In this document: positions 1-50,011 of the stretch, piece after piece
Numbering within the stretch: the stretch's first letter is position 1
How the letters are laid out: each line of letters opens with the position of its first letter
DNA from: an uncultured cyanobacterium
GTDB lineage: Bacteria > Cyanobacteriota > Cyanobacteriia > CACIAM-69d
Direction of reading: 5' to 3'
Assembly: GCA_937883785.1 (NCBI GenBank)
Contig: CALGDE010000024.1
Span: 1-50,011 of the forward strand
DNA length: 50,011 nt
The notes under the pieces: model-generated
Database searches by the model: none
What the model was told of the DNA's origin: nothing
What the model saw: only the letters and a program-made list of their open reading frames with translations
Program-made: the position numbers and the translations under genes

Positions 1-507
1 AGGGCTAAGAGGAAGATACAGGAAGCCTTTTAGCCTTCTTGTCACCCCGTCAGCTTACGCAGTTACGAAAAGTCAAAAGAGCTGCTGATTGATGCCTATT
101 GTGAAGAAGCAAATCCCCTTAAGTCCCCGAAAATCTGGAAAGGAGCAGCGATCAGTAGCGATCGCGCCAAAGGAAATGCAGACTACTTGGTTGCCGAACG
201 TCGCGATTATTTAGAACGTCCCTACGTGTGCGTTGTGGAAGCAAAAAAGGATGATTTTGAACAGGGATTAGCCCAATGTTTAGTGGAGATGTACACCTGT
301 CAGTGGAAAAACGCAAATAGTGATTTAAAAATTGATAGCTTGGACGTCGTAACTAATGCAATCACTTAGCAATTTTATAAGCTTGATACAGGTGGAATTG
401 TTTACGAAAGCCGTCCTTATACCAGTGGTGATCCAGGTCAATTATTGGGAGTTTTAAACCATATTTTTCGCCAATGTCTTTCAAATCTTGACGTCGGTTC
501 GCAGTAA
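1..507 (+). pseudogene. Broken PD-(D/E)XK nuclease-like gene (3' part)
   Basis: One reading frame runs from the window edge to TAA at 505-507 and is interrupted by TAG at 31-33 and TAG at 367-369. Between the stops it reads SYEKSKELLIDAYCEEA, then DYLVAERRDYLERPYVCVVEAKKDDFEQGLAQCLVEM. The E-A-K-K core and the 'DFEQGLAQC' block resemble cyanobacterial restriction-endonuclease-like hypothetical proteins of the PD-(D/E)XK fold. After the second stop the same frame continues as QFYKLDTGGIVYESRPYTSGDPGQLLGVLNHIFRQC, which fits the usual C-terminus of that family. There the residue before [K/Q]FYKL is normally Trp, so TGG to TAG is the simplest explanation. The 5' part lies outside the window, so whether TAG 31 lies inside the original gene is uncertain. 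The family match is from memory, not from a search. Confidence 0.7.
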
Positions 508-597
508 AGCACCGAGAGCGCTCTGAAAACATGGCGGCGACATGTGACGGGATATGGCGGTAAGTTTAAGCGTGCAGAGGTTTAGGGCGTAAGACCG

Positions 598-2286
598 TTG
601 GCTAATTCAGAGGTGGGTGCAATTTCAGAATCAACGTTGGCAACATCAGAGTCACCGGTTTGGTTTGATCCGGAGTGGTTGGATGGCACGGTGCCGGCAT
701 CGAAAGAGCAGGCGGAGGATGCACAAGCTGCGGCTGATGATTGGATGCTGGACTGGTTTTACACGGTGATTGAAACCATTCCGAATCGCCCCTGGACCTA
801 TCAAGCTTTGGGACTGTTTTGCCATGATCGCGATCCCAAAATTGCCCTCGCTGCCTATTCCCAAGCCCTGTTTCGCAATCCCAACCAGCCAGATTTACTG
901 ATGCAGGCGGCGGGGTTGGCGGTGTTGCAGAAAAAAACGGCGATCGCCCAAGATTTCTATCACCAAGCCATTGGCTGTTTGCCCAACCGTCCGGAGCCCT
1001 TTTATAACCTGGGGCGAATGGCGGGGAACGCAGGCGAAAATCATCGGGCGATCGTGCTCTATTCCCAGGCGTTGCTGCGGGATCCAAACCTACTGCCCGT
1101 GTATTTTGCCCTGGGGGATGCCTGGGGGCGGGTGGGAGATTGGCAGCGAGCCTATGGCACCTACCGCGCGGCGCAACAGCCTCAGTTTCCCCCGGTGCCC
1201 CAGGCGGCGGCTCGGGAAGGACACGCGCTGAATCAATTAGGAGATCTGGCGGGGGCGATCGCGGCGTACGACCGAGCGGTGGAAATGGCTCCGGCATCGG
1301 TGGAGCATCGCTGTAGCTTTTCCCTATTGTTATTGGCGGCGGGACAGTGGCAGCGAGGCTGGGCGGAGTACCACTGGCGCTTAAAGCAAGAGTATTTTCG
1401 CGAGGTGGTCATGGACTGTCAGCCCCTATGGCAAGGGGAGTCGCTGGCAGGCAAAACCATTTTGGTGCGCAGCGAACAGGGGCTAGGGGATACGATTCAG
1501 TTTTGTCGATATTTGCCCCAGCTCAAGGCGGCGGCGCGGCTGATTTTTCGCGGGCGGCAATGTTTACGAGAGCTAGTGATGACATTGGGCTGCGTGGATC
1601 GTTTCGTGGATTGGGATGAGTCCTTGGATGGGGTTGTTTACGATGTGGGGGTGCCCCTAATGAGTCTGCCCCGTTTCTTTGCCCCGGAACCGGCGATCGC
1701 CCAAACCCAAACCGCCTCTAACTCGGTTTATCTTTCGGTACCGCACAGCGCCAAAAACTTCACCCTCCCCCCTTCCACTTCTCCCACAGCCCGCACCAAA
1801 ATTGGCATTGTGTGGGCTAGCGGCCACCGGGATTTATCAGACTTAGTGGACCAGTATCGCCAAAAAACCTGTGACCTCACCCAGCTAATGGGGGCAATTG
1901 ACCATCCCCAGATACAACCATATTCCCTACAGGTGGGGCGCGATGTGCCCACGGGACAGCCCTTCTTTGACGATGGACAGCTAATCGACTTAAGCAAGTC
2001 CCTCACCAGCTTTTCAGAGACGGCGGCGGCGATCGCCCAGCTCGACTTAGTAATTTCTGTGGATACGGCAGTGGCGCACCTGGCGGGAGCCCTGGGGAAG
2101 CCTGTGTGGATTTTGCTGCCCTGGCTCGCGGACTGGCGATGGTTGCGGAACCGCCCCCACAGCGTTTGGTACACTAGCGATCGCCTATTTCGTCAGCCCG
2201 CCGTTGATGACTGGGACACCGTTTACCAAATGATTCACGACGCCCTTTACCAAGCTCTTGGGGCGGAGCAACTTGTGACCGAGTAA
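598..2286 (+). CDS. TPR protein with C-terminal glycosyltransferase-9-like domain
   Basis: The 562-residue protein has tetratricopeptide repeats over about residues 60-275, seen as recurring A-x-x-x-Y-x-x-A-L...P-N/D patterns such as AAYSQALFRNPNQPDLL and VLYSQALLRDPNLLPVYFAL. A C-terminal domain follows, with VRSEQGLGDTIQFCRYLPQL near 290 and SVDTAVAHLAGALGKPVWIL near 487. These two motifs are typical of the ADP-heptose:LPS heptosyltransferase-like (GT9-type) module found behind TPRs in cyanobacterial proteins. Expected role: protein-binding scaffold with possible sugar transfer; the substrate is unknown. The first codon is TTG at 598 with only a distant AGAGG at 576-580. GTG 613 or ATG 745 (Met50) are possible alternatives, and the TPRs begin just after Met50. 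The 3' end lies in a short imperfect tandem repeat. Confidence 0.8.
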   Translation: MANSEVGAISESTLATSESPVWFDPEWLDGTVPASKEQAEDAQAAADDWMLDWFYTVIETIPNRPWTYQALGLFCHDRDPKIALAAYSQALFRNPNQPDLLMQAAGLAVLQKKTAIAQDFYHQAIGCLPNRPEPFYNLGRMAGNAGENHRAIVLYSQALLRDPNLLPVYFALGDAWGRVGDWQRAYGTYRAAQQPQFPPVPQAAAREGHALNQLGDLAGAIAAYDRAVEMAPASVEHRCSFSLLLLAAGQWQRGWAEYHWRLKQEYFREVVMDCQPLWQGESLAGKTILVRSEQGLGDTIQFCRYLPQLKAAARLIFRGRQCLRELVMTLGCVDRFVDWDESLDGVVYDVGVPLMSLPRFFAPEPAIAQTQTASNSVYLSVPHSAKNFTLPPSTSPTARTKIGIVWASGHRDLSDLVDQYRQKTCDLTQLMGAIDHPQIQPYSLQVGRDVPTGQPFFDDGQLIDLSKSLTSFSETAAAIAQLDLVISVDTAVAHLAGALGKPVWILLPWLADWRWLRNRPHSVWYTSDRLFRQPAVDDWDTVYQMIHDALYQALGAEQLVTE

Positions 2287-2318
2287 CTTGCGACAAAGTG
2301 ACCTTGCGACAAAGTTAC
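2271..2318 (+). repeat. Imperfect 15-bp tandem repeat across a stop codon
   Basis: Three adjacent related units (2271-2285, 2286-2300, 2301-2318) share the pattern ACTTGnGACnnAGTn. The stop TAA of the upstream gene (2284-2286) spans the junction of units 1 and 2. In frame after the stop the sequence reads Leu-Ala-Thr-Lys-stop, echoing the Leu-Val-Thr-Glu-stop of the gene itself. It looks like a local duplication of the gene's 3' end. Confidence 0.7.
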
Positions 2319-2632
2319 AGGAGCCTGCCCTTGCCCTTCCACTGACCTTTGATTGAAGGAGGTGTTTGCAGGGCTGACTCAACGAAGGTGCAACGTGTTT
2401 ATGAAACAAAAATTTCCCTGACACAATCAACACTATTGTCCGTAATTTTTGTGGAACGTGCGTTCGTGGAATTTACGGGTGATTGACCTATTGCACCGGC
2501 TTTTGCTTCGTTTTTTTAAGAATTAGTGCAGGCAAAATTGCATCTGTCACGCATATCCTGTCTTTGCAAAATGAAGCAGCTAATGTAGAAATACGCCTGC
2601 GTTTGCTTCCCCACCTATCCCCGTCTACAGGT
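2319..2632. other. Intergenic region, no supported gene
   Basis: This is the region between the TPR gene and the protease. The protease frame stays open upstream to TTG 2483, but that 50-residue extension (MTYCTGFCFVFLRISAGK...) has no obvious function, and the ATG at 2633 followed by a signal-like segment is a better start. I see no RNA gene and no strong terminator here. Confidence 0.5.
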
Positions 2633-4168
2633 ATGGCTCTATTCCCCATTCAGTCATCCATCGCTCCCCTTGGATCGACTCAAAACCCTATCCAACTTTC
2701 CCCTCACGGTTCCCCTGCAAATCGTAAACGGACCGTGGGCGATCGCCTGCTGCTCAAAGCCCTAAGCTTACCCCTAGGGGCTTTGCTGGGGCTCGGCTTT
2801 TTAGGAAACATCCCCGCCACCGCCCTGCCAGTGGTGCCCCAAGCCCAACGCAGCAATGCCGAAGAAACCAATATTCGGGTTTACCAAAAAGCCAGCCCAG
2901 CGGTGGTGTCCATTGAAGCGGGACAAGGCACCGGCAGCGGCGTGATCATCGACAGCGATGGCTTAATTATTACCAACGCCCATGTGTTGCGCGGCGCTCG
3001 CTCAGGGGGCATTACGGTGGTGCTGTCCAACAATCAGCGCTACAACGCCCGCCTGCTAGGAGTGGGTCAAAACGGCTTGGATTTAGCCTTACTCAAAGTG
3101 GATGCCACCAACTTGCCCACCGTTGAGTTTGCGCCACCTGGATCGGTACAGGTGGGACAGCGAGCCTTCGCCATTGGCAATCCCTTCGGGCGATTCCAGG
3201 GCACCTTTACGGCGGGGCTGGTGAGCCGTTTGGACCGACAGCGAGGGCTGATCCAAACGGACGCAGCTATCAATCCCGGCAACTCCGGGGGAGCGTTGCT
3301 AGACAGCCAGGGGCGACTTATTGGTATCAATACGTCGATTTTTACCGGGCGATCTGACGGTAATATTGGCATCGGTTTTGCTATTTCCACAGACCAGGTG
3401 CAGCCCTTTTTAGCCTCTGCCCGGTCGGGGCGACTGCCCACTACGGCTCAGGGGGTGCGCGCCAGCCGGTCGTTGGCTTTGAACGGCTCCGTCATTCGTG
3501 GGGGATTACAGGGGGGCGATCGCCAACTGCCCTTTGATAACAGCTATTACGACGCTTATACCTTCGAAGGGCGAGCGGGGCAGAGCATTTGGGCTGAACT
3601 AACCAGCTCGGACTTTGAACCGTACTTAATTTTGCTGGACTCGAACGGTCGCGACTTGGTGCAGTCAGGACCGCGAGACGGCAGCAGTACCGCTCGCCTG
3701 GTGGAAACTTTGCCCAGCAGCGGCACCTACCGCATTTATGTGAACAGCCGAATGCCTGGACAAACGGGCGCCTATGCGCTACGGGGGCAGCTGGGGGACA
3801 ATCCGTCAGCCCGCCCTCGCCCTAATCCGTCCGACGACGCTAACGTGCTGTTTACCCATGCCGGTCAGCTGGATCGTAGTTCTCGCACCTTAAATCGCGA
3901 TGGCAGCGCCTTTGACGATTTTTATTTTCGGGGGCGAGCTGGGGAGCGGGTGGTGATTAATTTAGACAGCCCTGATTTTGATACGTACCTGGTGCTGGTG
4001 GATCCTAGCGGCGAACTTTTAGGTAGCAATGATGATCGCGCCGATCGCAACACCAACTCCACCGTGGAAGTGGTATTGCCGGTGGACGGTGCCTATCGGG
4101 TCATCATCAATGCCTACCAGGCGGGACAACTGGGACGCTATCAACTGGTGGGACGTAAACAACGTTAG
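2633..4168 (+). CDS. Exported trypsin-like serine protease with two PPC-like domains
   Basis: The 511-residue protein (from ATG 2633) belongs to the Deg/HtrA-like S1 protease group. A hydrophobic stretch near residues 42-62 (LLLKALSLPLGALLGLGFLG) ends at a plausible signal cleavage region (PATALP). The catalytic triad is visible: His117 in IITNAHVL, Asp150 in GLDLALLKV and Ser218 in NPGNSGGALL. No PDZ domain follows, unlike HhoA/HhoB/HtrA. Instead two repeats of about 100 residues begin with SRSLALNGSVIRGGLQGGDRQ and (after residue 400) FTHAGQLDRSSRTLNRDGS. Each contains a D-x-Y-x-F-x-G-R-A-G-x-x-V core and a P-Y/TYL-I/VLLD-S strand, as in pre-peptidase C-terminal (PPC) domains. Inferred role: periplasmic or extracellular protein quality control, with PPC domains perhaps acting in secretion or binding. 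Confidence 0.85.
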   Translation: MALFPIQSSIAPLGSTQNPIQLSPHGSPANRKRTVGDRLLLKALSLPLGALLGLGFLGNIPATALPVVPQAQRSNAEETNIRVYQKASPAVVSIEAGQGTGSGVIIDSDGLIITNAHVLRGARSGGITVVLSNNQRYNARLLGVGQNGLDLALLKVDATNLPTVEFAPPGSVQVGQRAFAIGNPFGRFQGTFTAGLVSRLDRQRGLIQTDAAINPGNSGGALLDSQGRLIGINTSIFTGRSDGNIGIGFAISTDQVQPFLASARSGRLPTTAQGVRASRSLALNGSVIRGGLQGGDRQLPFDNSYYDAYTFEGRAGQSIWAELTSSDFEPYLILLDSNGRDLVQSGPRDGSSTARLVETLPSSGTYRIYVNSRMPGQTGAYALRGQLGDNPSARPRPNPSDDANVLFTHAGQLDRSSRTLNRDGSAFDDFYFRGRAGERVVINLDSPDFDTYLVLVDPSGELLGSNDDRADRNTNSTVEVVLPVDGAYRVIINAYQAGQLGRYQLVGRKQR

Positions 4169-4216
4169 TGAATGTCCCAATCGAGGTATCTCAAGCTGCC
4201 CTAATTGGGGCATTCA
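4169..4216 (+). terminator. Stem-loop directly after the protease gene
   Basis: Arms TGAATGTCCCAAT (4169-4181) and ATTGGGGCATTCA (4204-4216) pair over 13 positions with one G-T wobble, around a 22-nt loop. The left arm begins right after the stop codon. No T-run follows, so this may be a processing or pausing structure rather than a classical intrinsic terminator. Confidence 0.5.
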
Positions 4217-4296
4217 GAACTGTGCGCCCGCCTTACGTTAGGCTAGGGGACTGAAGTTGCCAAGGGCAGTTTAGATATTACTGAGAGGGGATAAGC

Positions 4297-5787
4297 ATGC
4301 AGTTGCACGCTGTGGAAACGACCGCGATCGCCTGGAGCGGCACTGGTTTGGCGATCGGGCTGTGGCAAGGACAAATCGACCTGCCGGGGGATTTGGCTAA
4401 GCTGGACGAACGGCTAGGGGGCACCCTGTCGGAAATTATTGAAGAGGCGTCCTTTACGGGCAAGGCAAAGAGCGTGCTGGCGGCGCGGGTCGGCTCTGGG
4501 GACGTGCGCAAAGTGATTGTGGTGGGCTTGGGTGACCCTGACAAAGCAAGCCTGGAAACCTTACGGCAGGCGGCCGGAGCGGTGGCCAAGCGGGCGCGGT
4601 CGGAGAAATGCCATTCCTTGGGACTATCCTTGCCGGTGATTGGCGACGACCCAGCGGCCAGCGTTCAGGCCATTAGCGAAGGCATTCAGCTCGCCCTTTA
4701 CAAGGACAGTCGCTTTAAGTCTGGAGATGACGATAAAGATAAGAAAAACAACCCAGAAACCATTGAGCTACTGTTGCCGGATGTGGACGGGGCGATCGCT
4801 AAAGATGCCCTATCCCAAGCGAACTCCGTTGTGGCGGGAACCCTGTTGGCACGGGAACTCGTGGCGGCTCCGGCCAATGTGGTAACCCCCGTTTCCATGG
4901 CGCAAATGGCGAAGGATATGGCCCAGGAGCACGGCTTGGAAGTGAAAGTGTTGGGGCAAGAAGAGTGCGAAGCCCTGGGGATGGGCTCGTTTCTGGGAGT
5001 GGCCATGGCGTCCGATTTGCCCCCCCAGTTTATTCACTTGATTTATCGTCCCAAAGGCACCCCTCGTAAAAAGGTGGGCATTGTGGGCAAAGGACTAACC
5101 TTTGACTCAGGGGGCTTAAATATTAAAGCGGGAGCCGGCAGCGGTATCGCCATGATGAAAACCGACATGGGGGGCGCTGGGGCTACCTTTGGGGCCGCTA
5201 AGGCGATCGCCTTGCTGCAGCCTGACGTGGAAGTGCACTTTATTTCCGCCGCTACCGAAAATATGATCAGCGGTCGCGCCATGCGCCCGGGGGATATTTT
5301 GACCGCCTCCAACGGTAAAACCATTGAGGTGAACAATACCGACGCCGAAGGACGCTTGACCCTGGCGGATGCCTTAGTATTTGCCGATAAGCTGGGGCTA
5401 GACGCCATGGTGGACCTGGCTACCTTAACGGGAGCCTGTGTGGTGGCCCTGGGCAACTCTATTGCTGGAATCTGGAGCCCTGATGAAGAGCTTGCCCAGT
5501 CCCTGGTTAGCGCCGGCAAGCAGGCGGGCGAACAACTGTGGGCAATGCCCATGGAACCCAGCTATTTCGACGGACTGAAGTCGGTAGTCGCAGATATGAA
5601 AAATACGGGACCTCGTCCCGGTGGAGCCATTACCGCCTCTCTATTTTTGGAGCAGTTTGTGGAAACTACCCCCTGGGCGCATATCGACGTGGCGGGTCCC
5701 GTGTGGACCGACGGCGGCTCCGGCATTAATCCGGCGGGGGCAACGGGGTTCGGCGTTCGTACCCTAGTGAACTGGGTTCTGTCCTAA
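4297..5787 (+). CDS. pepA: Leucyl aminopeptidase (M17, PepA)
   Basis: The 496-residue cytosolic metallo-exopeptidase removes N-terminal residues, preferring Leu, in peptide turnover. The M17 signature [14 protein letters not shown] is at about residues 346-359. The metal-ligand region [15 protein letters not shown] (near 263-277) and the downstream M(K)TDMGGA are intact, so both metal sites look complete. Length is normal for the family (480-510). The ATG is preceded by GAGAGGGGAT, a good Shine-Dalgarno 7-8 nt upstream, which fixes the start. An acidic/lysine-rich insertion ([12 protein letters not shown], about 146-157) lies between the N-terminal and catalytic domains. The gene stands alone between a secreted protease and a hydrolase on the same strand. 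Confidence 0.95.
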
Positions 5788-5872
5788 GCTATTAAAAAAT
5801 GTAGAGTGCCAGTGCCTGGGGCTTCTCGCTTGTAGCGATCCCTACAGCTATTGCCTGAATGACGTCAGTTGA

Positions 5873-5891
5873 AAGCAAGTTCTTCTTGCTT
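5873..5891. repeat. Small inverted repeat
   Basis: AAGCAAG (5873-5879) and CTTGCTT (5885-5891) are perfect 7-bp arms around TTCTT, in the gap between pepA and the hydrolase. No T-run is attached. A short direct repeat TTTGATCTCAA follows near 5920-5950. The role is unknown. Confidence 0.4.
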
Positions 5892-6024
5892 GAAGAGGGA
5901 GGTTGGATCCAAACTTTGTGTTTGATCTCAAGCTTGTTTTTGATCTCAACGATGTCTTAAGGGCATGCTGGCACCCTTCGAAATAAACGGTAAGGGACCC
6001 ATAGGCCGGACGCACAAACCCACC

Positions 6025-7224
6025 ATGACCAACAATATTGACCTGCTATCGGGCTCTCTCAGGGAACCTGTTGCTCAGCCCGTTGCCACCCAGTTTCCGG
6101 CTTGTCCCTACCAGTGGCAGTGGCGTGGATTTCGTATTTGTTACCAACAAATGGGGGACTCGGGACCAGCGGTATTGCTGGTGCACGGTTTTGGCGCGTC
6201 CTGGCGACATTGGCGAAAAAATGTACCCCTGTTGGCAGAAAGCTGTCGAGTTTTTGCGATCGATCTACTGGGCTTTGGCGGATCCGATAAGCCCGACCCG
6301 GCGGATCCTGGATATACCTTTGAAACATGGTCCCAACAGCTTCAGGCATTTACCCAGGAAGTGATCGGCGAGCCCACGTTTTTGGTGGGAAATTCCATTG
6401 GCTGTGTGGTGGCTTTGCAGACGGCGGTGGATGCCCCGGATTTAGTGCGCGGTGTGTGGATGCTAAATTGCTCCCTGCGGCTGCTTCATGATCGCCGTTT
6501 AGCCACCCAGCCCTGGTTTAAGCGCATGGGCGCACCGATTTTGCAGTCGGTGTTGAAGCGCCGGGCGATCGGGCACTGGTTTTTTCGCCAGCTTGCCCGC
6601 CCCAAAACCGTAAAAAATATCCTGACCCAGGCGTATTACAAAGCGGAAGCGGTTACCGATGAGTTGGTGGATATTTTGATGGAGCCAGCAGGGGACCCAG
6701 GAGCCGCCGACGTGTTTCTTGCCTTTACGGGCTACTCCCAGGGACCGTTGCCGGAGGATTTATTGCAAACCTTGAGTGATTCTCCTGATCCCTGCCCTGT
6801 TGCTATCCTGTGGGGCACCGAAGACCCCTGGGAGCCGGTGGAAATGGGGCGCCAGTTTGAGCAATATGCCTGCGTGGAAAAATTTGTTGCCCTAGAGGAT
6901 GCTGGGCACTGCCCCCAGGACGAAGCGCCGGAGATTGTTAACTACTGGGTGCGAGATTGGATTTTATGGAAGGCGGATCAGTTGCCGGGGGTGCCAGAGG
7001 TGTCAACGGGCGATCGCGTCATCATTGAAACCCAGCGTCCTGATGGCGATCCTCAGTGGAATGGTCAAAAGGGAACCGTGGCTCATGTGGGTCGGCGAGC
7101 CATTACCGTTATCCTCGACAGGTTAGACAGTGACAATAGTTTGGTGGAAGGTGAGCGTCAGCATTTCTACCGGGAAGATATCCGTGTTCTAGCTCACGAG
7201 GAGAGTGCCCGGGAGAATCCCTAG
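6025..7224 (+). CDS. Alpha/beta hydrolase with C-terminal SH3-like extension
   Basis: The protein is 399 residues from ATG 6025; the frame is open upstream to 5965 but ATG 6025 (MTNNIDLLSG) is the first good Met. The hydrolase core shows the oxyanion strand VLLVHGFGASWRHW, nucleophile Ser124 in LVGNSIGCVV, the acid strand in ILWGTEDPWEP and His295 in DAGHCPQDE, so the catalytic triad is complete. Cyanobacterial hydrolases of this kind usually end about 20-30 residues after the His. Here about 75 extra residues (from about 325) read GDRVIIETQ...NGQKGTVAHVGRRAITVILD, which looks like a small beta-barrel (KOW/SH3-like) domain. Substrate unknown. The stop codon overlaps the convergent GGDEF-EAL gene by 4 nt. 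Confidence 0.85.
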   Translation: MTNNIDLLSGSLREPVAQPVATQFPACPYQWQWRGFRICYQQMGDSGPAVLLVHGFGASWRHWRKNVPLLAESCRVFAIDLLGFGGSDKPDPADPGYTFETWSQQLQAFTQEVIGEPTFLVGNSIGCVVALQTAVDAPDLVRGVWMLNCSLRLLHDRRLATQPWFKRMGAPILQSVLKRRAIGHWFFRQLARPKTVKNILTQAYYKAEAVTDELVDILMEPAGDPGAADVFLAFTGYSQGPLPEDLLQTLSDSPDPCPVAILWGTEDPWEPVEMGRQFEQYACVEKFVALEDAGHCPQDEAPEIVNYWVRDWILWKADQLPGVPEVSTGDRVIIETQRPDGDPQWNGQKGTVAHVGRRAITVILDRLDSDNSLVEGERQHFYREDIRVLAHEESARENP

Positions 7225-9701
7225 GCCAGCCTTTCTTCACAGGGCCAGTCGCCTTTTAATTCCACGGGAGACGACGGCTCCCCGGCCACAGGGTCATAGT
7301 GAGACAGCAACAGCTGCTGAGCCGAGCGGGCATCCACTGCTGGGGAATAGAAATAGCCTTGAATATAGCGGCATCCCAAGTGATTCAGCGTTCGAAGCTG
7401 CTCTGGTGTTTCCACCCCCTCGGCGATCGCATTCATCCCCAAGCTTTCAGCCATACCCAGGATCGCTCGCACGATCGCTGCCTTATTAGACTTACCCTTC
7501 AAACGATTTACAAAAGAACGATCAATTTTCAACACATCCAGCGGGAACCGATCTAAATAGCTGAGGGACGAATAGCCCGTGCCGAAATCGTCCATGCACA
7601 ATTGAATGGAGCGATCATGTAGCTCGTGAAGCACCGTCATCGCCGTATTGTAATTGTCCGCCAAAGTGCTTTCAGTAATTTCAATTTTCAAGCGACGGGG
7701 GTCAAGTCCTGTTTCCCCCAGCACCGCATCCACATGGTCCAGCAAATTATGCTGACTAAACTGGCGGCAGGATAAATTTACCGACACTTCCAACTGGGGA
7801 TAACGCAACTCCGTTTGCCACAGCCGCAACTGGTGACAAGCCTGGGACAAAATCCATAGCCCCAGTTGCTCAATCACCCCCGTTTCCTCAGCAATGGGAA
7901 TAAATTGCCCTGGCGAAATATTGCCCAAGCTGGGATGTTGCCAGCGAATCAGCGCCTCAAAGGCCCGAATTCGCCCGGTTTTTAAATCCACAATGGGCTG
8001 GTAGTGCAGCTTAAAGGGAGTGTCATGCTGGTTAAGGTAGCTGCCCTCCGTTAGATCCTCCAGGCAAGCGCCCTCTAGCTCGCTAACCGCCTGACGCAAA
8101 TCATTTTCCAAGTGCAAATCGGCCAGCATTTGCTGATGAATCGCCGGATCAAAAGTGGCATTGCGCGATCGCCCCATCATCTTTGCCCGGCGCATAAACA
8201 GGTTGGAATCTCGCAAAATCGCATCGCCACTGCGCTTATTCACATTCCCCAAGGAAATACCAATACTGGCCGTAATAAACACCTGCTGCTGATTAATCAC
8301 CAGAGGGTCCCCCAGGTTTTGGTGCACCTGCTGGGCCACTGCCTCTGCCAACCGGCGATCGCGCACCCGAGGCAGCACAATCACAAACTCGTCGCCCCCA
8401 AGACGTCCCACCAGTCCCCCCTGGGTTTGCACACACATACGCAGACGCTGGGCCACCGCAATCAACACCTGGTTCCCCGCCTGGTGCCCCATACTGCCGT
8501 TAATCACCTTAAACCGATCCAAGTCTACCCATAGCACCGCCACGCGGGCATCATCCTGGGTGCCCTTCGCCGTCGCAGCCATGCTGTTCAGCACGTTCAA
8601 AATATAGTCTCGGTTCGGCAGTCCTGTTAACGGATCATGCAAGGCGTTGTGCTGCATTTGCAGCTCCGCCTGTTCCCGCTGGCTCATTTCCTGCTGAAGC
8701 TGACGCACCGCCGCCTTCAGGGTAAAGGTGCGCTGGCGCAACAGCTCCTCCAGCTTGTGGTTAAAACGAGACAGCTGAGCGTCCGTCTGATGGCGATACA
8801 TGGCGCCTCCAATACTGGCTGCCGCCGCCGTTAGAATCGACTGCTCTGCCCGCAGCCACGATTTTCCACCCCGTTCTAGCCCTAGCACCCCCCACAGGTC
8901 CTCATGGACCAAAATCGGTAATAACAACGTCTGGGAAGACGGCATTGTTAGATGCTGAAGGGCTCCTCCCATAGCCGACGACGGCACCATCGCCCCGGCA
9001 CCTTTACATAGGCTATCGTAATAATCCTGAAGTACCTCGTGGTAAGACAGGTTTGTGAGCTCTAAGTTTTCAATTTGAGGCTCTACCTTGCCCGAACACC
9101 ACTCCCAGCGCAAATTCGCCAGGGGCATTCCCGTTACGGGATGGGGATAGTTACGCAGCACATAGGCTCGCACTGCATTGGTGGTTTCCCCCAAGGTGGA
9201 CAAGGCGCGGTTGATGGCTGCCGAGTGGTCTTCAATGGACAACAGCTGTTGGGTCGCCGACGCCACACCGTTCAAAAGGCGATCGCGGTAGGACACATCA
9301 GCCCGCGCCGCATCTAGGGCTGGCGAATCCACCGTGCCCTGCACCAAAATCCAAGTGCAAGTGGGGTCGGAATTTGGCATTGCCGAGCACTTACATACGG
9401 CATTAACAAAATTCCCTGGCGATCGCTCCCACCGCCAGGTCCGAACCAAAAAGCTTTCCTGTAGCAATGCTTCCCGACAGGCTTGCAGCTCAGCAACCTG
9501 CATTTCCAAACAGGCTTGAGATCGACGATCCGCATCCAGAGTCCACCCTTGGAGATGGCCAATTCCAAACTGCTGCTGGGCTGCCTGGTTGGTCCACACC
9601 AGCTCCTTTTGATTCAGGTCCAGAATCCAAAGAGGGGCATCTATATGGGCGAGGGATGAGAAAAGGTGGATTCCCATGGCAATGGAGTTGGCGTCCAACA
9701 T
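7221..9701 (-). CDS. PAS/GAF/GGDEF/EAL cyclic di-GMP protein
   Basis: The 826-residue protein (ATG 9701; GTG 9731 would add 10 residues) begins with a PAS-like segment (IDAPLWILDLNQKELVWTNQAA), followed by a GAF-like region (about 150-310) and a short coiled coil (about 315-360). A diguanylate cyclase domain comes next, with intact GRLGGDEF near 440. An EAL phosphodiesterase domain has AFEALIRWQHP near 593, followed by DDFGTGYSSLSYL and EGVET, the motifs of a potentially active enzyme. Soluble, no membrane segment. It would make and/or degrade c-di-GMP in response to a PAS/GAF-sensed signal, for example in phototaxis or biofilm control; which activity dominates cannot be read from sequence. 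No clear Shine-Dalgarno at either start. Confidence 0.93.
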   Translation of the reverse strand: MLDANSIAMGIHLFSSLAHIDAPLWILDLNQKELVWTNQAAQQQFGIGHLQGWTLDADRRSQACLEMQVAELQACREALLQESFLVRTWRWERSPGNFVNAVCKCSAMPNSDPTCTWILVQGTVDSPALDAARADVSYRDRLLNGVASATQQLLSIEDHSAAINRALSTLGETTNAVRAYVLRNYPHPVTGMPLANLRWEWCSGKVEPQIENLELTNLSYHEVLQDYYDSLCKGAGAMVPSSAMGGALQHLTMPSSQTLLLPILVHEDLWGVLGLERGGKSWLRAEQSILTAAAASIGGAMYRHQTDAQLSRFNHKLEELLRQRTFTLKAAVRQLQQEMSQREQAELQMQHNALHDPLTGLPNRDYILNVLNSMAATAKGTQDDARVAVLWVDLDRFKVINGSMGHQAGNQVLIAVAQRLRMCVQTQGGLVGRLGGDEFVIVLPRVRDRRLAEAVAQQVHQNLGDPLVINQQQVFITASIGISLGNVNKRSGDAILRDSNLFMRRAKMMGRSRNATFDPAIHQQMLADLHLENDLRQAVSELEGACLEDLTEGSYLNQHDTPFKLHYQPIVDLKTGRIRAFEALIRWQHPSLGNISPGQFIPIAEETGVIEQLGLWILSQACHQLRLWQTELRYPQLEVSVNLSCRQFSQHNLLDHVDAVLGETGLDPRRLKIEITESTLADNYNTAMTVLHELHDRSIQLCMDDFGTGYSSLSYLDRFPLDVLKIDRSFVNRLKGKSNKAAIVRAILGMAESLGMNAIAEGVETPEQLRTLNHLGCRYIQGYFYSPAVDARSAQQLLLSHYDPVAGEPSSPVELKGDWPCEERLA

Positions 9702-10836
9702 GTCTATGTCTATTAATACCCGACGAATCACCTGTGAGTGTGCGATGCAGTCTGACTGAAGCTAAATCACTAACAAGTCACTAAGTTCCCAGGCTGCGAA
9801 ACCTGTACCTATCTTCAACAAAAAAACTGAATTTTTGCTACAAAACCCGAACTCTCTTACAAACAAAACTTCATAAACCAAGCCTGGCGAGACGCTTAAG
9901 AACAAGTCTTGTAAGAAGAAGTCTTGAATAGGAACCTTTTCAAAAAATTCCCAATAACTAAACCTTTCCCATCGCTTCGTTCAGCAATCTGCGTTGAGAA
10001 ATCAAAAATGCCTTGCAAGCTATTCCCTACTCGTGCCCCTAACTGCCCTTCAAGAGGCTCCAGCAGCCATCTCAGAAACAATCTAGGGCTTTTTCAAGAA
10101 CAATTTTCTAACAAAATTTTGACGCAAGAATACTGAAGCAACCTTCTTGAAAGAAAAGTAGTTTAATTAAGGCTGCTGGCTCGGCTCAATCTTTTCGAGA
10201 GAAACACAAACGTGTCACTCAAATTATCGCTATTGGTAAAAGCCCATACTCTTTTACCAATAGCGACAATTTGCTGAAAGCCAGTGGGCTAAAAAAACAG
10301 AAACTTAGTTGATTGCCACAGTAACAATGCTGGTATAACTTTCTAGAAAATCCTAAATCACCAAGTAAGACGCTTTAGCAATTATTCTCAACGCTGCCTT
10401 TGGAAAAGGACCCGTAACGACGAAGCAACTTTAGGGCACAAATCTCAGAAAAGATTTTGAGGCATGGCAAATGGCACTCTTACTGAGGTTAACCTATGCA
10501 AAGCCTTTTTCCCAGATACCTAAAAGATTAGTTCATCGAGGTAAAAGCGTAGAGGTATAGCTCTGAGAATGCCCTAAGAAATAAGTTTTTCTTAAGTTAA
10601 GGATATGGAAAATAGTCGGCGTGAACAGCCTAAATCGCAGTTATAAAGAGGGGTTAAATGCGGATCTTGGTGTTTCAATGACCACGTGTCGTCGCAAGGG
10701 CTGTGATACTTGAATGCCTGAGGAACTCTTATCCTTAAGAGTGACCAAGCCGGATAGACGGAGAGTGTTCAACATGTTGTTTTTGCGACGGCTGTAAAAG
10801 TGAATCCTTATATTGACCCTCGCAAACGTCATTTTC
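9702..10836. other. Long gene-free interval
   Basis: About 1.1 kb between the start of the GGDEF-EAL gene and the end of prmC, both on the minus strand. It is visibly more A/T-rich than its neighbours. Open frames are short (at most about 70 codons), lack family features and have poor ribosome sites. Structures present are a strong hairpin (10221-10272) and a small hairpin ACTCTTA/TAAGAGT (10725-10742). An unrecognised small RNA is possible; I see no motif that names one. Confidence 0.5.
10221..10272. repeat. Long near-perfect hairpin
   Basis: TCGCTATTGGTAAAAG (10227-10242) and CTTTTACCAATAGCGA (10251-10266) are perfect 16-bp arms around the 8-nt loop CCCATACT. After one mismatch, five more pairs (AAATT/AATTT) extend the stem to 22 positions. 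No T-run follows on either strand, so it is not an obvious intrinsic terminator. It could be a MITE core, a structured RNA or a protein-binding site. Confidence 0.75.
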
Positions 10837-11802
10837 TTAATTTAGATCCGTCTGATTGAACGTTGATGACGCGTTTCCTTTGCGGGTGGCTGTTACGAAG
10901 CGATCGCATCCACTAAGGTCACAATGCCCTTGAATATGCCCATAGTTCCCGTTTTCCTGTAGCAACTCAATGATGGCAGTTCCTTGCCCAGCCATATGTT
11001 CTACGCCCCAAATGCCTCCAGGGCACAGGTACTCGGGCGATCGCTCAATTAAATATCGAATGGCATCCAAACCGTCTTCGCCGCCGTCCAGTGCCAAGTG
11101 GGGTTCGTGGTTAACCACCTCCGGCTGTAGGGTACGGACTGTGGCTGAGGGGATGTAGGGGGGGTTGGAGATGATCGCCGCCCAGCTTTCGGAGCTTTTA
11201 CCCAGGGTGTCCAGGGGCTCAAACCAAGTGCCGTGGAGAAATTTCACTGGCAGTTGGAGATGTTTGCTATTCTGTCGGGCGATCTCCACGGCATCTTCAC
11301 TGTAGTCAACGCCGTAAATATTCGCTTCAGGCAAAAGCTGGGCCAGCCCTAGAGCGATCGCCCCACTGCCCGTACCCAAATCAGCTATTTGAATAGATTG
11401 AGTCGGATCAGACTTAAGAAAATGTTCCTGAACTTGCTGGTAGATTAAATCCACTAGCAATTCTGTTTCTGGGCGAGGGATTAAAACCGCCGGGGTTACC
11501 CGTAGGGTTAAATTTCGCCACGGGGTTGAGCCCGCTAAGTATTGCACCGGGGCGTGATCGCCGCACCGGTGTTTCCAGCGCCGAGTAAGTTCTGCCAAAT
11601 CAAACTGGCTATTGATGGGGCGATCGCCTATGCCTAGGCGCAGGGTCAGCCGATCTACATCCGTCACCGCCAGTAAAAACCAATCCAGTTCACCAAGAGA
11701 AATCTGGTGTTTGGCAGAATGCTCTTGCCCCCACTGGTACCACTGCTGCCACTGCTCTTTGGCGATGGCAAAAGGGCAATGCTTTTTATTGAGGCGTGTC
11801 AT
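10837..11802 (-). CDS. prmC: Peptide chain release factor N5-glutamine methyltransferase PrmC/HemK
   Basis: The 321-residue protein methylates the Gln of the GGQ motif in release factors RF1/RF2, using S-adenosylmethionine. The N-terminal helical domain (about 1-100) is followed by the Rossmann methyltransferase domain. That domain has motif I DLGTGSGAIALGLA (near 140) and the substrate-binding NPPYIPS motif (N about 212) that defines the HemK/PrmC family. The RPETELLVD segment before motif I is also typical. ATG at 11802 is preferred over TTG 11805. The start codon and the next codons (M-T-R-L) lie inside a dispersed repeat shared with other sites in this window, so the extreme N-terminus may be repeat-derived. 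Confidence 0.93.
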   Translation of the reverse strand: MTRLNKKHCPFAIAKEQWQQWYQWGQEHSAKHQISLGELDWFLLAVTDVDRLTLRLGIGDRPINSQFDLAELTRRWKHRCGDHAPVQYLAGSTPWRNLTLRVTPAVLIPRPETELLVDLIYQQVQEHFLKSDPTQSIQIADLGTGSGAIALGLAQLLPEANIYGVDYSEDAVEIARQNSKHLQLPVKFLHGTWFEPLDTLGKSSESWAAIISNPPYIPSATVRTLQPEVVNHEPHLALDGGEDGLDAIRYLIERSPEYLCPGGIWGVEHMAGQGTAIIELLQENGNYGHIQGHCDLSGCDRFVTATRKGNASSTFNQTDLN

Positions 11803-11848
11803 CAATCAAGCTCCAAAGGCTCTATGCAGCGGGGGGAGTGCACGCCCC
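11791..11848 (+). repeat. Dispersed hairpin repeat, copy 1 (unit A)
   Basis: It reads GAGGCGTGTCATCAATCAAG at its 5' end and ends GGGGGGAGTGCACGCCCC. The ends (GGCGTG / CACGCC) pair as an outer stem, and the middle CTCTAT...GGGGG forms an inner hairpin. It aligns with the copies at 11983-12035, 15655-15721, 42889-42942 (opposite strand) and 19304-19344 (partial, opposite strand). This copy overlaps the first codons of prmC. Confidence 0.75.
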
Positions 11849-11939
11849 TTAAAACAAACTTGGATCGAGGGAACATCAATACAATTGCCAGAATCCCTCA
11901 GCGCAGCTAAGAAATACACGCCATTTTAAAATGAAAGAT

Positions 11940-11968
11940 AACAGGGGCTGAAACTCTCAAAGCCCTTA
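11940..11968 (+). repeat. Partial unit B of the dispersed repeat
   Basis: CAGGGGCTGAAACTCTCAAAGCCC matches the start of unit B (GGGGGCTGAAACC...) seen complete at 12055-12111 and 15740-15797, but lacks the second half (GACAGCCCCTA). It lies between A copies 1 and 2. Confidence 0.55.
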
Positions 11969-11982
11969 GGCACTTGATTCCA

Positions 11983-12035
11983 GGGCGTGTCATCAATTAA
12001 GCATCAGAAGCCTCACGTCGTGGGGAGTCACGCCC
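11983..12035 (+). repeat. Dispersed hairpin repeat, copy 2 (unit A)
   Basis: The most symmetrical copy. The outer stem is GGGCGTG / CACGCCC, and the inner hairpin CCTCAC-GTC-GTGGGG is followed by AGT. Compared with copy 3, pairs in the inner hairpin change on the left arm while pairing is kept (T-G to C-G), which suggests the fold matters. It lies in the gap between prmC and the Tic22-like gene. Confidence 0.8.
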
Positions 12036-12054
12036 TTTAAAAGATCAAAGCATT

Positions 12055-12111
12055 GGGGGCTGAAACCCTTACAGCCATAGTCTTTAAATCTTAAATGGTG
12101 ACAGCCCCTAG
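12055..12111 (+). repeat. Dispersed repeat, unit B
   Basis: It starts GGGGGCTGAAACCCTTACAG and ends GGTGACAGCCCCTAG, so the termini GGGGCTG / CAGCCCC pair. Unit B follows unit A by about 20 nt here and again at 15740-15797. An extra half copy (GATGACAGCCCTTA) follows near 12141-12154. Confidence 0.75.
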
Positions 12112-12189
12112 ATTTGAGGCTTCATTTTTTAAGTCTTGTTGATGACAGCCCTTATTGTTTGCAGATGTTCGCAGACAAAATTGGCAATG

Positions 12190-13089
12190 CTACGGCGCTA
12201 GAGCTCCAGCTCCTTCAGTGGGGCGCTCCGCCTCTTCCTGAGCATTTTCTGAAGCCCCCTGTAGACCGCGCACGTACTCTAAAGCTTCCCCAGAGGGAAT
12301 CAGACGAATGCGTTCTACCAAATCACCGTCGCTGGCATCAGAGGATCTCAAAATTCCGAGAATCTGATCCAAAGTGGCAACCTCAACTTTCACATTATCC
12401 AAAACGCTGGCGTCGGAGCTGCCGCGAAACCGTTCCAAAACAGAATTCAGGTCCTCTAGACGGAAGAAGAAGGGCACCACCTTGCGACCGTTTTGCTCCA
12501 AAGTCAAATAACCGTCGCCATCACTATTGGTGGCAACAAACAAAGGCACCCCAGGAAAACGCTGAATGTTCCGATCAGGGTTGGCTTCCTGAACAATTCG
12601 CAATGCTTCTGGTATTTGATCCGCAATGGGAAAATATTCCACCTTGGGACCATCCGGATTGTCAACGCTCCACTGGTAGACGTCCCCAATGGAAGACACA
12701 AAAACACTTACCTTGTCCGCTTCTTCGCTATTTTCTTCGCGAATCCACTCCATAAACTCTTCCACGTTGTCCGGATCCAAGAAGCTAAGGATGCGGGCAT
12801 CTTCCCGGCTGGGCTCGGTGGCATCATTACCGCGATTGGGGAACACCACAAAGGGGCGTCCATCCTCACGCAAAATCGTAAAGACCGGTACTGACTCCAG
12901 TCGTTGGCTAAATTCTTCGTCGGTAAGGGCGATCGCTGGCAAGCTTCCCGCGCCACTTAACACCATCAACGCCCCGCCAGTGGTAACCGCCAGTCCCCCA
13001 AAACAGCGCTTGCTCCACCGGCTTAGTCGAGAGCGAAGGCGAGTCAGGCTCCATTTACGTGGGTTGATTACTGAGATTTGGGCTGCCAT
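12190..13089 (-). CDS. Tic22-like periplasmic protein
   Basis: The 299-residue protein starts with a basic segment and a hydrophobic stretch (about 29-52, ending LPAIA), a signal peptide. The rest has the Tic22 layout: two related alpha/beta halves, each with a 'VPVFTIL...GRPFV' or 'VPLFVATN.DGYLTLEQNGRKVVPFFF' strand pair, then the SVLERF / LDQIL helices. Cyanobacterial Tic22 proteins are thylakoid-lumen/periplasmic proteins linked to outer-membrane biogenesis and, in plastids, to protein import. The C-terminus ends in a Glu/Ala/Pro-rich tail (ENAQEEAERPTEGAGALAP) that is probably disordered. It stands alone on the minus strand. Confidence 0.85.
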   Translation of the reverse strand: MAAQISVINPRKWSLTRLRSRLSRWSKRCFGGLAVTTGGALMVLSGAGSLPAIALTDEEFSQRLESVPVFTILREDGRPFVVFPNRGNDATEPSREDARILSFLDPDNVEEFMEWIREENSEEADKVSVFVSSIGDVYQWSVDNPDGPKVEYFPIADQIPEALRIVQEANPDRNIQRFPGVPLFVATNSDGDGYLTLEQNGRKVVPFFFRLEDLNSVLERFRGSSDASVLDNVKVEVATLDQILGILRSSDASDGDLVERIRLIPSGEALEYVRGLQGASENAQEEAERPTEGAGALAP

Positions 13090-13600
13090 TTTATTTACCG
13101 TTCTGGATTTCTACCGTTTAATCTTGCAAGGGCACAAACACACGCCAAGACATTGCTGAAACTTCAATGCTTTCCACCCAGGTCTAGAACCGTGGATTTT
13201 AAAGATTCAACCCAGTTTGTTGTGTTAGCGACTTTTAAGAAGTGACTTCAAAGGTAAAGAGACTCTCAAGATAATCTCAGGGTCAAGGTCAAATATCAAG
13301 AAAATTGATAGTAATGAGCCCCCTCGAAGGGCTTCAGACTCTAGAAACGACCATCAAAATAATGCACAGCCGCCAGAAAACATCAAGGCTCTCGATCTAA
13401 TAAGCCTTAAGCCTGCTGTAAATAAGTCTTGAAGTCACTGTAATTATTCGACCTTTGGCGATCATCCCAGTTTCCGTAGCCTAACCAGTTTTTAAACCGT
13501 CCTTACCGTTCTTTTCGGTTTGAAACCGGCGGGTATTGACTTGAAACTTAGGGGTGATCGCCAACAATATCCATGCTTGTAAAGCCCCGGTTTTTGGACC
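13090..13600. other. Intergenic region, no supported gene
   Basis: About 510 nt between the start of the Tic22-like gene and the end of hemH, both minus. It should contain the Tic22 promoter and the hemH 3' end. I see no open frame with family features and no strong intrinsic terminator. Short self-complementary segments around 13495-13530 (AAACCG...CGGTTT) are the only structure noted. Confidence 0.45.
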
Positions 13601-14764
13601 TTACAGGATGCCGATAAAGTGTAACGGTCCTTGACCAACCAGTAGCTCCGCACAAAGCCCTAGGAAGCCAACCATTGCCAATCGCCCATTCCACACTTCT
13701 GCCGCAGTGGTTAAGCCCCACTCCCACTTTTCCTGCGGATAGATTTTGGTGCTGGCAGGAGGGTGCATTACGGCACTCAAAGGGATACCAGGACTCTCAA
13801 TTTCCTTGATCGTCATATCCGTTAGGGCATGGATAAATTGAGGGTGAGAATCCAAAGCCGGCACCCGTAAGAAGTTGCGAATTCCTGACTCTTCAGCCAG
13901 CTCCCGGTACTCCACATCAATTTCTTCCAAAGTCTCAATGTGCTCGGAAACAAAGCTGATGGGCACCACCACAAGCTCTTCCACCTTCTTCTCTCCTAGC
14001 TCTTCAATGGCCACGTCGGTGTAAGGCTGAAGCCATTCCACCGGACCTACCCGACTTTGGTACGCCAATGAGTGGGGGTTAGACCGCCCCAACCGATCCA
14101 TGATCATGGAGGTGCAATCTTCGATCTCCTTTTGGTAAGGATCTCCAGCTTCAGTCACGTAGCTGGCGGGCACGCCGTGGGCGCTGAAAAATACGTGAGC
14201 TTTTTCCGGCTCATCTGCTTGGTCGATTTTTTTACTAATTAGATCGGCCATTGCCCCTAAATAGTCAGGGTGGTCGTACCAAGAGGTCACCACAGAATGC
14301 TTGATACCTTTTAGAACTTCATCGTTATCCCAGATTTTTTCTAGAAGACGGAAGCTGGACCCACTAGTGCTAATGGAAAACTGAGGATAGAGAGGCAAGA
14401 TCACCAATTGCTCAACGCCATCCTTCTTAATTTCTTCCACCGCTTCCTCAGTGAATGGATGCCAATAGCGCATGCCTATGTAGACCTTGGCGTCGTAGCC
14501 CCGATCACTTAGGGACTCTTGCAGCTGTTCCGCCTGCTCTTCGGTGATGCGTCGCAGGGGAGAGCCGCCGCCAATGACCTTGTAACTTTCTTGGGACTTT
14601 CGAGCGCGCAAGCTGGAAATTAGCCAGGCTAAAGGCTTCTGCATCCAGGGGGCAGGCAGCCGAATGATTTCAGGATCGGCAAATAAATTGAATAAGAAGG
14701 GACGGACATCTTCGAGTTTGTCCGGTCCACCTAAGTTGAGTAACAAAACCCCTACACGACCCAT
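13601..14764 (-). CDS. hemH: Ferrochelatase with chlorophyll-binding (CAB) C-terminal helix
   Basis: The 387-residue enzyme inserts Fe2+ into protoporphyrin IX, the last step of protoheme synthesis. Visible family features: the N-terminal [20 protein letters not shown], the active-site [11 protein letters not shown] (catalytic His near 190) and [21 protein letters not shown]. After the catalytic domain (about 320) comes a Pro-rich linker, then [20 protein letters not shown]. This is a light-harvesting-like CAB helix with the chlorophyll-ligand E-x-x-N-x-R motif, as is usual in cyanobacterial and plastid ferrochelatase II. The helix anchors the enzyme in the thylakoid and couples heme and chlorophyll supply. 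ATG start at 14764. Confidence 0.97.
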
Positions 14765-14975
14765 AGCCAGCCCGTTTCCTAAATAAATATTGAACTTTTC
14801 CGCTTGTGATAATTATAGTAAAGCAAAGTTTTAGGAATGAGTCGCAATAATCAAAGTGTCCTAAAGAATCGCAACAGTTTTGGTTTAGATTTGTCTTGAA
14901 TAATTGCAAGTTTTTATCAAGTTTGATACCAGCTTCCCGACTTTTTTAGGAGAAGTTGCACCAAAGAATAGCAGT

Positions 14976-15611
14976 ATGGCAACAGTATTAAGGGATCTGA
15001 GCTACCGATATCAATGGCTTTACGACGGGGTTTCCCGGTTGGCGACTTTGGCGGTGGGGGGAGAATCCCAGTTTCGTCAGCTACCAATGGTGGGGGTCCC
15101 GGAAACTCCGGGGCTGCGGGTATTGGATTTGTGCTGTGGTAGTGGCCAAACGACGGCGTTTTGGGTGGCGCGAGGGGCGACGGTGACTGGGTTGGATGCG
15201 TCACCGCGATCGCTGGATCGAGCCAAGGTAAACGTGCCGGAAGCGGACTATGTGCAGGGATTTGCGGAGGAAATTCCCCTTCCTGACAATAGTTTTCAAG
15301 TAGTGCACACTAGCGCTGCTCTCCACGAGATGACGTCGGACCAGTTGCGGCAGATTCTTCAGGAGGCGTTGCGGGTATTGGAGCCGGGGGGAATGTTAAC
15401 TACGGTGGATTTTCATCGCCCGGATTCCACTGTGACAGGGCGGCTGTTGTGGCCGGGGCTCATGACATTTATGGCGCTGTTTGAAACGGAAACATCCTGG
15501 GCGTTTATTGATGTTGATTTGGTGGAGCTGTGCAAATCCGTTGGCTTTAGATCTGCGGAGCAGCGGTGTTATGCAGGGGGCAGCGTGCAGGTGGTGCAGG
15601 CGATCGCCTAG
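14976..15611 (+). CDS. Class I SAM-dependent methyltransferase
   Basis: The 211-residue protein (from ATG 14976) has motif I VLDLCCGSGQTTAFW at about 48-62, the acidic ribose-binding loop GLDASPRSLDRAK, motif post-I FAEEIPLPDNSFQVVHTSAALHEM and motif III LRVLEPGGMLTTVDFHRP. This is the Methyltransf_11 / UbiE-like arrangement, but it lacks enough family-specific residues to say whether the substrate is a quinone, sterol-like lipid or other small molecule. The frame is open upstream to TTG 14904, but that segment is not conserved-looking. AGGAGA lies at 14948-14953, rather far from the ATG. It is divergent from hemH, sharing the 211-nt gap as promoter region. Confidence 0.85.
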   Translation: MATVLRDLSYRYQWLYDGVSRLATLAVGGESQFRQLPMVGVPETPGLRVLDLCCGSGQTTAFWVARGATVTGLDASPRSLDRAKVNVPEADYVQGFAEEIPLPDNSFQVVHTSAALHEMTSDQLRQILQEALRVLEPGGMLTTVDFHRPDSTVTGRLLWPGLMTFMALFETETSWAFIDVDLVELCKSVGFRSAEQRCYAGGSVQVVQAIA

Positions 15612-15654
15612 GGTTGCGTCTTCGAGTTGCAAGCTTTGAAAGGACTTGAATCTG

Positions 15655-15721
15655 GGGCATGTCATTAAATCGTGCCATTAATTAAGTGCCAGAAGCCCTA
15701 CACAGTGGGGATTTCACGCCC
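15655..15721 (+). repeat. Dispersed hairpin repeat, copy 3 (unit A)
   Basis: It begins GGGCATGTCATT, contains AGAAGCCCTACACAGTGGGG (inner hairpin CCCTAC-ACA-GTGGGG) and ends TTTCACGCCC. It is longer than copy 2 by an inserted segment (AAATCGTGCCATT) near the 5' end that itself repeats part of the motif. It lies 43 nt after the methyltransferase stop. Confidence 0.75.
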
Positions 15722-15739
15722 TTTGAGAATAAAAAATCT

Positions 15740-15797
15740 GGGGGCTGAAACCGTCACGGTCAAAGACTTTGGGGCTTAAAGGATGACAGCTCCTACA
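15740..15797 (+). repeat. Dispersed repeat, unit B (second full copy)
   Basis: It starts GGGGGCTGAAACCGTCACGG and ends GGATGACAGCTCCTAC. It matches the unit B at 12055-12111 over its whole length, at the same distance behind unit A. Confidence 0.75.
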
Positions 15798-15929
15798 GGA
15801 CCCTAAATCTGGACACTTTTAAAGTATTTTTGAAACGTCTGATTTCGAGGGAACTGTTATGGACTCCTCAAAATTGTGGCAAAGGTACGATAAAGCAAAC
15901 AGGTTGCTTGCTCCGGTGCTTGATTTCCT

Positions 15930-16829
15930 ATGACTAAGCCCCCAATAACTAAGCCCCCCTCTGATTCTGCGATCGCAGTGGCGATCGCCCCAGAAACTCA
16001 GCAGCTCATAACCCTATGGCTCCATGGTAAAAGTCGCCATACTCGCCGTTACTATCGTCGTGATGCAGAGCGGTTTTTGCAATTTGCGGACGCCCCGCTG
16101 AATGAGTTGGACGCTATGGACGTGCAGCGTTTTTTTGACCATCTGGAGGGTGAACGTTTGGCTCCCAGCAGCCTGGGACGTACCATTGCCGCCATCAAGT
16201 CGTTTTTGAAATTTGCCCATCAGATGGGGGTGAATCCTAACAATATTGGGTCCGCTTTTAAAGTGCCCAGCAGTAAGGACACCCTATCGGAGCGAATCTT
16301 GACCCGGGAGGAGGTGCTAGCGCTAATTGACCATGCCTCCAGCGATCGCAATCGGGTGATGCTGCGAATGTTGTATTCTTGCGGGCTGCGGGTGAGTGAG
16401 CTGTGTGGGTTGCAATGGCGGGATTTGCGATCGCGTCAGGACGGCGGGCAGGTGACCATTTACGGCAAAGGCAATAAAACCCGAGTGGTGCTGATTCCCG
16501 CCAGCGTATGGCAAGACTTGCACACCCTTAAGGAAAAACGCCCCACGCCCCCAACGCGCACCACCCCCGTGTTTCCAAGCCGAAAAGGCGGCGGTGCCCT
16601 AGACCCGTCCCAAATTATGCGCATCGTTCGTCAGGCGGCCCGCACAGCGGGTCTCGAAGCCAATATTTCCCCCCATTGGCTTCGTCATGCCCATGCCAGC
16701 CACTCCTTAGACCGAGGGGCACCAATTCACCTGGTGCAAAATACCCTGGGACATTCCAGCGTCGCCACCACCGGACGCTATCTCCACGCTCGTCCCCAGG
16801 ACAGCTCGTCTAAATATCTGGACCTATAG
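15930..16829 (+). CDS. Tyrosine recombinase (XerC/D-like)
   Basis: The 299-residue protein has an N-terminal SAM-like (core-binding) domain at about 25-110 and a C-terminal catalytic domain. Catalytic residues seen: Arg154 (SCGLRVSEL), Lys in the YGKGNKTR beta-hairpin near 178, His249 and Arg252 (HWLRHAHASH), His275 (LGHSSVATT) and nucleophile Tyr284 (GRYLHA). All needed residues are present, so it should be active in strand exchange. Length and the chromosomal setting without phage genes or att-like repeats point to a resident XerC/D-type resolvase rather than a prophage integrase. No dif-like site was recognised nearby. The N-terminus carries a TKPPITKPP duplication. The dispersed repeat copy 3 ends about 130 nt upstream. 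Confidence 0.92.
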   Translation: MTKPPITKPPSDSAIAVAIAPETQQLITLWLHGKSRHTRRYYRRDAERFLQFADAPLNELDAMDVQRFFDHLEGERLAPSSLGRTIAAIKSFLKFAHQMGVNPNNIGSAFKVPSSKDTLSERILTREEVLALIDHASSDRNRVMLRMLYSCGLRVSELCGLQWRDLRSRQDGGQVTIYGKGNKTRVVLIPASVWQDLHTLKEKRPTPPTRTTPVFPSRKGGGALDPSQIMRIVRQAARTAGLEANISPHWLRHAHASHSLDRGAPIHLVQNTLGHSSVATTGRYLHARPQDSSSKYLDL

Positions 16830-16859
16830 CTAAATCTACTAGCTGTTTAATCGGAACGT

Positions 16860-17375
16860 TTAATTCAGGCTGAGTTCGTAGTCGGCATAACCACCGTCGA
16901 AGGTACCCACCCATACTTCGTAACTGCCGGCAGATGGAGAACTGATGGTGACGGCTGCATCTGTATTGGTGGCGCTAATATCGTCGCCGCAAAGCCATTG
17001 TCCTTCGGGAGTTTTCACTGCCAAAGTGGTGTCCACGTCTGAGCTAAAGCTGTTAACGGTGATGGTTAGGCTGCTGGGTACCGTGTTTAAATCCAGACGG
17101 TGATTGGCTTCAAGAGAGGCAAAGCCGAGGCAGCTTTTTTGGGGGCGTCCTTGCCCGGCGGGGACGATTCCTTGGGGAATTGCCACACGTCCGCCAGCGG
17201 TTCCGACGACGGATAGGGGCAAGGTATCGGGAGACACGGCGAGGCTGGCGCTGGCGGTGGGGGCGCTAAGGATGGCACCAGTGACCAGAACGGAAATCGC
17301 TGGGGTTAGGGCGATCGCCCCTCTAACAATCCCCAAATTTTTTACGGTTTTTAAGGCAAATATCTTTAAAGTCAT
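16860..17375 (-). CDS. Small exported protein with PPC-like domain
   Basis: The 171-residue protein starts with a basic segment and a hydrophobic stretch (about 19-44, GAIALTPAISVLVTGAILSAP...ASA) that looks like a signal peptide. The mature part (about 80-171) reads ...LTITVNSFSSDVDTTLAVKTPEGQWLCGDDISATNTDAAVTISSPSAGSYEVWVGTFDG, the pattern of a pre-peptidase C-terminal-like beta-sandwich (D-T-T-L...P-x-G-x-W/D...G-x-Y-x-V/I). Two Cys (in KSCLGF and LCGDD) could form a disulfide outside the cytoplasm. A secreted binding or accessory protein is the best inference. No specific function recognised. Confidence 0.75.
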   Translation of the reverse strand: MTLKIFALKTVKNLGIVRGAIALTPAISVLVTGAILSAPTASASLAVSPDTLPLSVVGTAGGRVAIPQGIVPAGQGRPQKSCLGFASLEANHRLDLNTVPSSLTITVNSFSSDVDTTLAVKTPEGQWLCGDDISATNTDAAVTISSPSAGSYEVWVGTFDGGYADYELSLN

Positions 17376-17466
17376 AGGAAGGGTGCAAATTCTGTGGCGA
17401 TTGCGCTGTTAATTCACCCTAGCTTGACTGCCCTTCATCGGGGCGATTGCTGTAGAGATTTACAGA

Positions 17467-17643
17467 GTGGCTGTGGTTCTTATTGTTGTGGTGTTGGCGC
17501 TGCTGTCGATTCTGAACGTTGTATTCAACGTCATTTTCGTGTTTATCCCCGATGCCCTATTTCACCTGCTTCTACCGTTCTGGCAATGGTTGGCGATCGC
17601 CTTAGTTGCCACCGCCCTAGCCTGGGGGCTAGCCAAACCCTAA
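17467..17643 (+). CDS. 58-residue two-helix membrane protein
   Basis: A GTG at 17467 opens a 58-codon frame ending TAA 17641-17643. The product is almost entirely hydrophobic: helix 1 about 2-28 (VVLIVVVLALLSILNVVFNV), a short F-I-P-D-A-L turn, and helix 2 about 33-54, ending W-G-L-A-K-P. The frame uses ordinary codons, contains a HIP1 site and fills the gap between divergently placed neighbours, the exported protein and the hydroxylase. GTG 17473 is an alternative start; neither has a clear Shine-Dalgarno. No family recognised. It resembles small cyanobacterial thylakoid or membrane-complex subunits only in general form. Confidence 0.6.
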   Translation: MAVVLIVVVLALLSILNVVFNVIFVFIPDALFHLLLPFWQWLAIALVATALAWGLAKP

Positions 17644-17698
17644 GGTTCATTCTTACTATCCTTCGTTTAATGACTGCTAAGAGTTCACGTCTCAGGAT

Positions 17699-18985
17699 TT
17701 ACGTCTCAGAATTGGCCTCAGGGGGCACAAGCTGAGGGACACGCCCCCACTTTCCAGTCATTACCCGAATCGCAATTTGCTTAATAGGTGCCACCCGCTG
17801 CATGGCAAATAACCCCAGCCGCCGCACCGCCATCACCGGCAGCCACTGATTGGAAAATACCCGGTCCAAAATATCCGTGAAGCCTAAAATCAGCAGATTC
17901 CCCCATCGGCGCTGGCGATCATAGGGGCGCAAGGTTTCAACGGCTCCAAGATCGTCACCTCGCTGGCATGCTGCCACCAAGACTTCTGCCAGGGCTGCTC
18001 CATCGCGAATACCTAAGTTCAACCCCTGCCCACCGACTGGGTGGCAATTGTGGGCTGCTTCCCCCACCAATGCCAACCGCGGGGCAACATAGCGCTTTGA
18101 CTGCATTAGTTGTACCGGGAACAGTCGGCGATCGCTCACCAGCTCAAGCGATCCCAACTGATCCCCAAACCGCTGTGACAATTCCTGCAAAAACTCCTGG
18201 TCCTCTAGCTTCATCATTGCTTCCGCCTCTTCGTGGGGCGCTGTCCACACCACACGACAGGTGTTTCGCAGGGGCAAAATGGCGAAGGGACCGCTGGTTT
18301 GAAACCGTTCAAATGCCGTGTTGTTGTGATGCTTCTCCGGGCGCACCACCGTTACGATGCACGATTGCCAATATTTCCAGCCGCTGGTGGTGATGTCGGC
18401 TCCCGTACGTAGGGGCGATCGCGATCCATCAGCACCAATCACTAGCTTCGCCCGCACCTGGGAAGGAACCTCAACGGTGTCGTTACCGGGCTTGACCGCG
18501 ATATACGCCCAGTCCTCTTTGTAAGTAACGTTCTGGGCGATCGCTGGACCAATCCAATGCACATCGGGAGCTGCTTCCACCGCCCCCTGCAACGCTTCCA
18601 TCAAAACCATGTGCTCCGCCACATAGCCCAAATCCTCCTCTTCTCCGGCGTCAGCCGGTTCAAAGGTAACCACATCGGGCCAGTCACAATCTGACAAACG
18701 AATGTGGTGGAAAGGCTCTACCTGGGGACGTACCTGATCCCAAAGACCTAACCCACGAAAGATCCGCGCAGAGGTTAATGAAAAAGCGTAGGCTTGCGAT
18801 CGCCGAGCAGCGGAACCACGGGGGGAAGACTCCAGCACTGCCACCTTTAATCCCGAGCCCCGAAGCCCACAGGCTAAGGTTAAGCCCACAATGCCGCCTC
18901 CCACAATCACCACGTCGTAAGTGGCGATCCGTGAGTCTGGAACCAAGTCGGCAGGAATAGACGCAGGGGTAGGCTGGGTCAACAT
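17699..18985 (-). CDS. FAD-dependent hydroxylase, UbiH/COQ6 family
   Basis: The 428-residue flavoprotein monooxygenase has the dinucleotide motif DVVIVGGGIVGLTLACGL at about 23-40, the DG motif VIGADGSRSPLR near 190 and the GD-type motif LALVGEAAHNCHPVGGQGLNLGIRDG near 305. These three are diagnostic for class A aromatic hydroxylases of the UbiH/UbiF/COQ6 group. Cyanobacteria do not make ubiquinone by the standard route, so the substrate may be a plastoquinone-, tocopherol- or other ring-hydroxylation intermediate; sequence alone does not decide. The C-terminal amphipathic region (FSNQWLPVMAVRRLGLFAM) could bind the membrane. ATG start at 18985. It stands alone on the minus strand. Confidence 0.9.
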   Translation of the reverse strand: MLTQPTPASIPADLVPDSRIATYDVVIVGGGIVGLTLACGLRGSGLKVAVLESSPRGSAARRSQAYAFSLTSARIFRGLGLWDQVRPQVEPFHHIRLSDCDWPDVVTFEPADAGEEEDLGYVAEHMVLMEALQGAVEAAPDVHWIGPAIAQNVTYKEDWAYIAVKPGNDTVEVPSQVRAKLVIGADGSRSPLRTGADITTSGWKYWQSCIVTVVRPEKHHNNTAFERFQTSGPFAILPLRNTCRVVWTAPHEEAEAMMKLEDQEFLQELSQRFGDQLGSLELVSDRRLFPVQLMQSKRYVAPRLALVGEAAHNCHPVGGQGLNLGIRDGAALAEVLVAACQRGDDLGAVETLRPYDRQRRWGNLLILGFTDILDRVFSNQWLPVMAVRRLGLFAMQRVAPIKQIAIRVMTGKWGRVPQLVPPEANSET

Positions 18986-19303
18986 AAATAGTAAAACGGG
19001 AGAGAATCTTAAAAAATTGCGGTCAGAGCAACTGCAAAAAATCAGAATTTAAAAGTGGAGAAATACAAAAATAAAAAATGTTTAGATTGGAAAATCGTAA
19101 ACAAATGTATCTTCCATAACTCCATTTTGCCACGGATCTCTAATCCCATCAGCGACGCCATCCCCTTTTCAAGCTATTTGCCCATCGAGGCTTTAGACAT
19201 TTCGCCGTAGAAGCCGTTAATCATCAAAATACGACGATTAAACAGCGGCAGCCTCTAGGGTTTTTTATTCTAGAAATGCCTGTAGTACTCACTGTGTAAA
19301 GAC
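18986..19303. other. Intergenic region upstream of the hydroxylase
   Basis: A/T-rich sequence between the start of the hydroxylase gene and the degenerate repeat copy at 19304. It should hold the hydroxylase promoter (minus strand). I see no gene. ACTGTGTAA occurs twice (from 19290 and from 19306), probably a duplicated part of the repeat. Confidence 0.4.
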
Positions 19304-19344
19304 TTTACTGTGTAAGGATTTTGAAGCTTAGTGGATGACACGCC
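19304..19344 (-). repeat. Dispersed hairpin repeat, partial copy 5
   Basis: The plus strand reads ACTGTGTAAGGATTTTGAAG, then CTTAGTGGATGACACGCC. This is the reverse complement of the 5' two-thirds of unit A (compare CACTGTGTAGGGCTTC and GATGACACGCC in the reverse of copies 2 and 3). It is degenerate and lacks the far end. It abuts the stop codon of the HIT gene. Confidence 0.55.
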
Positions 19345-19698
19345 TTAGCCCGGTGGCCAAGACAAGTTACGCCCGCCCAAAAGGTGGAAGTGCAAGTGGG
19401 GCACCGTTTGTCCGCCTTCCGCACCAATATTGGTCACGACTCGGTAGCCATTTTTAAGCCCTGCTTCAGCAGCAACTTTTTGAATCACTATCATCAAGTG
19501 ACCTAAAAGCGCTCCTTGCTCAGAGGTTGCTGTTTCCAAACTTTCAATACGGACCTTGGGAATTACTAGAAGATGCACCGGAGCCTGGGGATTGATATCG
19601 CGGAAGGCTAGGCATTGATCATCTTCGTAAACGATGTCTGCGGGGATTTCCTTGCGAATGATTTTGCCGAAAATCGTGTCATTTGCCGCATTATCCAC
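19345..19698 (-). CDS. HIT-family nucleotide-binding protein
   Basis: The 117-residue cytosolic protein has the histidine-triad motif HLHFHLL (His101, His103, His105) and the usual C-terminus [10 protein letters not shown]. The N-terminal [28 protein letters not shown] and the central [10 protein letters not shown] strand are classical for the HINT/PKCI branch. It hydrolyses adenosine phosphoramidates or related nucleotide conjugates; the cellular role in cyanobacteria is unclear. The start is GTG 19698, supported by GGAGG five nt upstream and the lack of a better ATG. The stop TAA (19347-19345) is directly followed by the dispersed repeat. Confidence 0.95.
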
Positions 19699-20370
19699 TG
19701 CTGCCTCCGTGTGTTCCGCTCTTCGTGTTTATCCTAAGTCGCTAACCCTGTGAGGGCGATCGCCCTCAGCCAAGGTCACGCCGTTTAGCGTCTTGCTGCT
19801 CAAGATTTTGACCGCTTCCTGACGTAAGGCGGCAAGCCACAAGGTTTATCGAGTAACCGTACGCCCAGTCGCCGAATTTAGCTCTAATCCTTACTGACAC
19901 CACCAAGGTTAATCAAAGAGCGATTTAATACTTTTTTAATGTTCGCCTCGAATGCTTATGACACCTCTATTTATCAGGCTTTGAGGAAATTAATTAACCT
20001 TTGCGCAGTCCTGTTACATCTGATAACATTTATTGGCGTAAGTGCCATAAATATTTGCAAGCGTTATTAAAATCCCGCACGTTAAACGACTGCTGGTTTT
20101 TTAGAGGCTCAGTGGTATTCGTTGCGTTTTTCGCCCTGCTCAGTTGCCCGCACCGGTTTAGAGGGACGTATGGCTTTGGGCGCTATCCAGGTTTTCCAGG
20201 AGTTGGCGAACCTTAAAGTCAGTTTCGTCTATGGCGTCAACTTGACCGGTTTTGATCAAATTTTTTATTGCGGTGTTGTTCCTTTCCCTGTCACCGTTCC
20301 AGTTGATACGGCAAGTCGCGGTATCGCGCCTTTCTAAAACGTTTTAAGAAATCCAGAGGTCGAAATAAAT
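19699..20370. other. Intergenic region between the HIT gene and rpaB
   Basis: About 670 nt of divergent promoter space. Two short plus-strand frames (from 20001 and from 20122) have no family features and overlap each other, so I do not call them. The region holds an HLR1-like element (20013-20030) and should contain the rpaB promoter and leader. Confidence 0.45.
20013..20030 (+). promoter_or_regulatory. Candidate HLR1 (RpaB-binding) element upstream of rpaB
   Basis: HLR1 is two imperfect octamers (G/T)TTACA(T/A)(T/A) separated by 2 nt. Here GTTACATC (7 of 8) is followed by TG and ATAACATT (6 of 8). It lies about 340 nt upstream of the rpaB start. This could be autoregulation, but the match is imperfect and the distance long. 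Confidence 0.3.
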
Positions 20371-21114
20371 ATGCAGCCTGATAAGTCAAACGGAAAAATC
20401 CTTATTGTTGATGATGAACCTGCTCTGCGCCTTATTTTGACAACGCGGCTCTCTTTGGCGGGCTATCAGGTTGTGACGGCTGCTGATGGGGAAGAAGCGT
20501 TAGAGGTTTTTGCTAAAGAGAATCCCGATCTAATCGTTTTGGACGTGATGATGCCGAAGATGGATGGCTATGGGGTTTGTCAGGCCCTGCGTCAAGAGTC
20601 CAATGTGCCCATTATTATGTTGACCGCTCTGGGGGATGTGGGCGATCGCATCACCGGACTTCAGCTGGGAGCCGATGATTACCTAGCTAAGCCGTTTTCG
20701 CCCAAAGAGTTGGAAGCGCGTATCGCCTGCGTACTGCGACGGGTGAAGGATCGACGCTCCAGTTCCGATTCTGACCGCACGGTGGTTCAGGTAGGCACTT
20801 TGCGCATTGATACTCGCAAGCGCCAAGTATTTCGCGAGGACCGCCGCATCCGTTTAACCCACACGGAATTTAGCTTGCTGGAGCTGTTGTTTAATCGCAA
20901 CGGTGAAGCAGTGCCCCGAGCCGAGATCTTGCAAACCCTGTGGGGGTATGCGCCGCGAGTTCAAGCAGATATGCGGGTGGTGGATGTGCATGTGGCACGG
21001 CTGCGGTCAAAGCTGGAAGATGATCCCCGCAATCCTGAGGTGATTCTGACGGTGCGCGGCACAGGCTATGCGGCTCCCCGCATGGGTGAAGCGGCTGATG
21101 CCATTGGTGCGTAA
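20371..21114 (+). CDS. rpaB: OmpR-family response regulator RpaB
   Basis: The 247-residue protein has a receiver domain with phospho-acceptor Asp58 (LIVLDVMMPKMDGYGVCQ), acidic pocket D14-D15 and conserved Lys near 107 (LAKPFSPKELEARI). A winged-helix DNA-binding domain follows (RLTHTEFSLLELLF ... DMRVVDVHVARLRSKLEDDP ... VRGTGY). The MMPKMDGYGVCQ and TALGDVGDRITGLQLGADDY blocks match cyanobacterial RpaB rather than RpaA. RpaB binds HLR1 elements, represses high-light genes and activates photosystem I genes under low light, usually downstream of the kinase NblS. NblS is not in this window, which is usual. It stands alone on the plus strand. Confidence 0.88.
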   Translation: MQPDKSNGKILIVDDEPALRLILTTRLSLAGYQVVTAADGEEALEVFAKENPDLIVLDVMMPKMDGYGVCQALRQESNVPIIMLTALGDVGDRITGLQLGADDYLAKPFSPKELEARIACVLRRVKDRRSSSDSDRTVVQVGTLRIDTRKRQVFREDRRIRLTHTEFSLLELLFNRNGEAVPRAEILQTLWGYAPRVQADMRVVDVHVARLRSKLEDDPRNPEVILTVRGTGYAAPRMGEAADAIGA

Positions 21115-21223
21115 AGCCATTGTTCCCAAGGGGTTATTGCTTAATAGCGACTTTAGTTTTAGCAAAGGTTGGATTTGAGGAGGCGCTTCAGATTCAACGC
21201 TGTTTCAGTTGTTTTAATAGAAT

Positions 21224-21251
21224 CGAGCATCCAACGTCGGATTGATGCTCG
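21224..21251 (+). terminator. Hairpin between rpaB and gor
   Basis: CGAGCATC (21224-21231) and GATGCTCG (21244-21251) are perfect 8-bp arms around 12 nt. An alternative inner pairing ATCC/GGAT exists. No T-run follows, so termination is only a guess. Confidence 0.35.
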
Positions 21252-21323
21252 TTAAGTCACTGGTCTCAGGATCCTTTTACCATTGAGGAAGCCGTTGCAT
21301 TTCTGCTTTGGAGGGATCGGTCC

Positions 21324-22706
21324 ATGGGAACGCGGTATGACTATGACTTGTTTGTGATTGGCGCGGGCTCTGGGGGACTGGCGGCGTCGAAGCGGGCGGC
21401 GAGCTATGGGGCAAAGGTGGCGATCGCCGAGGGAGATTCGGTGGGGGGCACCTGCGTCATCCGCGGCTGTGTGCCGAAAAAATTAATGGTGTACGCGTCC
21501 CAGTTTTCTCACTGGTATAGTGACGCGGTGGGCTATGGCTGGGACGCGGTGGATCCCCAGTTCCACTGGGACAAGCTACTGACGGCGGTGGGGAATGAGG
21601 TTGATCGCCTAAATCAAGTGCATATTGATTCGCTGGACGAAGCGGGGGTTGAGCTGATTCGCGGTTTTGCTCGTTTCGTGGATAGCCACAAGGTGAAAGT
21701 GGGGAATCGCACCGTTTCCGCCAAGACCATTTTGATTGCGGCGGGAGGAGAGGCCATTAAGCCGGATCGACCGGGGATGGAGCACGCCATTACGTCGCGG
21801 AATATGTTTTTGCTGACGGCGCTACCCCAGCAGCCTCAGCGGTTTCTAGTGATTGGGGGCGGTTATATTGGGGTGGAATTTGCGGGAATTATGAACGGGC
21901 TGGGATCGGAAGTGACCCAGATGGTGCGCAGCGACGGGATTTTGCAGGGGTTTGATCAGGATTTGCGCGATAGCGTCACGGTGGGTATGCGCAATCGAGG
22001 CGTCAAGTTGTTTACAAAAGTGGACGATAAAACGTTCGAAATTGAAAAAACCGATTCGGGGCTAAAAGTGTCCATTGCCTTGAAAAAAGGAGAAGACCCC
22101 CAAACCTTCACTTTTGACGCAATTTTGGCCGCCACCGGTCGTAATCCTAAGCCGGTGCTGGATTTGCTGGAGCTGGATAAGGCAGGGGTAGAAATTAAAG
22201 ACGATGGGGCGATCGCCGTTACGGAAGATAGCTGCACCAGTCAGCCTCACATTTATGCGGTGGGGGACTGTACCGACCGGGCAGCGTTAACTCCCGTAGC
22301 GATCGCCGAAGGTCGCGCTTTTGCGGACACGGTGTTTGGTCACAAGCCCAGCGCTGTTAGCCACCACAAAATTCCTACGGCGGTATTTTCCCAACCGGAA
22401 GCTGCCACCGTGGGAATGACGGAAGCAGAAGCGCAGGAGCATTATGGGGACGGGGTCAAAGTCTATCGGGCGCGGTTCCGACCCATGTTCTACAGCTTGC
22501 CGAAGGTGGACGAGAAGGTGATGGTGAAGCTGATTGTGGAAGGGGCTGACGAGCGCATTTTGGGAATGCATATGGTGGGCAAGGACGCGGCAGAAATCAT
22601 TCAAAGCTTTGCGCCGGTGCTGTTGATGAATGGCACCAAAGCAGATTTGGATCGCACCATGGCCCTGCACCCCTCTACGGCAGAGGAGTTTGTCACCTTG
22701 CGGTAA
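21324..22706 (+). CDS. gor: Glutathione reductase
   Basis: The 460-residue FAD/NADPH disulfide oxidoreductase regenerates reduced glutathione. The FAD motif VIGAGSGGLAASKRAASYG is at 11-29 and the redox-active disulfide Cys44/Cys49 in GGTCVIRGCVPKK. The NADPH-binding region has VIGGGYIGVEFAG near 178, the second FAD site has YAVGDCTDRAALTPVAI, and the C-terminal active-site base lies in ALHPSTAEEF. The GGTCVIRGCVPKKLMVY form is typical of glutathione reductase rather than dihydrolipoamide or mercuric reductase. ATG 21324 follows GGAGGGATCGGTCC, a strong Shine-Dalgarno. The 209-nt gap from rpaB holds a hairpin, so separate transcription is likely. Confidence 0.95.
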   Translation: MGTRYDYDLFVIGAGSGGLAASKRAASYGAKVAIAEGDSVGGTCVIRGCVPKKLMVYASQFSHWYSDAVGYGWDAVDPQFHWDKLLTAVGNEVDRLNQVHIDSLDEAGVELIRGFARFVDSHKVKVGNRTVSAKTILIAAGGEAIKPDRPGMEHAITSRNMFLLTALPQQPQRFLVIGGGYIGVEFAGIMNGLGSEVTQMVRSDGILQGFDQDLRDSVTVGMRNRGVKLFTKVDDKTFEIEKTDSGLKVSIALKKGEDPQTFTFDAILAATGRNPKPVLDLLELDKAGVEIKDDGAIAVTEDSCTSQPHIYAVGDCTDRAALTPVAIAEGRAFADTVFGHKPSAVSHHKIPTAVFSQPEAATVGMTEAEAQEHYGDGVKVYRARFRPMFYSLPKVDEKVMVKLIVEGADERILGMHMVGKDAAEIIQSFAPVLLMNGTKADLDRTMALHPSTAEEFVTLR

Positions 22707-22722
22707 ACGGGCATTGGGCCGA

Positions 22723-22748
22723 TTCGTGGCGCGAGTTCGTGGCGCGAG
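22723..22748 (+). repeat. 13-bp tandem duplication
   Basis: TTCGTGGCGCGAG occurs twice head to tail (22723-22735, 22736-22748), just after the gor stop codon. It is a perfect local duplication with no known role. Confidence 0.8.
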
Positions 22749-22858
22749 TTAGTAAGGCGAGCGCTGGGGCAAGAAGGCATAAAGTTTTAGGGGCACTTTA
22801 ATGGAGGCGTCGGGTCGTAGGTTAAGTTAGAACCGTTGGCGCTATTTCAAGAAATTCT

Positions 22859-23083
22859 ATGAGTCCCATTACGCGCTATGCCCTATTTGGCATCTTATTA
22901 ATCGTGATTGTGGCCACGTTGTATCAGTGCGCCACGTCGGGAGGCTGGGGCGGCGGCGGCGTTTACGTTAGACCAGGCTATCGGGGCGGTAGCTACAACA
23001 GTGCGCCGAGTCGGCGATCCACCGGAGGGAGCCGTTCTACCGGTGGCAGCTTTCGCGGCGGTGGCCCCGGCGGCGGTAAGTAA
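22859..23083 (+). CDS. Small Gly/Ser/Arg-rich membrane protein
   Basis: The 74-residue protein has one N-terminal hydrophobic helix (about 7-25, YALFGILLIVIVATLYQCA), then a tail of Gly, Ser and Arg (GGSRSTGGSFRGGGPGGGK) that is likely disordered and positively charged. Cys24 sits at the end of the helix but lacks a standard lipobox (Y-Q-C). It is the first gene of a same-strand set with a spermidine-synthase-like membrane protein, a DUF4178 protein and SpeD. Small secreted or membrane partners are common in such sets. Not recognised as a named family. After the stop codon, direct repeats of AAG(T/C)AGGCGGCG continue to the next gene. Confidence 0.7.
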   Translation: MSPITRYALFGILLIVIVATLYQCATSGGWGGGGVYVRPGYRGGSYNSAPSRRSTGGSRSTGGSFRGGGPGGGK

Positions 23084-23129
23084 GTAGGCGGCGGCAAGTA
23101 GGCGGCGTAGTTAAGCAGGCGGCGTAATA

Positions 23130-24764
23130 GTGGGTTTTCTTAACGTCGATAAGGGGCAAAATAAACCGTTGGAATCGTCCATTCCTCAGCCCTCCTCAGC
23201 GGAAAGGTTACCCCTCAACCGTCGTCAGCGCAGTGTGGTGCTATTGGCGGCGGCGGCGTCTTCAGCCTGTGGCTTGGCGGTGGAGCTGTTATTGGGCGGG
23301 CTTACCAGTTATCTGGTGGGGGATCACGCCCTGGCCTATGGTGTGGCGTTGGGGGGCTTTTTGGCGGCGATGGGCGTCGGCTCCTATTTAAGTCAGTTTG
23401 TGGCGGTTTCCTACAAGAATTCCAACAATCCAACAATTGCCCAGGATTTAATTCGCGCTTTTATTCAGGTTGAGCTGGCGATGGCTCCGGCGATCGCCCT
23501 CGTGCCTCTGGGATTATTTGCCCTGTTTGTGGCGGGTGGCTGGCTATGGCTTGGACTAGCCCTATCCACATTATTTTTAGGGATCTTGGCGGGGATGGAG
23601 GTGCCTCTGCTGACGCGGCTGCTGGAGCGGGATTCGTCGGTGAAGGAGGCTTTGGCGGGGGTGTTGGCGCTGGATTATGCGGGGGCGCTGGTGGGGGCGA
23701 TCGCGTTTCCGTTGGTGCTGTTGCCGTGGCTGGGAATGTTTCCGGCGGCGGCTTGCTTGGGGGCGGTGCCAGCGGTGATGGTGGTGGCGATCGCCCAAAG
23801 CTTTCGGCCGCTGCTGCCGGGGGCGAAACGCTGGCGTCAATTGGGGCTGGTGATGGCGATCGCCCTGCTAGTGCTGGCTCCCCTAACGGTGTCCCTGGGA
23901 AATACCTTGGAAAATCGGCTGTATAAAGCAGCGGTGATTTATCGCCAAACCACCCAGTATCAGCGTATTGTGCTTACCCAAAACGCCGGGGATACGCGGC
24001 TATTCTTAAACGGCGATTTGCAATTTTCCACCGCCGACGAATATCGCTACCACGAAGCCCTGACCTACCCGGTGCTTAGCGCGGCGGGATCATCGAAACG
24101 GGTCTTGCTGCTGGGGGCGGGGGATGGGCTTGCCCTGCGGGAGATACTGCGCTGGCCTGGGGTAGAGGCGGTGACGGTGTTAGAGCTGGACCCGGCGGTA
24201 GTGAACCTGGGGCGATCGCACCCGGCATTGGTAAAGGCCAACCGCCACGCCTTTGATGATCCCCGAGTGATGGTGCAGTTTGGCGACGCGTTCCAAGCGG
24301 TGCGAGATTTACCCAACTTTTTTGATGTCATTATCGCCGACTTTCCCGATCCGGACCGGGACGTGCTTGCCAAGCTATATTCCGACGGCTTTTATCGAAT
24401 GCTGCGATCGCACCTTAGCCCTGATGGCGCAATGGTTACCCAAGCATCCAGCCCCTACTTTGCGCCCAAAGCCTTTGCCAGCGTCGCCGAAACCCTGGCA
24501 GCCAGCGGATTTAATACCTATCCCTACCGCGTGGACGTGCCCAGCTTCGGTCCCTGGGGATTTGTGCTGGCAAGCAACGGCGAAATCAACCCCAGCCAGC
24601 TAGATATTGCCGTCGAGTCGCGGTTTCTCACCCCACAGCTGCTCCCAGCTCTATTTAGCTTGCCTAAGGATGAACAATGGGAGCCGGGCAGTGTGGAAAT
24701 CAATCGCCTAAGCCATCCGGTGTTGCCGAAGTATCAGCGCGATCGCCGTTGGCAATGGTATTAA
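23130..24764 (+). CDS. Membrane-anchored spermidine-synthase-like protein
   Basis: The 544-residue protein has an N-terminal half (about 30-265) with six to eight hydrophobic helices (for example VVLLAAAASSACGLAVELLLG and ALAGVLALDYAGALVGAIAFPLVLLPWLG). A C-terminal aminopropyltransferase fold follows: Y-R-Y-H-E near 308-312, the nucleotide-binding motif LLLGAGDGLALREILRW near 326, LELDPAVVNLGR, GDAFQAVRDL and IIADFPDPD. Soluble SpeE has only the last part. The enzyme would transfer aminopropyl groups from decarboxylated SAM, the SpeD product, at the membrane; the acceptor may not be putrescine. The start is GTG 23130, chosen because it is the first codon giving the full N-terminus. Grouped with DUF4178 and speD, which supports a shared pathway. 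Confidence 0.88.
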   Translation: MGFLNVDKGQNKPLESSIPQPSSAERLPLNRRQRSVVLLAAAASSACGLAVELLLGGLTSYLVGDHALAYGVALGGFLAAMGVGSYLSQFVAVSYKNSNNPTIAQDLIRAFIQVELAMAPAIALVPLGLFALFVAGGWLWLGLALSTLFLGILAGMEVPLLTRLLERDSSVKEALAGVLALDYAGALVGAIAFPLVLLPWLGMFPAAACLGAVPAVMVVAIAQSFRPLLPGAKRWRQLGLVMAIALLVLAPLTVSLGNTLENRLYKAAVIYRQTTQYQRIVLTQNAGDTRLFLNGDLQFSTADEYRYHEALTYPVLSAAGSSKRVLLLGAGDGLALREILRWPGVEAVTVLELDPAVVNLGRSHPALVKANRHAFDDPRVMVQFGDAFQAVRDLPNFFDVIIADFPDPDRDVLAKLYSDGFYRMLRSHLSPDGAMVTQASSPYFAPKAFASVAETLAASGFNTYPYRVDVPSFGPWGFVLASNGEINPSQLDIAVESRFLTPQLLPALFSLPKDEQWEPGSVEINRLSHPVLPKYQRDRRWQWY

Positions 24765-24913
24765 CGACGGTTAATTCTGCACTGAAATGCGCATCGCCCC
24801 TAATTCAAAGGGATATATTTAAACTGCGCAACATCAAAGATATAACGTCGATACAAGGTTAAAAGTATAGGCGTGCGATTAAATTTATTACCTAATAAAC
24901 GGGGGAAATACTG

Positions 24914-25516
24914 ATGGAATGGATTATTGTTATTGCCGTTGCTGCGGTGGCTGCGGTAGCAATTATTGCCCTGTTGGGTAATCAAAATAAGTCTTCGGGA
25001 TCAGCCTCAGGAGATGGCGATCGCCGTCAATATCCCCCCGATTCCACGGCGATTTTATTTGATCTACGCATCGGCGATATTGTGCAGTATTTCGATGAAG
25101 ACTGGATTGTTGAAGGGAAAATGACCTACAACGATGACGGCTTTGTGTGGATGGAATATTTGCTGCAATTGGGGAGTCGCACCCAATGGTTATCGGTGGA
25201 AGAGGATGACTATTTAGAAACCTGTATGCTCGACCCGGTGAAAGATTTAGACATTAGCGGCGAGCCCCCCGAACAGTTAACTTACCAGGGGAACGAGTAT
25301 CGTTTAGAGGAAGCTAGCGAAGCCAATATGACCCGCCTCACCTCCACAGGGCAGCGCACCTCAGAGAAGTGTAAATATTACGATTATGAAGGGACTGACG
25401 GGTTGGTTTTGTCCATTGAAGATTGGGGAGGGCAGCGAGAAATCAGTGCTGGCAAGTCGGTGCCGCCGCGATCGCTAACGGTGCTTCCTGGCGACGGTCA
25501 AAGTGTTTATCGATAG
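24914..25516 (+). CDS. DUF4178 protein with N-terminal membrane helix
   Basis: The 200-residue protein starts with an Ala/Val/Ile-rich helix (about 2-22) and a short polar linker, so it is membrane-tethered with the bulk on one side. The rest fits DUF4178: LRIGDIVQYFDEDWIVEGKMTYNDDGFVWMEYLLQL, then TQWLSVEEDD and the second half LTYQGNEYRLEEASEA...KCKYYDYEG...LSIEDWGG. DUF4178 is a beta-rich domain of unknown biochemical role. From family knowledge it recurs next to SpeE/SpeD-like and DUF350/DUF4247 genes, in contexts tied to membrane stress. The stop lies 17 nt before speD, so the two are probably co-transcribed. Confidence 0.85.
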   Translation: MEWIIVIAVAAVAAVAIIALLGNQNKSSGSASGDGDRRQYPPDSTAILFDLRIGDIVQYFDEDWIVEGKMTYNDDGFVWMEYLLQLGSRTQWLSVEEDDYLETCMLDPVKDLDISGEPPEQLTYQGNEYRLEEASEANMTRLTSTGQRTSEKCKYYDYEGTDGLVLSIEDWGGQREISAGKSVPPRSLTVLPGDGQSVYR

Positions 25517-25533
25517 GGCACCAACCACCCCTA

Positions 25534-25968
25534 ATGACTAATTTTGATAAACCATTAATCCCCTGCGAAACTGATAGCAACACGGCAAGTCATTGGTTGG
25601 TGGATTGTTACGGCTGTCGGGGCGATCGCCTCACTAACGCTGACCAATTGGAGCAGCTTTTAATTGCGGCGGCGGATCGGGGGAATTTATCCGTATTGCG
25701 TTCCCAAAGTCATCAGTTTCACCCCCACGGAGCCACGGTGTTGCTGTTACTTAGCGAGTCCCATTTATCGCTGCATACTTGGCCTGAGAAAGGCTACGCA
25801 GCGCTGGATTTGTTCACCTGTGGCGATCGCTCCAACCCCGCAGCGGCGTACCAAACGGTGCTGAATTTTCTCTGTCCCAGCCACCATCAGGTACAAAAAA
25901 TCAACCGCTCAATGACGCCTCCATCTTTGTCACCATTAAAACCTGTTGCAAAAAATCGGTACAGTTAA
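25534..25968 (+). CDS. speD: S-adenosylmethionine decarboxylase proenzyme (SpeD)
   Basis: The 144-residue proenzyme makes decarboxylated SAM, the aminopropyl donor for polyamines. The self-cleavage motif is LLSESHLSLHTWPEKGYAALD, where Ser76 of E-S-H becomes the pyruvoyl group. His81 and the conserved Cys96 (LFTCGD) needed for processing and catalysis are present. The N-terminal HWLVDCYGC block is normal for the short bacterial class (1b). ATG 25534 is chosen over upstream in-frame codons because it starts at the family's usual N-terminus and keeps the 17-nt gap to the DUF4178 gene. The C-terminal tail (SLSPLKPVAKNRYS) is slightly long. It forms the substrate-supply end of the polyamine module. 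Confidence 0.93.
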   Translation: MTNFDKPLIPCETDSNTASHWLVDCYGCRGDRLTNADQLEQLLIAAADRGNLSVLRSQSHQFHPHGATVLLLLSESHLSLHTWPEKGYAALDLFTCGDRSNPAAAYQTVLNFLCPSHHQVQKINRSMTPPSLSPLKPVAKNRYS

Positions 25969-26099
25969 CAAACTGGTATAACTGAAAGTAGGTTTTATTA
26001 CTACAAGCTGCCATTGCAAGGGAATTACGGCGAAGCAAGCTTTGGTTAAATAAAGCCTTTGACGCACTAAAGATTTTTTTGAAACGGTGTCTTGAGCCT

Positions 26100-27875
26100 A
26101 TGGTTTTCTCTCAAAACACTTCAGCAATTCCATTAGGAACTGTAATCCAAGGCTCCTTAAGTGAAGGGCTGGAAGTGCGTCTAAACGGAGATGTTTCCGT
26201 TGAAACCATGCGAGTGGGAAAGTTTTTGGTGGTGCGCGGTCGCCAAACCCACTTTTTCTGTATGTTGACGGACGTGGCTTTAGGCACCGCTAGCGGTCGA
26301 ATTGCTGTGGATCCGCCCGACCCAAATGATGATTTTATGCGGGAAATTTTGGCGGGCAGCAGCACCTATGGCACCATCGATTTAACGCCGATGCTGATGT
26401 ATTTGCCCGAGTCAGAGGAGAGGGATTTTAGTCAGAATTTCCAAAATAATTCCCAACGGAAAAAATCTGAGAAGAATGGCAACGGAAAGAACGGCAGTGG
26501 CAACGGTTTAGGGTCTTTTGAAGCTAATACCAACGCCACTGTTCAGCTTTTACCGGTAAAAACAATTCCCAGTCATTTTTCCCAGGTGTATGACGCCAGC
26601 GAACGGGATTTCCGCATCGTTTTTGGGTGGGAAGATGACCCGTTTCGGAAGAATTTTGCGATCGGCATGCCCATCGATATGGATGTGCCGGTGTGTTTGG
26701 ATCTAGAGCGATTTGTGGAGCGCAGCAACGGAGTTTTTGGAAAGTCGGGCACGGGAAAGTCGTTTTTGACGCGGCTGCTGTTGGCGGGGGTGATTCGCAA
26801 GCAGGTGGCGGTGAATTTGATTTTTGATATGCACTCGGAGTACGGCTGGGAAGCTATGACCGAGGGCAAAAGCGTTAATACGGTGAAGGGTTTGCGACAG
26901 CTATTTCCCCGATCCGTACAGATTTATACGCTAGATTCGGCATCCACAAAGCGGCGGGGGGTGCGCGATGCCCAGGACCTTTATATTAGCTACGACCAAA
27001 TTGATGTGGAGGATTTAACGTTAGTTAGTTCAGAGCTAAATCTATCAGAAGCGAGCCTGGAAAACGCCATTATTTTGCGCAATGAATTTGGTAAGTCTTG
27101 GATTTCTCGGCTGTTGACAATGACCAATGAGGAAATCCAAGACTTTTGTGAAATGAAAATGGGGAGCAAGCCTTCTATTATGGCTTTGCAGCGAAAGCTA
27201 ACCCGTTTGGATGAAATTGGCTATATTCGCAATGCCTCCCCCCACAATTATATTGCCCAAATTCAGGAGGATTTGGAGGCAGGTCGCCACGTGATTATTG
27301 AGTTTGGATCTCAGTCCAATATGTTGGCGTATATGTTGGCGACCAATATTATTTCCCGGCGCATTCACAGCACCTACGTGCGTAAAGCGGAGAAGTTTTT
27401 GCAAACGAAAAATCCCAATGATAAGCCTCGTCAGCTGATGATTGTGATTGAGGAGGCCCACCGATTTTTGGACCCTCACACGGCGAAGCAAACGATTTTT
27501 GGGGTGATTGCGCGGGAGATGCGCAAGTATTTTGTGACGTTGCTGGTGGTGGATCAGCGTCCGTCGGGTATTGATAACGAGGTGATGTCCCAGGTGGGTA
27601 CGCGCATTACGGCGCTATTAAACGACGATAAGGATATTGACGCGATTTTTACTGGGGTGTCTGGCGGGCAAAGTTTACGGTCCGTGTTGGCAAAGTTAGA
27701 TTCCAAGCAGCAGGCACTGGTGCTGGGGCACGCGGTGCCGATGCCGGTGGTGGTGCGTACTCGACCCTATGACGAAGAGTTTTACGCAGAAATCGGCGAC
27801 GTGAATTGGCAGGACATGCCCGATGAGGTGTTGATCCCCAAGGCGGAGGCAGCCAAAGCAGATCTGGGATTTTAA
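26100..27875 (+). CDS. HerA-like ATPase (DUF87 family)
   Basis: The 591-residue protein starts with a HAS-barrel-like N-terminus (about 1-110, GTVIQGSLSEGLEVRLNGDVSVETMRVGKFLVV). A P-loop ATPase core follows, with Walker A GKSGTGKSF at about 214-222, Walker B LMIVIEEAHRF near 447 with the Glu-Glu-Ala-His signature, and an arginine-bearing VTLLVVDQRPSGID strand. This is the FtsK/HerA superfamily, expected to form a hexameric DNA pump. No NurA nuclease gene is beside it. A polar Asn/Lys/Gly-rich linker (about 118-145) separates barrel and motor. ATG 26100 is preferred over TTG 26079. It lies 131 nt after speD; a functional link is not shown. Its stop codon overlaps the convergent gene by 4 nt. 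Confidence 0.88.
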   Translation: MVFSQNTSAIPLGTVIQGSLSEGLEVRLNGDVSVETMRVGKFLVVRGRQTHFFCMLTDVALGTASGRIAVDPPDPNDDFMREILAGSSTYGTIDLTPMLMYLPESEERDFSQNFQNNSQRKKSEKNGNGKNGSGNGLGSFEANTNATVQLLPVKTIPSHFSQVYDASERDFRIVFGWEDDPFRKNFAIGMPIDMDVPVCLDLERFVERSNGVFGKSGTGKSFLTRLLLAGVIRKQVAVNLIFDMHSEYGWEAMTEGKSVNTVKGLRQLFPRSVQIYTLDSASTKRRGVRDAQDLYISYDQIDVEDLTLVSSELNLSEASLENAIILRNEFGKSWISRLLTMTNEEIQDFCEMKMGSKPSIMALQRKLTRLDEIGYIRNASPHNYIAQIQEDLEAGRHVIIEFGSQSNMLAYMLATNIISRRIHSTYVRKAEKFLQTKNPNDKPRQLMIVIEEAHRFLDPHTAKQTIFGVIAREMRKYFVTLLVVDQRPSGIDNEVMSQVGTRITALLNDDKDIDAIFTGVSGGQSLRSVLAKLDSKQQALVLGHAVPMPVVVRTRPYDEEFYAEIGDVNWQDMPDEVLIPKAEAAKADLGF

Positions 27876-28366
27876 GGGGTGGTAGATTCGCTAGGCTGCA
27901 TATAAATGCGGCGCTGATCGGGGGCTAGGCGGATGGTTTCTTGGCGGGCGATCGCCTCAGCTTCTCTGGGATCAAAATACCGGCGAAATTCTTGCTGTAA
28001 ATTTTGCACTCGCGCTTCAACGGCGTAGGACTCTGCCTGGATTTGCTGTAATCCCGTGTGGCGATTAAGGGTGTGGGGCACTAGTTTGACCAACCCAATA
28101 ATTGCCGCAGCGCCGAGAATACCGTTCACTCCTAACTTGACGCTGAGTTCAAGGGTTTGAGCTACGACGGCTCGGTTTAAGGTTGTCTTAGTTTTGGGCT
28201 TTTGCTGGGATTTACGCCGATGTTGGGGCGATCGCCCCAGCCTGTCATCACCGTTCCCACCTACACTCCGACGCTTTTGGCTTGTGTTTTGTGGAGAATA
28301 CGAACCGCGTTGCCTTCTGCGGCGGGGGGAATTGGGATCTGGTGGGCGAAACTGAGGCGAAACCAT
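27872..28366 (-). CDS. Small single-TM protein with coiled-coil
   Basis: The 164-residue protein has a very basic, Arg/Ser/Gln-rich N-terminal region (about 1-65, probably disordered) and a hydrophobic segment at about 75-95 (VKLGVNGILGAAAIIGLVKLV). After it comes a short coiled coil (LQQIQAESYAVEARVQNLQQEFRRYFDP) and a conserved-looking end REAEAIARQETIRLAPDQRRIYMQP. The layout (cytoplasmic tail, one helix, then coiled coil) resembles FtsB/FtsL/DivIC cell-division proteins, and proteins with this C-terminus occur across cyanobacteria. I do not claim orthology. Convergent with the HerA-like gene. Confidence 0.75.
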   Translation of the reverse strand: MVSPQFRPPDPNSPRRRRQRGSYSPQNTSQKRRSVGGNGDDRLGRSPQHRRKSQQKPKTKTTLNRAVVAQTLELSVKLGVNGILGAAAIIGLVKLVPHTLNRHTGLQQIQAESYAVEARVQNLQQEFRRYFDPREAEAIARQETIRLAPDQRRIYMQPSESTTP

Positions 28367-28860
28367 AAATGGAAAGCGAGAGAAGTTATGCTGCGATATG
28401 CCCCAATAGCAACGCTAAAGGCTGCTATAAAACTGTGGAATTTACCCACAAAGGTGGAAAATTTCTGGCGGCTCGTTCAGAAATATCATCGTGAAGCCTG
28501 ATGATACTGAATATGCCTTCCACAGAGTTGTAGCAAATTCAGAACAAACGGCCAACTAATTTGCTGAAAATATCTGCTGTCTCAAGAAAATACAACGCCC
28601 TAGTTCTTTCGTTAGCTTTTTTTGAATCATTTTTGTTCAAAAAATCAGCCCCATTTCACTAAAGAAAAAGGGCTGACTTGCCGAACCACTTGCCAATTCT
28701 TCGCTTTATTCTCAAATGGCGCTGAATTTCTACGCGAATCGAAGACTGAAGGTGACAATCTTCCTAATACCTTCTGGGGGGCGCGACATTATTGGCTGTG
28801 CGAAAGAGCCAGGAAAATAGTCCACATCACGCTTAATGCCGTATCGATACCCGTGTAGGA
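28367..28860. other. Intergenic region downstream of psaM
   Basis: The space between the coiled-coil gene and psaM. Short plus-strand frames (for example 28622-28858 and ATG 28388-28501) show no family features. The region holds a candidate psaM terminator (28639-28676). An inverted repeat AAATAGTCC (28815-28823) / GGACTATTT (28858-28866) overlaps the psaM stop codon, and a 10-bp palindrome GTATCGATAC lies near 28841. Confidence 0.5.
28639..28676 (-). terminator. Candidate intrinsic terminator for psaM
   Basis: Arms TCAGCCC (28645-28651) and GGGCTGA (28670-28676) are perfect over 7 bp. On the minus strand the hairpin is followed by a run of six T (plus-strand A at 28639-28644), the form of an intrinsic terminator. 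It lies about 180 nt downstream of the psaM stop in the direction of transcription. Confidence 0.6.
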
Positions 28861-28956
28861 CTATTTATATAGGGCTTTGGATAGGCGAAGAGCCATTACA
28901 GCGGGAATCAACGCAACCACAAGGGCAACTAGAACTTGAGTATCTGAAATTTCCAT
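28861..28956 (-). CDS. psaM: Photosystem I subunit XII (PsaM)
   Basis: The 31-residue peptide is a single membrane helix: it starts MEISDTQVLVALVVALIPAV and ends LRLSKALYK. Length and the pattern S/T-D-T-Q-x...ALVxALxPAxxAxRLSxxLYK agree with PsaM, the small PSI subunit that helps trimer formation and carotenoid/chlorophyll binding at the monomer edge. ATG 28956 follows AGGAG with a 6-nt spacer, an excellent ribosome site. Promoter-proximal HLR1-like octamers lie about 90 nt upstream (29044-29061), suggesting RpaB control as for other PSI genes. A candidate terminator lies downstream. It stands alone on the minus strand, divergent from the TerC gene. Confidence 0.95.
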   Translation of the reverse strand: MEISDTQVLVALVVALIPAVMALRLSKALYK

Positions 28957-29043
28957 GGGAGCTCCTGTAAAGTTTCTGGCGGCAACTTTGCCACAATAAC
29001 TCCCTCCACTTTGTTCCGTTGCGGCTGTTTGTGAAATAGAGTT

Positions 29044-29061
29044 GTTACAAGGCGTAACAGA
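29044..29061 (+). promoter_or_regulatory. Candidate HLR1-like element upstream of psaM
   Basis: GTTACAAG, then GC, then GTAACAGA: two octamers with 7 and 6 matches to (G/T)TTACA(T/A)(T/A), 2 nt apart. The second is part of a near-palindrome GTAACAGAG-TAAT-CTCTGTAAC (29054-29075). It lies about 90 nt before psaM and 165 nt before the TerC gene, so it could serve either. Confidence 0.4.
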
Positions 29062-29223
29062 GTAATCTCTGTAACAATATCAAAGGGCTATTTGGCGCCA
29101 TTGAATCCTAGTGTCTGATAATAATTCTGGGAGTAGCGAATTAAGGCTGCTTATGCTTTGTCGCTCCTGCTATTTTTTCTGCCATTTTTATCGCTTTTAT
29201 TTCTTCGCTCTTAGGGGGCATTG

Positions 29224-30123
29224 ATGCTAGACCAGTTCCTCGATTTTTCTCCCAGCTTTGGGGTGGATACTTTCTTCCTGCTGGTAGTTTTGGTGGTGCT
29301 GGAGGCGGTGCTGTCGGCGGATAATGCCATTGCTCTGGCGGCGATCGCCCAGGGTCTGGAAGATCCTAAGGTGCAGCGGCGGGCGTTGGATTTGGGCTTG
29401 GTGGTGGCGTTTACCTTGCGGGTGGCGCTGATTTTATTGGCTACCTGGATTATCCACTTTTGGCAATTTGAGCTGGTGGGGGCGGCGTATCTACTGTGGC
29501 TGGTGTTTCGTTACTTTACCAGCGGAGAAGATGGGGAAAGTGGCAGCAGCTTTAACTTTCAAGGGCTGTGGCAGGCGGTACCGACGATCGCCTTTACGGA
29601 CCTGGCGTTTTCCCTGGATAGCGTGACTACGGCGATCGCTATTTCGGACCAAACCTGGTTGGTGTTAACCGGCGGCACCATTGGGGTCATTACCCTGCGA
29701 TTTATGGCGGAGTTGTTTATTCGCTGGCTAGAGGAGTTTACCTACCTGGAAACGGCGGGATATTTAACGGTGGCGCTGGTGGGAATTCGTTTGACTTTGC
29801 GGGCGACGGGAGAGGCGCTGGATGTGGGGCTGTGGGTGCCGCCCGATTGGTTGATGATTACGTTTATTGCGGCGGTGTTTTCTTGGGGGTTTTCTAAGCG
29901 CAACCCTGACTTTGTGGCCGATGGGGGCAGCGGTGACGGGGCGATCGCTGCCAATTCAAACAGTTCGCTCGATAGCGACGCCGACGGTGTAAATGACGAA
30001 CACAGCGCCAAGAATAACAATGGTATTAAGGGCGCGACCGATGCTTATGAAACCGTAGCTGAGGCCGCTGCCGACACCGCCGCTGACGTGGGCGAAACTG
30101 CTGAGGTAGAAACTAGCGAGTAG
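29224..30123 (+). CDS. TerC-family integral membrane protein
   Basis: The 299-residue protein has about seven membrane helices. The signature LEAVLSADNAIALAAIAQGL (about 23-42) and FTDLAFSLDSVTTAIAISDQ (about 120-140) carry the conserved Asp-containing motifs of TerC/YkoY proteins. These are linked to metal-ion (mainly Mn2+) export and to thylakoid membrane assembly in plants and cyanobacteria. A C-terminal tail of about 70 residues (from about 230) is acidic and Ala-rich (DSDADGVNDE...VAEAAADTAADVGETAEVETSE), longer than usual. ATG 29224 follows AGGGGG at about 8 nt; TTG 29221 is not needed. Divergent from psaM. Confidence 0.9.
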   Translation: MLDQFLDFSPSFGVDTFFLLVVLVVLEAVLSADNAIALAAIAQGLEDPKVQRRALDLGLVVAFTLRVALILLATWIIHFWQFELVGAAYLLWLVFRYFTSGEDGESGSSFNFQGLWQAVPTIAFTDLAFSLDSVTTAIAISDQTWLVLTGGTIGVITLRFMAELFIRWLEEFTYLETAGYLTVALVGIRLTLRATGEALDVGLWVPPDWLMITFIAAVFSWGFSKRNPDFVADGGSGDGAIAANSNSSLDSDADGVNDEHSAKNNNGIKGATDAYETVAEAAADTAADVGETAEVETSE

Positions 30124-30241
30124 AGACAACGTCGGGTATGTGGCCCCAGCGACACACTGTTTTTCCATCGCCCGATTCATGGCTGCCAATCAATTTCTGC
30201 CAATCAATTTCTGTGAGTTAATTCCTGCTAGTCAATTCCCG

Positions 30242-32164
30242 CTAGTCAGGCGTACCTAACACTGTAAACGCTGCCCAGTTTCTGATGCCGGGGTGTTCTT
30301 TTTGGGTGGTCAACATTGCCGATCGCAACGCCTGAGCCTTGTCCTGTCCCTCCAGCAGCCCCTCATAAAACGTCACCATTAACGTACGCGTCGCATTGTC
30401 AGGCACTTTCCATAGGGACGCCACCACCGTGGGAGTGCCCGCCGCCATAAAAGAGCGTGCCAGCCCTACCACGCCGTCGCCGGTTACCCGCCCCCGCCCC
30501 GTATCGCAGGCGCTAAGCACCACCATGTGGGCCTGTAGCTGAAGCTGGGCAATTTCTGTGGCTTTGAATAGTCCATCATTAGTATTGTCCGCCGCCAGGG
30601 CTAAAATTCCTGGTACCGCTGGGCGCACCACCCTTTCCCGCGCCAGGGCAATATTGGCATCGACGCCATTAATAAAGACCCCTTCCCCCACGATGACACC
30701 GCCAGGGGAGACCACTACGCCCCCTTCCCGAGCCGTACGAGCGTTGGTATCAATGGGTAAGCCAAATTCGTTTAGGTTAGCGTCAAGGCTTAGTATTCCG
30801 TGGGTGGCAAAGTGCAGGATGGGCTGGGTTTGGATGGTTTGGCGTACTCGGCTCTCGGTGGCTTCGTCGGTGAGCAACAGGTCGGCGTTGAGCAGCTTGG
30901 CGATAATTTCCGCTTCTGATTCTGCGCCGGGGAGGGAACTGAGCCGTTCTGGGGAGCGATCACGACCCACCGGCACTAGGGGCATCAGATCGGGATTGCC
31001 AATCACCAGCCCCCCTTCAAGTTTGTTTCCTCGCTGCTTTTTCAGGTCTGCCGCCAATGCCAACGCCTGCACCGATGGAGCCGTGCCCATGGTGTGGCGT
31101 TCAATTAAATAAGATCCTTCCCCCGGCTGGAGGGCAGCGATGGGGATCAAATACAGCGGTCCCTGGAGGATAAAGATGACGCGATCGCTAGGATCCCTAG
31201 GTAAATACTGGGCGATTGGCTCAATTAGCAACCCGTAAAGCTGCTGGAGCTGGGCGATATTGGGCACCGGAAACGGAGAGGTAACCGCGCTTTGAGTACT
31301 TTGCACCAGCTCGGTCAAGGATTCGATATTTTGGGTGCGCAGGTCCACCTTGCGAAAGTTGACTTTGCCGCTGGGGGAAACGGTCCAAATGCCCAGCAGG
31401 GTGTCGTCTTCCAGGTCGTCGCCGTAAATTTTGTCCGTGTGGCTCAAGACCGCGTAAATCACCAACGTGGCATTTTGGGATCGCGCCGTTTTTTTTATCC
31501 TGTCCAAGGTGGGCAACGGGGGGGCTTGTGCCGCCGTACCGCTGGCTTGCTGCACCAGCAGTTCCACCAGCGATCGCGCCCGGCTGCGTTCTGCCCACAC
31601 CAGCGCCTCGTCGGTCTTACCAGCGGCAATCAAGGTTTTTACCATTAGCCGATAAAGGTAAGACTGTTGCTCCAGCAGGGTGATTTTATTGAGGTCTTCG
31701 TCAGGGTCTTCCTCTTGCCCCTCCCGCAGCTTTTCCCAGCCGGTAATCGCAATGTCCAGTAGCTCAATGGCGCGATCATAGCGACCCAGACGAAAGTGTC
31801 CCAACCCAGCCCGCCCAATCATTGCCAGGGGCACCTGTCCGTCCCTTAGCTCCACATATCGCTGCATGGTATCCAGAGCCTCTTGGTTTCGCCCCAACGC
31901 CAACTGCGCCTGACTAATGCCATTAAGTAGATCGCCCACATCGTCCGTGTCGCCTGGATCCGTCGCCGCCAGCGCTTGCTCCTGTAGGTCCAGTGCCCGC
32001 TGAAAATCCCGCTGCACGATCGCCTGGTTAACCAACACCGTCCAGTTATCGGGAAGGGGTTCTTCCTGAGCCGCCACAGGGATAACGGTTAGCGATCCCT
32101 CCACTGATCCCAGAACCAAGAGCGGGGCGATCGCCGACAATATTGAGCGGGAAAGAAACAGCAT
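30242..32164 (-). CDS. Exported TPR-CHAT caspase-like protease
   Basis: The 640-residue protein starts with a signal-like segment (about 5-32, ILSAIAPLLVLGSVEGSLTVIPVAA). TPRs follow (about 40-200, for example RDFQRALDLQEQALAATDPGD and LALGRNQEALDTMQRYVELRDG). The C-terminal CHAT domain (about 320-640) has its catalytic dyad visible: His about 454 in ILHFATHGILS and Cys about 552 in VVLSACDTGRG. The domain ends with the conserved ARSFMAAGTPTVVASLWKVPDNAT block. CHAT proteases are caspase-like and often need activation by partner proteins through the TPRs. It is the second gene of a unit with the upstream histidine kinase (72-nt gap). Substrate unknown. Confidence 0.9.
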   Translation of the reverse strand: MLFLSRSILSAIAPLLVLGSVEGSLTVIPVAAQEEPLPDNWTVLVNQAIVQRDFQRALDLQEQALAATDPGDTDDVGDLLNGISQAQLALGRNQEALDTMQRYVELRDGQVPLAMIGRAGLGHFRLGRYDRAIELLDIAITGWEKLREGQEEDPDEDLNKITLLEQQSYLYRLMVKTLIAAGKTDEALVWAERSRARSLVELLVQQASGTAAQAPPLPTLDRIKKTARSQNATLVIYAVLSHTDKIYGDDLEDDTLLGIWTVSPSGKVNFRKVDLRTQNIESLTELVQSTQSAVTSPFPVPNIAQLQQLYGLLIEPIAQYLPRDPSDRVIFILQGPLYLIPIAALQPGEGSYLIERHTMGTAPSVQALALAADLKKQRGNKLEGGLVIGNPDLMPLVPVGRDRSPERLSSLPGAESEAEIIAKLLNADLLLTDEATESRVRQTIQTQPILHFATHGILSLDANLNEFGLPIDTNARTAREGGVVVSPGGVIVGEGVFINGVDANIALARERVVRPAVPGILALAADNTNDGLFKATEIAQLQLQAHMVVLSACDTGRGRVTGDGVVGLARSFMAAGTPTVVASLWKVPDNATRTLMVTFYEGLLEGQDKAQALRSAMLTTQKEHPGIRNWAAFTVLGTPD

Positions 32165-32236
32165 GGCAAACCTAAAAAATGCTAACCAATGCCAAGCTAA
32201 CCTGCCCCTTGGGGAGCATCAATGGCTGACTGACGC

Positions 32237-33877
32237 CTACACAAACCAAGAAGTCTTCGACGTCTTGAGAGTGGCAGGGGTGTTGTCCACAGGCAAAAAG
32301 ATGGTAACCACATCACCATGCTGGGGACTGTGGCGTACCGTTAATTTGCCGCCAATGGATTGGAATAGATTTTTGGTGACGTCAAGATTGAGGCTAACGC
32401 TGCCGGTTTCGGGCTGGAATGCCAACAGTCGCCCGATCGCCTGGAACGAGGAATGTCCCCACCCCAGCCAGCCGCCGTCCTGATGCCGAGCATCTTCACA
32501 CACCAGCTCTAGCTTGAGGCGATCGCCAGCGGGGATCACATTTAAATCAATATGGCTATTGGCTGGCAAGCTGCGAATTAGGGTTTCAATCAGCTCCGTC
32601 AGCATCTGATCCAGCAGGTCACAATCGCCGGCAATGGGGGGAATTAAAGGTGGGGCGCTAACGGCGAAGGTGAGATTGTGGCGGTCTGCCTGGCGCTGCC
32701 AGCGATCCTGCCCTTCAGCAATCATTTTCTTTAGGCAAAACGGATGGAGGTTCGGGGTAGAGGTCCCGTCACAGGTTTCGTTTTCAACCGCCTTGAAAAT
32801 TAAATCAAAGCGGTCAATCTGTTCGGAACATTCCCGATCAATTTTGTCCAAGTGGCGCTGCACGTCCGCCGCTAGATCTTTGCGCTGAAGAAGGCGCGTG
32901 TAGGTGCGAATGGTGGTCAGCGGCGTGCGGATGCCGTGGGCAAAGGCTCGCAAAAATGCCACGTCGTCGCTACCGAAAATGCCGCTATCTGGGGTGCCTT
33001 TGTCGGGCGCTTCGTAGGTGGCGTTAATGGGCACAGCTTTGGCAACGTCGCCGTTTTTCTCCGCAATATTTTTCTCGCCAACACTGAAGGATTCGCCAAT
33101 GCAGTCAGATTTTGCGGGGGTAGAAACACTGGATGCTGGCATCGCTCGCCACATAAGCTGTCCAAACTCCATCACCGTGTCGTAACGGGGCTCCACCGGG
33201 GCAAATTGCTCCACCAAGTTATCCAGCCGCTTTAAATGGTGACCGCTAGTGATGGCAATGCGGGCTCGAAGGCTTTGCCAGGCTTGTTCGATAACCCCTG
33301 GGGAAAATGAAAATTGAAAGTTAATGGGCGTGCCGTCATCGGCGTGTTCGCATACTAGGGCAAGGCTGAAGTGGGGCAGCAATATTAGGGCAAAGCATTC
33401 CCGCCCAAGGGGATCCGCCGGTAATAAGGTGATGGGGCGATTTGGGCGATCGCCCCCGCCAGTGCCATCGGTGCGTCCCGCGATTTCTTCCGCAAAAACC
33501 GAACCAATATCCGCCGGTAGCTGCCATAGGGATTGCCAAGTGGGTACGCTAAATACCCACGAGGAAAAATGCTCCAAAATTTGCGGACAATCAAAGACCG
33601 GCAACGGTCCCGTCAAAATTAAACCTTGGGTAGTTTTAAGACGCATCTCGTCCGGTGAAGGGCTGCTGTGGTGTGCCTCTTCCTCCCCGTCCATATGCCA
33701 ACAGGGAGTATCCACATCGTTGCTGTCTACGGTGCTTTGGATGTAGGACTGGAGCATATAAGCCGATGCGGCGATCGCCCCGCGCCATCCTTGTTCTGCG
33801 GATAAGCTACCGGCAGGCGCATTGGGATCTGCTTTCCCAATCAGTTCGCTAATGGTCGGTAGAATCCAGGATCCCAT
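32237..33877 (-). CDS. Histidine kinase with degenerate ATPase domain
   Basis: The 546-residue soluble protein has an N-terminal region (about 90-215, including LPADPLGRECFALILLPHFSLALVC and NFQFSFSPGVIEQAWQSLRAR) that resembles DICT-type sensory domains of cyanobacterial kinases. A dimerisation/phospho-acceptor helix follows, with His about 314 in AFAHGIRTPLTTIRTYTRLL. The C-terminal domain has the fold order of HATPase_c but weak boxes. The N-box reads LTELIETLIRS, with the Mg-binding Asn replaced. No clear DxGxG follows (VCEDARHQDGGWLGWG), and the G2 position reads SVSLNLDVTKNLF. It may be a scaffold, a phosphotransfer partner or a pseudokinase. It precedes the CHAT protease gene on the same strand. 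Confidence 0.82.
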   Translation of the reverse strand: MGSWILPTISELIGKADPNAPAGSLSAEQGWRGAIAASAYMLQSYIQSTVDSNDVDTPCWHMDGEEEAHHSSPSPDEMRLKTTQGLILTGPLPVFDCPQILEHFSSWVFSVPTWQSLWQLPADIGSVFAEEIAGRTDGTGGGDRPNRPITLLPADPLGRECFALILLPHFSLALVCEHADDGTPINFQFSFSPGVIEQAWQSLRARIAITSGHHLKRLDNLVEQFAPVEPRYDTVMEFGQLMWRAMPASSVSTPAKSDCIGESFSVGEKNIAEKNGDVAKAVPINATYEAPDKGTPDSGIFGSDDVAFLRAFAHGIRTPLTTIRTYTRLLQRKDLAADVQRHLDKIDRECSEQIDRFDLIFKAVENETCDGTSTPNLHPFCLKKMIAEGQDRWQRQADRHNLTFAVSAPPLIPPIAGDCDLLDQMLTELIETLIRSLPANSHIDLNVIPAGDRLKLELVCEDARHQDGGWLGWGHSSFQAIGRLLAFQPETGSVSLNLDVTKNLFQSIGGKLTVRHSPQHGDVVTIFLPVDNTPATLKTSKTSWFV

Positions 33878-34050
33878 GTCGTCTCGTCGTGCTCAGTGCG
33901 TGGTGCTTAAAAGTCTGGTGCCGTGGTTATTCGTGTAACCAGGTTTGAGTGTAGTTTATCGGTTGCATATGGGAATCGCTGTGGCTCATCCGAACGGCAT
34001 AGGGTGAAATAACCGGCAATTTTCAATAAACCCCCAAAACAGTTCCCTAT

Positions 34051-34114
34051 TTTTGCTCCCATGACGTTTTGCTCCCATGACGTTTTGCTCCCATGACGTT
34101 TTGCTCCCATGACG
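34051..34114 (+). repeat. Four perfect 16-bp tandem repeats at the glyK start
   Basis: TTTTGCTCCCATGACG is repeated four times without a mismatch (34051-34066, 34067-34082, 34083-34098, 34099-34114). Each unit carries an ATG; the last (34109) is the start of the glycerate kinase gene. Because 16 is not a multiple of 3, successive ATGs are in different frames. The third-last (34077) opens an 11-codon frame whose TGA overlaps the real ATG (ATGA). Confidence 0.95.
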
Positions 34115-35251
34115 TTTAAAACTCAGGCTAATAAAACTCAGGCTAATTTTGAACCTTTAGTGCCACTGCTGGAGCAGGGAATGCGGTGGCGATCGCTCCC
34201 CTCGACGGCACAAAATGCCCTACAAACCCGCCTAACGGAGCTGACTCAAGCCCACTGCTGCGAAATCGCCTTCTGCCCGCAAAATCCTCAAGACATCACT
34301 GGGCAAGTGCCCCAATGGCTAAAGCTACTGGAAACCGCTGCCACAATTTTCCACCGCCACCCCCGCCTCAAAGCCCTATTTCGACCGTCTTTACGCCCCC
34401 AAACCCTGGTGACCGCCTGGCGACTGTGGATTCCTTGGGCAATTCACCTTTGCCAACTCAGGGAAAAATTTTCCGGGAGTCGTCCTCTAATTCAGGGGGT
34501 GCTTGGGGTGCAAGGCACAGGCAAAACCACCTTGGGAATTGTGATGGAAATTTTGGCAGCAGCGTTGGGGCGATCGCTGCTGAACTTATCCATTGACGAT
34601 TTTTACCTAACCTATGCCCAGCGCCAAACCCTGCGTCAGCAAGATCCACGGCTAATTTGGCGCGGTCCCCCTGGCACCCACGATATTGACCTGGCTCTTC
34701 AAACCCTTGATCAACTGGCACGGGGACATACCGCTGTGCCCCAGTTCGACAAATCGCTGCACGGGGGACAGGGGGATTCCGCTGCACCAAAACCAGTGGA
34801 GTCCGTGGATATTCTCTGGCTGGAAGGATGGCTGGTGGGGTGTGCCCCCTTAGATGATGCGGCGTTTGACGGACCGCTACCGCTGCCCATTGTGACCGAG
34901 GGTGATCGCCAATTTGCCCGGGATTGCAACGAACGGCTGGGCGCCTATTCCCCCCTTTGGCGGCGGCTGGACCAATGGGCAGTGCTGGCACCAAAGGATT
35001 ATCGCTGGTCAAAACGATGGCGACTCCAGGCTGAAGCATCACGGGTTGCTGCCGGGGGAAAGGGATTGTCAGTGGCGGAGATTGGGGACTTTGTGGATTA
35101 TTTTTGGCGGGCACTTCACCCGGATTTGTTTGTAACGCCCTGGTTAACAAACGGCGGAGCCTGTGAAGGAGATTCGCCTAATTGTGTGGTGGAAATTTTA
35201 GGCGATCGCAGTGTCGGGCAAATTCAAACTCCGTCACAGTTACCGAAATAA
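34109..35251 (+). CDS. glyK: D-glycerate 3-kinase
   Basis: The 380-residue enzyme phosphorylates D-glycerate to 3-phosphoglycerate, the last step of the photorespiratory C2 cycle. The P-loop VLGVQGTGKTTLG is near 131-143, followed by the kinase signature LSIDDFYLTYAQR and RGPPGTHDIDLALQTLDQL, then VPQFDKSLHGGQGD and ILWLEGWLVG. This is the plant/cyanobacterial GLYK family in the PRK/uridine kinase-like fold. The first 12 residues include a duplicated KTQAN from a 15-bp tandem repeat (34118-34147), and the ATG lies in a 16-bp tandem array. There is no Shine-Dalgarno, so the true N-terminus may be different or leader-controlled. A good bidirectional terminator follows at 35394-35430. Confidence 0.9.
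   Translation: MTFKTQANKTQANFEPLVPLLEQGMRWRSLPSTAQNALQTRLTELTQAHCCEIAFCPQNPQDITGQVPQWLKLLETAATIFHRHPRLKALFRPSLRPQTLVTAWRLWIPWAIHLCQLREKFSGSRPLIQGVLGVQGTGKTTLGIVMEILAAALGRSLLNLSIDDFYLTYAQRQTLRQQDPRLIWRGPPGTHDIDLALQTLDQLARGHTAVPQFDKSLHGGQGDSAAPKPVESVDILWLEGWLVGCAPLDDAAFDGPLPLPIVTEGDRQFARDCNERLGAYSPLWRRLDQWAVLAPKDYRWSKRWRLQAEASRVAAGGKGLSVAEIGDFVDYFWRALHPDLFVTPWLTNGGACEGDSPNCVVEILGDRSVGQIQTPSQLPK
34118..34147 (+). repeat. 15-bp in-frame tandem duplication in glyK
   Basis: AAAACTCAGGCTAAT occurs twice in tandem (34118-34132, 34133-34147), encoding Lys-Thr-Gln-Ala-Asn twice at residues 4-13 of the kinase. It is immediately downstream of the 16-bp array, so two independent slippage-type expansions meet at this start codon. 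Confidence 0.95.
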
Positions 35252-35393
35252 GCATTAGTAAAAGATCGGCTGTTCGTGTTCCTTTCAATGGGTTTCGTAT
35301 CTTTTTCTACCTATACTCCGCCCGTTTGACACGAATTCCAGTGCTATTCAAGTGTCAAGGTGACTCGGCTGATTTGTTGTGAATTTAAAAAGA

Positions 35394-35430
35394 AGTGGGT
35401 TGAATCCTATTGAGTCCAACCCACTTTTTT
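35394..35430. terminator. Bidirectional intrinsic terminator glyK / EF-G-like
   Basis: Arms AGTGGGTTG (35394-35402) and CAACCCACT (35417-35425) are perfect over 9 bp. A T-run follows on the plus strand (35425-35430), and an A-rich stretch before the left arm (35387-35391) gives T's on the minus strand. It lies between the convergent glyK and EF-G-like genes. Confidence 0.85.
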
Positions 35431-35458
35431 CATGGCGTTTTATCGGTTCTGATGGAGA

Positions 35459-37528
35459 CTAGCTGCGACCAGGAGCCATGCTGAGCACCTGCTGGGTTAG
35501 CTTTTCAGGCACTGGCTGGAGGTGATCGTATCGCCAAGAGAAAGTGCCGACGCCTAAGGTGAGCGATCGCAAGGACACAATCAAATCGCGCATTTCCGCC
35601 TGGGGTAGGTATGCCTGCACCAAATCCCAGCCTTCCCAATTGGGCTTGGTTTCGTAGCCAAGGATTTGCCCCCGCCGTCCGGAAATAAGTTGCAGCACCC
35701 CAGACGTAAAGCTGTTGGGGGTGGACACTTCCACCAGGGCGATCGGCTCCAAAAGCTGGGGCTCGGCATTAGCCATCGCTGTTTGCATGGCAATGCGCGC
35801 CGCCTGCTTAAACGCCTGCTCGGAGCTGTCCACCGAATGGTAAGACCCGTCCGTCAACGTTACCGCCACATCCACCACGGGAAATCCCAGGGGCCCTTCC
35901 ACCAGCGCCTCTCGCACCCCATGCTCCACACCGGGAATGTACTGTTTCGGCACCACGCCGCCCACAACCCGCTGGTTGAAATTAAAGCCCTCGCCCCGAG
36001 GCAACGGCGCCACATCCAAATACACATCGCCGTACTGTCCATGGCCGCCCGTTTGGTGCTTATAGCGCCCGTGCACATGGTTCGCTGATCGCCGCACTGT
36101 TTCCCGGTAGGCAATTTGGGGCTGATGGCTATCGATGGGCAAATTGTATTTGCGCTTTAGCCGATCCAGGGCAATTTGCAGGTGAATTTCTCCCTGCCCC
36201 CACAAAATAATTTCGTGGGTGTCCCCGTGCTGCTCCCAAGCGATCGCCGGATCTTCCTCCGCCAACTTCGTTAGCGCTCCAGTTAATTTCACATCATCTT
36301 GGCGCTTCACGGGGGCGATCGCCCAAGCAAACACCGGATCTAGGGACTCGGCGCGAGGCAACAACGCTGATGGCTCAGCCCCGGAAGGCACCTGGTCCGT
36401 GGGGGCGATCGTATCTCCCGTATGCACCCCATCCAGCCGCGCTAGCCCAACAATTTCGCCAGCTGCCGCTCGGGCTACACTGGTGTGCTCATGCCCCATT
36501 AAGTGGTATACACCACCAAGGCGCACCCCGTTAACGATCATTCCCTCCTCAAGGACGCCCTGCCAAACTCGCACCAGGGACATTTTTCCTCCCTGCTGGG
36601 ATTGGAAAGTTTTCAGCACCTGAGCCACAGGAGCCCCCGCCTCCCTAAACTTAATCCTCTCCACGGAGCGCCGCTGAGCCGTCAACTCCGGTTCTGGGGC
36701 TTCCCGCAATAGGGCATCCAACAGGGGGCGGGTGCCAAAATCCTGCTCCGCAATGCCCATAAACACGGGCACGATTAAATCTGCCCCCAATTCCATCTTC
36801 AGATCGTCAACAATTTCCGACTCCGACGGACGAATTTCATCTAATAATTCTTCTAGCAAATTATCATCATAATCTGCCAAAGTTTCCAACATTTCCTGTC
36901 GAGCTGCTGCCTCTAGCGACTGCAAAGACTGGGGCAATGGAATCGGATCTGGCGCTGCGTTTTGATGATAGGAATAGGCCTGTTCCGTCACTAAATCAAT
37001 AAAGCCTACCAGGTCTTGATTTTCCCGAATTGGATACTGATGGGGTACCAAAGGACGGCTGGAAACGGTGCGCAGGGCATCTAATAATTCGGCAATTGGG
37101 GTTTGAGTTCGGTCCATTTTGTTAATAAAAACCAAATGGGGAATTTCCCAATCATCGAGAAACTGAAACAGGGGAGCCATGGTCAACACCCGGTCTAACA
37201 TGGGCTCACACACCACCACGGCGGCGTCTACGCCAATTAGGGCATTGTAGGTTTCAGAGCCCAGCTCCACGGACCCGGGGCAGTCTATCCAGTTAAAAAA
37301 AACGCCCCGATAATCGAGGCTGGCAACGTTTAATTCAACACCCATGGTGCGATCGCGAGCTTCTGGGGCGTGGTCCCCAAGGGTGTTGCCCTCCTTAATG
37401 GAGCCCTTTCTAGTGATTGCCCCCGTGACCGCTAACAAGCTTTCTAGCAAAGTGGTTTTGCCGCTTGAATAGGGGCCGACGAGGGCAATATTACGAATTG
37501 AAGAATTGGACGATAGGGTCATGGTCAA
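35459..37528 (-). CDS. Divergent elongation-factor-G-like GTPase
   Basis: The 689-residue protein has the full EF-G domain order: G domain (about 10-270), domain II (near 290-380), then domains III-V ending in a normal EF-G C-terminus (GRRGQILGYETKP, LRSLTLGVGTFSWRYDH). G1 is GPYSSGKTTL at 18-27 and G4 is NKMDR near 135. G3 reads IDCPGSVE instead of DTPGHVD, so the His that positions the catalytic water is Ser. The RGITI switch segment is also altered (RDRTMGVEL). This is not the main fusA; it belongs to the EF-G-like paralogues of bacteria and could act in ribosome recycling or be a slow GTPase. Transcribed alone. Confidence 0.88.
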   Translation of the reverse strand: MTMTLSSNSSIRNIALVGPYSSGKTTLLESLLAVTGAITRKGSIKEGNTLGDHAPEARDRTMGVELNVASLDYRGVFFNWIDCPGSVELGSETYNALIGVDAAVVVCEPMLDRVLTMAPLFQFLDDWEIPHLVFINKMDRTQTPIAELLDALRTVSSRPLVPHQYPIRENQDLVGFIDLVTEQAYSYHQNAAPDPIPLPQSLQSLEAAARQEMLETLADYDDNLLEELLDEIRPSESEIVDDLKMELGADLIVPVFMGIAEQDFGTRPLLDALLREAPEPELTAQRRSVERIKFREAGAPVAQVLKTFQSQQGGKMSLVRVWQGVLEEGMIVNGVRLGGVYHLMGHEHTSVARAAAGEIVGLARLDGVHTGDTIAPTDQVPSGAEPSALLPRAESLDPVFAWAIAPVKRQDDVKLTGALTKLAEEDPAIAWEQHGDTHEIILWGQGEIHLQIALDRLKRKYNLPIDSHQPQIAYRETVRRSANHVHGRYKHQTGGHGQYGDVYLDVAPLPRGEGFNFNQRVVGGVVPKQYIPGVEHGVREALVEGPLGFPVVDVAVTLTDGSYHSVDSSEQAFKQAARIAMQTAMANAEPQLLEPIALVEVSTPNSFTSGVLQLISGRRGQILGYETKPNWEGWDLVQAYLPQAEMRDLIVSLRSLTLGVGTFSWRYDHLQPVPEKLTQQVLSMAPGRS

Positions 37529-37864
37529 ATACCAGTAACGCTAAATTTAGACAGCGTTAACTAAACTTTGACCGACAAAATTGACCTAAGACTATCAATT
37601 AAGAGTCAGACCAATTTTGGATTTTCCAAGATTGGTTTTGGACCTTGATTCTATAGTGTTTTTTTGTTTAGTTTTTGCTGTCTATCTCCATTATCCTCCG
37701 TAGTTAGGTAATGGCTTTTACACTCAATTTATTGTTAGGAAACGATTGAGTTTCTATAAGCATATGCAACGCAAGATTGCTGTTTCACTCGACTGGTAAA
37801 TCAACGCCTTTGGCGGGGTCCTGGTAAAGCTATGGCGCGACGGCGCGTTATTGCGGGCTTTGCA
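37529..37864. other. Intergenic region upstream of the EF-G-like gene
   Basis: About 335 nt, A/T-rich, containing the EF-G-like promoter. AACGCT/AGCGTT (6 bp) forms a small hairpin at about 37536-37557, and ATTTTGGATTTTCCAAGATT-type short repeats follow. I see no gene. Confidence 0.4.
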
Positions 37865-38401
37865 TCACGAGTTCGGAAACGGCGTAATCCAGTTACGCCT
37901 GAGGGCGAGGATTAATCCAGTGCGGGCGATCGCAAACAGCATCAAGTTTTCCAGTGCAATTACTACGCACACCAGCAGGGCATACAACGCAATGGGCTGC
38001 CCCAGTTCTTCTAGCGTTGCCAGGGCAAGGGTGGACGTGCTGGTTTGATAAAGCCCCACAATAGTTTCAATACTGCCGAAGCTGCGGGTGAGGGCGAAAG
38101 CGAGAAATGCCCCTTCCCCCAGATGGCTGTTGGAGTCACCTCGCACCACGTAGCGATAGGTGATGCCGAATAGCGCCCCAGTGATCCCGGTTAAGGCAAT
38201 TTGACACCACGCCCCCAAGTCAAGCCAGTCTGTCGGAAATCGTTCCAGGGACAGCCCTTGAGTATCTAGCCCCCAGTCGCCGGTTACGGCATTAACGATC
38301 GCGATAATTCCCCAGGCAAATATGGTTAGGCCGCCACTTAAAGCCGCTGCCTTAACAGACATCACCCGTTCAGTGGGCGAAAAGCGATCGCCTTCAAACA
38401 T
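37865..38401 (-). CDS. Conserved-type membrane protein, about four helices
   Basis: The 178-residue protein has hydrophobic segments at about 17-42 (AAALSGGLTIFAWGIIAIVNAV), 68-86 (IALTGITGALFGITYRYVV), 95-120 and 137-165 (PIALYALLVCVVIALENLMLFAIARTGL). Charged residues sit only in the loops. A motif YRYVVRGDSNSHLGEGAFLAFALTRSFG lies between helices 2 and 3, with Asp, Asn and His that might be functional. I do not recognise a named family, but the protein looks like a complete, normally coded cyanobacterial membrane protein. ATG 38401 has GGGGAA about 5 nt upstream. The downstream side is the EF-G-like promoter region. Confidence 0.75.
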   Translation of the reverse strand: MFEGDRFSPTERVMSVKAAALSGGLTIFAWGIIAIVNAVTGDWGLDTQGLSLERFPTDWLDLGAWCQIALTGITGALFGITYRYVVRGDSNSHLGEGAFLAFALTRSFGSIETIVGLYQTSTSTLALATLEELGQPIALYALLVCVVIALENLMLFAIARTGLILALRRNWITPFPNS

Positions 38402-38520
38402 AAAATTCCCCAGTAATGCTCACTGTTTTAATGGGCGGCAAAATGTCCTCGTCGGCATGATCCACTTTTTGCCGCTGTCCAACTCAGCACCATTTTCCGA
38501 CAATAGGGCAACAATCATTC

Positions 38521-38561
38521 AAAAAAGGGGATGTTGCCGACAAAGTCTCGACAACATCCCC
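38521..38561 (-). terminator. Intrinsic terminator of the DUF2267 gene
   Basis: GGGGATGTTG (38527-38536) and CAACATCCCC (38552-38561) are perfect 10-bp arms, with further partial pairing inside (CCGA/TCTCG region). On the minus strand the hairpin is followed by T6 (plus-strand A at 38521-38526). It is about 80 nt past the stop of the DUF2267 gene. Confidence 0.88.
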
Positions 38562-38642
38562 TCAGGTTTGCAAATAACTAATGGCAAATCACCACTGTTT
38601 ACGCATTAGCTAATTATGCTTTAGCTAAAAATCAAAAAAAGA

Positions 38643-39161
38643 CTAAGCGCTCTCCCATAGGGTGCGAATCTTGCCCGGCATAAAGCCCGCAATTTCAGCA
38701 ATTTTATCCGCCGGCAGCTCTTTTTTCGTGGCGCTAAAAACTGCGGATACAACCGTTTCTGGAGGCGTTACTTGGGGGACTGACCCTGTTGCTGTCTGGG
38801 GCAAACCGCCCTCCTTCGCAATACGGAAAAGAAAAGTTTCATCGCTAAATTCTAAAGTAGGACGCACCTGACTTAGGAAGCGTACGATAGGATTGGAATC
38901 TTTCCAAAGGTCCGCAATTTCTTTGTCCGCAATTCTGGCGTTGGTGGCACTGGTAGCCTGGGTGTGCAGCTCACCAGCAACGCCTTCAACCGCTTCCGTA
39001 GTCATCAAATCCCGCATGGTGCGGAAAACAATTTCGGTTAAGTCGCGGGCATCGTAGACGTTGGACATGCCACCTTTCGTAGCCACTTCTTGCAAGAAAT
39101 CCATATCTTTTGTGGCGATTTCAATTTGAGTATTCATCAAGTACTCCGGTAGTTTTGTCAT
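38643..39161 (-). CDS. DUF2267-domain protein
   Basis: The 172-residue soluble protein contains the DUF2267 pattern: a helical unit FLQEVATKGGMSNVYDARDLTEIVFRTMRDLMTTEAVEGVAGELHTQ (about 23-69) and a second unit PPETVVSAVFSATKKELPADKIAEIAGFMPGKIRTLW near the end. DUF2267 proteins often relate to stress responses, but no biochemical activity is known. ATG 39161 follows AAGGGAGAAATAA, a good Shine-Dalgarno. The strong downstream terminator (38521-38561) shows it is a single-gene unit, and the presence of both suggests high expression. The previous 1 kb (39162-40176) is gene-free. Confidence 0.75.
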   Translation of the reverse strand: MTKLPEYLMNTQIEIATKDMDFLQEVATKGGMSNVYDARDLTEIVFRTMRDLMTTEAVEGVAGELHTQATSATNARIADKEIADLWKDSNPIVRFLSQVRPTLEFSDETFLFRIAKEGGLPQTATGSVPQVTPPETVVSAVFSATKKELPADKIAEIAGFMPGKIRTLWESA

Positions 39162-40176
39162 TTATTTCTCCCTTACAACTTAGGAAAAAATATGCTGCGT
39201 GCAGTTCACCTTGAGGAATAAATCTCAAATTTTAATTTCTACCTTTTAAGGTATTTAACTGGTGCGCGGTCTATTTGGGGTTGCTATTTAGAATTGCTAT
39301 TAAGATTGCTGACCCAAAAATAACGTGCGGATAGTTATACACAGAGAGAATAAATTTAAAGGACCGGAAGATTTGACTGTCTTTGAGCGCTGAGTTACCG
39401 TTTTTTGCCCCATCGGACTATCAAGATAAACACAAAACCCACTATTTATGGAACTGCACGTCGTGCAAGTTTTGGGAAGAAGGCTGTGTTCATTAGACTT
39501 GTGCATGAAAGACTTTCGCGTACATCGGCAGTCCCTGGAGCCCTCCGCCCCCTAGTTGCGCCAATGCTTCGCGAGCGGCTCTGTTCAGGATATGCTCCTC
39601 CTCGGGAGCAAAACCTGGCAAATAGGCTTGAAAACACGACTGTTCTGAAGCCCTTCTCCTTCGGCAGGGGAGCTTAAGGTGAGGGCAGGGATTGGCGCAA
39701 GAGGTTTGTGACGCGCAACTAACGACGCGCAGTTAACGATATTGGGGGGAAAGCCTCTCCCGCTACTGGGGATATTTCAACGCCGCCTTTGATTTGCTGC
39801 TTTAGTTTGTGACAAAGATTGTGGGTAGGTTTGCCTCGACACTTCGCCTATTAAATTTGCCAAGACTATTTCAGAACCAGTATCTTTTGTAAGGTTGAGC
39901 GATGCTAGCCAGAAGCAGCAACAGGTGTTCGCTGTGCAATTGCCCCAAGGTCGTAGCTAATGTGCAAATTGTTGCATAATGGCTTGGTGATTAGGGTGGC
40001 AAACTTGGTGGTGCTTTACTTGGGAAATTTTGTTTTGAAAATTTGATTGTTTGGAATTTTCAACAAATTGCTAAAACACACGTCATATAACTAGGGCTCA
40101 TCACCATTACGTTTGCTTTTTATTTTTATTGTGCTTACCTAGCCCGCACTTGGCGTTAAGGAGTCAGACAGTTTCT
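39162..40176. other. Gene-free interval with short repeat-like segments
   Basis: About 1 kb between the divergent DUF2267 and TolC genes. Overlapping frames on both strands at 39405-39677 are Arg/Pro-rich and look like translated non-coding DNA. A segment at about 39645-39690 (GCCCTTCTCCTTCGGCAGGG followed by GTGAGGGC) resembles the short inverted repeats common in cyanobacterial intergenic DNA. Both flanking promoters must lie here; I cannot place them. Confidence 0.45.
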
Positions 40177-42294
40177 ATGGGATTTTGGTATCGTACGGTC
40201 GCCACCAGCGCTAGCGCGGCTTTGACACTTTGTTTACTTACCCTTGGCACCGCTGCCGCAACTGTCACCGTTGCCCCCAGGTCCTCAGAACCCGAGGTCG
40301 GAACTGCGGTTGATGCTCAAGACGGGGCTTCCCCAGTAAACGGCGCCCTGGAGTCAGCGTTACTGGAGTCAGAGTCGCCAGAGTCGCCAGAGTCACTGGG
40401 GCTTAGAGCTGAAACCGTAGATGTTCCTCCGCTGGAAAGTGCTGGGATTGAGGATGGAAAGAGTGAGGTGGCGATCACCTCCGACCCCGACTCCGAAGAT
40501 CTACCCGTCAGCGAAATTCTGCCCAGCACCACCGAAAACCATGCAGCAGAAACTGTAGGAACTGCCACGAGTGCAGAAGCCACTACAGAGCGCCCTGTAA
40601 ACCTTGACATTGCTCAAACTATTGCCCAAGCCCCTGGGGGAAATGGCAGTCAGTTGGATGAGCGTGAAAGGGCAGAGAATGAAGCCGCCGCAGAAATGCT
40701 CGGGGACGCTGTCATCATTGACCCACCCACCGCAGAACGGTTGGAAGGAGACGATTTGTCCTCCTTAGAATCCAACCCTAACCCGCTGCAATACCCCACT
40801 TTGCCTGAGGAGGTGCGCCTTCTTCTACGGCAGCCCATTACTTTAGAACAGGCGTTGGAACTTGCCCGGCGCAACAGCCGCTTCCTAGAGCAAGCACGCC
40901 TTAACCTGGAGCAGGCTCAACAGGGGCTTCGGGTACAAATCTCCAGTCGCTACCCTCAGCTCGACCTGACGGCAAACCTGGTTAACAGCCTTGCCGCCAC
41001 TACCCGTCTGAACCTGCTGCAAAATAATTTGAACACGCGTCGCGCTGGAGGCTCTGATTTAGTAGACGACCCCGCAGACCGCAACGCCGACACCACTACC
41101 TACAACGTCAGCTTACAGCTCACCTATAACGTTTATTCGGCAGGACAGCGCCTCAATCGAATTCGCGCTGCCCGTGCTGAGGTTCGGGACGCAGAGCTTG
41201 CCCTGGAAGCTGCTTTTGAAGATTTACGCTTTGACGTGACCAGCGCTTACTACAGCCTGCAGCAAGAAACCGAGCAACTTTTAATTGACGAGAAATCCGT
41301 AGAGTTTCGTCTCCAAAACGTTAGGGATTCCCAGGCGCTGGAAGAAGCAGGACTGGGCACCCGTTTTGAAGTGCTTCAGGCGGAAGTGGAACTAGCTAAT
41401 GACCGTCAACGGGTGGAGCAAACCCAAAGTCGCTTAACTCAGGCACGGCGAGAGTTGGCACGGCAGCTTAGCTTGCCACAGGTTATTGATATCGATGCGG
41501 CGGACCCGGTTCAAACGTTGGGCACCTGGACCTTGAACCTGGAGGATTCTATTTTGGCTGCTTACCGCAATCGAGCAGAGCTGGAGCAGCGTCTGGCTCG
41601 TCGGGATGTTGCCGAGGCCCTGCGGCGGGTTGAATTAGCTCAAAATGCGCCCCAGCTAGACGCGGTGGCGGAGTACGAATTGTTCGACCAGCTTGATCGG
41701 CAAGATGAGTTTGGCCCGACCTATGGCTACTCGGCGTTTTTACAGTTGAGCTGGAACCTGTTTGACGGGGGCGCAAACCGTGCCCAGGCAGCTCAACAGG
41801 AATCATTGCGGCGACAGTCAGAAAATGAATTTGCCATTCAGCGAGAGGCGGTGCGCTTCGATGTGGAGCAATCCTATGCGGATTTGGTAGCTAATATTTC
41901 CAGCATCAAAACCTCTTTGCAGGCGATCACCGCCGCTGATGAGGAAGTGCGTCTGGCACGATTACGATTTCAGGCAGGGGTTGGAACCCAAACGGACCGG
42001 CTCAATGCAGAAACGCGGTTTATTCGTGCCCGCGGCAACGTACTCAATGCAATTATTGGCTACAACCAGGCGCTGTCCTCTTTGGTTCGCGCGGTCAGTA
42101 ATGTGTCGCCGGGGATGGTGAACTTTGAAGCGGCACCGGTGCGCATTCCGGAGCTGAAGCCAGAAGAGAATGCTCCTGCATCAGGTGCGCCCACATTGAC
42201 TGTACCGTTTGAGGAAGGTGAAGGGGATTCCGTAACGCCTTTTCCGTCTTCCACCTTTGATAGCGAGGCTAGTGACGTTTTTGTTGCCCCTTAA
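40177..42294 (+). CDS. TolC-family outer-membrane efflux protein
   Basis: The 705-residue protein (from ATG 40177, with AAGGAG about 13 nt upstream) has a signal peptide (about 5-30, TVATSASAALTLCLLTLGTAAA). A long Ser/Glu/Pro-rich linker (about 35-210) with tandem ESPESPESL-type repeats follows. The outer-membrane efflux domain then shows two related halves, beginning ITLEQALELARRNSRFLEQARLNLEQAQ and later RVELAQNAPQLDAVAEYELF, with the alpha-barrel helices (FEVLQAEVELANDRQRVEQTQSRLTQ; GTQTDRLNAETRFIRARGNVLNA). It would form the outer-membrane channel of type I secretion or RND efflux. The linker is longer than in E. coli TolC, as is common in cyanobacteria. Inner-membrane partners are not adjacent. 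Confidence 0.93.
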   Translation: MGFWYRTVATSASAALTLCLLTLGTAAATVTVAPRSSEPEVGTAVDAQDGASPVNGALESALLESESPESPESLGLRAETVDVPPLESAGIEDGKSEVAITSDPDSEDLPVSEILPSTTENHAAETVGTATSAEATTERPVNLDIAQTIAQAPGGNGSQLDERERAENEAAAEMLGDAVIIDPPTAERLEGDDLSSLESNPNPLQYPTLPEEVRLLLRQPITLEQALELARRNSRFLEQARLNLEQAQQGLRVQISSRYPQLDLTANLVNSLAATTRLNLLQNNLNTRRAGGSDLVDDPADRNADTTTYNVSLQLTYNVYSAGQRLNRIRAARAEVRDAELALEAAFEDLRFDVTSAYYSLQQETEQLLIDEKSVEFRLQNVRDSQALEEAGLGTRFEVLQAEVELANDRQRVEQTQSRLTQARRELARQLSLPQVIDIDAADPVQTLGTWTLNLEDSILAAYRNRAELEQRLARRDVAEALRRVELAQNAPQLDAVAEYELFDQLDRQDEFGPTYGYSAFLQLSWNLFDGGANRAQAAQQESLRRQSENEFAIQREAVRFDVEQSYADLVANISSIKTSLQAITAADEEVRLARLRFQAGVGTQTDRLNAETRFIRARGNVLNAIIGYNQALSSLVRAVSNVSPGMVNFEAAPVRIPELKPEENAPASGAPTLTVPFEEGEGDSVTPFPSSTFDSEASDVFVAP

Positions 42295-42509
42295 AGGCTC
42301 CACAGAGATGAAGGCTGGGGCGATTCTCCACAGAATTTTCAGGTTTTAAGCTAATGTGCTGGGTCGTCGAGTCAGCGTCTCGCTGATGGATTGTCCTCTT
42401 TGTCTTAGACTGGAAAATAACTTAACAATTGGCAATGCTTTGGGCTTTGGCGCTGCATTGTGGTTGCTTGGTTTTTCTTGTGTTCCGTTTACAGAGAGTC
42501 TAAATAGCT

Positions 42510-42818
42510 ATGTCTAGCATTGACTTTGTCGTGGACAACGACAAAACCATCAGTGTGGTTGCCGCTCAGGGTGCCAATTTGCGGGTTAAGGCCATTGAAA
42601 ATCAGGTCGATATCTACAAATTCATGGGCAAGATGATGAACTGTGGTGGCTATGGTCAGTGCGGTCTTTGCTTGGTGGATGTGGTGGAAGGGGGGGAAAA
42701 TCTTTCTCCCCGTACGGATTTTGAGAATCGCAAACTCAAGAAAAAGCCCGATAGCTATCGCTTGGCTTGTCAGACCATGGTTAATGGCCCCGTCAAGGTG
42801 CGGGTCAAGCCTGACTAG
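42510..42818 (+). CDS. 2Fe-2S ferredoxin-like protein
   Basis: The 102-residue protein has a plant-type 2Fe-2S cluster site: Cys45, Cys51, Cys54 in [15 protein letters not shown] and Cys87 in RLACQTMV. The first spacing is C-x5-C-x2-C, longer than the C-x4-C-x2-C of photosynthetic PetF, as in the adrenodoxin-like or divergent ferredoxins of cyanobacteria. It carries a basic stretch ([12 protein letters not shown], 73-84) near the cluster. It is an electron carrier with unknown partner, not the main photosynthetic ferredoxin. The ATG follows AGAGAG about 15 nt upstream. An exported PrxQ gene lies downstream on the same strand, but 306 nt away with hairpins between, so co-transcription is unlikely. 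Confidence 0.9.
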
Positions 42819-42853
42819 GGCTGTGCCCCGCTAAATTTCAAATTCAATAACAA

Positions 42854-42872
42854 CTAGGATTACAGCTCCTAG
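42854..42872. repeat. Small hairpin after the ferredoxin gene
   Basis: CTAGGA (42854-42859) and TCCTAG (42867-42872) pair around TTACAGC, 36 nt after the stop codon. The sequence GGATTACAGCTCCTAG also matches the end of unit B of the dispersed repeat family (GGATGACAGCTCCTAC at 15781-15796), so this is probably a relic of that unit. Confidence 0.5.
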
Positions 42873-42888
42873 CCTGTTTGATTTGAAA

Positions 42889-42942
42889 GGGTGGGTACTC
42901 CTCGCGGTGTGAAGCTTCCGGCGCCTAGCTGAGTACACGCCC
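42889..42942 (-). repeat. Dispersed hairpin repeat, copy 4 (unit A, reversed)
   Basis: On the minus strand it reads GGGCGTGTACTCAGCTAGGC at one end, then GGAAGCTTCACACCGCGAGG and AGTACCCACCC. It aligns with copy 2 (GGGCGTGTCATC...AGAAGCCTCACGTCGTGGGG AGTCACGCCC). The inner hairpin CTTCAC-ACC-GCGAGG keeps pairing despite sequence changes. It is orientated opposite to copies 1-3. Confidence 0.7.
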
Positions 42943-42952
42943 TAAAAAGTGG

Positions 42953-42979
42953 GACTAGCTTGATTAGAGAGAGCTAGTC
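42953..42979. terminator. Hairpin between ferredoxin and prxQ
   Basis: GACTAGCT (42953-42960) and AGCTAGTC (42972-42979) are perfect 8-bp arms around 11 nt. No T-run follows. It could end ferredoxin transcription or lie in the prxQ leader. Confidence 0.4.
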
Positions 42980-43124
42980 TGCCACATTGCCATTTTGTTT
43001 GTCTGGCATGGGGGCAAAAATAATTAAACCGATATGTCGGCTTGGTTTTTGCCCAGTGAGCCGGAGCAAAATACAAATGTTTAAGTTTCAACGACATTTC
43101 AGATGTTGAATTTGGGGGTCACCA

Positions 43125-43679
43125 ATGGCTGGGGGATTAGTTCGATTATGCCGCTGGACGGTGGGTCTGGTTTTGATGGTGGCGATCGCCTGGGGCGGAA
43201 TTTCACCGGCAGCGATGGCGATGGGTGGTCCCCAGCCGGCTTTGGATGAATTGGCTCCGGCGTTTTCTCTGCCTGCCCAAACAGGGGAAGGTGATGTGTC
43301 CCTGTCCGACTATTTGGGACAGTGGGTGGTGGTGTATTTTTACCCGAAGGATTTTACGCCTGGCTGTACCTTGGAAGCTCAACGGTTCCAGCGGGATTTA
43401 ACTGAATATCGCGATCGCAACGCCCAAATCCTAGGCATTAGCGTTGATGATCCCGAGACCCACGCCGAATTTTGCGACTCGGAGGGACTCACCTTCCCCT
43501 TATTGGCAGACTCAAGCGGAACCGTGAGCAAAAGCTACGGTTCTTGGATGTCAGGTCGAGCCCTACGTCACACCTACTTAGTGGATCCTGACGGCAAACT
43601 GCGGTCCATTTTCCTTGGCGTTCGCCCCGCCATCCATAGTCAAGAGGTTCTAGGGAAGTTAGACGAACTACAAGCTTAA
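43125..43679 (+). CDS. Exported peroxiredoxin Q (Bcp/PrxQ)
   Basis: The 184-residue thiol peroxidase has an N-terminal signal peptide (about 7-33, LCRWTVGLVLMVAIAWGGISPAAMA), so it acts in the periplasm or thylakoid lumen. The peroxidatic Cys81 is in FTPGCTLEAQRF. The resolving Cys five residues later (T-P-G-C-x4-C) of many PrxQ proteins is replaced by Gln, so Cys117 (EFCDSEGL) or an external thiol probably resolves the sulfenic acid. FYPKDFTPG, SVDDPETHAEF and the C-terminal YLVDPDGKL are family features. Exported PrxQ paralogues are known in cyanobacteria. Convergent with the M16 peptidase gene. Confidence 0.92.
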   Translation: MAGGLVRLCRWTVGLVLMVAIAWGGISPAAMAMGGPQPALDELAPAFSLPAQTGEGDVSLSDYLGQWVVVYFYPKDFTPGCTLEAQRFQRDLTEYRDRNAQILGISVDDPETHAEFCDSEGLTFPLLADSSGTVSKSYGSWMSGRALRHTYLVDPDGKLRSIFLGVRPAIHSQEVLGKLDELQA

Positions 43680-43933
43680 GACAGCGCACTGTAAGCAAAG
43701 CGGAGTGAAAAACGGAACAGTTAGACAAGACTTCTTGGCGTCCACGTACCCCTTGACTGGAACTGTTTAACCATAATCAGCTCGATAAAAGCAGGACAAT
43801 TTTAGAGCATACGATGAAGCTGAATGCCCGCCGTTGACTTTGCCAATACTTCACAAGGACTTTACCCACATTTCGCGAGCAATGACCCTCAGTACTCGCT
43901 GACGGCTCTACTTATTCAAGAGTCGACCATAAT

Positions 43934-45355
43934 TTATGCGGTGGGATGGATGGTAACCACTCCATAGGCATCAGGGTTGAGCCACTGACGCGCGGACTGC
44001 TGTAAATCCTCCAGGGTCAGCCGCCGAATCGCAGCTGGATAGTGGATCCCCTGGTGCATATCGCCGGCCAAAGTTTCATAATATCCATAAAGCCCTGCCC
44101 GGTTGCTGGGGGTTTCGTTGCCGAAAATAAAGCTGTTGGCGACCCGCGTCTTAACCCGCGCCAACTCTGATTCCGTCACCGGCTCTTTCCACAGGTGGGC
44201 AATATGCTCGCGCACCTTCGCTTCTACCAGCTCCACATTTTCTGCTGGTAGCTGGGCGCTGACGTAAAACAGCCCCTGGTGGGCATAAGTTAAGTTGCTG
44301 GCAGAAATGTAGGTGACTAGCCCCTTTTCTTCCCGTAACTCCCGCACCAGCCGCGACGTGCGCCCCCGAGACAAGATCGTTGCCAACACATCCAGCGGGT
44401 AAGACTGGTCTAGGGTATCGATTCCTGGCTCGTCACTTCCCGGTGCATTAATTCCCGGCACCCGCCACACCAGGGCCAAACGGGTTTGCTGCAACCCTTT
44501 ATCTTCCCCATCCCATCGCTCAATGGTTTTGAAGGGCTCCCAAGTGGGCGTGGGCTCCACTGCGAACGGTGCCAAGTGATCAGTGCCTTGATCAAGACTC
44601 GGACTCTCGTTCGGGCGATCGCCAGACAACTTCCCTTCACCCCAAGCCTGCTCAAACCCGTCCACTACGGCGCTAATCAACTCCTCCGTGGGCAAGTTAC
44701 CCACCGCCACCGCCGTTACATTTTCTGGGCGATAGTGCTGTCTATGGAATCGCCGCATTTCCTCTGGAGTCATTTTCTCAATCACCTCCGGCGGTCCCAA
44801 AATGGGGCGACTGTAGGGAGATCCCTCAAAACCCGCGTTGCTAATTTGGCGGAAAATCCGCCGTCGGGGGCTGTCTTCGCTTCGGCGAATTTCCTCTAAC
44901 ACAACTCGCCGTTCCCGATCAAATTCCTGATCTGGCAGGGACGCATTGAGCACCACATCAATTTGCAGAGCCGCTAGCTCCTTAAAATCCCTAGGGGCAC
45001 AGGTTAAATAAAACTGGGTGTAGTCCTGACTAGTCGCTGCATTGGTCACCGCCCCAAAAGCTTCGGTACGCCGCTCAAACTCCCCCAGTGCTAATCGGTC
45101 CGTTCCCTTAAACACCATATGTTCTAAAAAGTGAGCCATGCCGTTGATGGGGGCTACCTCCGCGGCAGAGCCCACGTTAACCCACAGGCTTAAATTCACC
45201 GCATCCACGGGCATGAATTCTGCCACCACCGTTAAGCCGTTGGGGAATTGTCGTCGGGTACGGCGATCACCGCTCGCTGGCGACACCGTCAAAGAAGGTA
45301 AAGGGCTCCCAGCACGCTGCGACTGAGTTTGGGAGTCAGAACAGGAAAAAGTCAT
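43934..45355 (-). CDS. M16-family zinc peptidase
   Basis: The 473-residue protein is an insulinase/processing-peptidase-like enzyme. The inverted zinc motif HFLEH (His75, Glu78, His79) is followed by the third ligand Glu in VVLEEIRRSEDSPRRR (about 151-152). The C-terminal half (ETRLALVWRVPGI...LSRGRTSRLVRELREEKGLVTYISA) gives the M16 R/Y substrate-binding region. With its own HxxEH it is the active type; in many cyanobacteria an inactive M16 partner is encoded next to it, but none is here. The N-terminal 35 residues are Ser/Pro-rich and look like an optional extension, so the start could be internal. No signal peptide is obvious. Confidence 0.92.
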   Translation of the reverse strand: MTFSCSDSQTQSQRAGSPLPSLTVSPASGDRRTRRQFPNGLTVVAEFMPVDAVNLSLWVNVGSAAEVAPINGMAHFLEHMVFKGTDRLALGEFERRTEAFGAVTNAATSQDYTQFYLTCAPRDFKELAALQIDVVLNASLPDQEFDRERRVVLEEIRRSEDSPRRRIFRQISNAGFEGSPYSRPILGPPEVIEKMTPEEMRRFHRQHYRPENVTAVAVGNLPTEELISAVVDGFEQAWGEGKLSGDRPNESPSLDQGTDHLAPFAVEPTPTWEPFKTIERWDGEDKGLQQTRLALVWRVPGINAPGSDEPGIDTLDQSYPLDVLATILSRGRTSRLVRELREEKGLVTYISASNLTYAHQGLFYVSAQLPAENVELVEAKVREHIAHLWKEPVTESELARVKTRVANSFIFGNETPSNRAGLYGYYETLAGDMHQGIHYPAAIRRLTLEDLQQSARQWLNPDAYGVVTIHPTA

Positions 45356-45777
45356 TAGGTTACCAATACGACGCCGAAAAGGGGCTATCTACAAATCTTC
45401 TCAAGAAGAGCGTGAGAGGGAGATCAGAAATGCCCGAGAAAATGCCAAACCGAAGTAAAAAGAGTCATGGTGAACAGCAGTAGCCGGAGCTCGCCCTGAA
45501 ACGGCAACACCGTGATACACACAGTTCCAAGTCAAAACAACAAAATTTATAAAACCCAATCCCACAAAACGGGACATGAAACGTGAGCTTTAGTAGCGGC
45601 ACCATAGGGCGCGGTAATATTTGGGAATTTTCAAAAGTAATTAAATTTAAAAGTAACTCAATTTAAGAATAACCAAATATCTCACCGATAACCTTACTGC
45701 TATTGGAACCGATCTCTTTTGCCTTTGTCCGTGTTCCCCGATACCTCGGTAATCTTTACGACGCCAAGCCTAGGAAA
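45356..45777. other. Intergenic region upstream of the M16 gene
   Basis: About 420 nt between the start of the M16 gene and the end of cphA (both minus). AAAAGTAATTAAATTT / AAAAGTAACTCAATTT is an imperfect 16-bp direct repeat near 45635-45665. No gene and no strong intrinsic terminator for cphA were recognised. Confidence 0.4.
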
Positions 45778-48489
45778 CTAGGATGATGTGGATAGGGGAG
45801 ATGACGCTGAGCGAACTTTGGGGCGACCATTGATGCGATCGCCAGAGGGCTTATTAGACAGCGGCTTACGATTTTCAATAAGCTGAATAGCGCGAGATAC
45901 GACTTCAGGCAAAATAACCACCAATCCCCCAGTGGGTGCCGCATCTAGGGCGGCGTTGATCGCTGCTTCTTCACTTAAAATCGTCTCAAACCGCTGGGCA
46001 GCCCCCTCACCTTTATCCAAGCTCTGTTGCACACCTTCCGTAATTAAACGGGCAGCATCTCCTCTTTCTCTTCCTCGAGTATCATCATCTTCCTTAATGA
46101 TAATTTCATTAAACATAGTTGCAGACAACTCCCCCAGGGTGAAAAAGTCTAAATCTCGGCGATCGCCGGGACCTCCAACCACCCCAATTGACGCTCCTGG
46201 CCAGCTTTGAACGAAATCTGCCAGCGCCCGATAGCTAGCTGGGTTGTGGGCATAATCCACCAGGGCGTGGAACTCTCCCAAATCAAATAAATTCATTCTG
46301 CCCGGCGTTTGGTCGCTGGAGGACTCAAAGGTCATAAGCGCCTCACGGATATGCTCCATCCGCACTCCCTGGGCAAAGGCAGCCAAACTTGCGGCTAACG
46401 CATTGGCAATTTGGAATCGCGCCCGTCCGCCCAAAGTTAACGGCACTTGATCCGCCTGCTCAATCCGCAGGGTCCAGTCCCCTTTCAAAATGGACAAATA
46501 GCCGTTTTCATACACGGCTGCCAGCCCTCCCTGGTGAGTGTGCTGCTGCACTAGCTCATTGTTGGGATCCATAGAGAAATAAGCCACCTGAGCTTGCACC
46601 CGATCAGCCATAGCGGACACCAGGGGATCATCCGCGTTCAGCACCGCATAGCCGTCCGCTGCCGCTGCTTCCGCTACCACGGATTTAACCCGAGCCATTT
46701 GCTCAATGGTGTTGATATCTCCCAGTCCCAGGTGATCCGCTGCTACGTTGAGCACCACGCCCACATCACAGCGGTCAAAGGCTAAGCCAGATCGTAAAAT
46801 CCCGCCCCGCGCCGTTTCCAATACCGCAATTTCTACGGTGGGATCATTAAGAATGACCCCGGCACTTTGGGGACCGGTGTTGTCCCCTGACTCCACCAAA
46901 TAGTCACCAATATAGGTGCCGTCGGTGGTGGTGTAGCCGGTTACCTGTCCCGTTTGGCGATAAATATGGGCAATCAGTCGGGTGGTGGTGGTTTTGCCGT
47001 TGGTGCCGGTGATGGACACAATGGGCACGCGACCAGTTTTGCCCTGGGGGAACAGCATATTCATCACCGGTTCCGCCACGTTACGAGGGATCCCCTGGCT
47101 GGGTTGTACGTGCATACGGAATCCCGGCGCGGCGTTCACTTCCACAATCACTCCGTCCGTTTCCCGCAGGGGACGGCTGATATCGGAGGTGACCACATCA
47201 ATGCCGGCAATATCCAAGCCAATAATTTTGACAATGCGCTCCGCCAGCCAAATATTGGACGGGTGAATTTCATCGGTGCGATCAATGGCAATGCCGCCGG
47301 TGCTCAAATTTGCCGTTGCTCGCAAGTAGCAAACTTCCCCTTCGTCAGGCACCGTGTTTAAGGTGTAACCGTTGCTCTCTAGAAGCAGCTCCGTATTGCG
47401 ATTCACCACGATGCGGGTCAGTACATTATCGTGACCGTCGCCGCGACGGGGATCACGGTTGGTTTCGTCAATAAGCTCTTGAATGGTGGATTGCCCGTTA
47501 CCCACCACATGGGCTGGAACGCGCTCTGCCACAGCGACTACTTTTCCGTTGACCACCAACACGCGGTGGTCATTGCCTCGGTAGAACCGCTCCACCATCA
47601 CCGTTTGCGATCGCGACTCTGTTTTGGCTAAATCGTAGGCTTCCTCCGCCGTTTCCCACCGGTCAATATCCAGCGTGATCCCGCGACCGTGGTTGCCATC
47701 AAGGGGCTTGACCACAATGGGAAAACCGCCCACGTCTTCAATGGCATCCTTTAAATCGTCAAAATAGCGAATGGTAACTCCGCGAGGCACCGGCACCCCC
47801 GCCGCTTCCAAAATTGTTTTAGTGCCGTCCTTATCGCACGCTAATTCCACCCCCAAAATTCCCGTGTTGCCGCTTAGGGTGGCTTGGATGCGCTTTTGAT
47901 GGGTGCCATAGCCAAGCTGGATCATGGACCGGGCACTCATTTCTGTCCAGGGAATATCCCGCGCCATCGCTTCGCGCACCAAAGATTCCGTGCTGGGTCC
48001 CAGTGAGGCCTCGGCTTTAAGGTCCGATAAATCCTCCAAATCCTGCTGTAGCTCGTCTTGAGGATAGACGCCTCGGTCTACCAAGTTCTGACATAGGCGT
48101 ACGGCGGCTCGACAGGCGTAGCGCCCTGCTCGCTCATTTCCATACTCCACCACCACCTGGTAAATGCCCGCCTCTGCGGTTTCCCGGGTGCACCCAAAGC
48201 CCACGGGCATACCGGTCATTTCCTGAAGCTCTAGGGCCACGTGCTCAATGATGTGCCCCATCATCGTGCCTTCTTTGACCCGCTCTAAAAAGCCCCCGCG
48301 ATGTCCCAAGGAACAGTGGTGCTCCACCAGGCTGGGCAGGGTTTCCACCAGGGCGTTATAAAAGTCGGGAATTTCGTTGGACGGGCGATCGCACAGATCT
48401 TCCAAATCCAAACGCATTTGCACCAGCTTATGGTGATGAATACTCCAGTAGTTGGGGCCGCGTAGCGTCTGAATTTTGAGGATTTTCAT
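45778..48489 (-). CDS. cphA: Cyanophycin synthetase
   Basis: The 903-residue enzyme makes the nitrogen-storage polymer multi-L-arginyl-poly-L-aspartate from ATP, Asp and Arg. The domains are in normal order: an N-terminal domain (about 1-160), an ATP-grasp ligase (about 220-480, FPIVVKPLDGNHGRGITLDI, VMVERFYRGNDHRVLVVNGKVVAVAERVPAHV, GVIVEVNAAPGFRMHVQPSQG) that adds Asp, and a Mur-ligase-like domain (P-loop SITGTNGKTTTTRLIAHIYR near 490, VLNVAADHLGLGDI) that adds Arg. A short Ser-rich tail ends the protein. Length is slightly above the usual 870-880. It lies 355 nt downstream of cphB on the same strand, the standard order in cyanobacteria, though the gap is wide. Confidence 0.97.
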   Translation of the reverse strand: MKILKIQTLRGPNYWSIHHHKLVQMRLDLEDLCDRPSNEIPDFYNALVETLPSLVEHHCSLGHRGGFLERVKEGTMMGHIIEHVALELQEMTGMPVGFGCTRETAEAGIYQVVVEYGNERAGRYACRAAVRLCQNLVDRGVYPQDELQQDLEDLSDLKAEASLGPSTESLVREAMARDIPWTEMSARSMIQLGYGTHQKRIQATLSGNTGILGVELACDKDGTKTILEAAGVPVPRGVTIRYFDDLKDAIEDVGGFPIVVKPLDGNHGRGITLDIDRWETAEEAYDLAKTESRSQTVMVERFYRGNDHRVLVVNGKVVAVAERVPAHVVGNGQSTIQELIDETNRDPRRGDGHDNVLTRIVVNRNTELLLESNGYTLNTVPDEGEVCYLRATANLSTGGIAIDRTDEIHPSNIWLAERIVKIIGLDIAGIDVVTSDISRPLRETDGVIVEVNAAPGFRMHVQPSQGIPRNVAEPVMNMLFPQGKTGRVPIVSITGTNGKTTTTRLIAHIYRQTGQVTGYTTTDGTYIGDYLVESGDNTGPQSAGVILNDPTVEIAVLETARGGILRSGLAFDRCDVGVVLNVAADHLGLGDINTIEQMARVKSVVAEAAAADGYAVLNADDPLVSAMADRVQAQVAYFSMDPNNELVQQHTHQGGLAAVYENGYLSILKGDWTLRIEQADQVPLTLGGRARFQIANALAASLAAFAQGVRMEHIREALMTFESSSDQTPGRMNLFDLGEFHALVDYAHNPASYRALADFVQSWPGASIGVVGGPGDRRDLDFFTLGELSATMFNEIIIKEDDDTRGRERGDAARLITEGVQQSLDKGEGAAQRFETILSEEAAINAALDAAPTGGLVVILPEVVSRAIQLIENRKPLSNKPSGDRINGRPKVRSASSPLSTSS

Positions 48490-48844
48490 CAGAAATAGGT
48501 GGGAATTTTAATAGAGGGCGCGGGGGTATGGTCGAACTATATAGAACTTGGGGGATGTGTCACCGCTCGCAAGTTAGAAATACGCTGCCAGAAACGACGC
48601 AGGAATTACGGTGCAACAATTGAAACAATTGGTAAGAAATCGGCACGGTGATGGGGAAATAACCTGCGTCAGGCGGCTGCCATAATAGGGCTTTCCCACG
48701 GGGCTGTAGTTCGGAGACGATGACATTGCCCACTAAGGCTGGATGTTAGACGCTGATTGGTTTCAAAATCGCAAGCTTCCTTGGAAATATTTTTCCGTAA
48801 TATGCCTGCAGTGGAATTAAGCTCCCTTTAAAATCGGCTTTGAC
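48490..48844. other. Intergenic region between cphB and cphA
   Basis: 355 nt with no supported frame. It should hold a cphA promoter or a processed leader. CAACAATTGAAACAATTGGT (about 48613-48632) contains a duplicated CAATTG. I did not recognise an NtcA box (GTA-N8-TAC) with confidence. Confidence 0.4.
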
Positions 48845-49675
48845 CTAGCTAGCAGCCGCTGGGGAAACGGTGGGTTGGGGGAAGTGATTGTGCAGATTGT
48901 AGCGATCGCCATGGCTCAAAATATGCACCCGTAAATTGTGCAAGCTGACGGGATCGCTGGATTCAATATGGGGCTGGCTATTGTGGGAAATATCTTGCGG
49001 GTCCACAATCGTTACCGTACCCTTACCCAAAATTTCAATGGTGCCGTCGTCTTCAAACATGGCGCAGGTATCTTCATCAATGCCAATACCGATGCGGTCG
49101 GGATGGAGGGATACGGCGCTAATGAGCCGCGCCATACGGTTCCGATTATGAAAATGTTGGTCCACGATGATATGGGGCAAGATGCTGAGCCCCGTCGCCA
49201 TATCCACCAGCGATCGATTGGGCGACTCGCCGCTGCCGCCACCAGCAATCATATGGTGTCCCATGACGGCTGCCCCGGCGCTGGTTCCCGCTAAGGTCAC
49301 GGTGCCCTGGCGCACTCGCTGGCGAATCTGCTCCATAATCGCTGTGTCTGCCAACATGCCGCAAAGGCGCAGTTGGTCGCCGCCGGTCATAAAAATTCCC
49401 GTTGCTCCTTCAGCGAAGGCCCTGTAGTGCTCGTCGTCTCCTTGCTTGCGATCGCGAATGTCCAGCACCTCCACCTCGCGCGCCCCCATACTTTGGAAAA
49501 TATAGCGGTACTTATCGCCAATAATGGAAGGCTCCCGAGACGCACAGGGAAGAATGCCAATTTTCGCCTCGGCACCGCCAGAGCGTCGAAAAAAAGTATG
49601 TAAAATCTCGCGTCCGTGAATTTTGTCCTCAGCACCGCCGATCACAAGTACAGCAGTTTGGGTGGATTGGGGCAT
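48845..49675 (-). CDS. cphB: Cyanophycinase
   Basis: The 276-residue serine exopeptidase (peptidase family S51) releases beta-Asp-Arg dipeptides from cyanophycin. The nucleophile Ser (about 132) is in VTLAGTSAGAAVMGHHMI. Other conserved segments are VIGGAEDKIHGREILHTFFRRSGG at the N-terminus, FMTGGDQLRLCGML near 95 and DQHFHNRNRMARLISAV and GIGIDEDTCAMFE in the C-terminal half. Length and motifs match cyanobacterial CphB. It precedes cphA on the same strand, so one locus controls both making and using the store. ATG 49675. Confidence 0.97.
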   Translation of the reverse strand: MPQSTQTAVLVIGGAEDKIHGREILHTFFRRSGGAEAKIGILPCASREPSIIGDKYRYIFQSMGAREVEVLDIRDRKQGDDEHYRAFAEGATGIFMTGGDQLRLCGMLADTAIMEQIRQRVRQGTVTLAGTSAGAAVMGHHMIAGGGSGESPNRSLVDMATGLSILPHIIVDQHFHNRNRMARLISAVSLHPDRIGIGIDEDTCAMFEDDGTIEILGKGTVTIVDPQDISHNSQPHIESSDPVSLHNLRVHILSHGDRYNLHNHFPQPTVSPAAAS

Positions 49676-49821
49676 ACCAGCGTTCTAACGATTAACGGTT
49701 CAGCGACCTGCCGTAGGCAGAGCGCCTTTCGATTGAATCATAGCGACCGCCGTTCCCAAAATGAGTTCCTAAAGCGACAAAATATCACCGCCCCCAAACG
49801 GCATCCTTTATTTATCAAACC
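49676..49821. other. Upstream region of cphB
   Basis: Promoter-side sequence of cphB. It holds a small hairpin CTGCC-GTA-GGCAG (49708-49720) and the first copy of AAAGCGACAAAAT (49771-49783), which recurs at 49921-49933 beyond the MITE-like element. No gene seen. Confidence 0.4.
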
Positions 49822-49915
49822 ATCAGGACTTACGCAAGACATGCTGTTTGAGGGCAGAAACAAGCATTGCATCAGCTTCCCCCCTTGGTAAGTGCGGCTT
49901 TGCGTAAGTCCTGAT
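49822..49915. mobile_element. MITE-like element with 16-bp perfect inverted ends
   Basis: ATCAGGACTTACGCAA (49822-49837) and TTGCGTAAGTCCTGAT (49900-49915) are perfect inverted repeats bounding a 94-bp stretch with no coding capacity. GGACTTACGCA-type ends are seen on insertion sequences and non-autonomous elements of cyanobacteria (family knowledge; not searched). No clean target duplication lies at the edges. A 13-bp direct repeat AAAGCGACAAAAT flanks it at a distance. Confidence 0.75.
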
Positions 49916-50011
49916 CACCCAAAGCGACAAAATTTTGGAAACGCACTGTCCAAAGCAATATAGCGGCGACGGAGTGACTTAGGACAACAGTCTAAGACTT
50001 TGAGCAATGGC

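Follow-up and report, generated by a model that had tools for sequence, protein, structure and literature searches.

Four same-strand genes of an uncultured cyanobacterium are best explained as a membrane aminopropyltransferase module of a widespread kind, here in a compact and self-sufficient form. The small protein encoded by the first gene is, judging by its sequence, one of a broad class of 'tail' proteins that are exported, tethered to the membrane and encoded beside the membrane-domain aminopropyltransferase TM-SpeE, a class recognized here for the first time. Taking sequence, structure models and analogy together, we tentatively propose, at somewhat less than an even chance, that the TM-SpeE module may aminopropylate the C-terminal lysine of this tail protein. 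To our knowledge, DUF4178, DUF4247, DUF350 and TM-SpeE are widespread but lack a settled function, and a Lys-ending tail that tracks TM-SpeE makes the vague link between polyamines and membrane stress concrete and checkable by mass spectrometry.

The genes were located by ORF calls in the window (i.e. the whole stretch of 50,011 nucleotides that was analysed), all on the + strand, in the order small protein, TM-SpeE, DUF4178 and SpeD, with intergenic gaps of 46, 149 and 17 bp. The small protein (22859..23083, 74 aa) has an N-terminal hydrophobic segment and a Gly/Arg/Ser-rich tail; it matches no Pfam family, including DUF4247 (PF14042), and its homologues adjoin TM-SpeE or DUF4178 in many genomes. 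TM-SpeE (23130..24764, GTG start, 544 aa) passes the NF002956/PRK03612 profile (551.8 bits against a cut-off of 472, covering profile positions 6-519 of 522) and scores 108.5 bits with PF01564. It adjoins the gene of the DUF4178 protein (24914..25516, 200 aa; PF13785, 131.3 bits against a cut-off of 25), which combines an N-terminal TM helix (aa 2-24) with a beta-rich domain. No PDB structure matches the AlphaFold2 model of DUF4178 (pLDDT 78) significantly; the top structure-comparison (VIA) rows are EF-P domain I (Z 5.6) and eIF5A (4.2), both below the noise level stated for the tool. As these matches lie below noise and DUF4178 has no invariant Lys, an EF-P/eIF5A-like fold was rejected. The fourth gene (25534..25968, 144 aa from ATG) encodes the S-adenosylmethionine decarboxylase SpeD, which also matches PF02675. 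Neofunctionalised SpeD homologues are known, which act on another amino acid instead of SAM. The SpeD of the window falls in the TIGR03330 class (118.9 bits, above the cut-off of 75.65) and keeps the ESHLSLHTWPE motif and the Cys intact in the motif alignment; SAM is its putative substrate, and it is single-copy in the source genome. The ORF finder also offers a longer SpeD start, a TTG at 25423, which is unlikely.

We then compared the organization of these genes among genomes. The four-gene order recurs in the complete genome of Ca. Paraprochloron terpiosi (L005) and at L004, where the small protein is cut by the contig edge, while the last three genes of the set are seen at L006; the exact order is confined to the Paraprochloron lineage. 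Outside Paraprochloron-type loci, SpeD mostly lies elsewhere in the genome, away from TM-SpeE and DUF4178. Among 244 Cyanobacteriota genomes, DUF4178 is present in 19 of the 21 that carry TM-SpeE versus 7 of the 223 others (Fisher p about 1e-20, for genomes that are not phylogenetically independent). Family relatives have neither SpeE, SpeD nor DUF4178; in viral contigs a single additional full-length TM-SpeE turned up, and DUF4178 was absent. The interpretation given in an earlier note is borne out in part, including its claim that the four genes form one module. That note had also made its case depend on whether the neighbours are conserved together, and on this count it was not refuted: the association of TM-SpeE with DUF4178 holds widely, whereas the four-gene order is lineage-specific. 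Divergent SpeE-like proteins also stand beside DUF4178 at L047, L048, L050, L051, L054 and L057; they were rejected as TM-SpeE variants and assigned to another architecture because Pfam places the SpeE domain N-terminally in the two that were checked.

The conserved C-terminal tail of the small protein is RGGGPGGGK (23054..23080), and its ending is shared by homologues in Cyanobacteriota, Bacillota and Alphaproteobacteria. The tail class takes in Bacillota DUF4247 lipoproteins and a Clostridia fusion protein (DUF4178 + TM + a tail ending in SGGGTSSGK); its members are either lipoproteins or apparently signal-anchored. Almost all of them finish in ...GGG-x(n)-GK, and even the outliers have a final Lys. 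Our first table of tails is biased for the last two residues because its members were chosen by the GK motif, and tails chosen by position serve as the control. The Bacillota DUF4247 proteins beside TM-SpeE, listed by position, all end in GK, and divergent tails chosen by location end in ...FRHGK, ...VYHK, ...PSHK and ...NRVK, against a background of 7.6% for a C-terminal Lys. A GK end with a Gly-rich tail occurs in 14 of 2946 small ORFs from 30 neighbourhoods, all 14 within DUF4178/TM-SpeE clusters.

The tail tracks TM-SpeE, not DUF4178. In Bacillota it is present in 11/11 genomes with TM-SpeE versus 0/9 with DUF4178 but no TM-SpeE, and in Cyanobacteriota in 19/21 versus 1/7, counts that are phylogenetically non-independent. 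DUF4247-type proteins from operons without TM-SpeE end in RRR. Exceptions run both ways: no tail protein was found near TM-SpeE at L062, L064 and L101, and one genome (G010, a MAG that is 91% complete) has a tail protein while TM-SpeE was not found. The earlier note had singled out the Gly/Arg tail of the small protein as a candidate partner or substrate. The tail keeps that place as the best candidate, since its Gly-Lys end is retained from phylum to phylum and goes with TM-SpeE; what distinguishes it is the C-terminal lysine, not the Gly/Arg richness.

Both hydropathy over 28 homologues and AlphaFold2 give TM-SpeE seven TM helices. The seven-helix domain (aa 31-264, 23220..23921), also delimited by conservation, holds the membrane-embedded acidic residues E52, E115, E157 and D182, and is strongly positive-inside (K+R 305 versus 4). 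From this pattern and the helix number, the SpeE domain is predicted to be extracytoplasmic, on the same side as the tail. The catalytic domain (aa 268-482, 23931..24575) has a SpeE fold (Foldseek match to 1uir, E 2.6e-17) and keeps all dcSAM (decarboxylated SAM) and catalytic residues; Q298, Y307, D332, D354, D386, D404, D407 and Q438 are invariant in the alignment, and the catalytic residues are so in 39 TM-SpeE. By contrast, the diamine-side positions differ from those of canonical soluble enzymes, with S/T440 for E/D and F473 for Y. The view that TM-SpeE differs from an ordinary soluble synthase is supported. Against a tail acceptor, its active site is compatible with a small amine as acceptor. 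The PSFG motif was rejected as a mark unique to TM-SpeE, since a soluble crenarchaeal SpeE (7xif) has it too.

A possible mechanism is as follows: (i) SpeD would supply dcSAM; (ii) TM-SpeE, held in the membrane by its seven helices, would move the aminopropyl group onto a membrane-associated acceptor; (iii) the likeliest acceptor would be the last lysine of the tethered tail protein, whose gene lies immediately upstream; and (iv) the outer face of the membrane would thereby gain a polycationic tail, perhaps with a role in envelope stress. DUF4178, with its membrane anchor and predicted cytoplasmic domain, could be an accessory or sensing partner. A sole polyamine-type enzyme that lies in the membrane beside a Lys-ending exported protein suggests that the enzyme may decorate the tail and not make free spermidine only. 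Against this, the predicted extracytoplasmic SpeE domain would require dcSAM outside, and we know of no dcSAM transporter; dcSAM may reach the site, or else the tail may be modified before export. A literature search for protein aminopropylation returned no such report, which is weak evidence only. We are more doubtful of the general form of the proposal, namely that TM-SpeEs of several phyla aminopropylate the invariant C-terminal Lys of exported tethered tails at an extracytoplasmic site, with dcSAM passing via the seven-TM domain.

Alternatively, TM-SpeE could be the membrane-anchored spermidine or triamine synthase of the cell, making free polyamine with the tail protein and DUF4178 as membrane partners or regulators, which we consider possible but on the unlikely side. 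It is the only SpeE-domain protein of the source genome, and G000, G244 and G245, all of which carry the module, have no other aminopropyltransferase; its catalytic residues are intact, SpeD is adjacent and NCBI names its family polyamine aminopropyltransferase. However, a soluble SpeE accompanies TM-SpeE in many genomes (e.g. G002, G027, G204, G156 and G118), the diamine-pocket positions are changed, the catalytic domain is predicted to lie outside, and the strict link to a Lys-ending tail would go unexplained. Diamine may exist in G000, as this genome contains SpeA and, like all tested genomes, a member of the PF01276 (AAT-fold) decarboxylase family; the complete P. terpiosi genome has no SpeA, yet keeps the module. 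A lost diamine supply was dropped as an argument that the acceptor is something other than putrescine, because a PF01276 decarboxylase is present there despite the missing SpeA.

Less probable still, the module could act as an envelope-stress device: TM-SpeE would produce polyamine at the outer face of the membrane, and the Lys-ending tail, itself unmodified, would bind or sense this product or the membrane charge. The predicted side of the SpeE domain would suit such a device, as would neighbouring PspA, DUF350 and CesT/Tir genes, which are found in published operons (Ravi et al. 2024, mSystems, PMC11237479, main text) and beside TM-SpeE/DUF4178 at L049, L056, L100 and in Bacillota; but the genes scanned at 20371-30123 in the window include none of the three, and the device gives no reason for a last-residue Lys across otherwise dissimilar tails. 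A membrane lipid (e.g. an amine headgroup) as acceptor, also suggested by the earlier note, fits the membrane anchoring and altered diamine-side residues but is very improbable, as no conserved lipid-linked gene stood out in the inspected neighbourhoods and the Lys-ending tail is the more specific partner.

If the tail is aminopropylated, it would carry a protein modification that resembles hypusine but has its place outside translation. In concept, hypusine and the lysine modification of EF-P likewise attach a group derived from a polyamine or an amino acid to a lysine of a protein, but enzyme, donor and target differ, and the DUF4178–EF-P structural match is not significant. Soluble SpeE (1uir, 6qmm) shares the catalytic fold and dcSAM/catalytic residues with TM-SpeE, whose seven-TM domain replaces the N-terminal part of the canonical bacterial enzyme. 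DUF4247 proteins carry the same ...RGGG...GK tail in the same place beside TM-SpeE in Bacillota, whereas the small protein of the window consists of membrane anchor and tail only. The core that we count as published is PspA-DUF4178-DUF350-tail protein-TM-SpeE. Like the window, the operons in the main text of Ravi et al. (2024) unite 7TM-SpeE with DUF4178, and its authors, too, bring up the idea that other substrates are aminopropylated; the window differs in its SpeD and in lacking PspA, CesT/Tir and DUF350, and that main text does not describe the Lys-ending tail or the topology argument. The closest parallel in working is found in E. coli YgiBC and YjfIJKLMC, where an exported Gly-tailed DUF1190 lipoprotein (YgiB or YjfM, both ending in GG) stands beside a peptide–spermidine ligase (Pederick 2023, as cited in PMC12568646), and the yjf operon carries PspA and DUF350 as published TM-SpeE operons do. 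There the enzyme is an ATP-grasp ligase that joins spermidine to peptides, a glutathionylspermidine-synthetase-like type absent among the window neighbours at 20371-28366, whereas here an aminopropyltransferase meets tails ending in GK; if the tail is modified, the two systems would reach an exported tail with a polycationic cap by two different chemistries.

ORF calling bore out the four genes of the earlier note and their positions, all on the forward strand: a small Gly-rich protein (22859–23083), the membrane-domain aminopropyltransferase TM-SpeE (23130–24764; 544 aa), a DUF4178 protein (24914–25516) and SpeD (25534–25968), separated by 46, 149 and 17 bp. In profile searches TM-SpeE exceeds the PRK03612 cut-off, and DUF4178 and SpeD exceed their own family cut-offs; the small protein has no match in Pfam. 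The window spans one whole contig, and its 4.84 Mb cyanobacterial genome is closely related to Candidatus Paraprochloron terpiosi and another uncultured cyanobacterium. This genome contains one SpeD and one DUF4178. Three genomes of its family lack SpeE, SpeD and DUF4178, which makes the module's distribution in that family patchy. Downstream lie genes for a HerA-like ATPase (26079–27875) and, ∼3 kb from the module, a TerC-family membrane protein (29221–30123). The DUF4178 model bears a faint, below-noise structural likeness to EF-P domain I (Z 5.6) and eIF5A (Z 4.2), proteins with lysine modifications; it is mentioned as a curiosity.

The small protein ends in RGGGPGGGK, and such a Lys-ending tail is apparently undescribed until now. 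When 2946 small ORFs from 30 neighbourhoods were screened for Gly-rich ends in GK, 14 matched, every one being the small membrane protein encoded in these clusters. In Bacillota its position is occupied by DUF4247 proteins of 148–196 aa with similar endings (e.g. RGGGPGEGK, RGGGIFGGK and RGGGFGFGK); clear lipoboxes are present in two Bacillota tail proteins (L154 and L155). A single Clostridia protein combines DUF4178, a TM segment and a tail ending in SGGGTSSGK, and an Ensifer plasmid encodes LGGGPESGK immediately upstream of TM-SpeE. Among proteins selected by position, the C-terminal Lys (background 7.6%) is kept where the Gly motif is degraded, i.e. in Gemmatirosa (FRHGK), the cyanobacterium G038 (VYHK), Novosphingobium (PSHK) and Tritonibacter (NRVK). 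In loci L062, L064 and L101, TM-SpeE has no visible tail protein in its vicinity. One run on a Novosphingobium plasmid (L061, 2568–9417) holds an SPFH protein, two DUF4178 proteins, a 48 aa Lys-ending peptide, DUF350, TM-SpeE, an FAD-dependent oxidoreductase and SpeD.

The tail goes with TM-SpeE. Within the DUF4178 and TM-SpeE neighbourhoods searched, Bacillota genomes with DUF4178 contain the GK tail in 11/11 cases with TM-SpeE versus 0/9 without (Fisher 6e-6, overstated because the test assumes independent genomes). In Cyanobacteriota the counts are 19/21 and 1/7, the later-found G038 tail being uncounted. Where the operon lacks TM-SpeE, DUF4247-type proteins end in RRR (L159, Pfam-checked; a look-alike in L160). 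In L043–L046 (genomes G032, G010, G004 and G018), DUF4178, a GK-tail protein and a half-length DUF350 adjoin a large peptidase of the S49 family (confirmed by Pfam in L043); three of these genomes (G032, G004 and G018) have TM-SpeE at another site.

Conservation of the four-gene order, which the earlier note had put forward as a check, holds only in part. TM-SpeE is above cut-off in 20 of 244 Cyanobacteriota genomes, or 21 with one split copy (L038), and DUF4178 is present in 19 of these 21 versus 7 of the 223 others, but the exact order was observed solely in the Paraprochloron lineage (L004 and L005; three genes in L006). In other genomes, SpeD is mostly located away from TM-SpeE. In the split copy (L038, 4365–7330; genome G063) a 390 aa ORF resembling an IS200/IS605-type TnpB interrupts TM-SpeE, and the tail gene and DUF4178 are retained. 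Six cyanobacterial loci (L047, L048, L050, L051, L054 and L057; genomes G075, G022, G071, G190, G194 and G057) have a differing DUF4178 neighbourhood, possibly a distinct membrane system: the SpeE-like protein has lost catalytic Asp and Gln positions, FemAB-family and DUF350 proteins lie alongside (Pfam confirms both in L047 and FemAB in L057), a truncated SpeD-like gene is close by in five, and the GK tail is absent from all six.

The AlphaFold2 model of TM-SpeE has seven helices followed by a well-predicted SpeE domain that matches solved aminopropyltransferases in structure comparison. Across 39 TM-SpeE proteins the residues known from spermidine synthases to bind decarboxylated SAM (dcSAM) and to catalyse transfer are invariant. 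Position 440 is Ser/Thr and position 473 Phe, versus Glu/Asp and Tyr in canonical bacterial soluble enzymes; both presumably line the diamine side, as in known structures. E52, E157 and D182 of the membrane domain are invariant. In 27 homologues, a positive-inside count gives 305 Lys + Arg for the N-terminus and loops 2–3, 4–5 and 6–7, versus 4 for loops 1–2, 3–4 and 5–6, which are short, so that density matters besides count. With seven helices, this predicts, at moderate helix confidence, an N-terminus inside and a SpeE domain outside. The tail proteins appear signal-anchored or are lipoproteins, and the tail is therefore predicted on the same side as the SpeE domain.

The simplest account covering all these facts is that TM-SpeE would use dcSAM to aminopropylate the tail at its C-terminal Lys. 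The main difficulty lies in the access of cytoplasmic dcSAM to an active site outside: (i) the membrane domain may pass it, (ii) the topology may be wrong or (iii) the tail may be modified before export. Ordinary spermidine synthesis by TM-SpeE is a serious rival: in its favour, TM-SpeE is the sole SpeE-domain protein in the window genome, P. terpiosi (G244; one SpeD) and G245; against it, several TM-SpeE carriers hold a second, soluble SpeE. For tail aminopropylation, a Lys-ending tail makes the question of the acceptor testable.

The locus is a new compact variant of a known operon type. Larger operons with CesT/Tir, PspA, DUF4178, DUF350, an unassigned membrane protein, the tail protein, TM-SpeE and sometimes SpeD (e.g. 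L056) are of the type in Ravi et al. 2024 (PMC11237479), whose authors likewise count seven TM helices for TM-SpeE and raise aminopropylation of other substrates. A parallel exists in E. coli, where the C-termini of YgiB and YjfM are GG and the adjoining YgiC and YjfC carry the annotation peptide–spermidine ligase, an activity reported in Pederick 2023 according to PMC12568646; these GG tails may be the ligase substrates.
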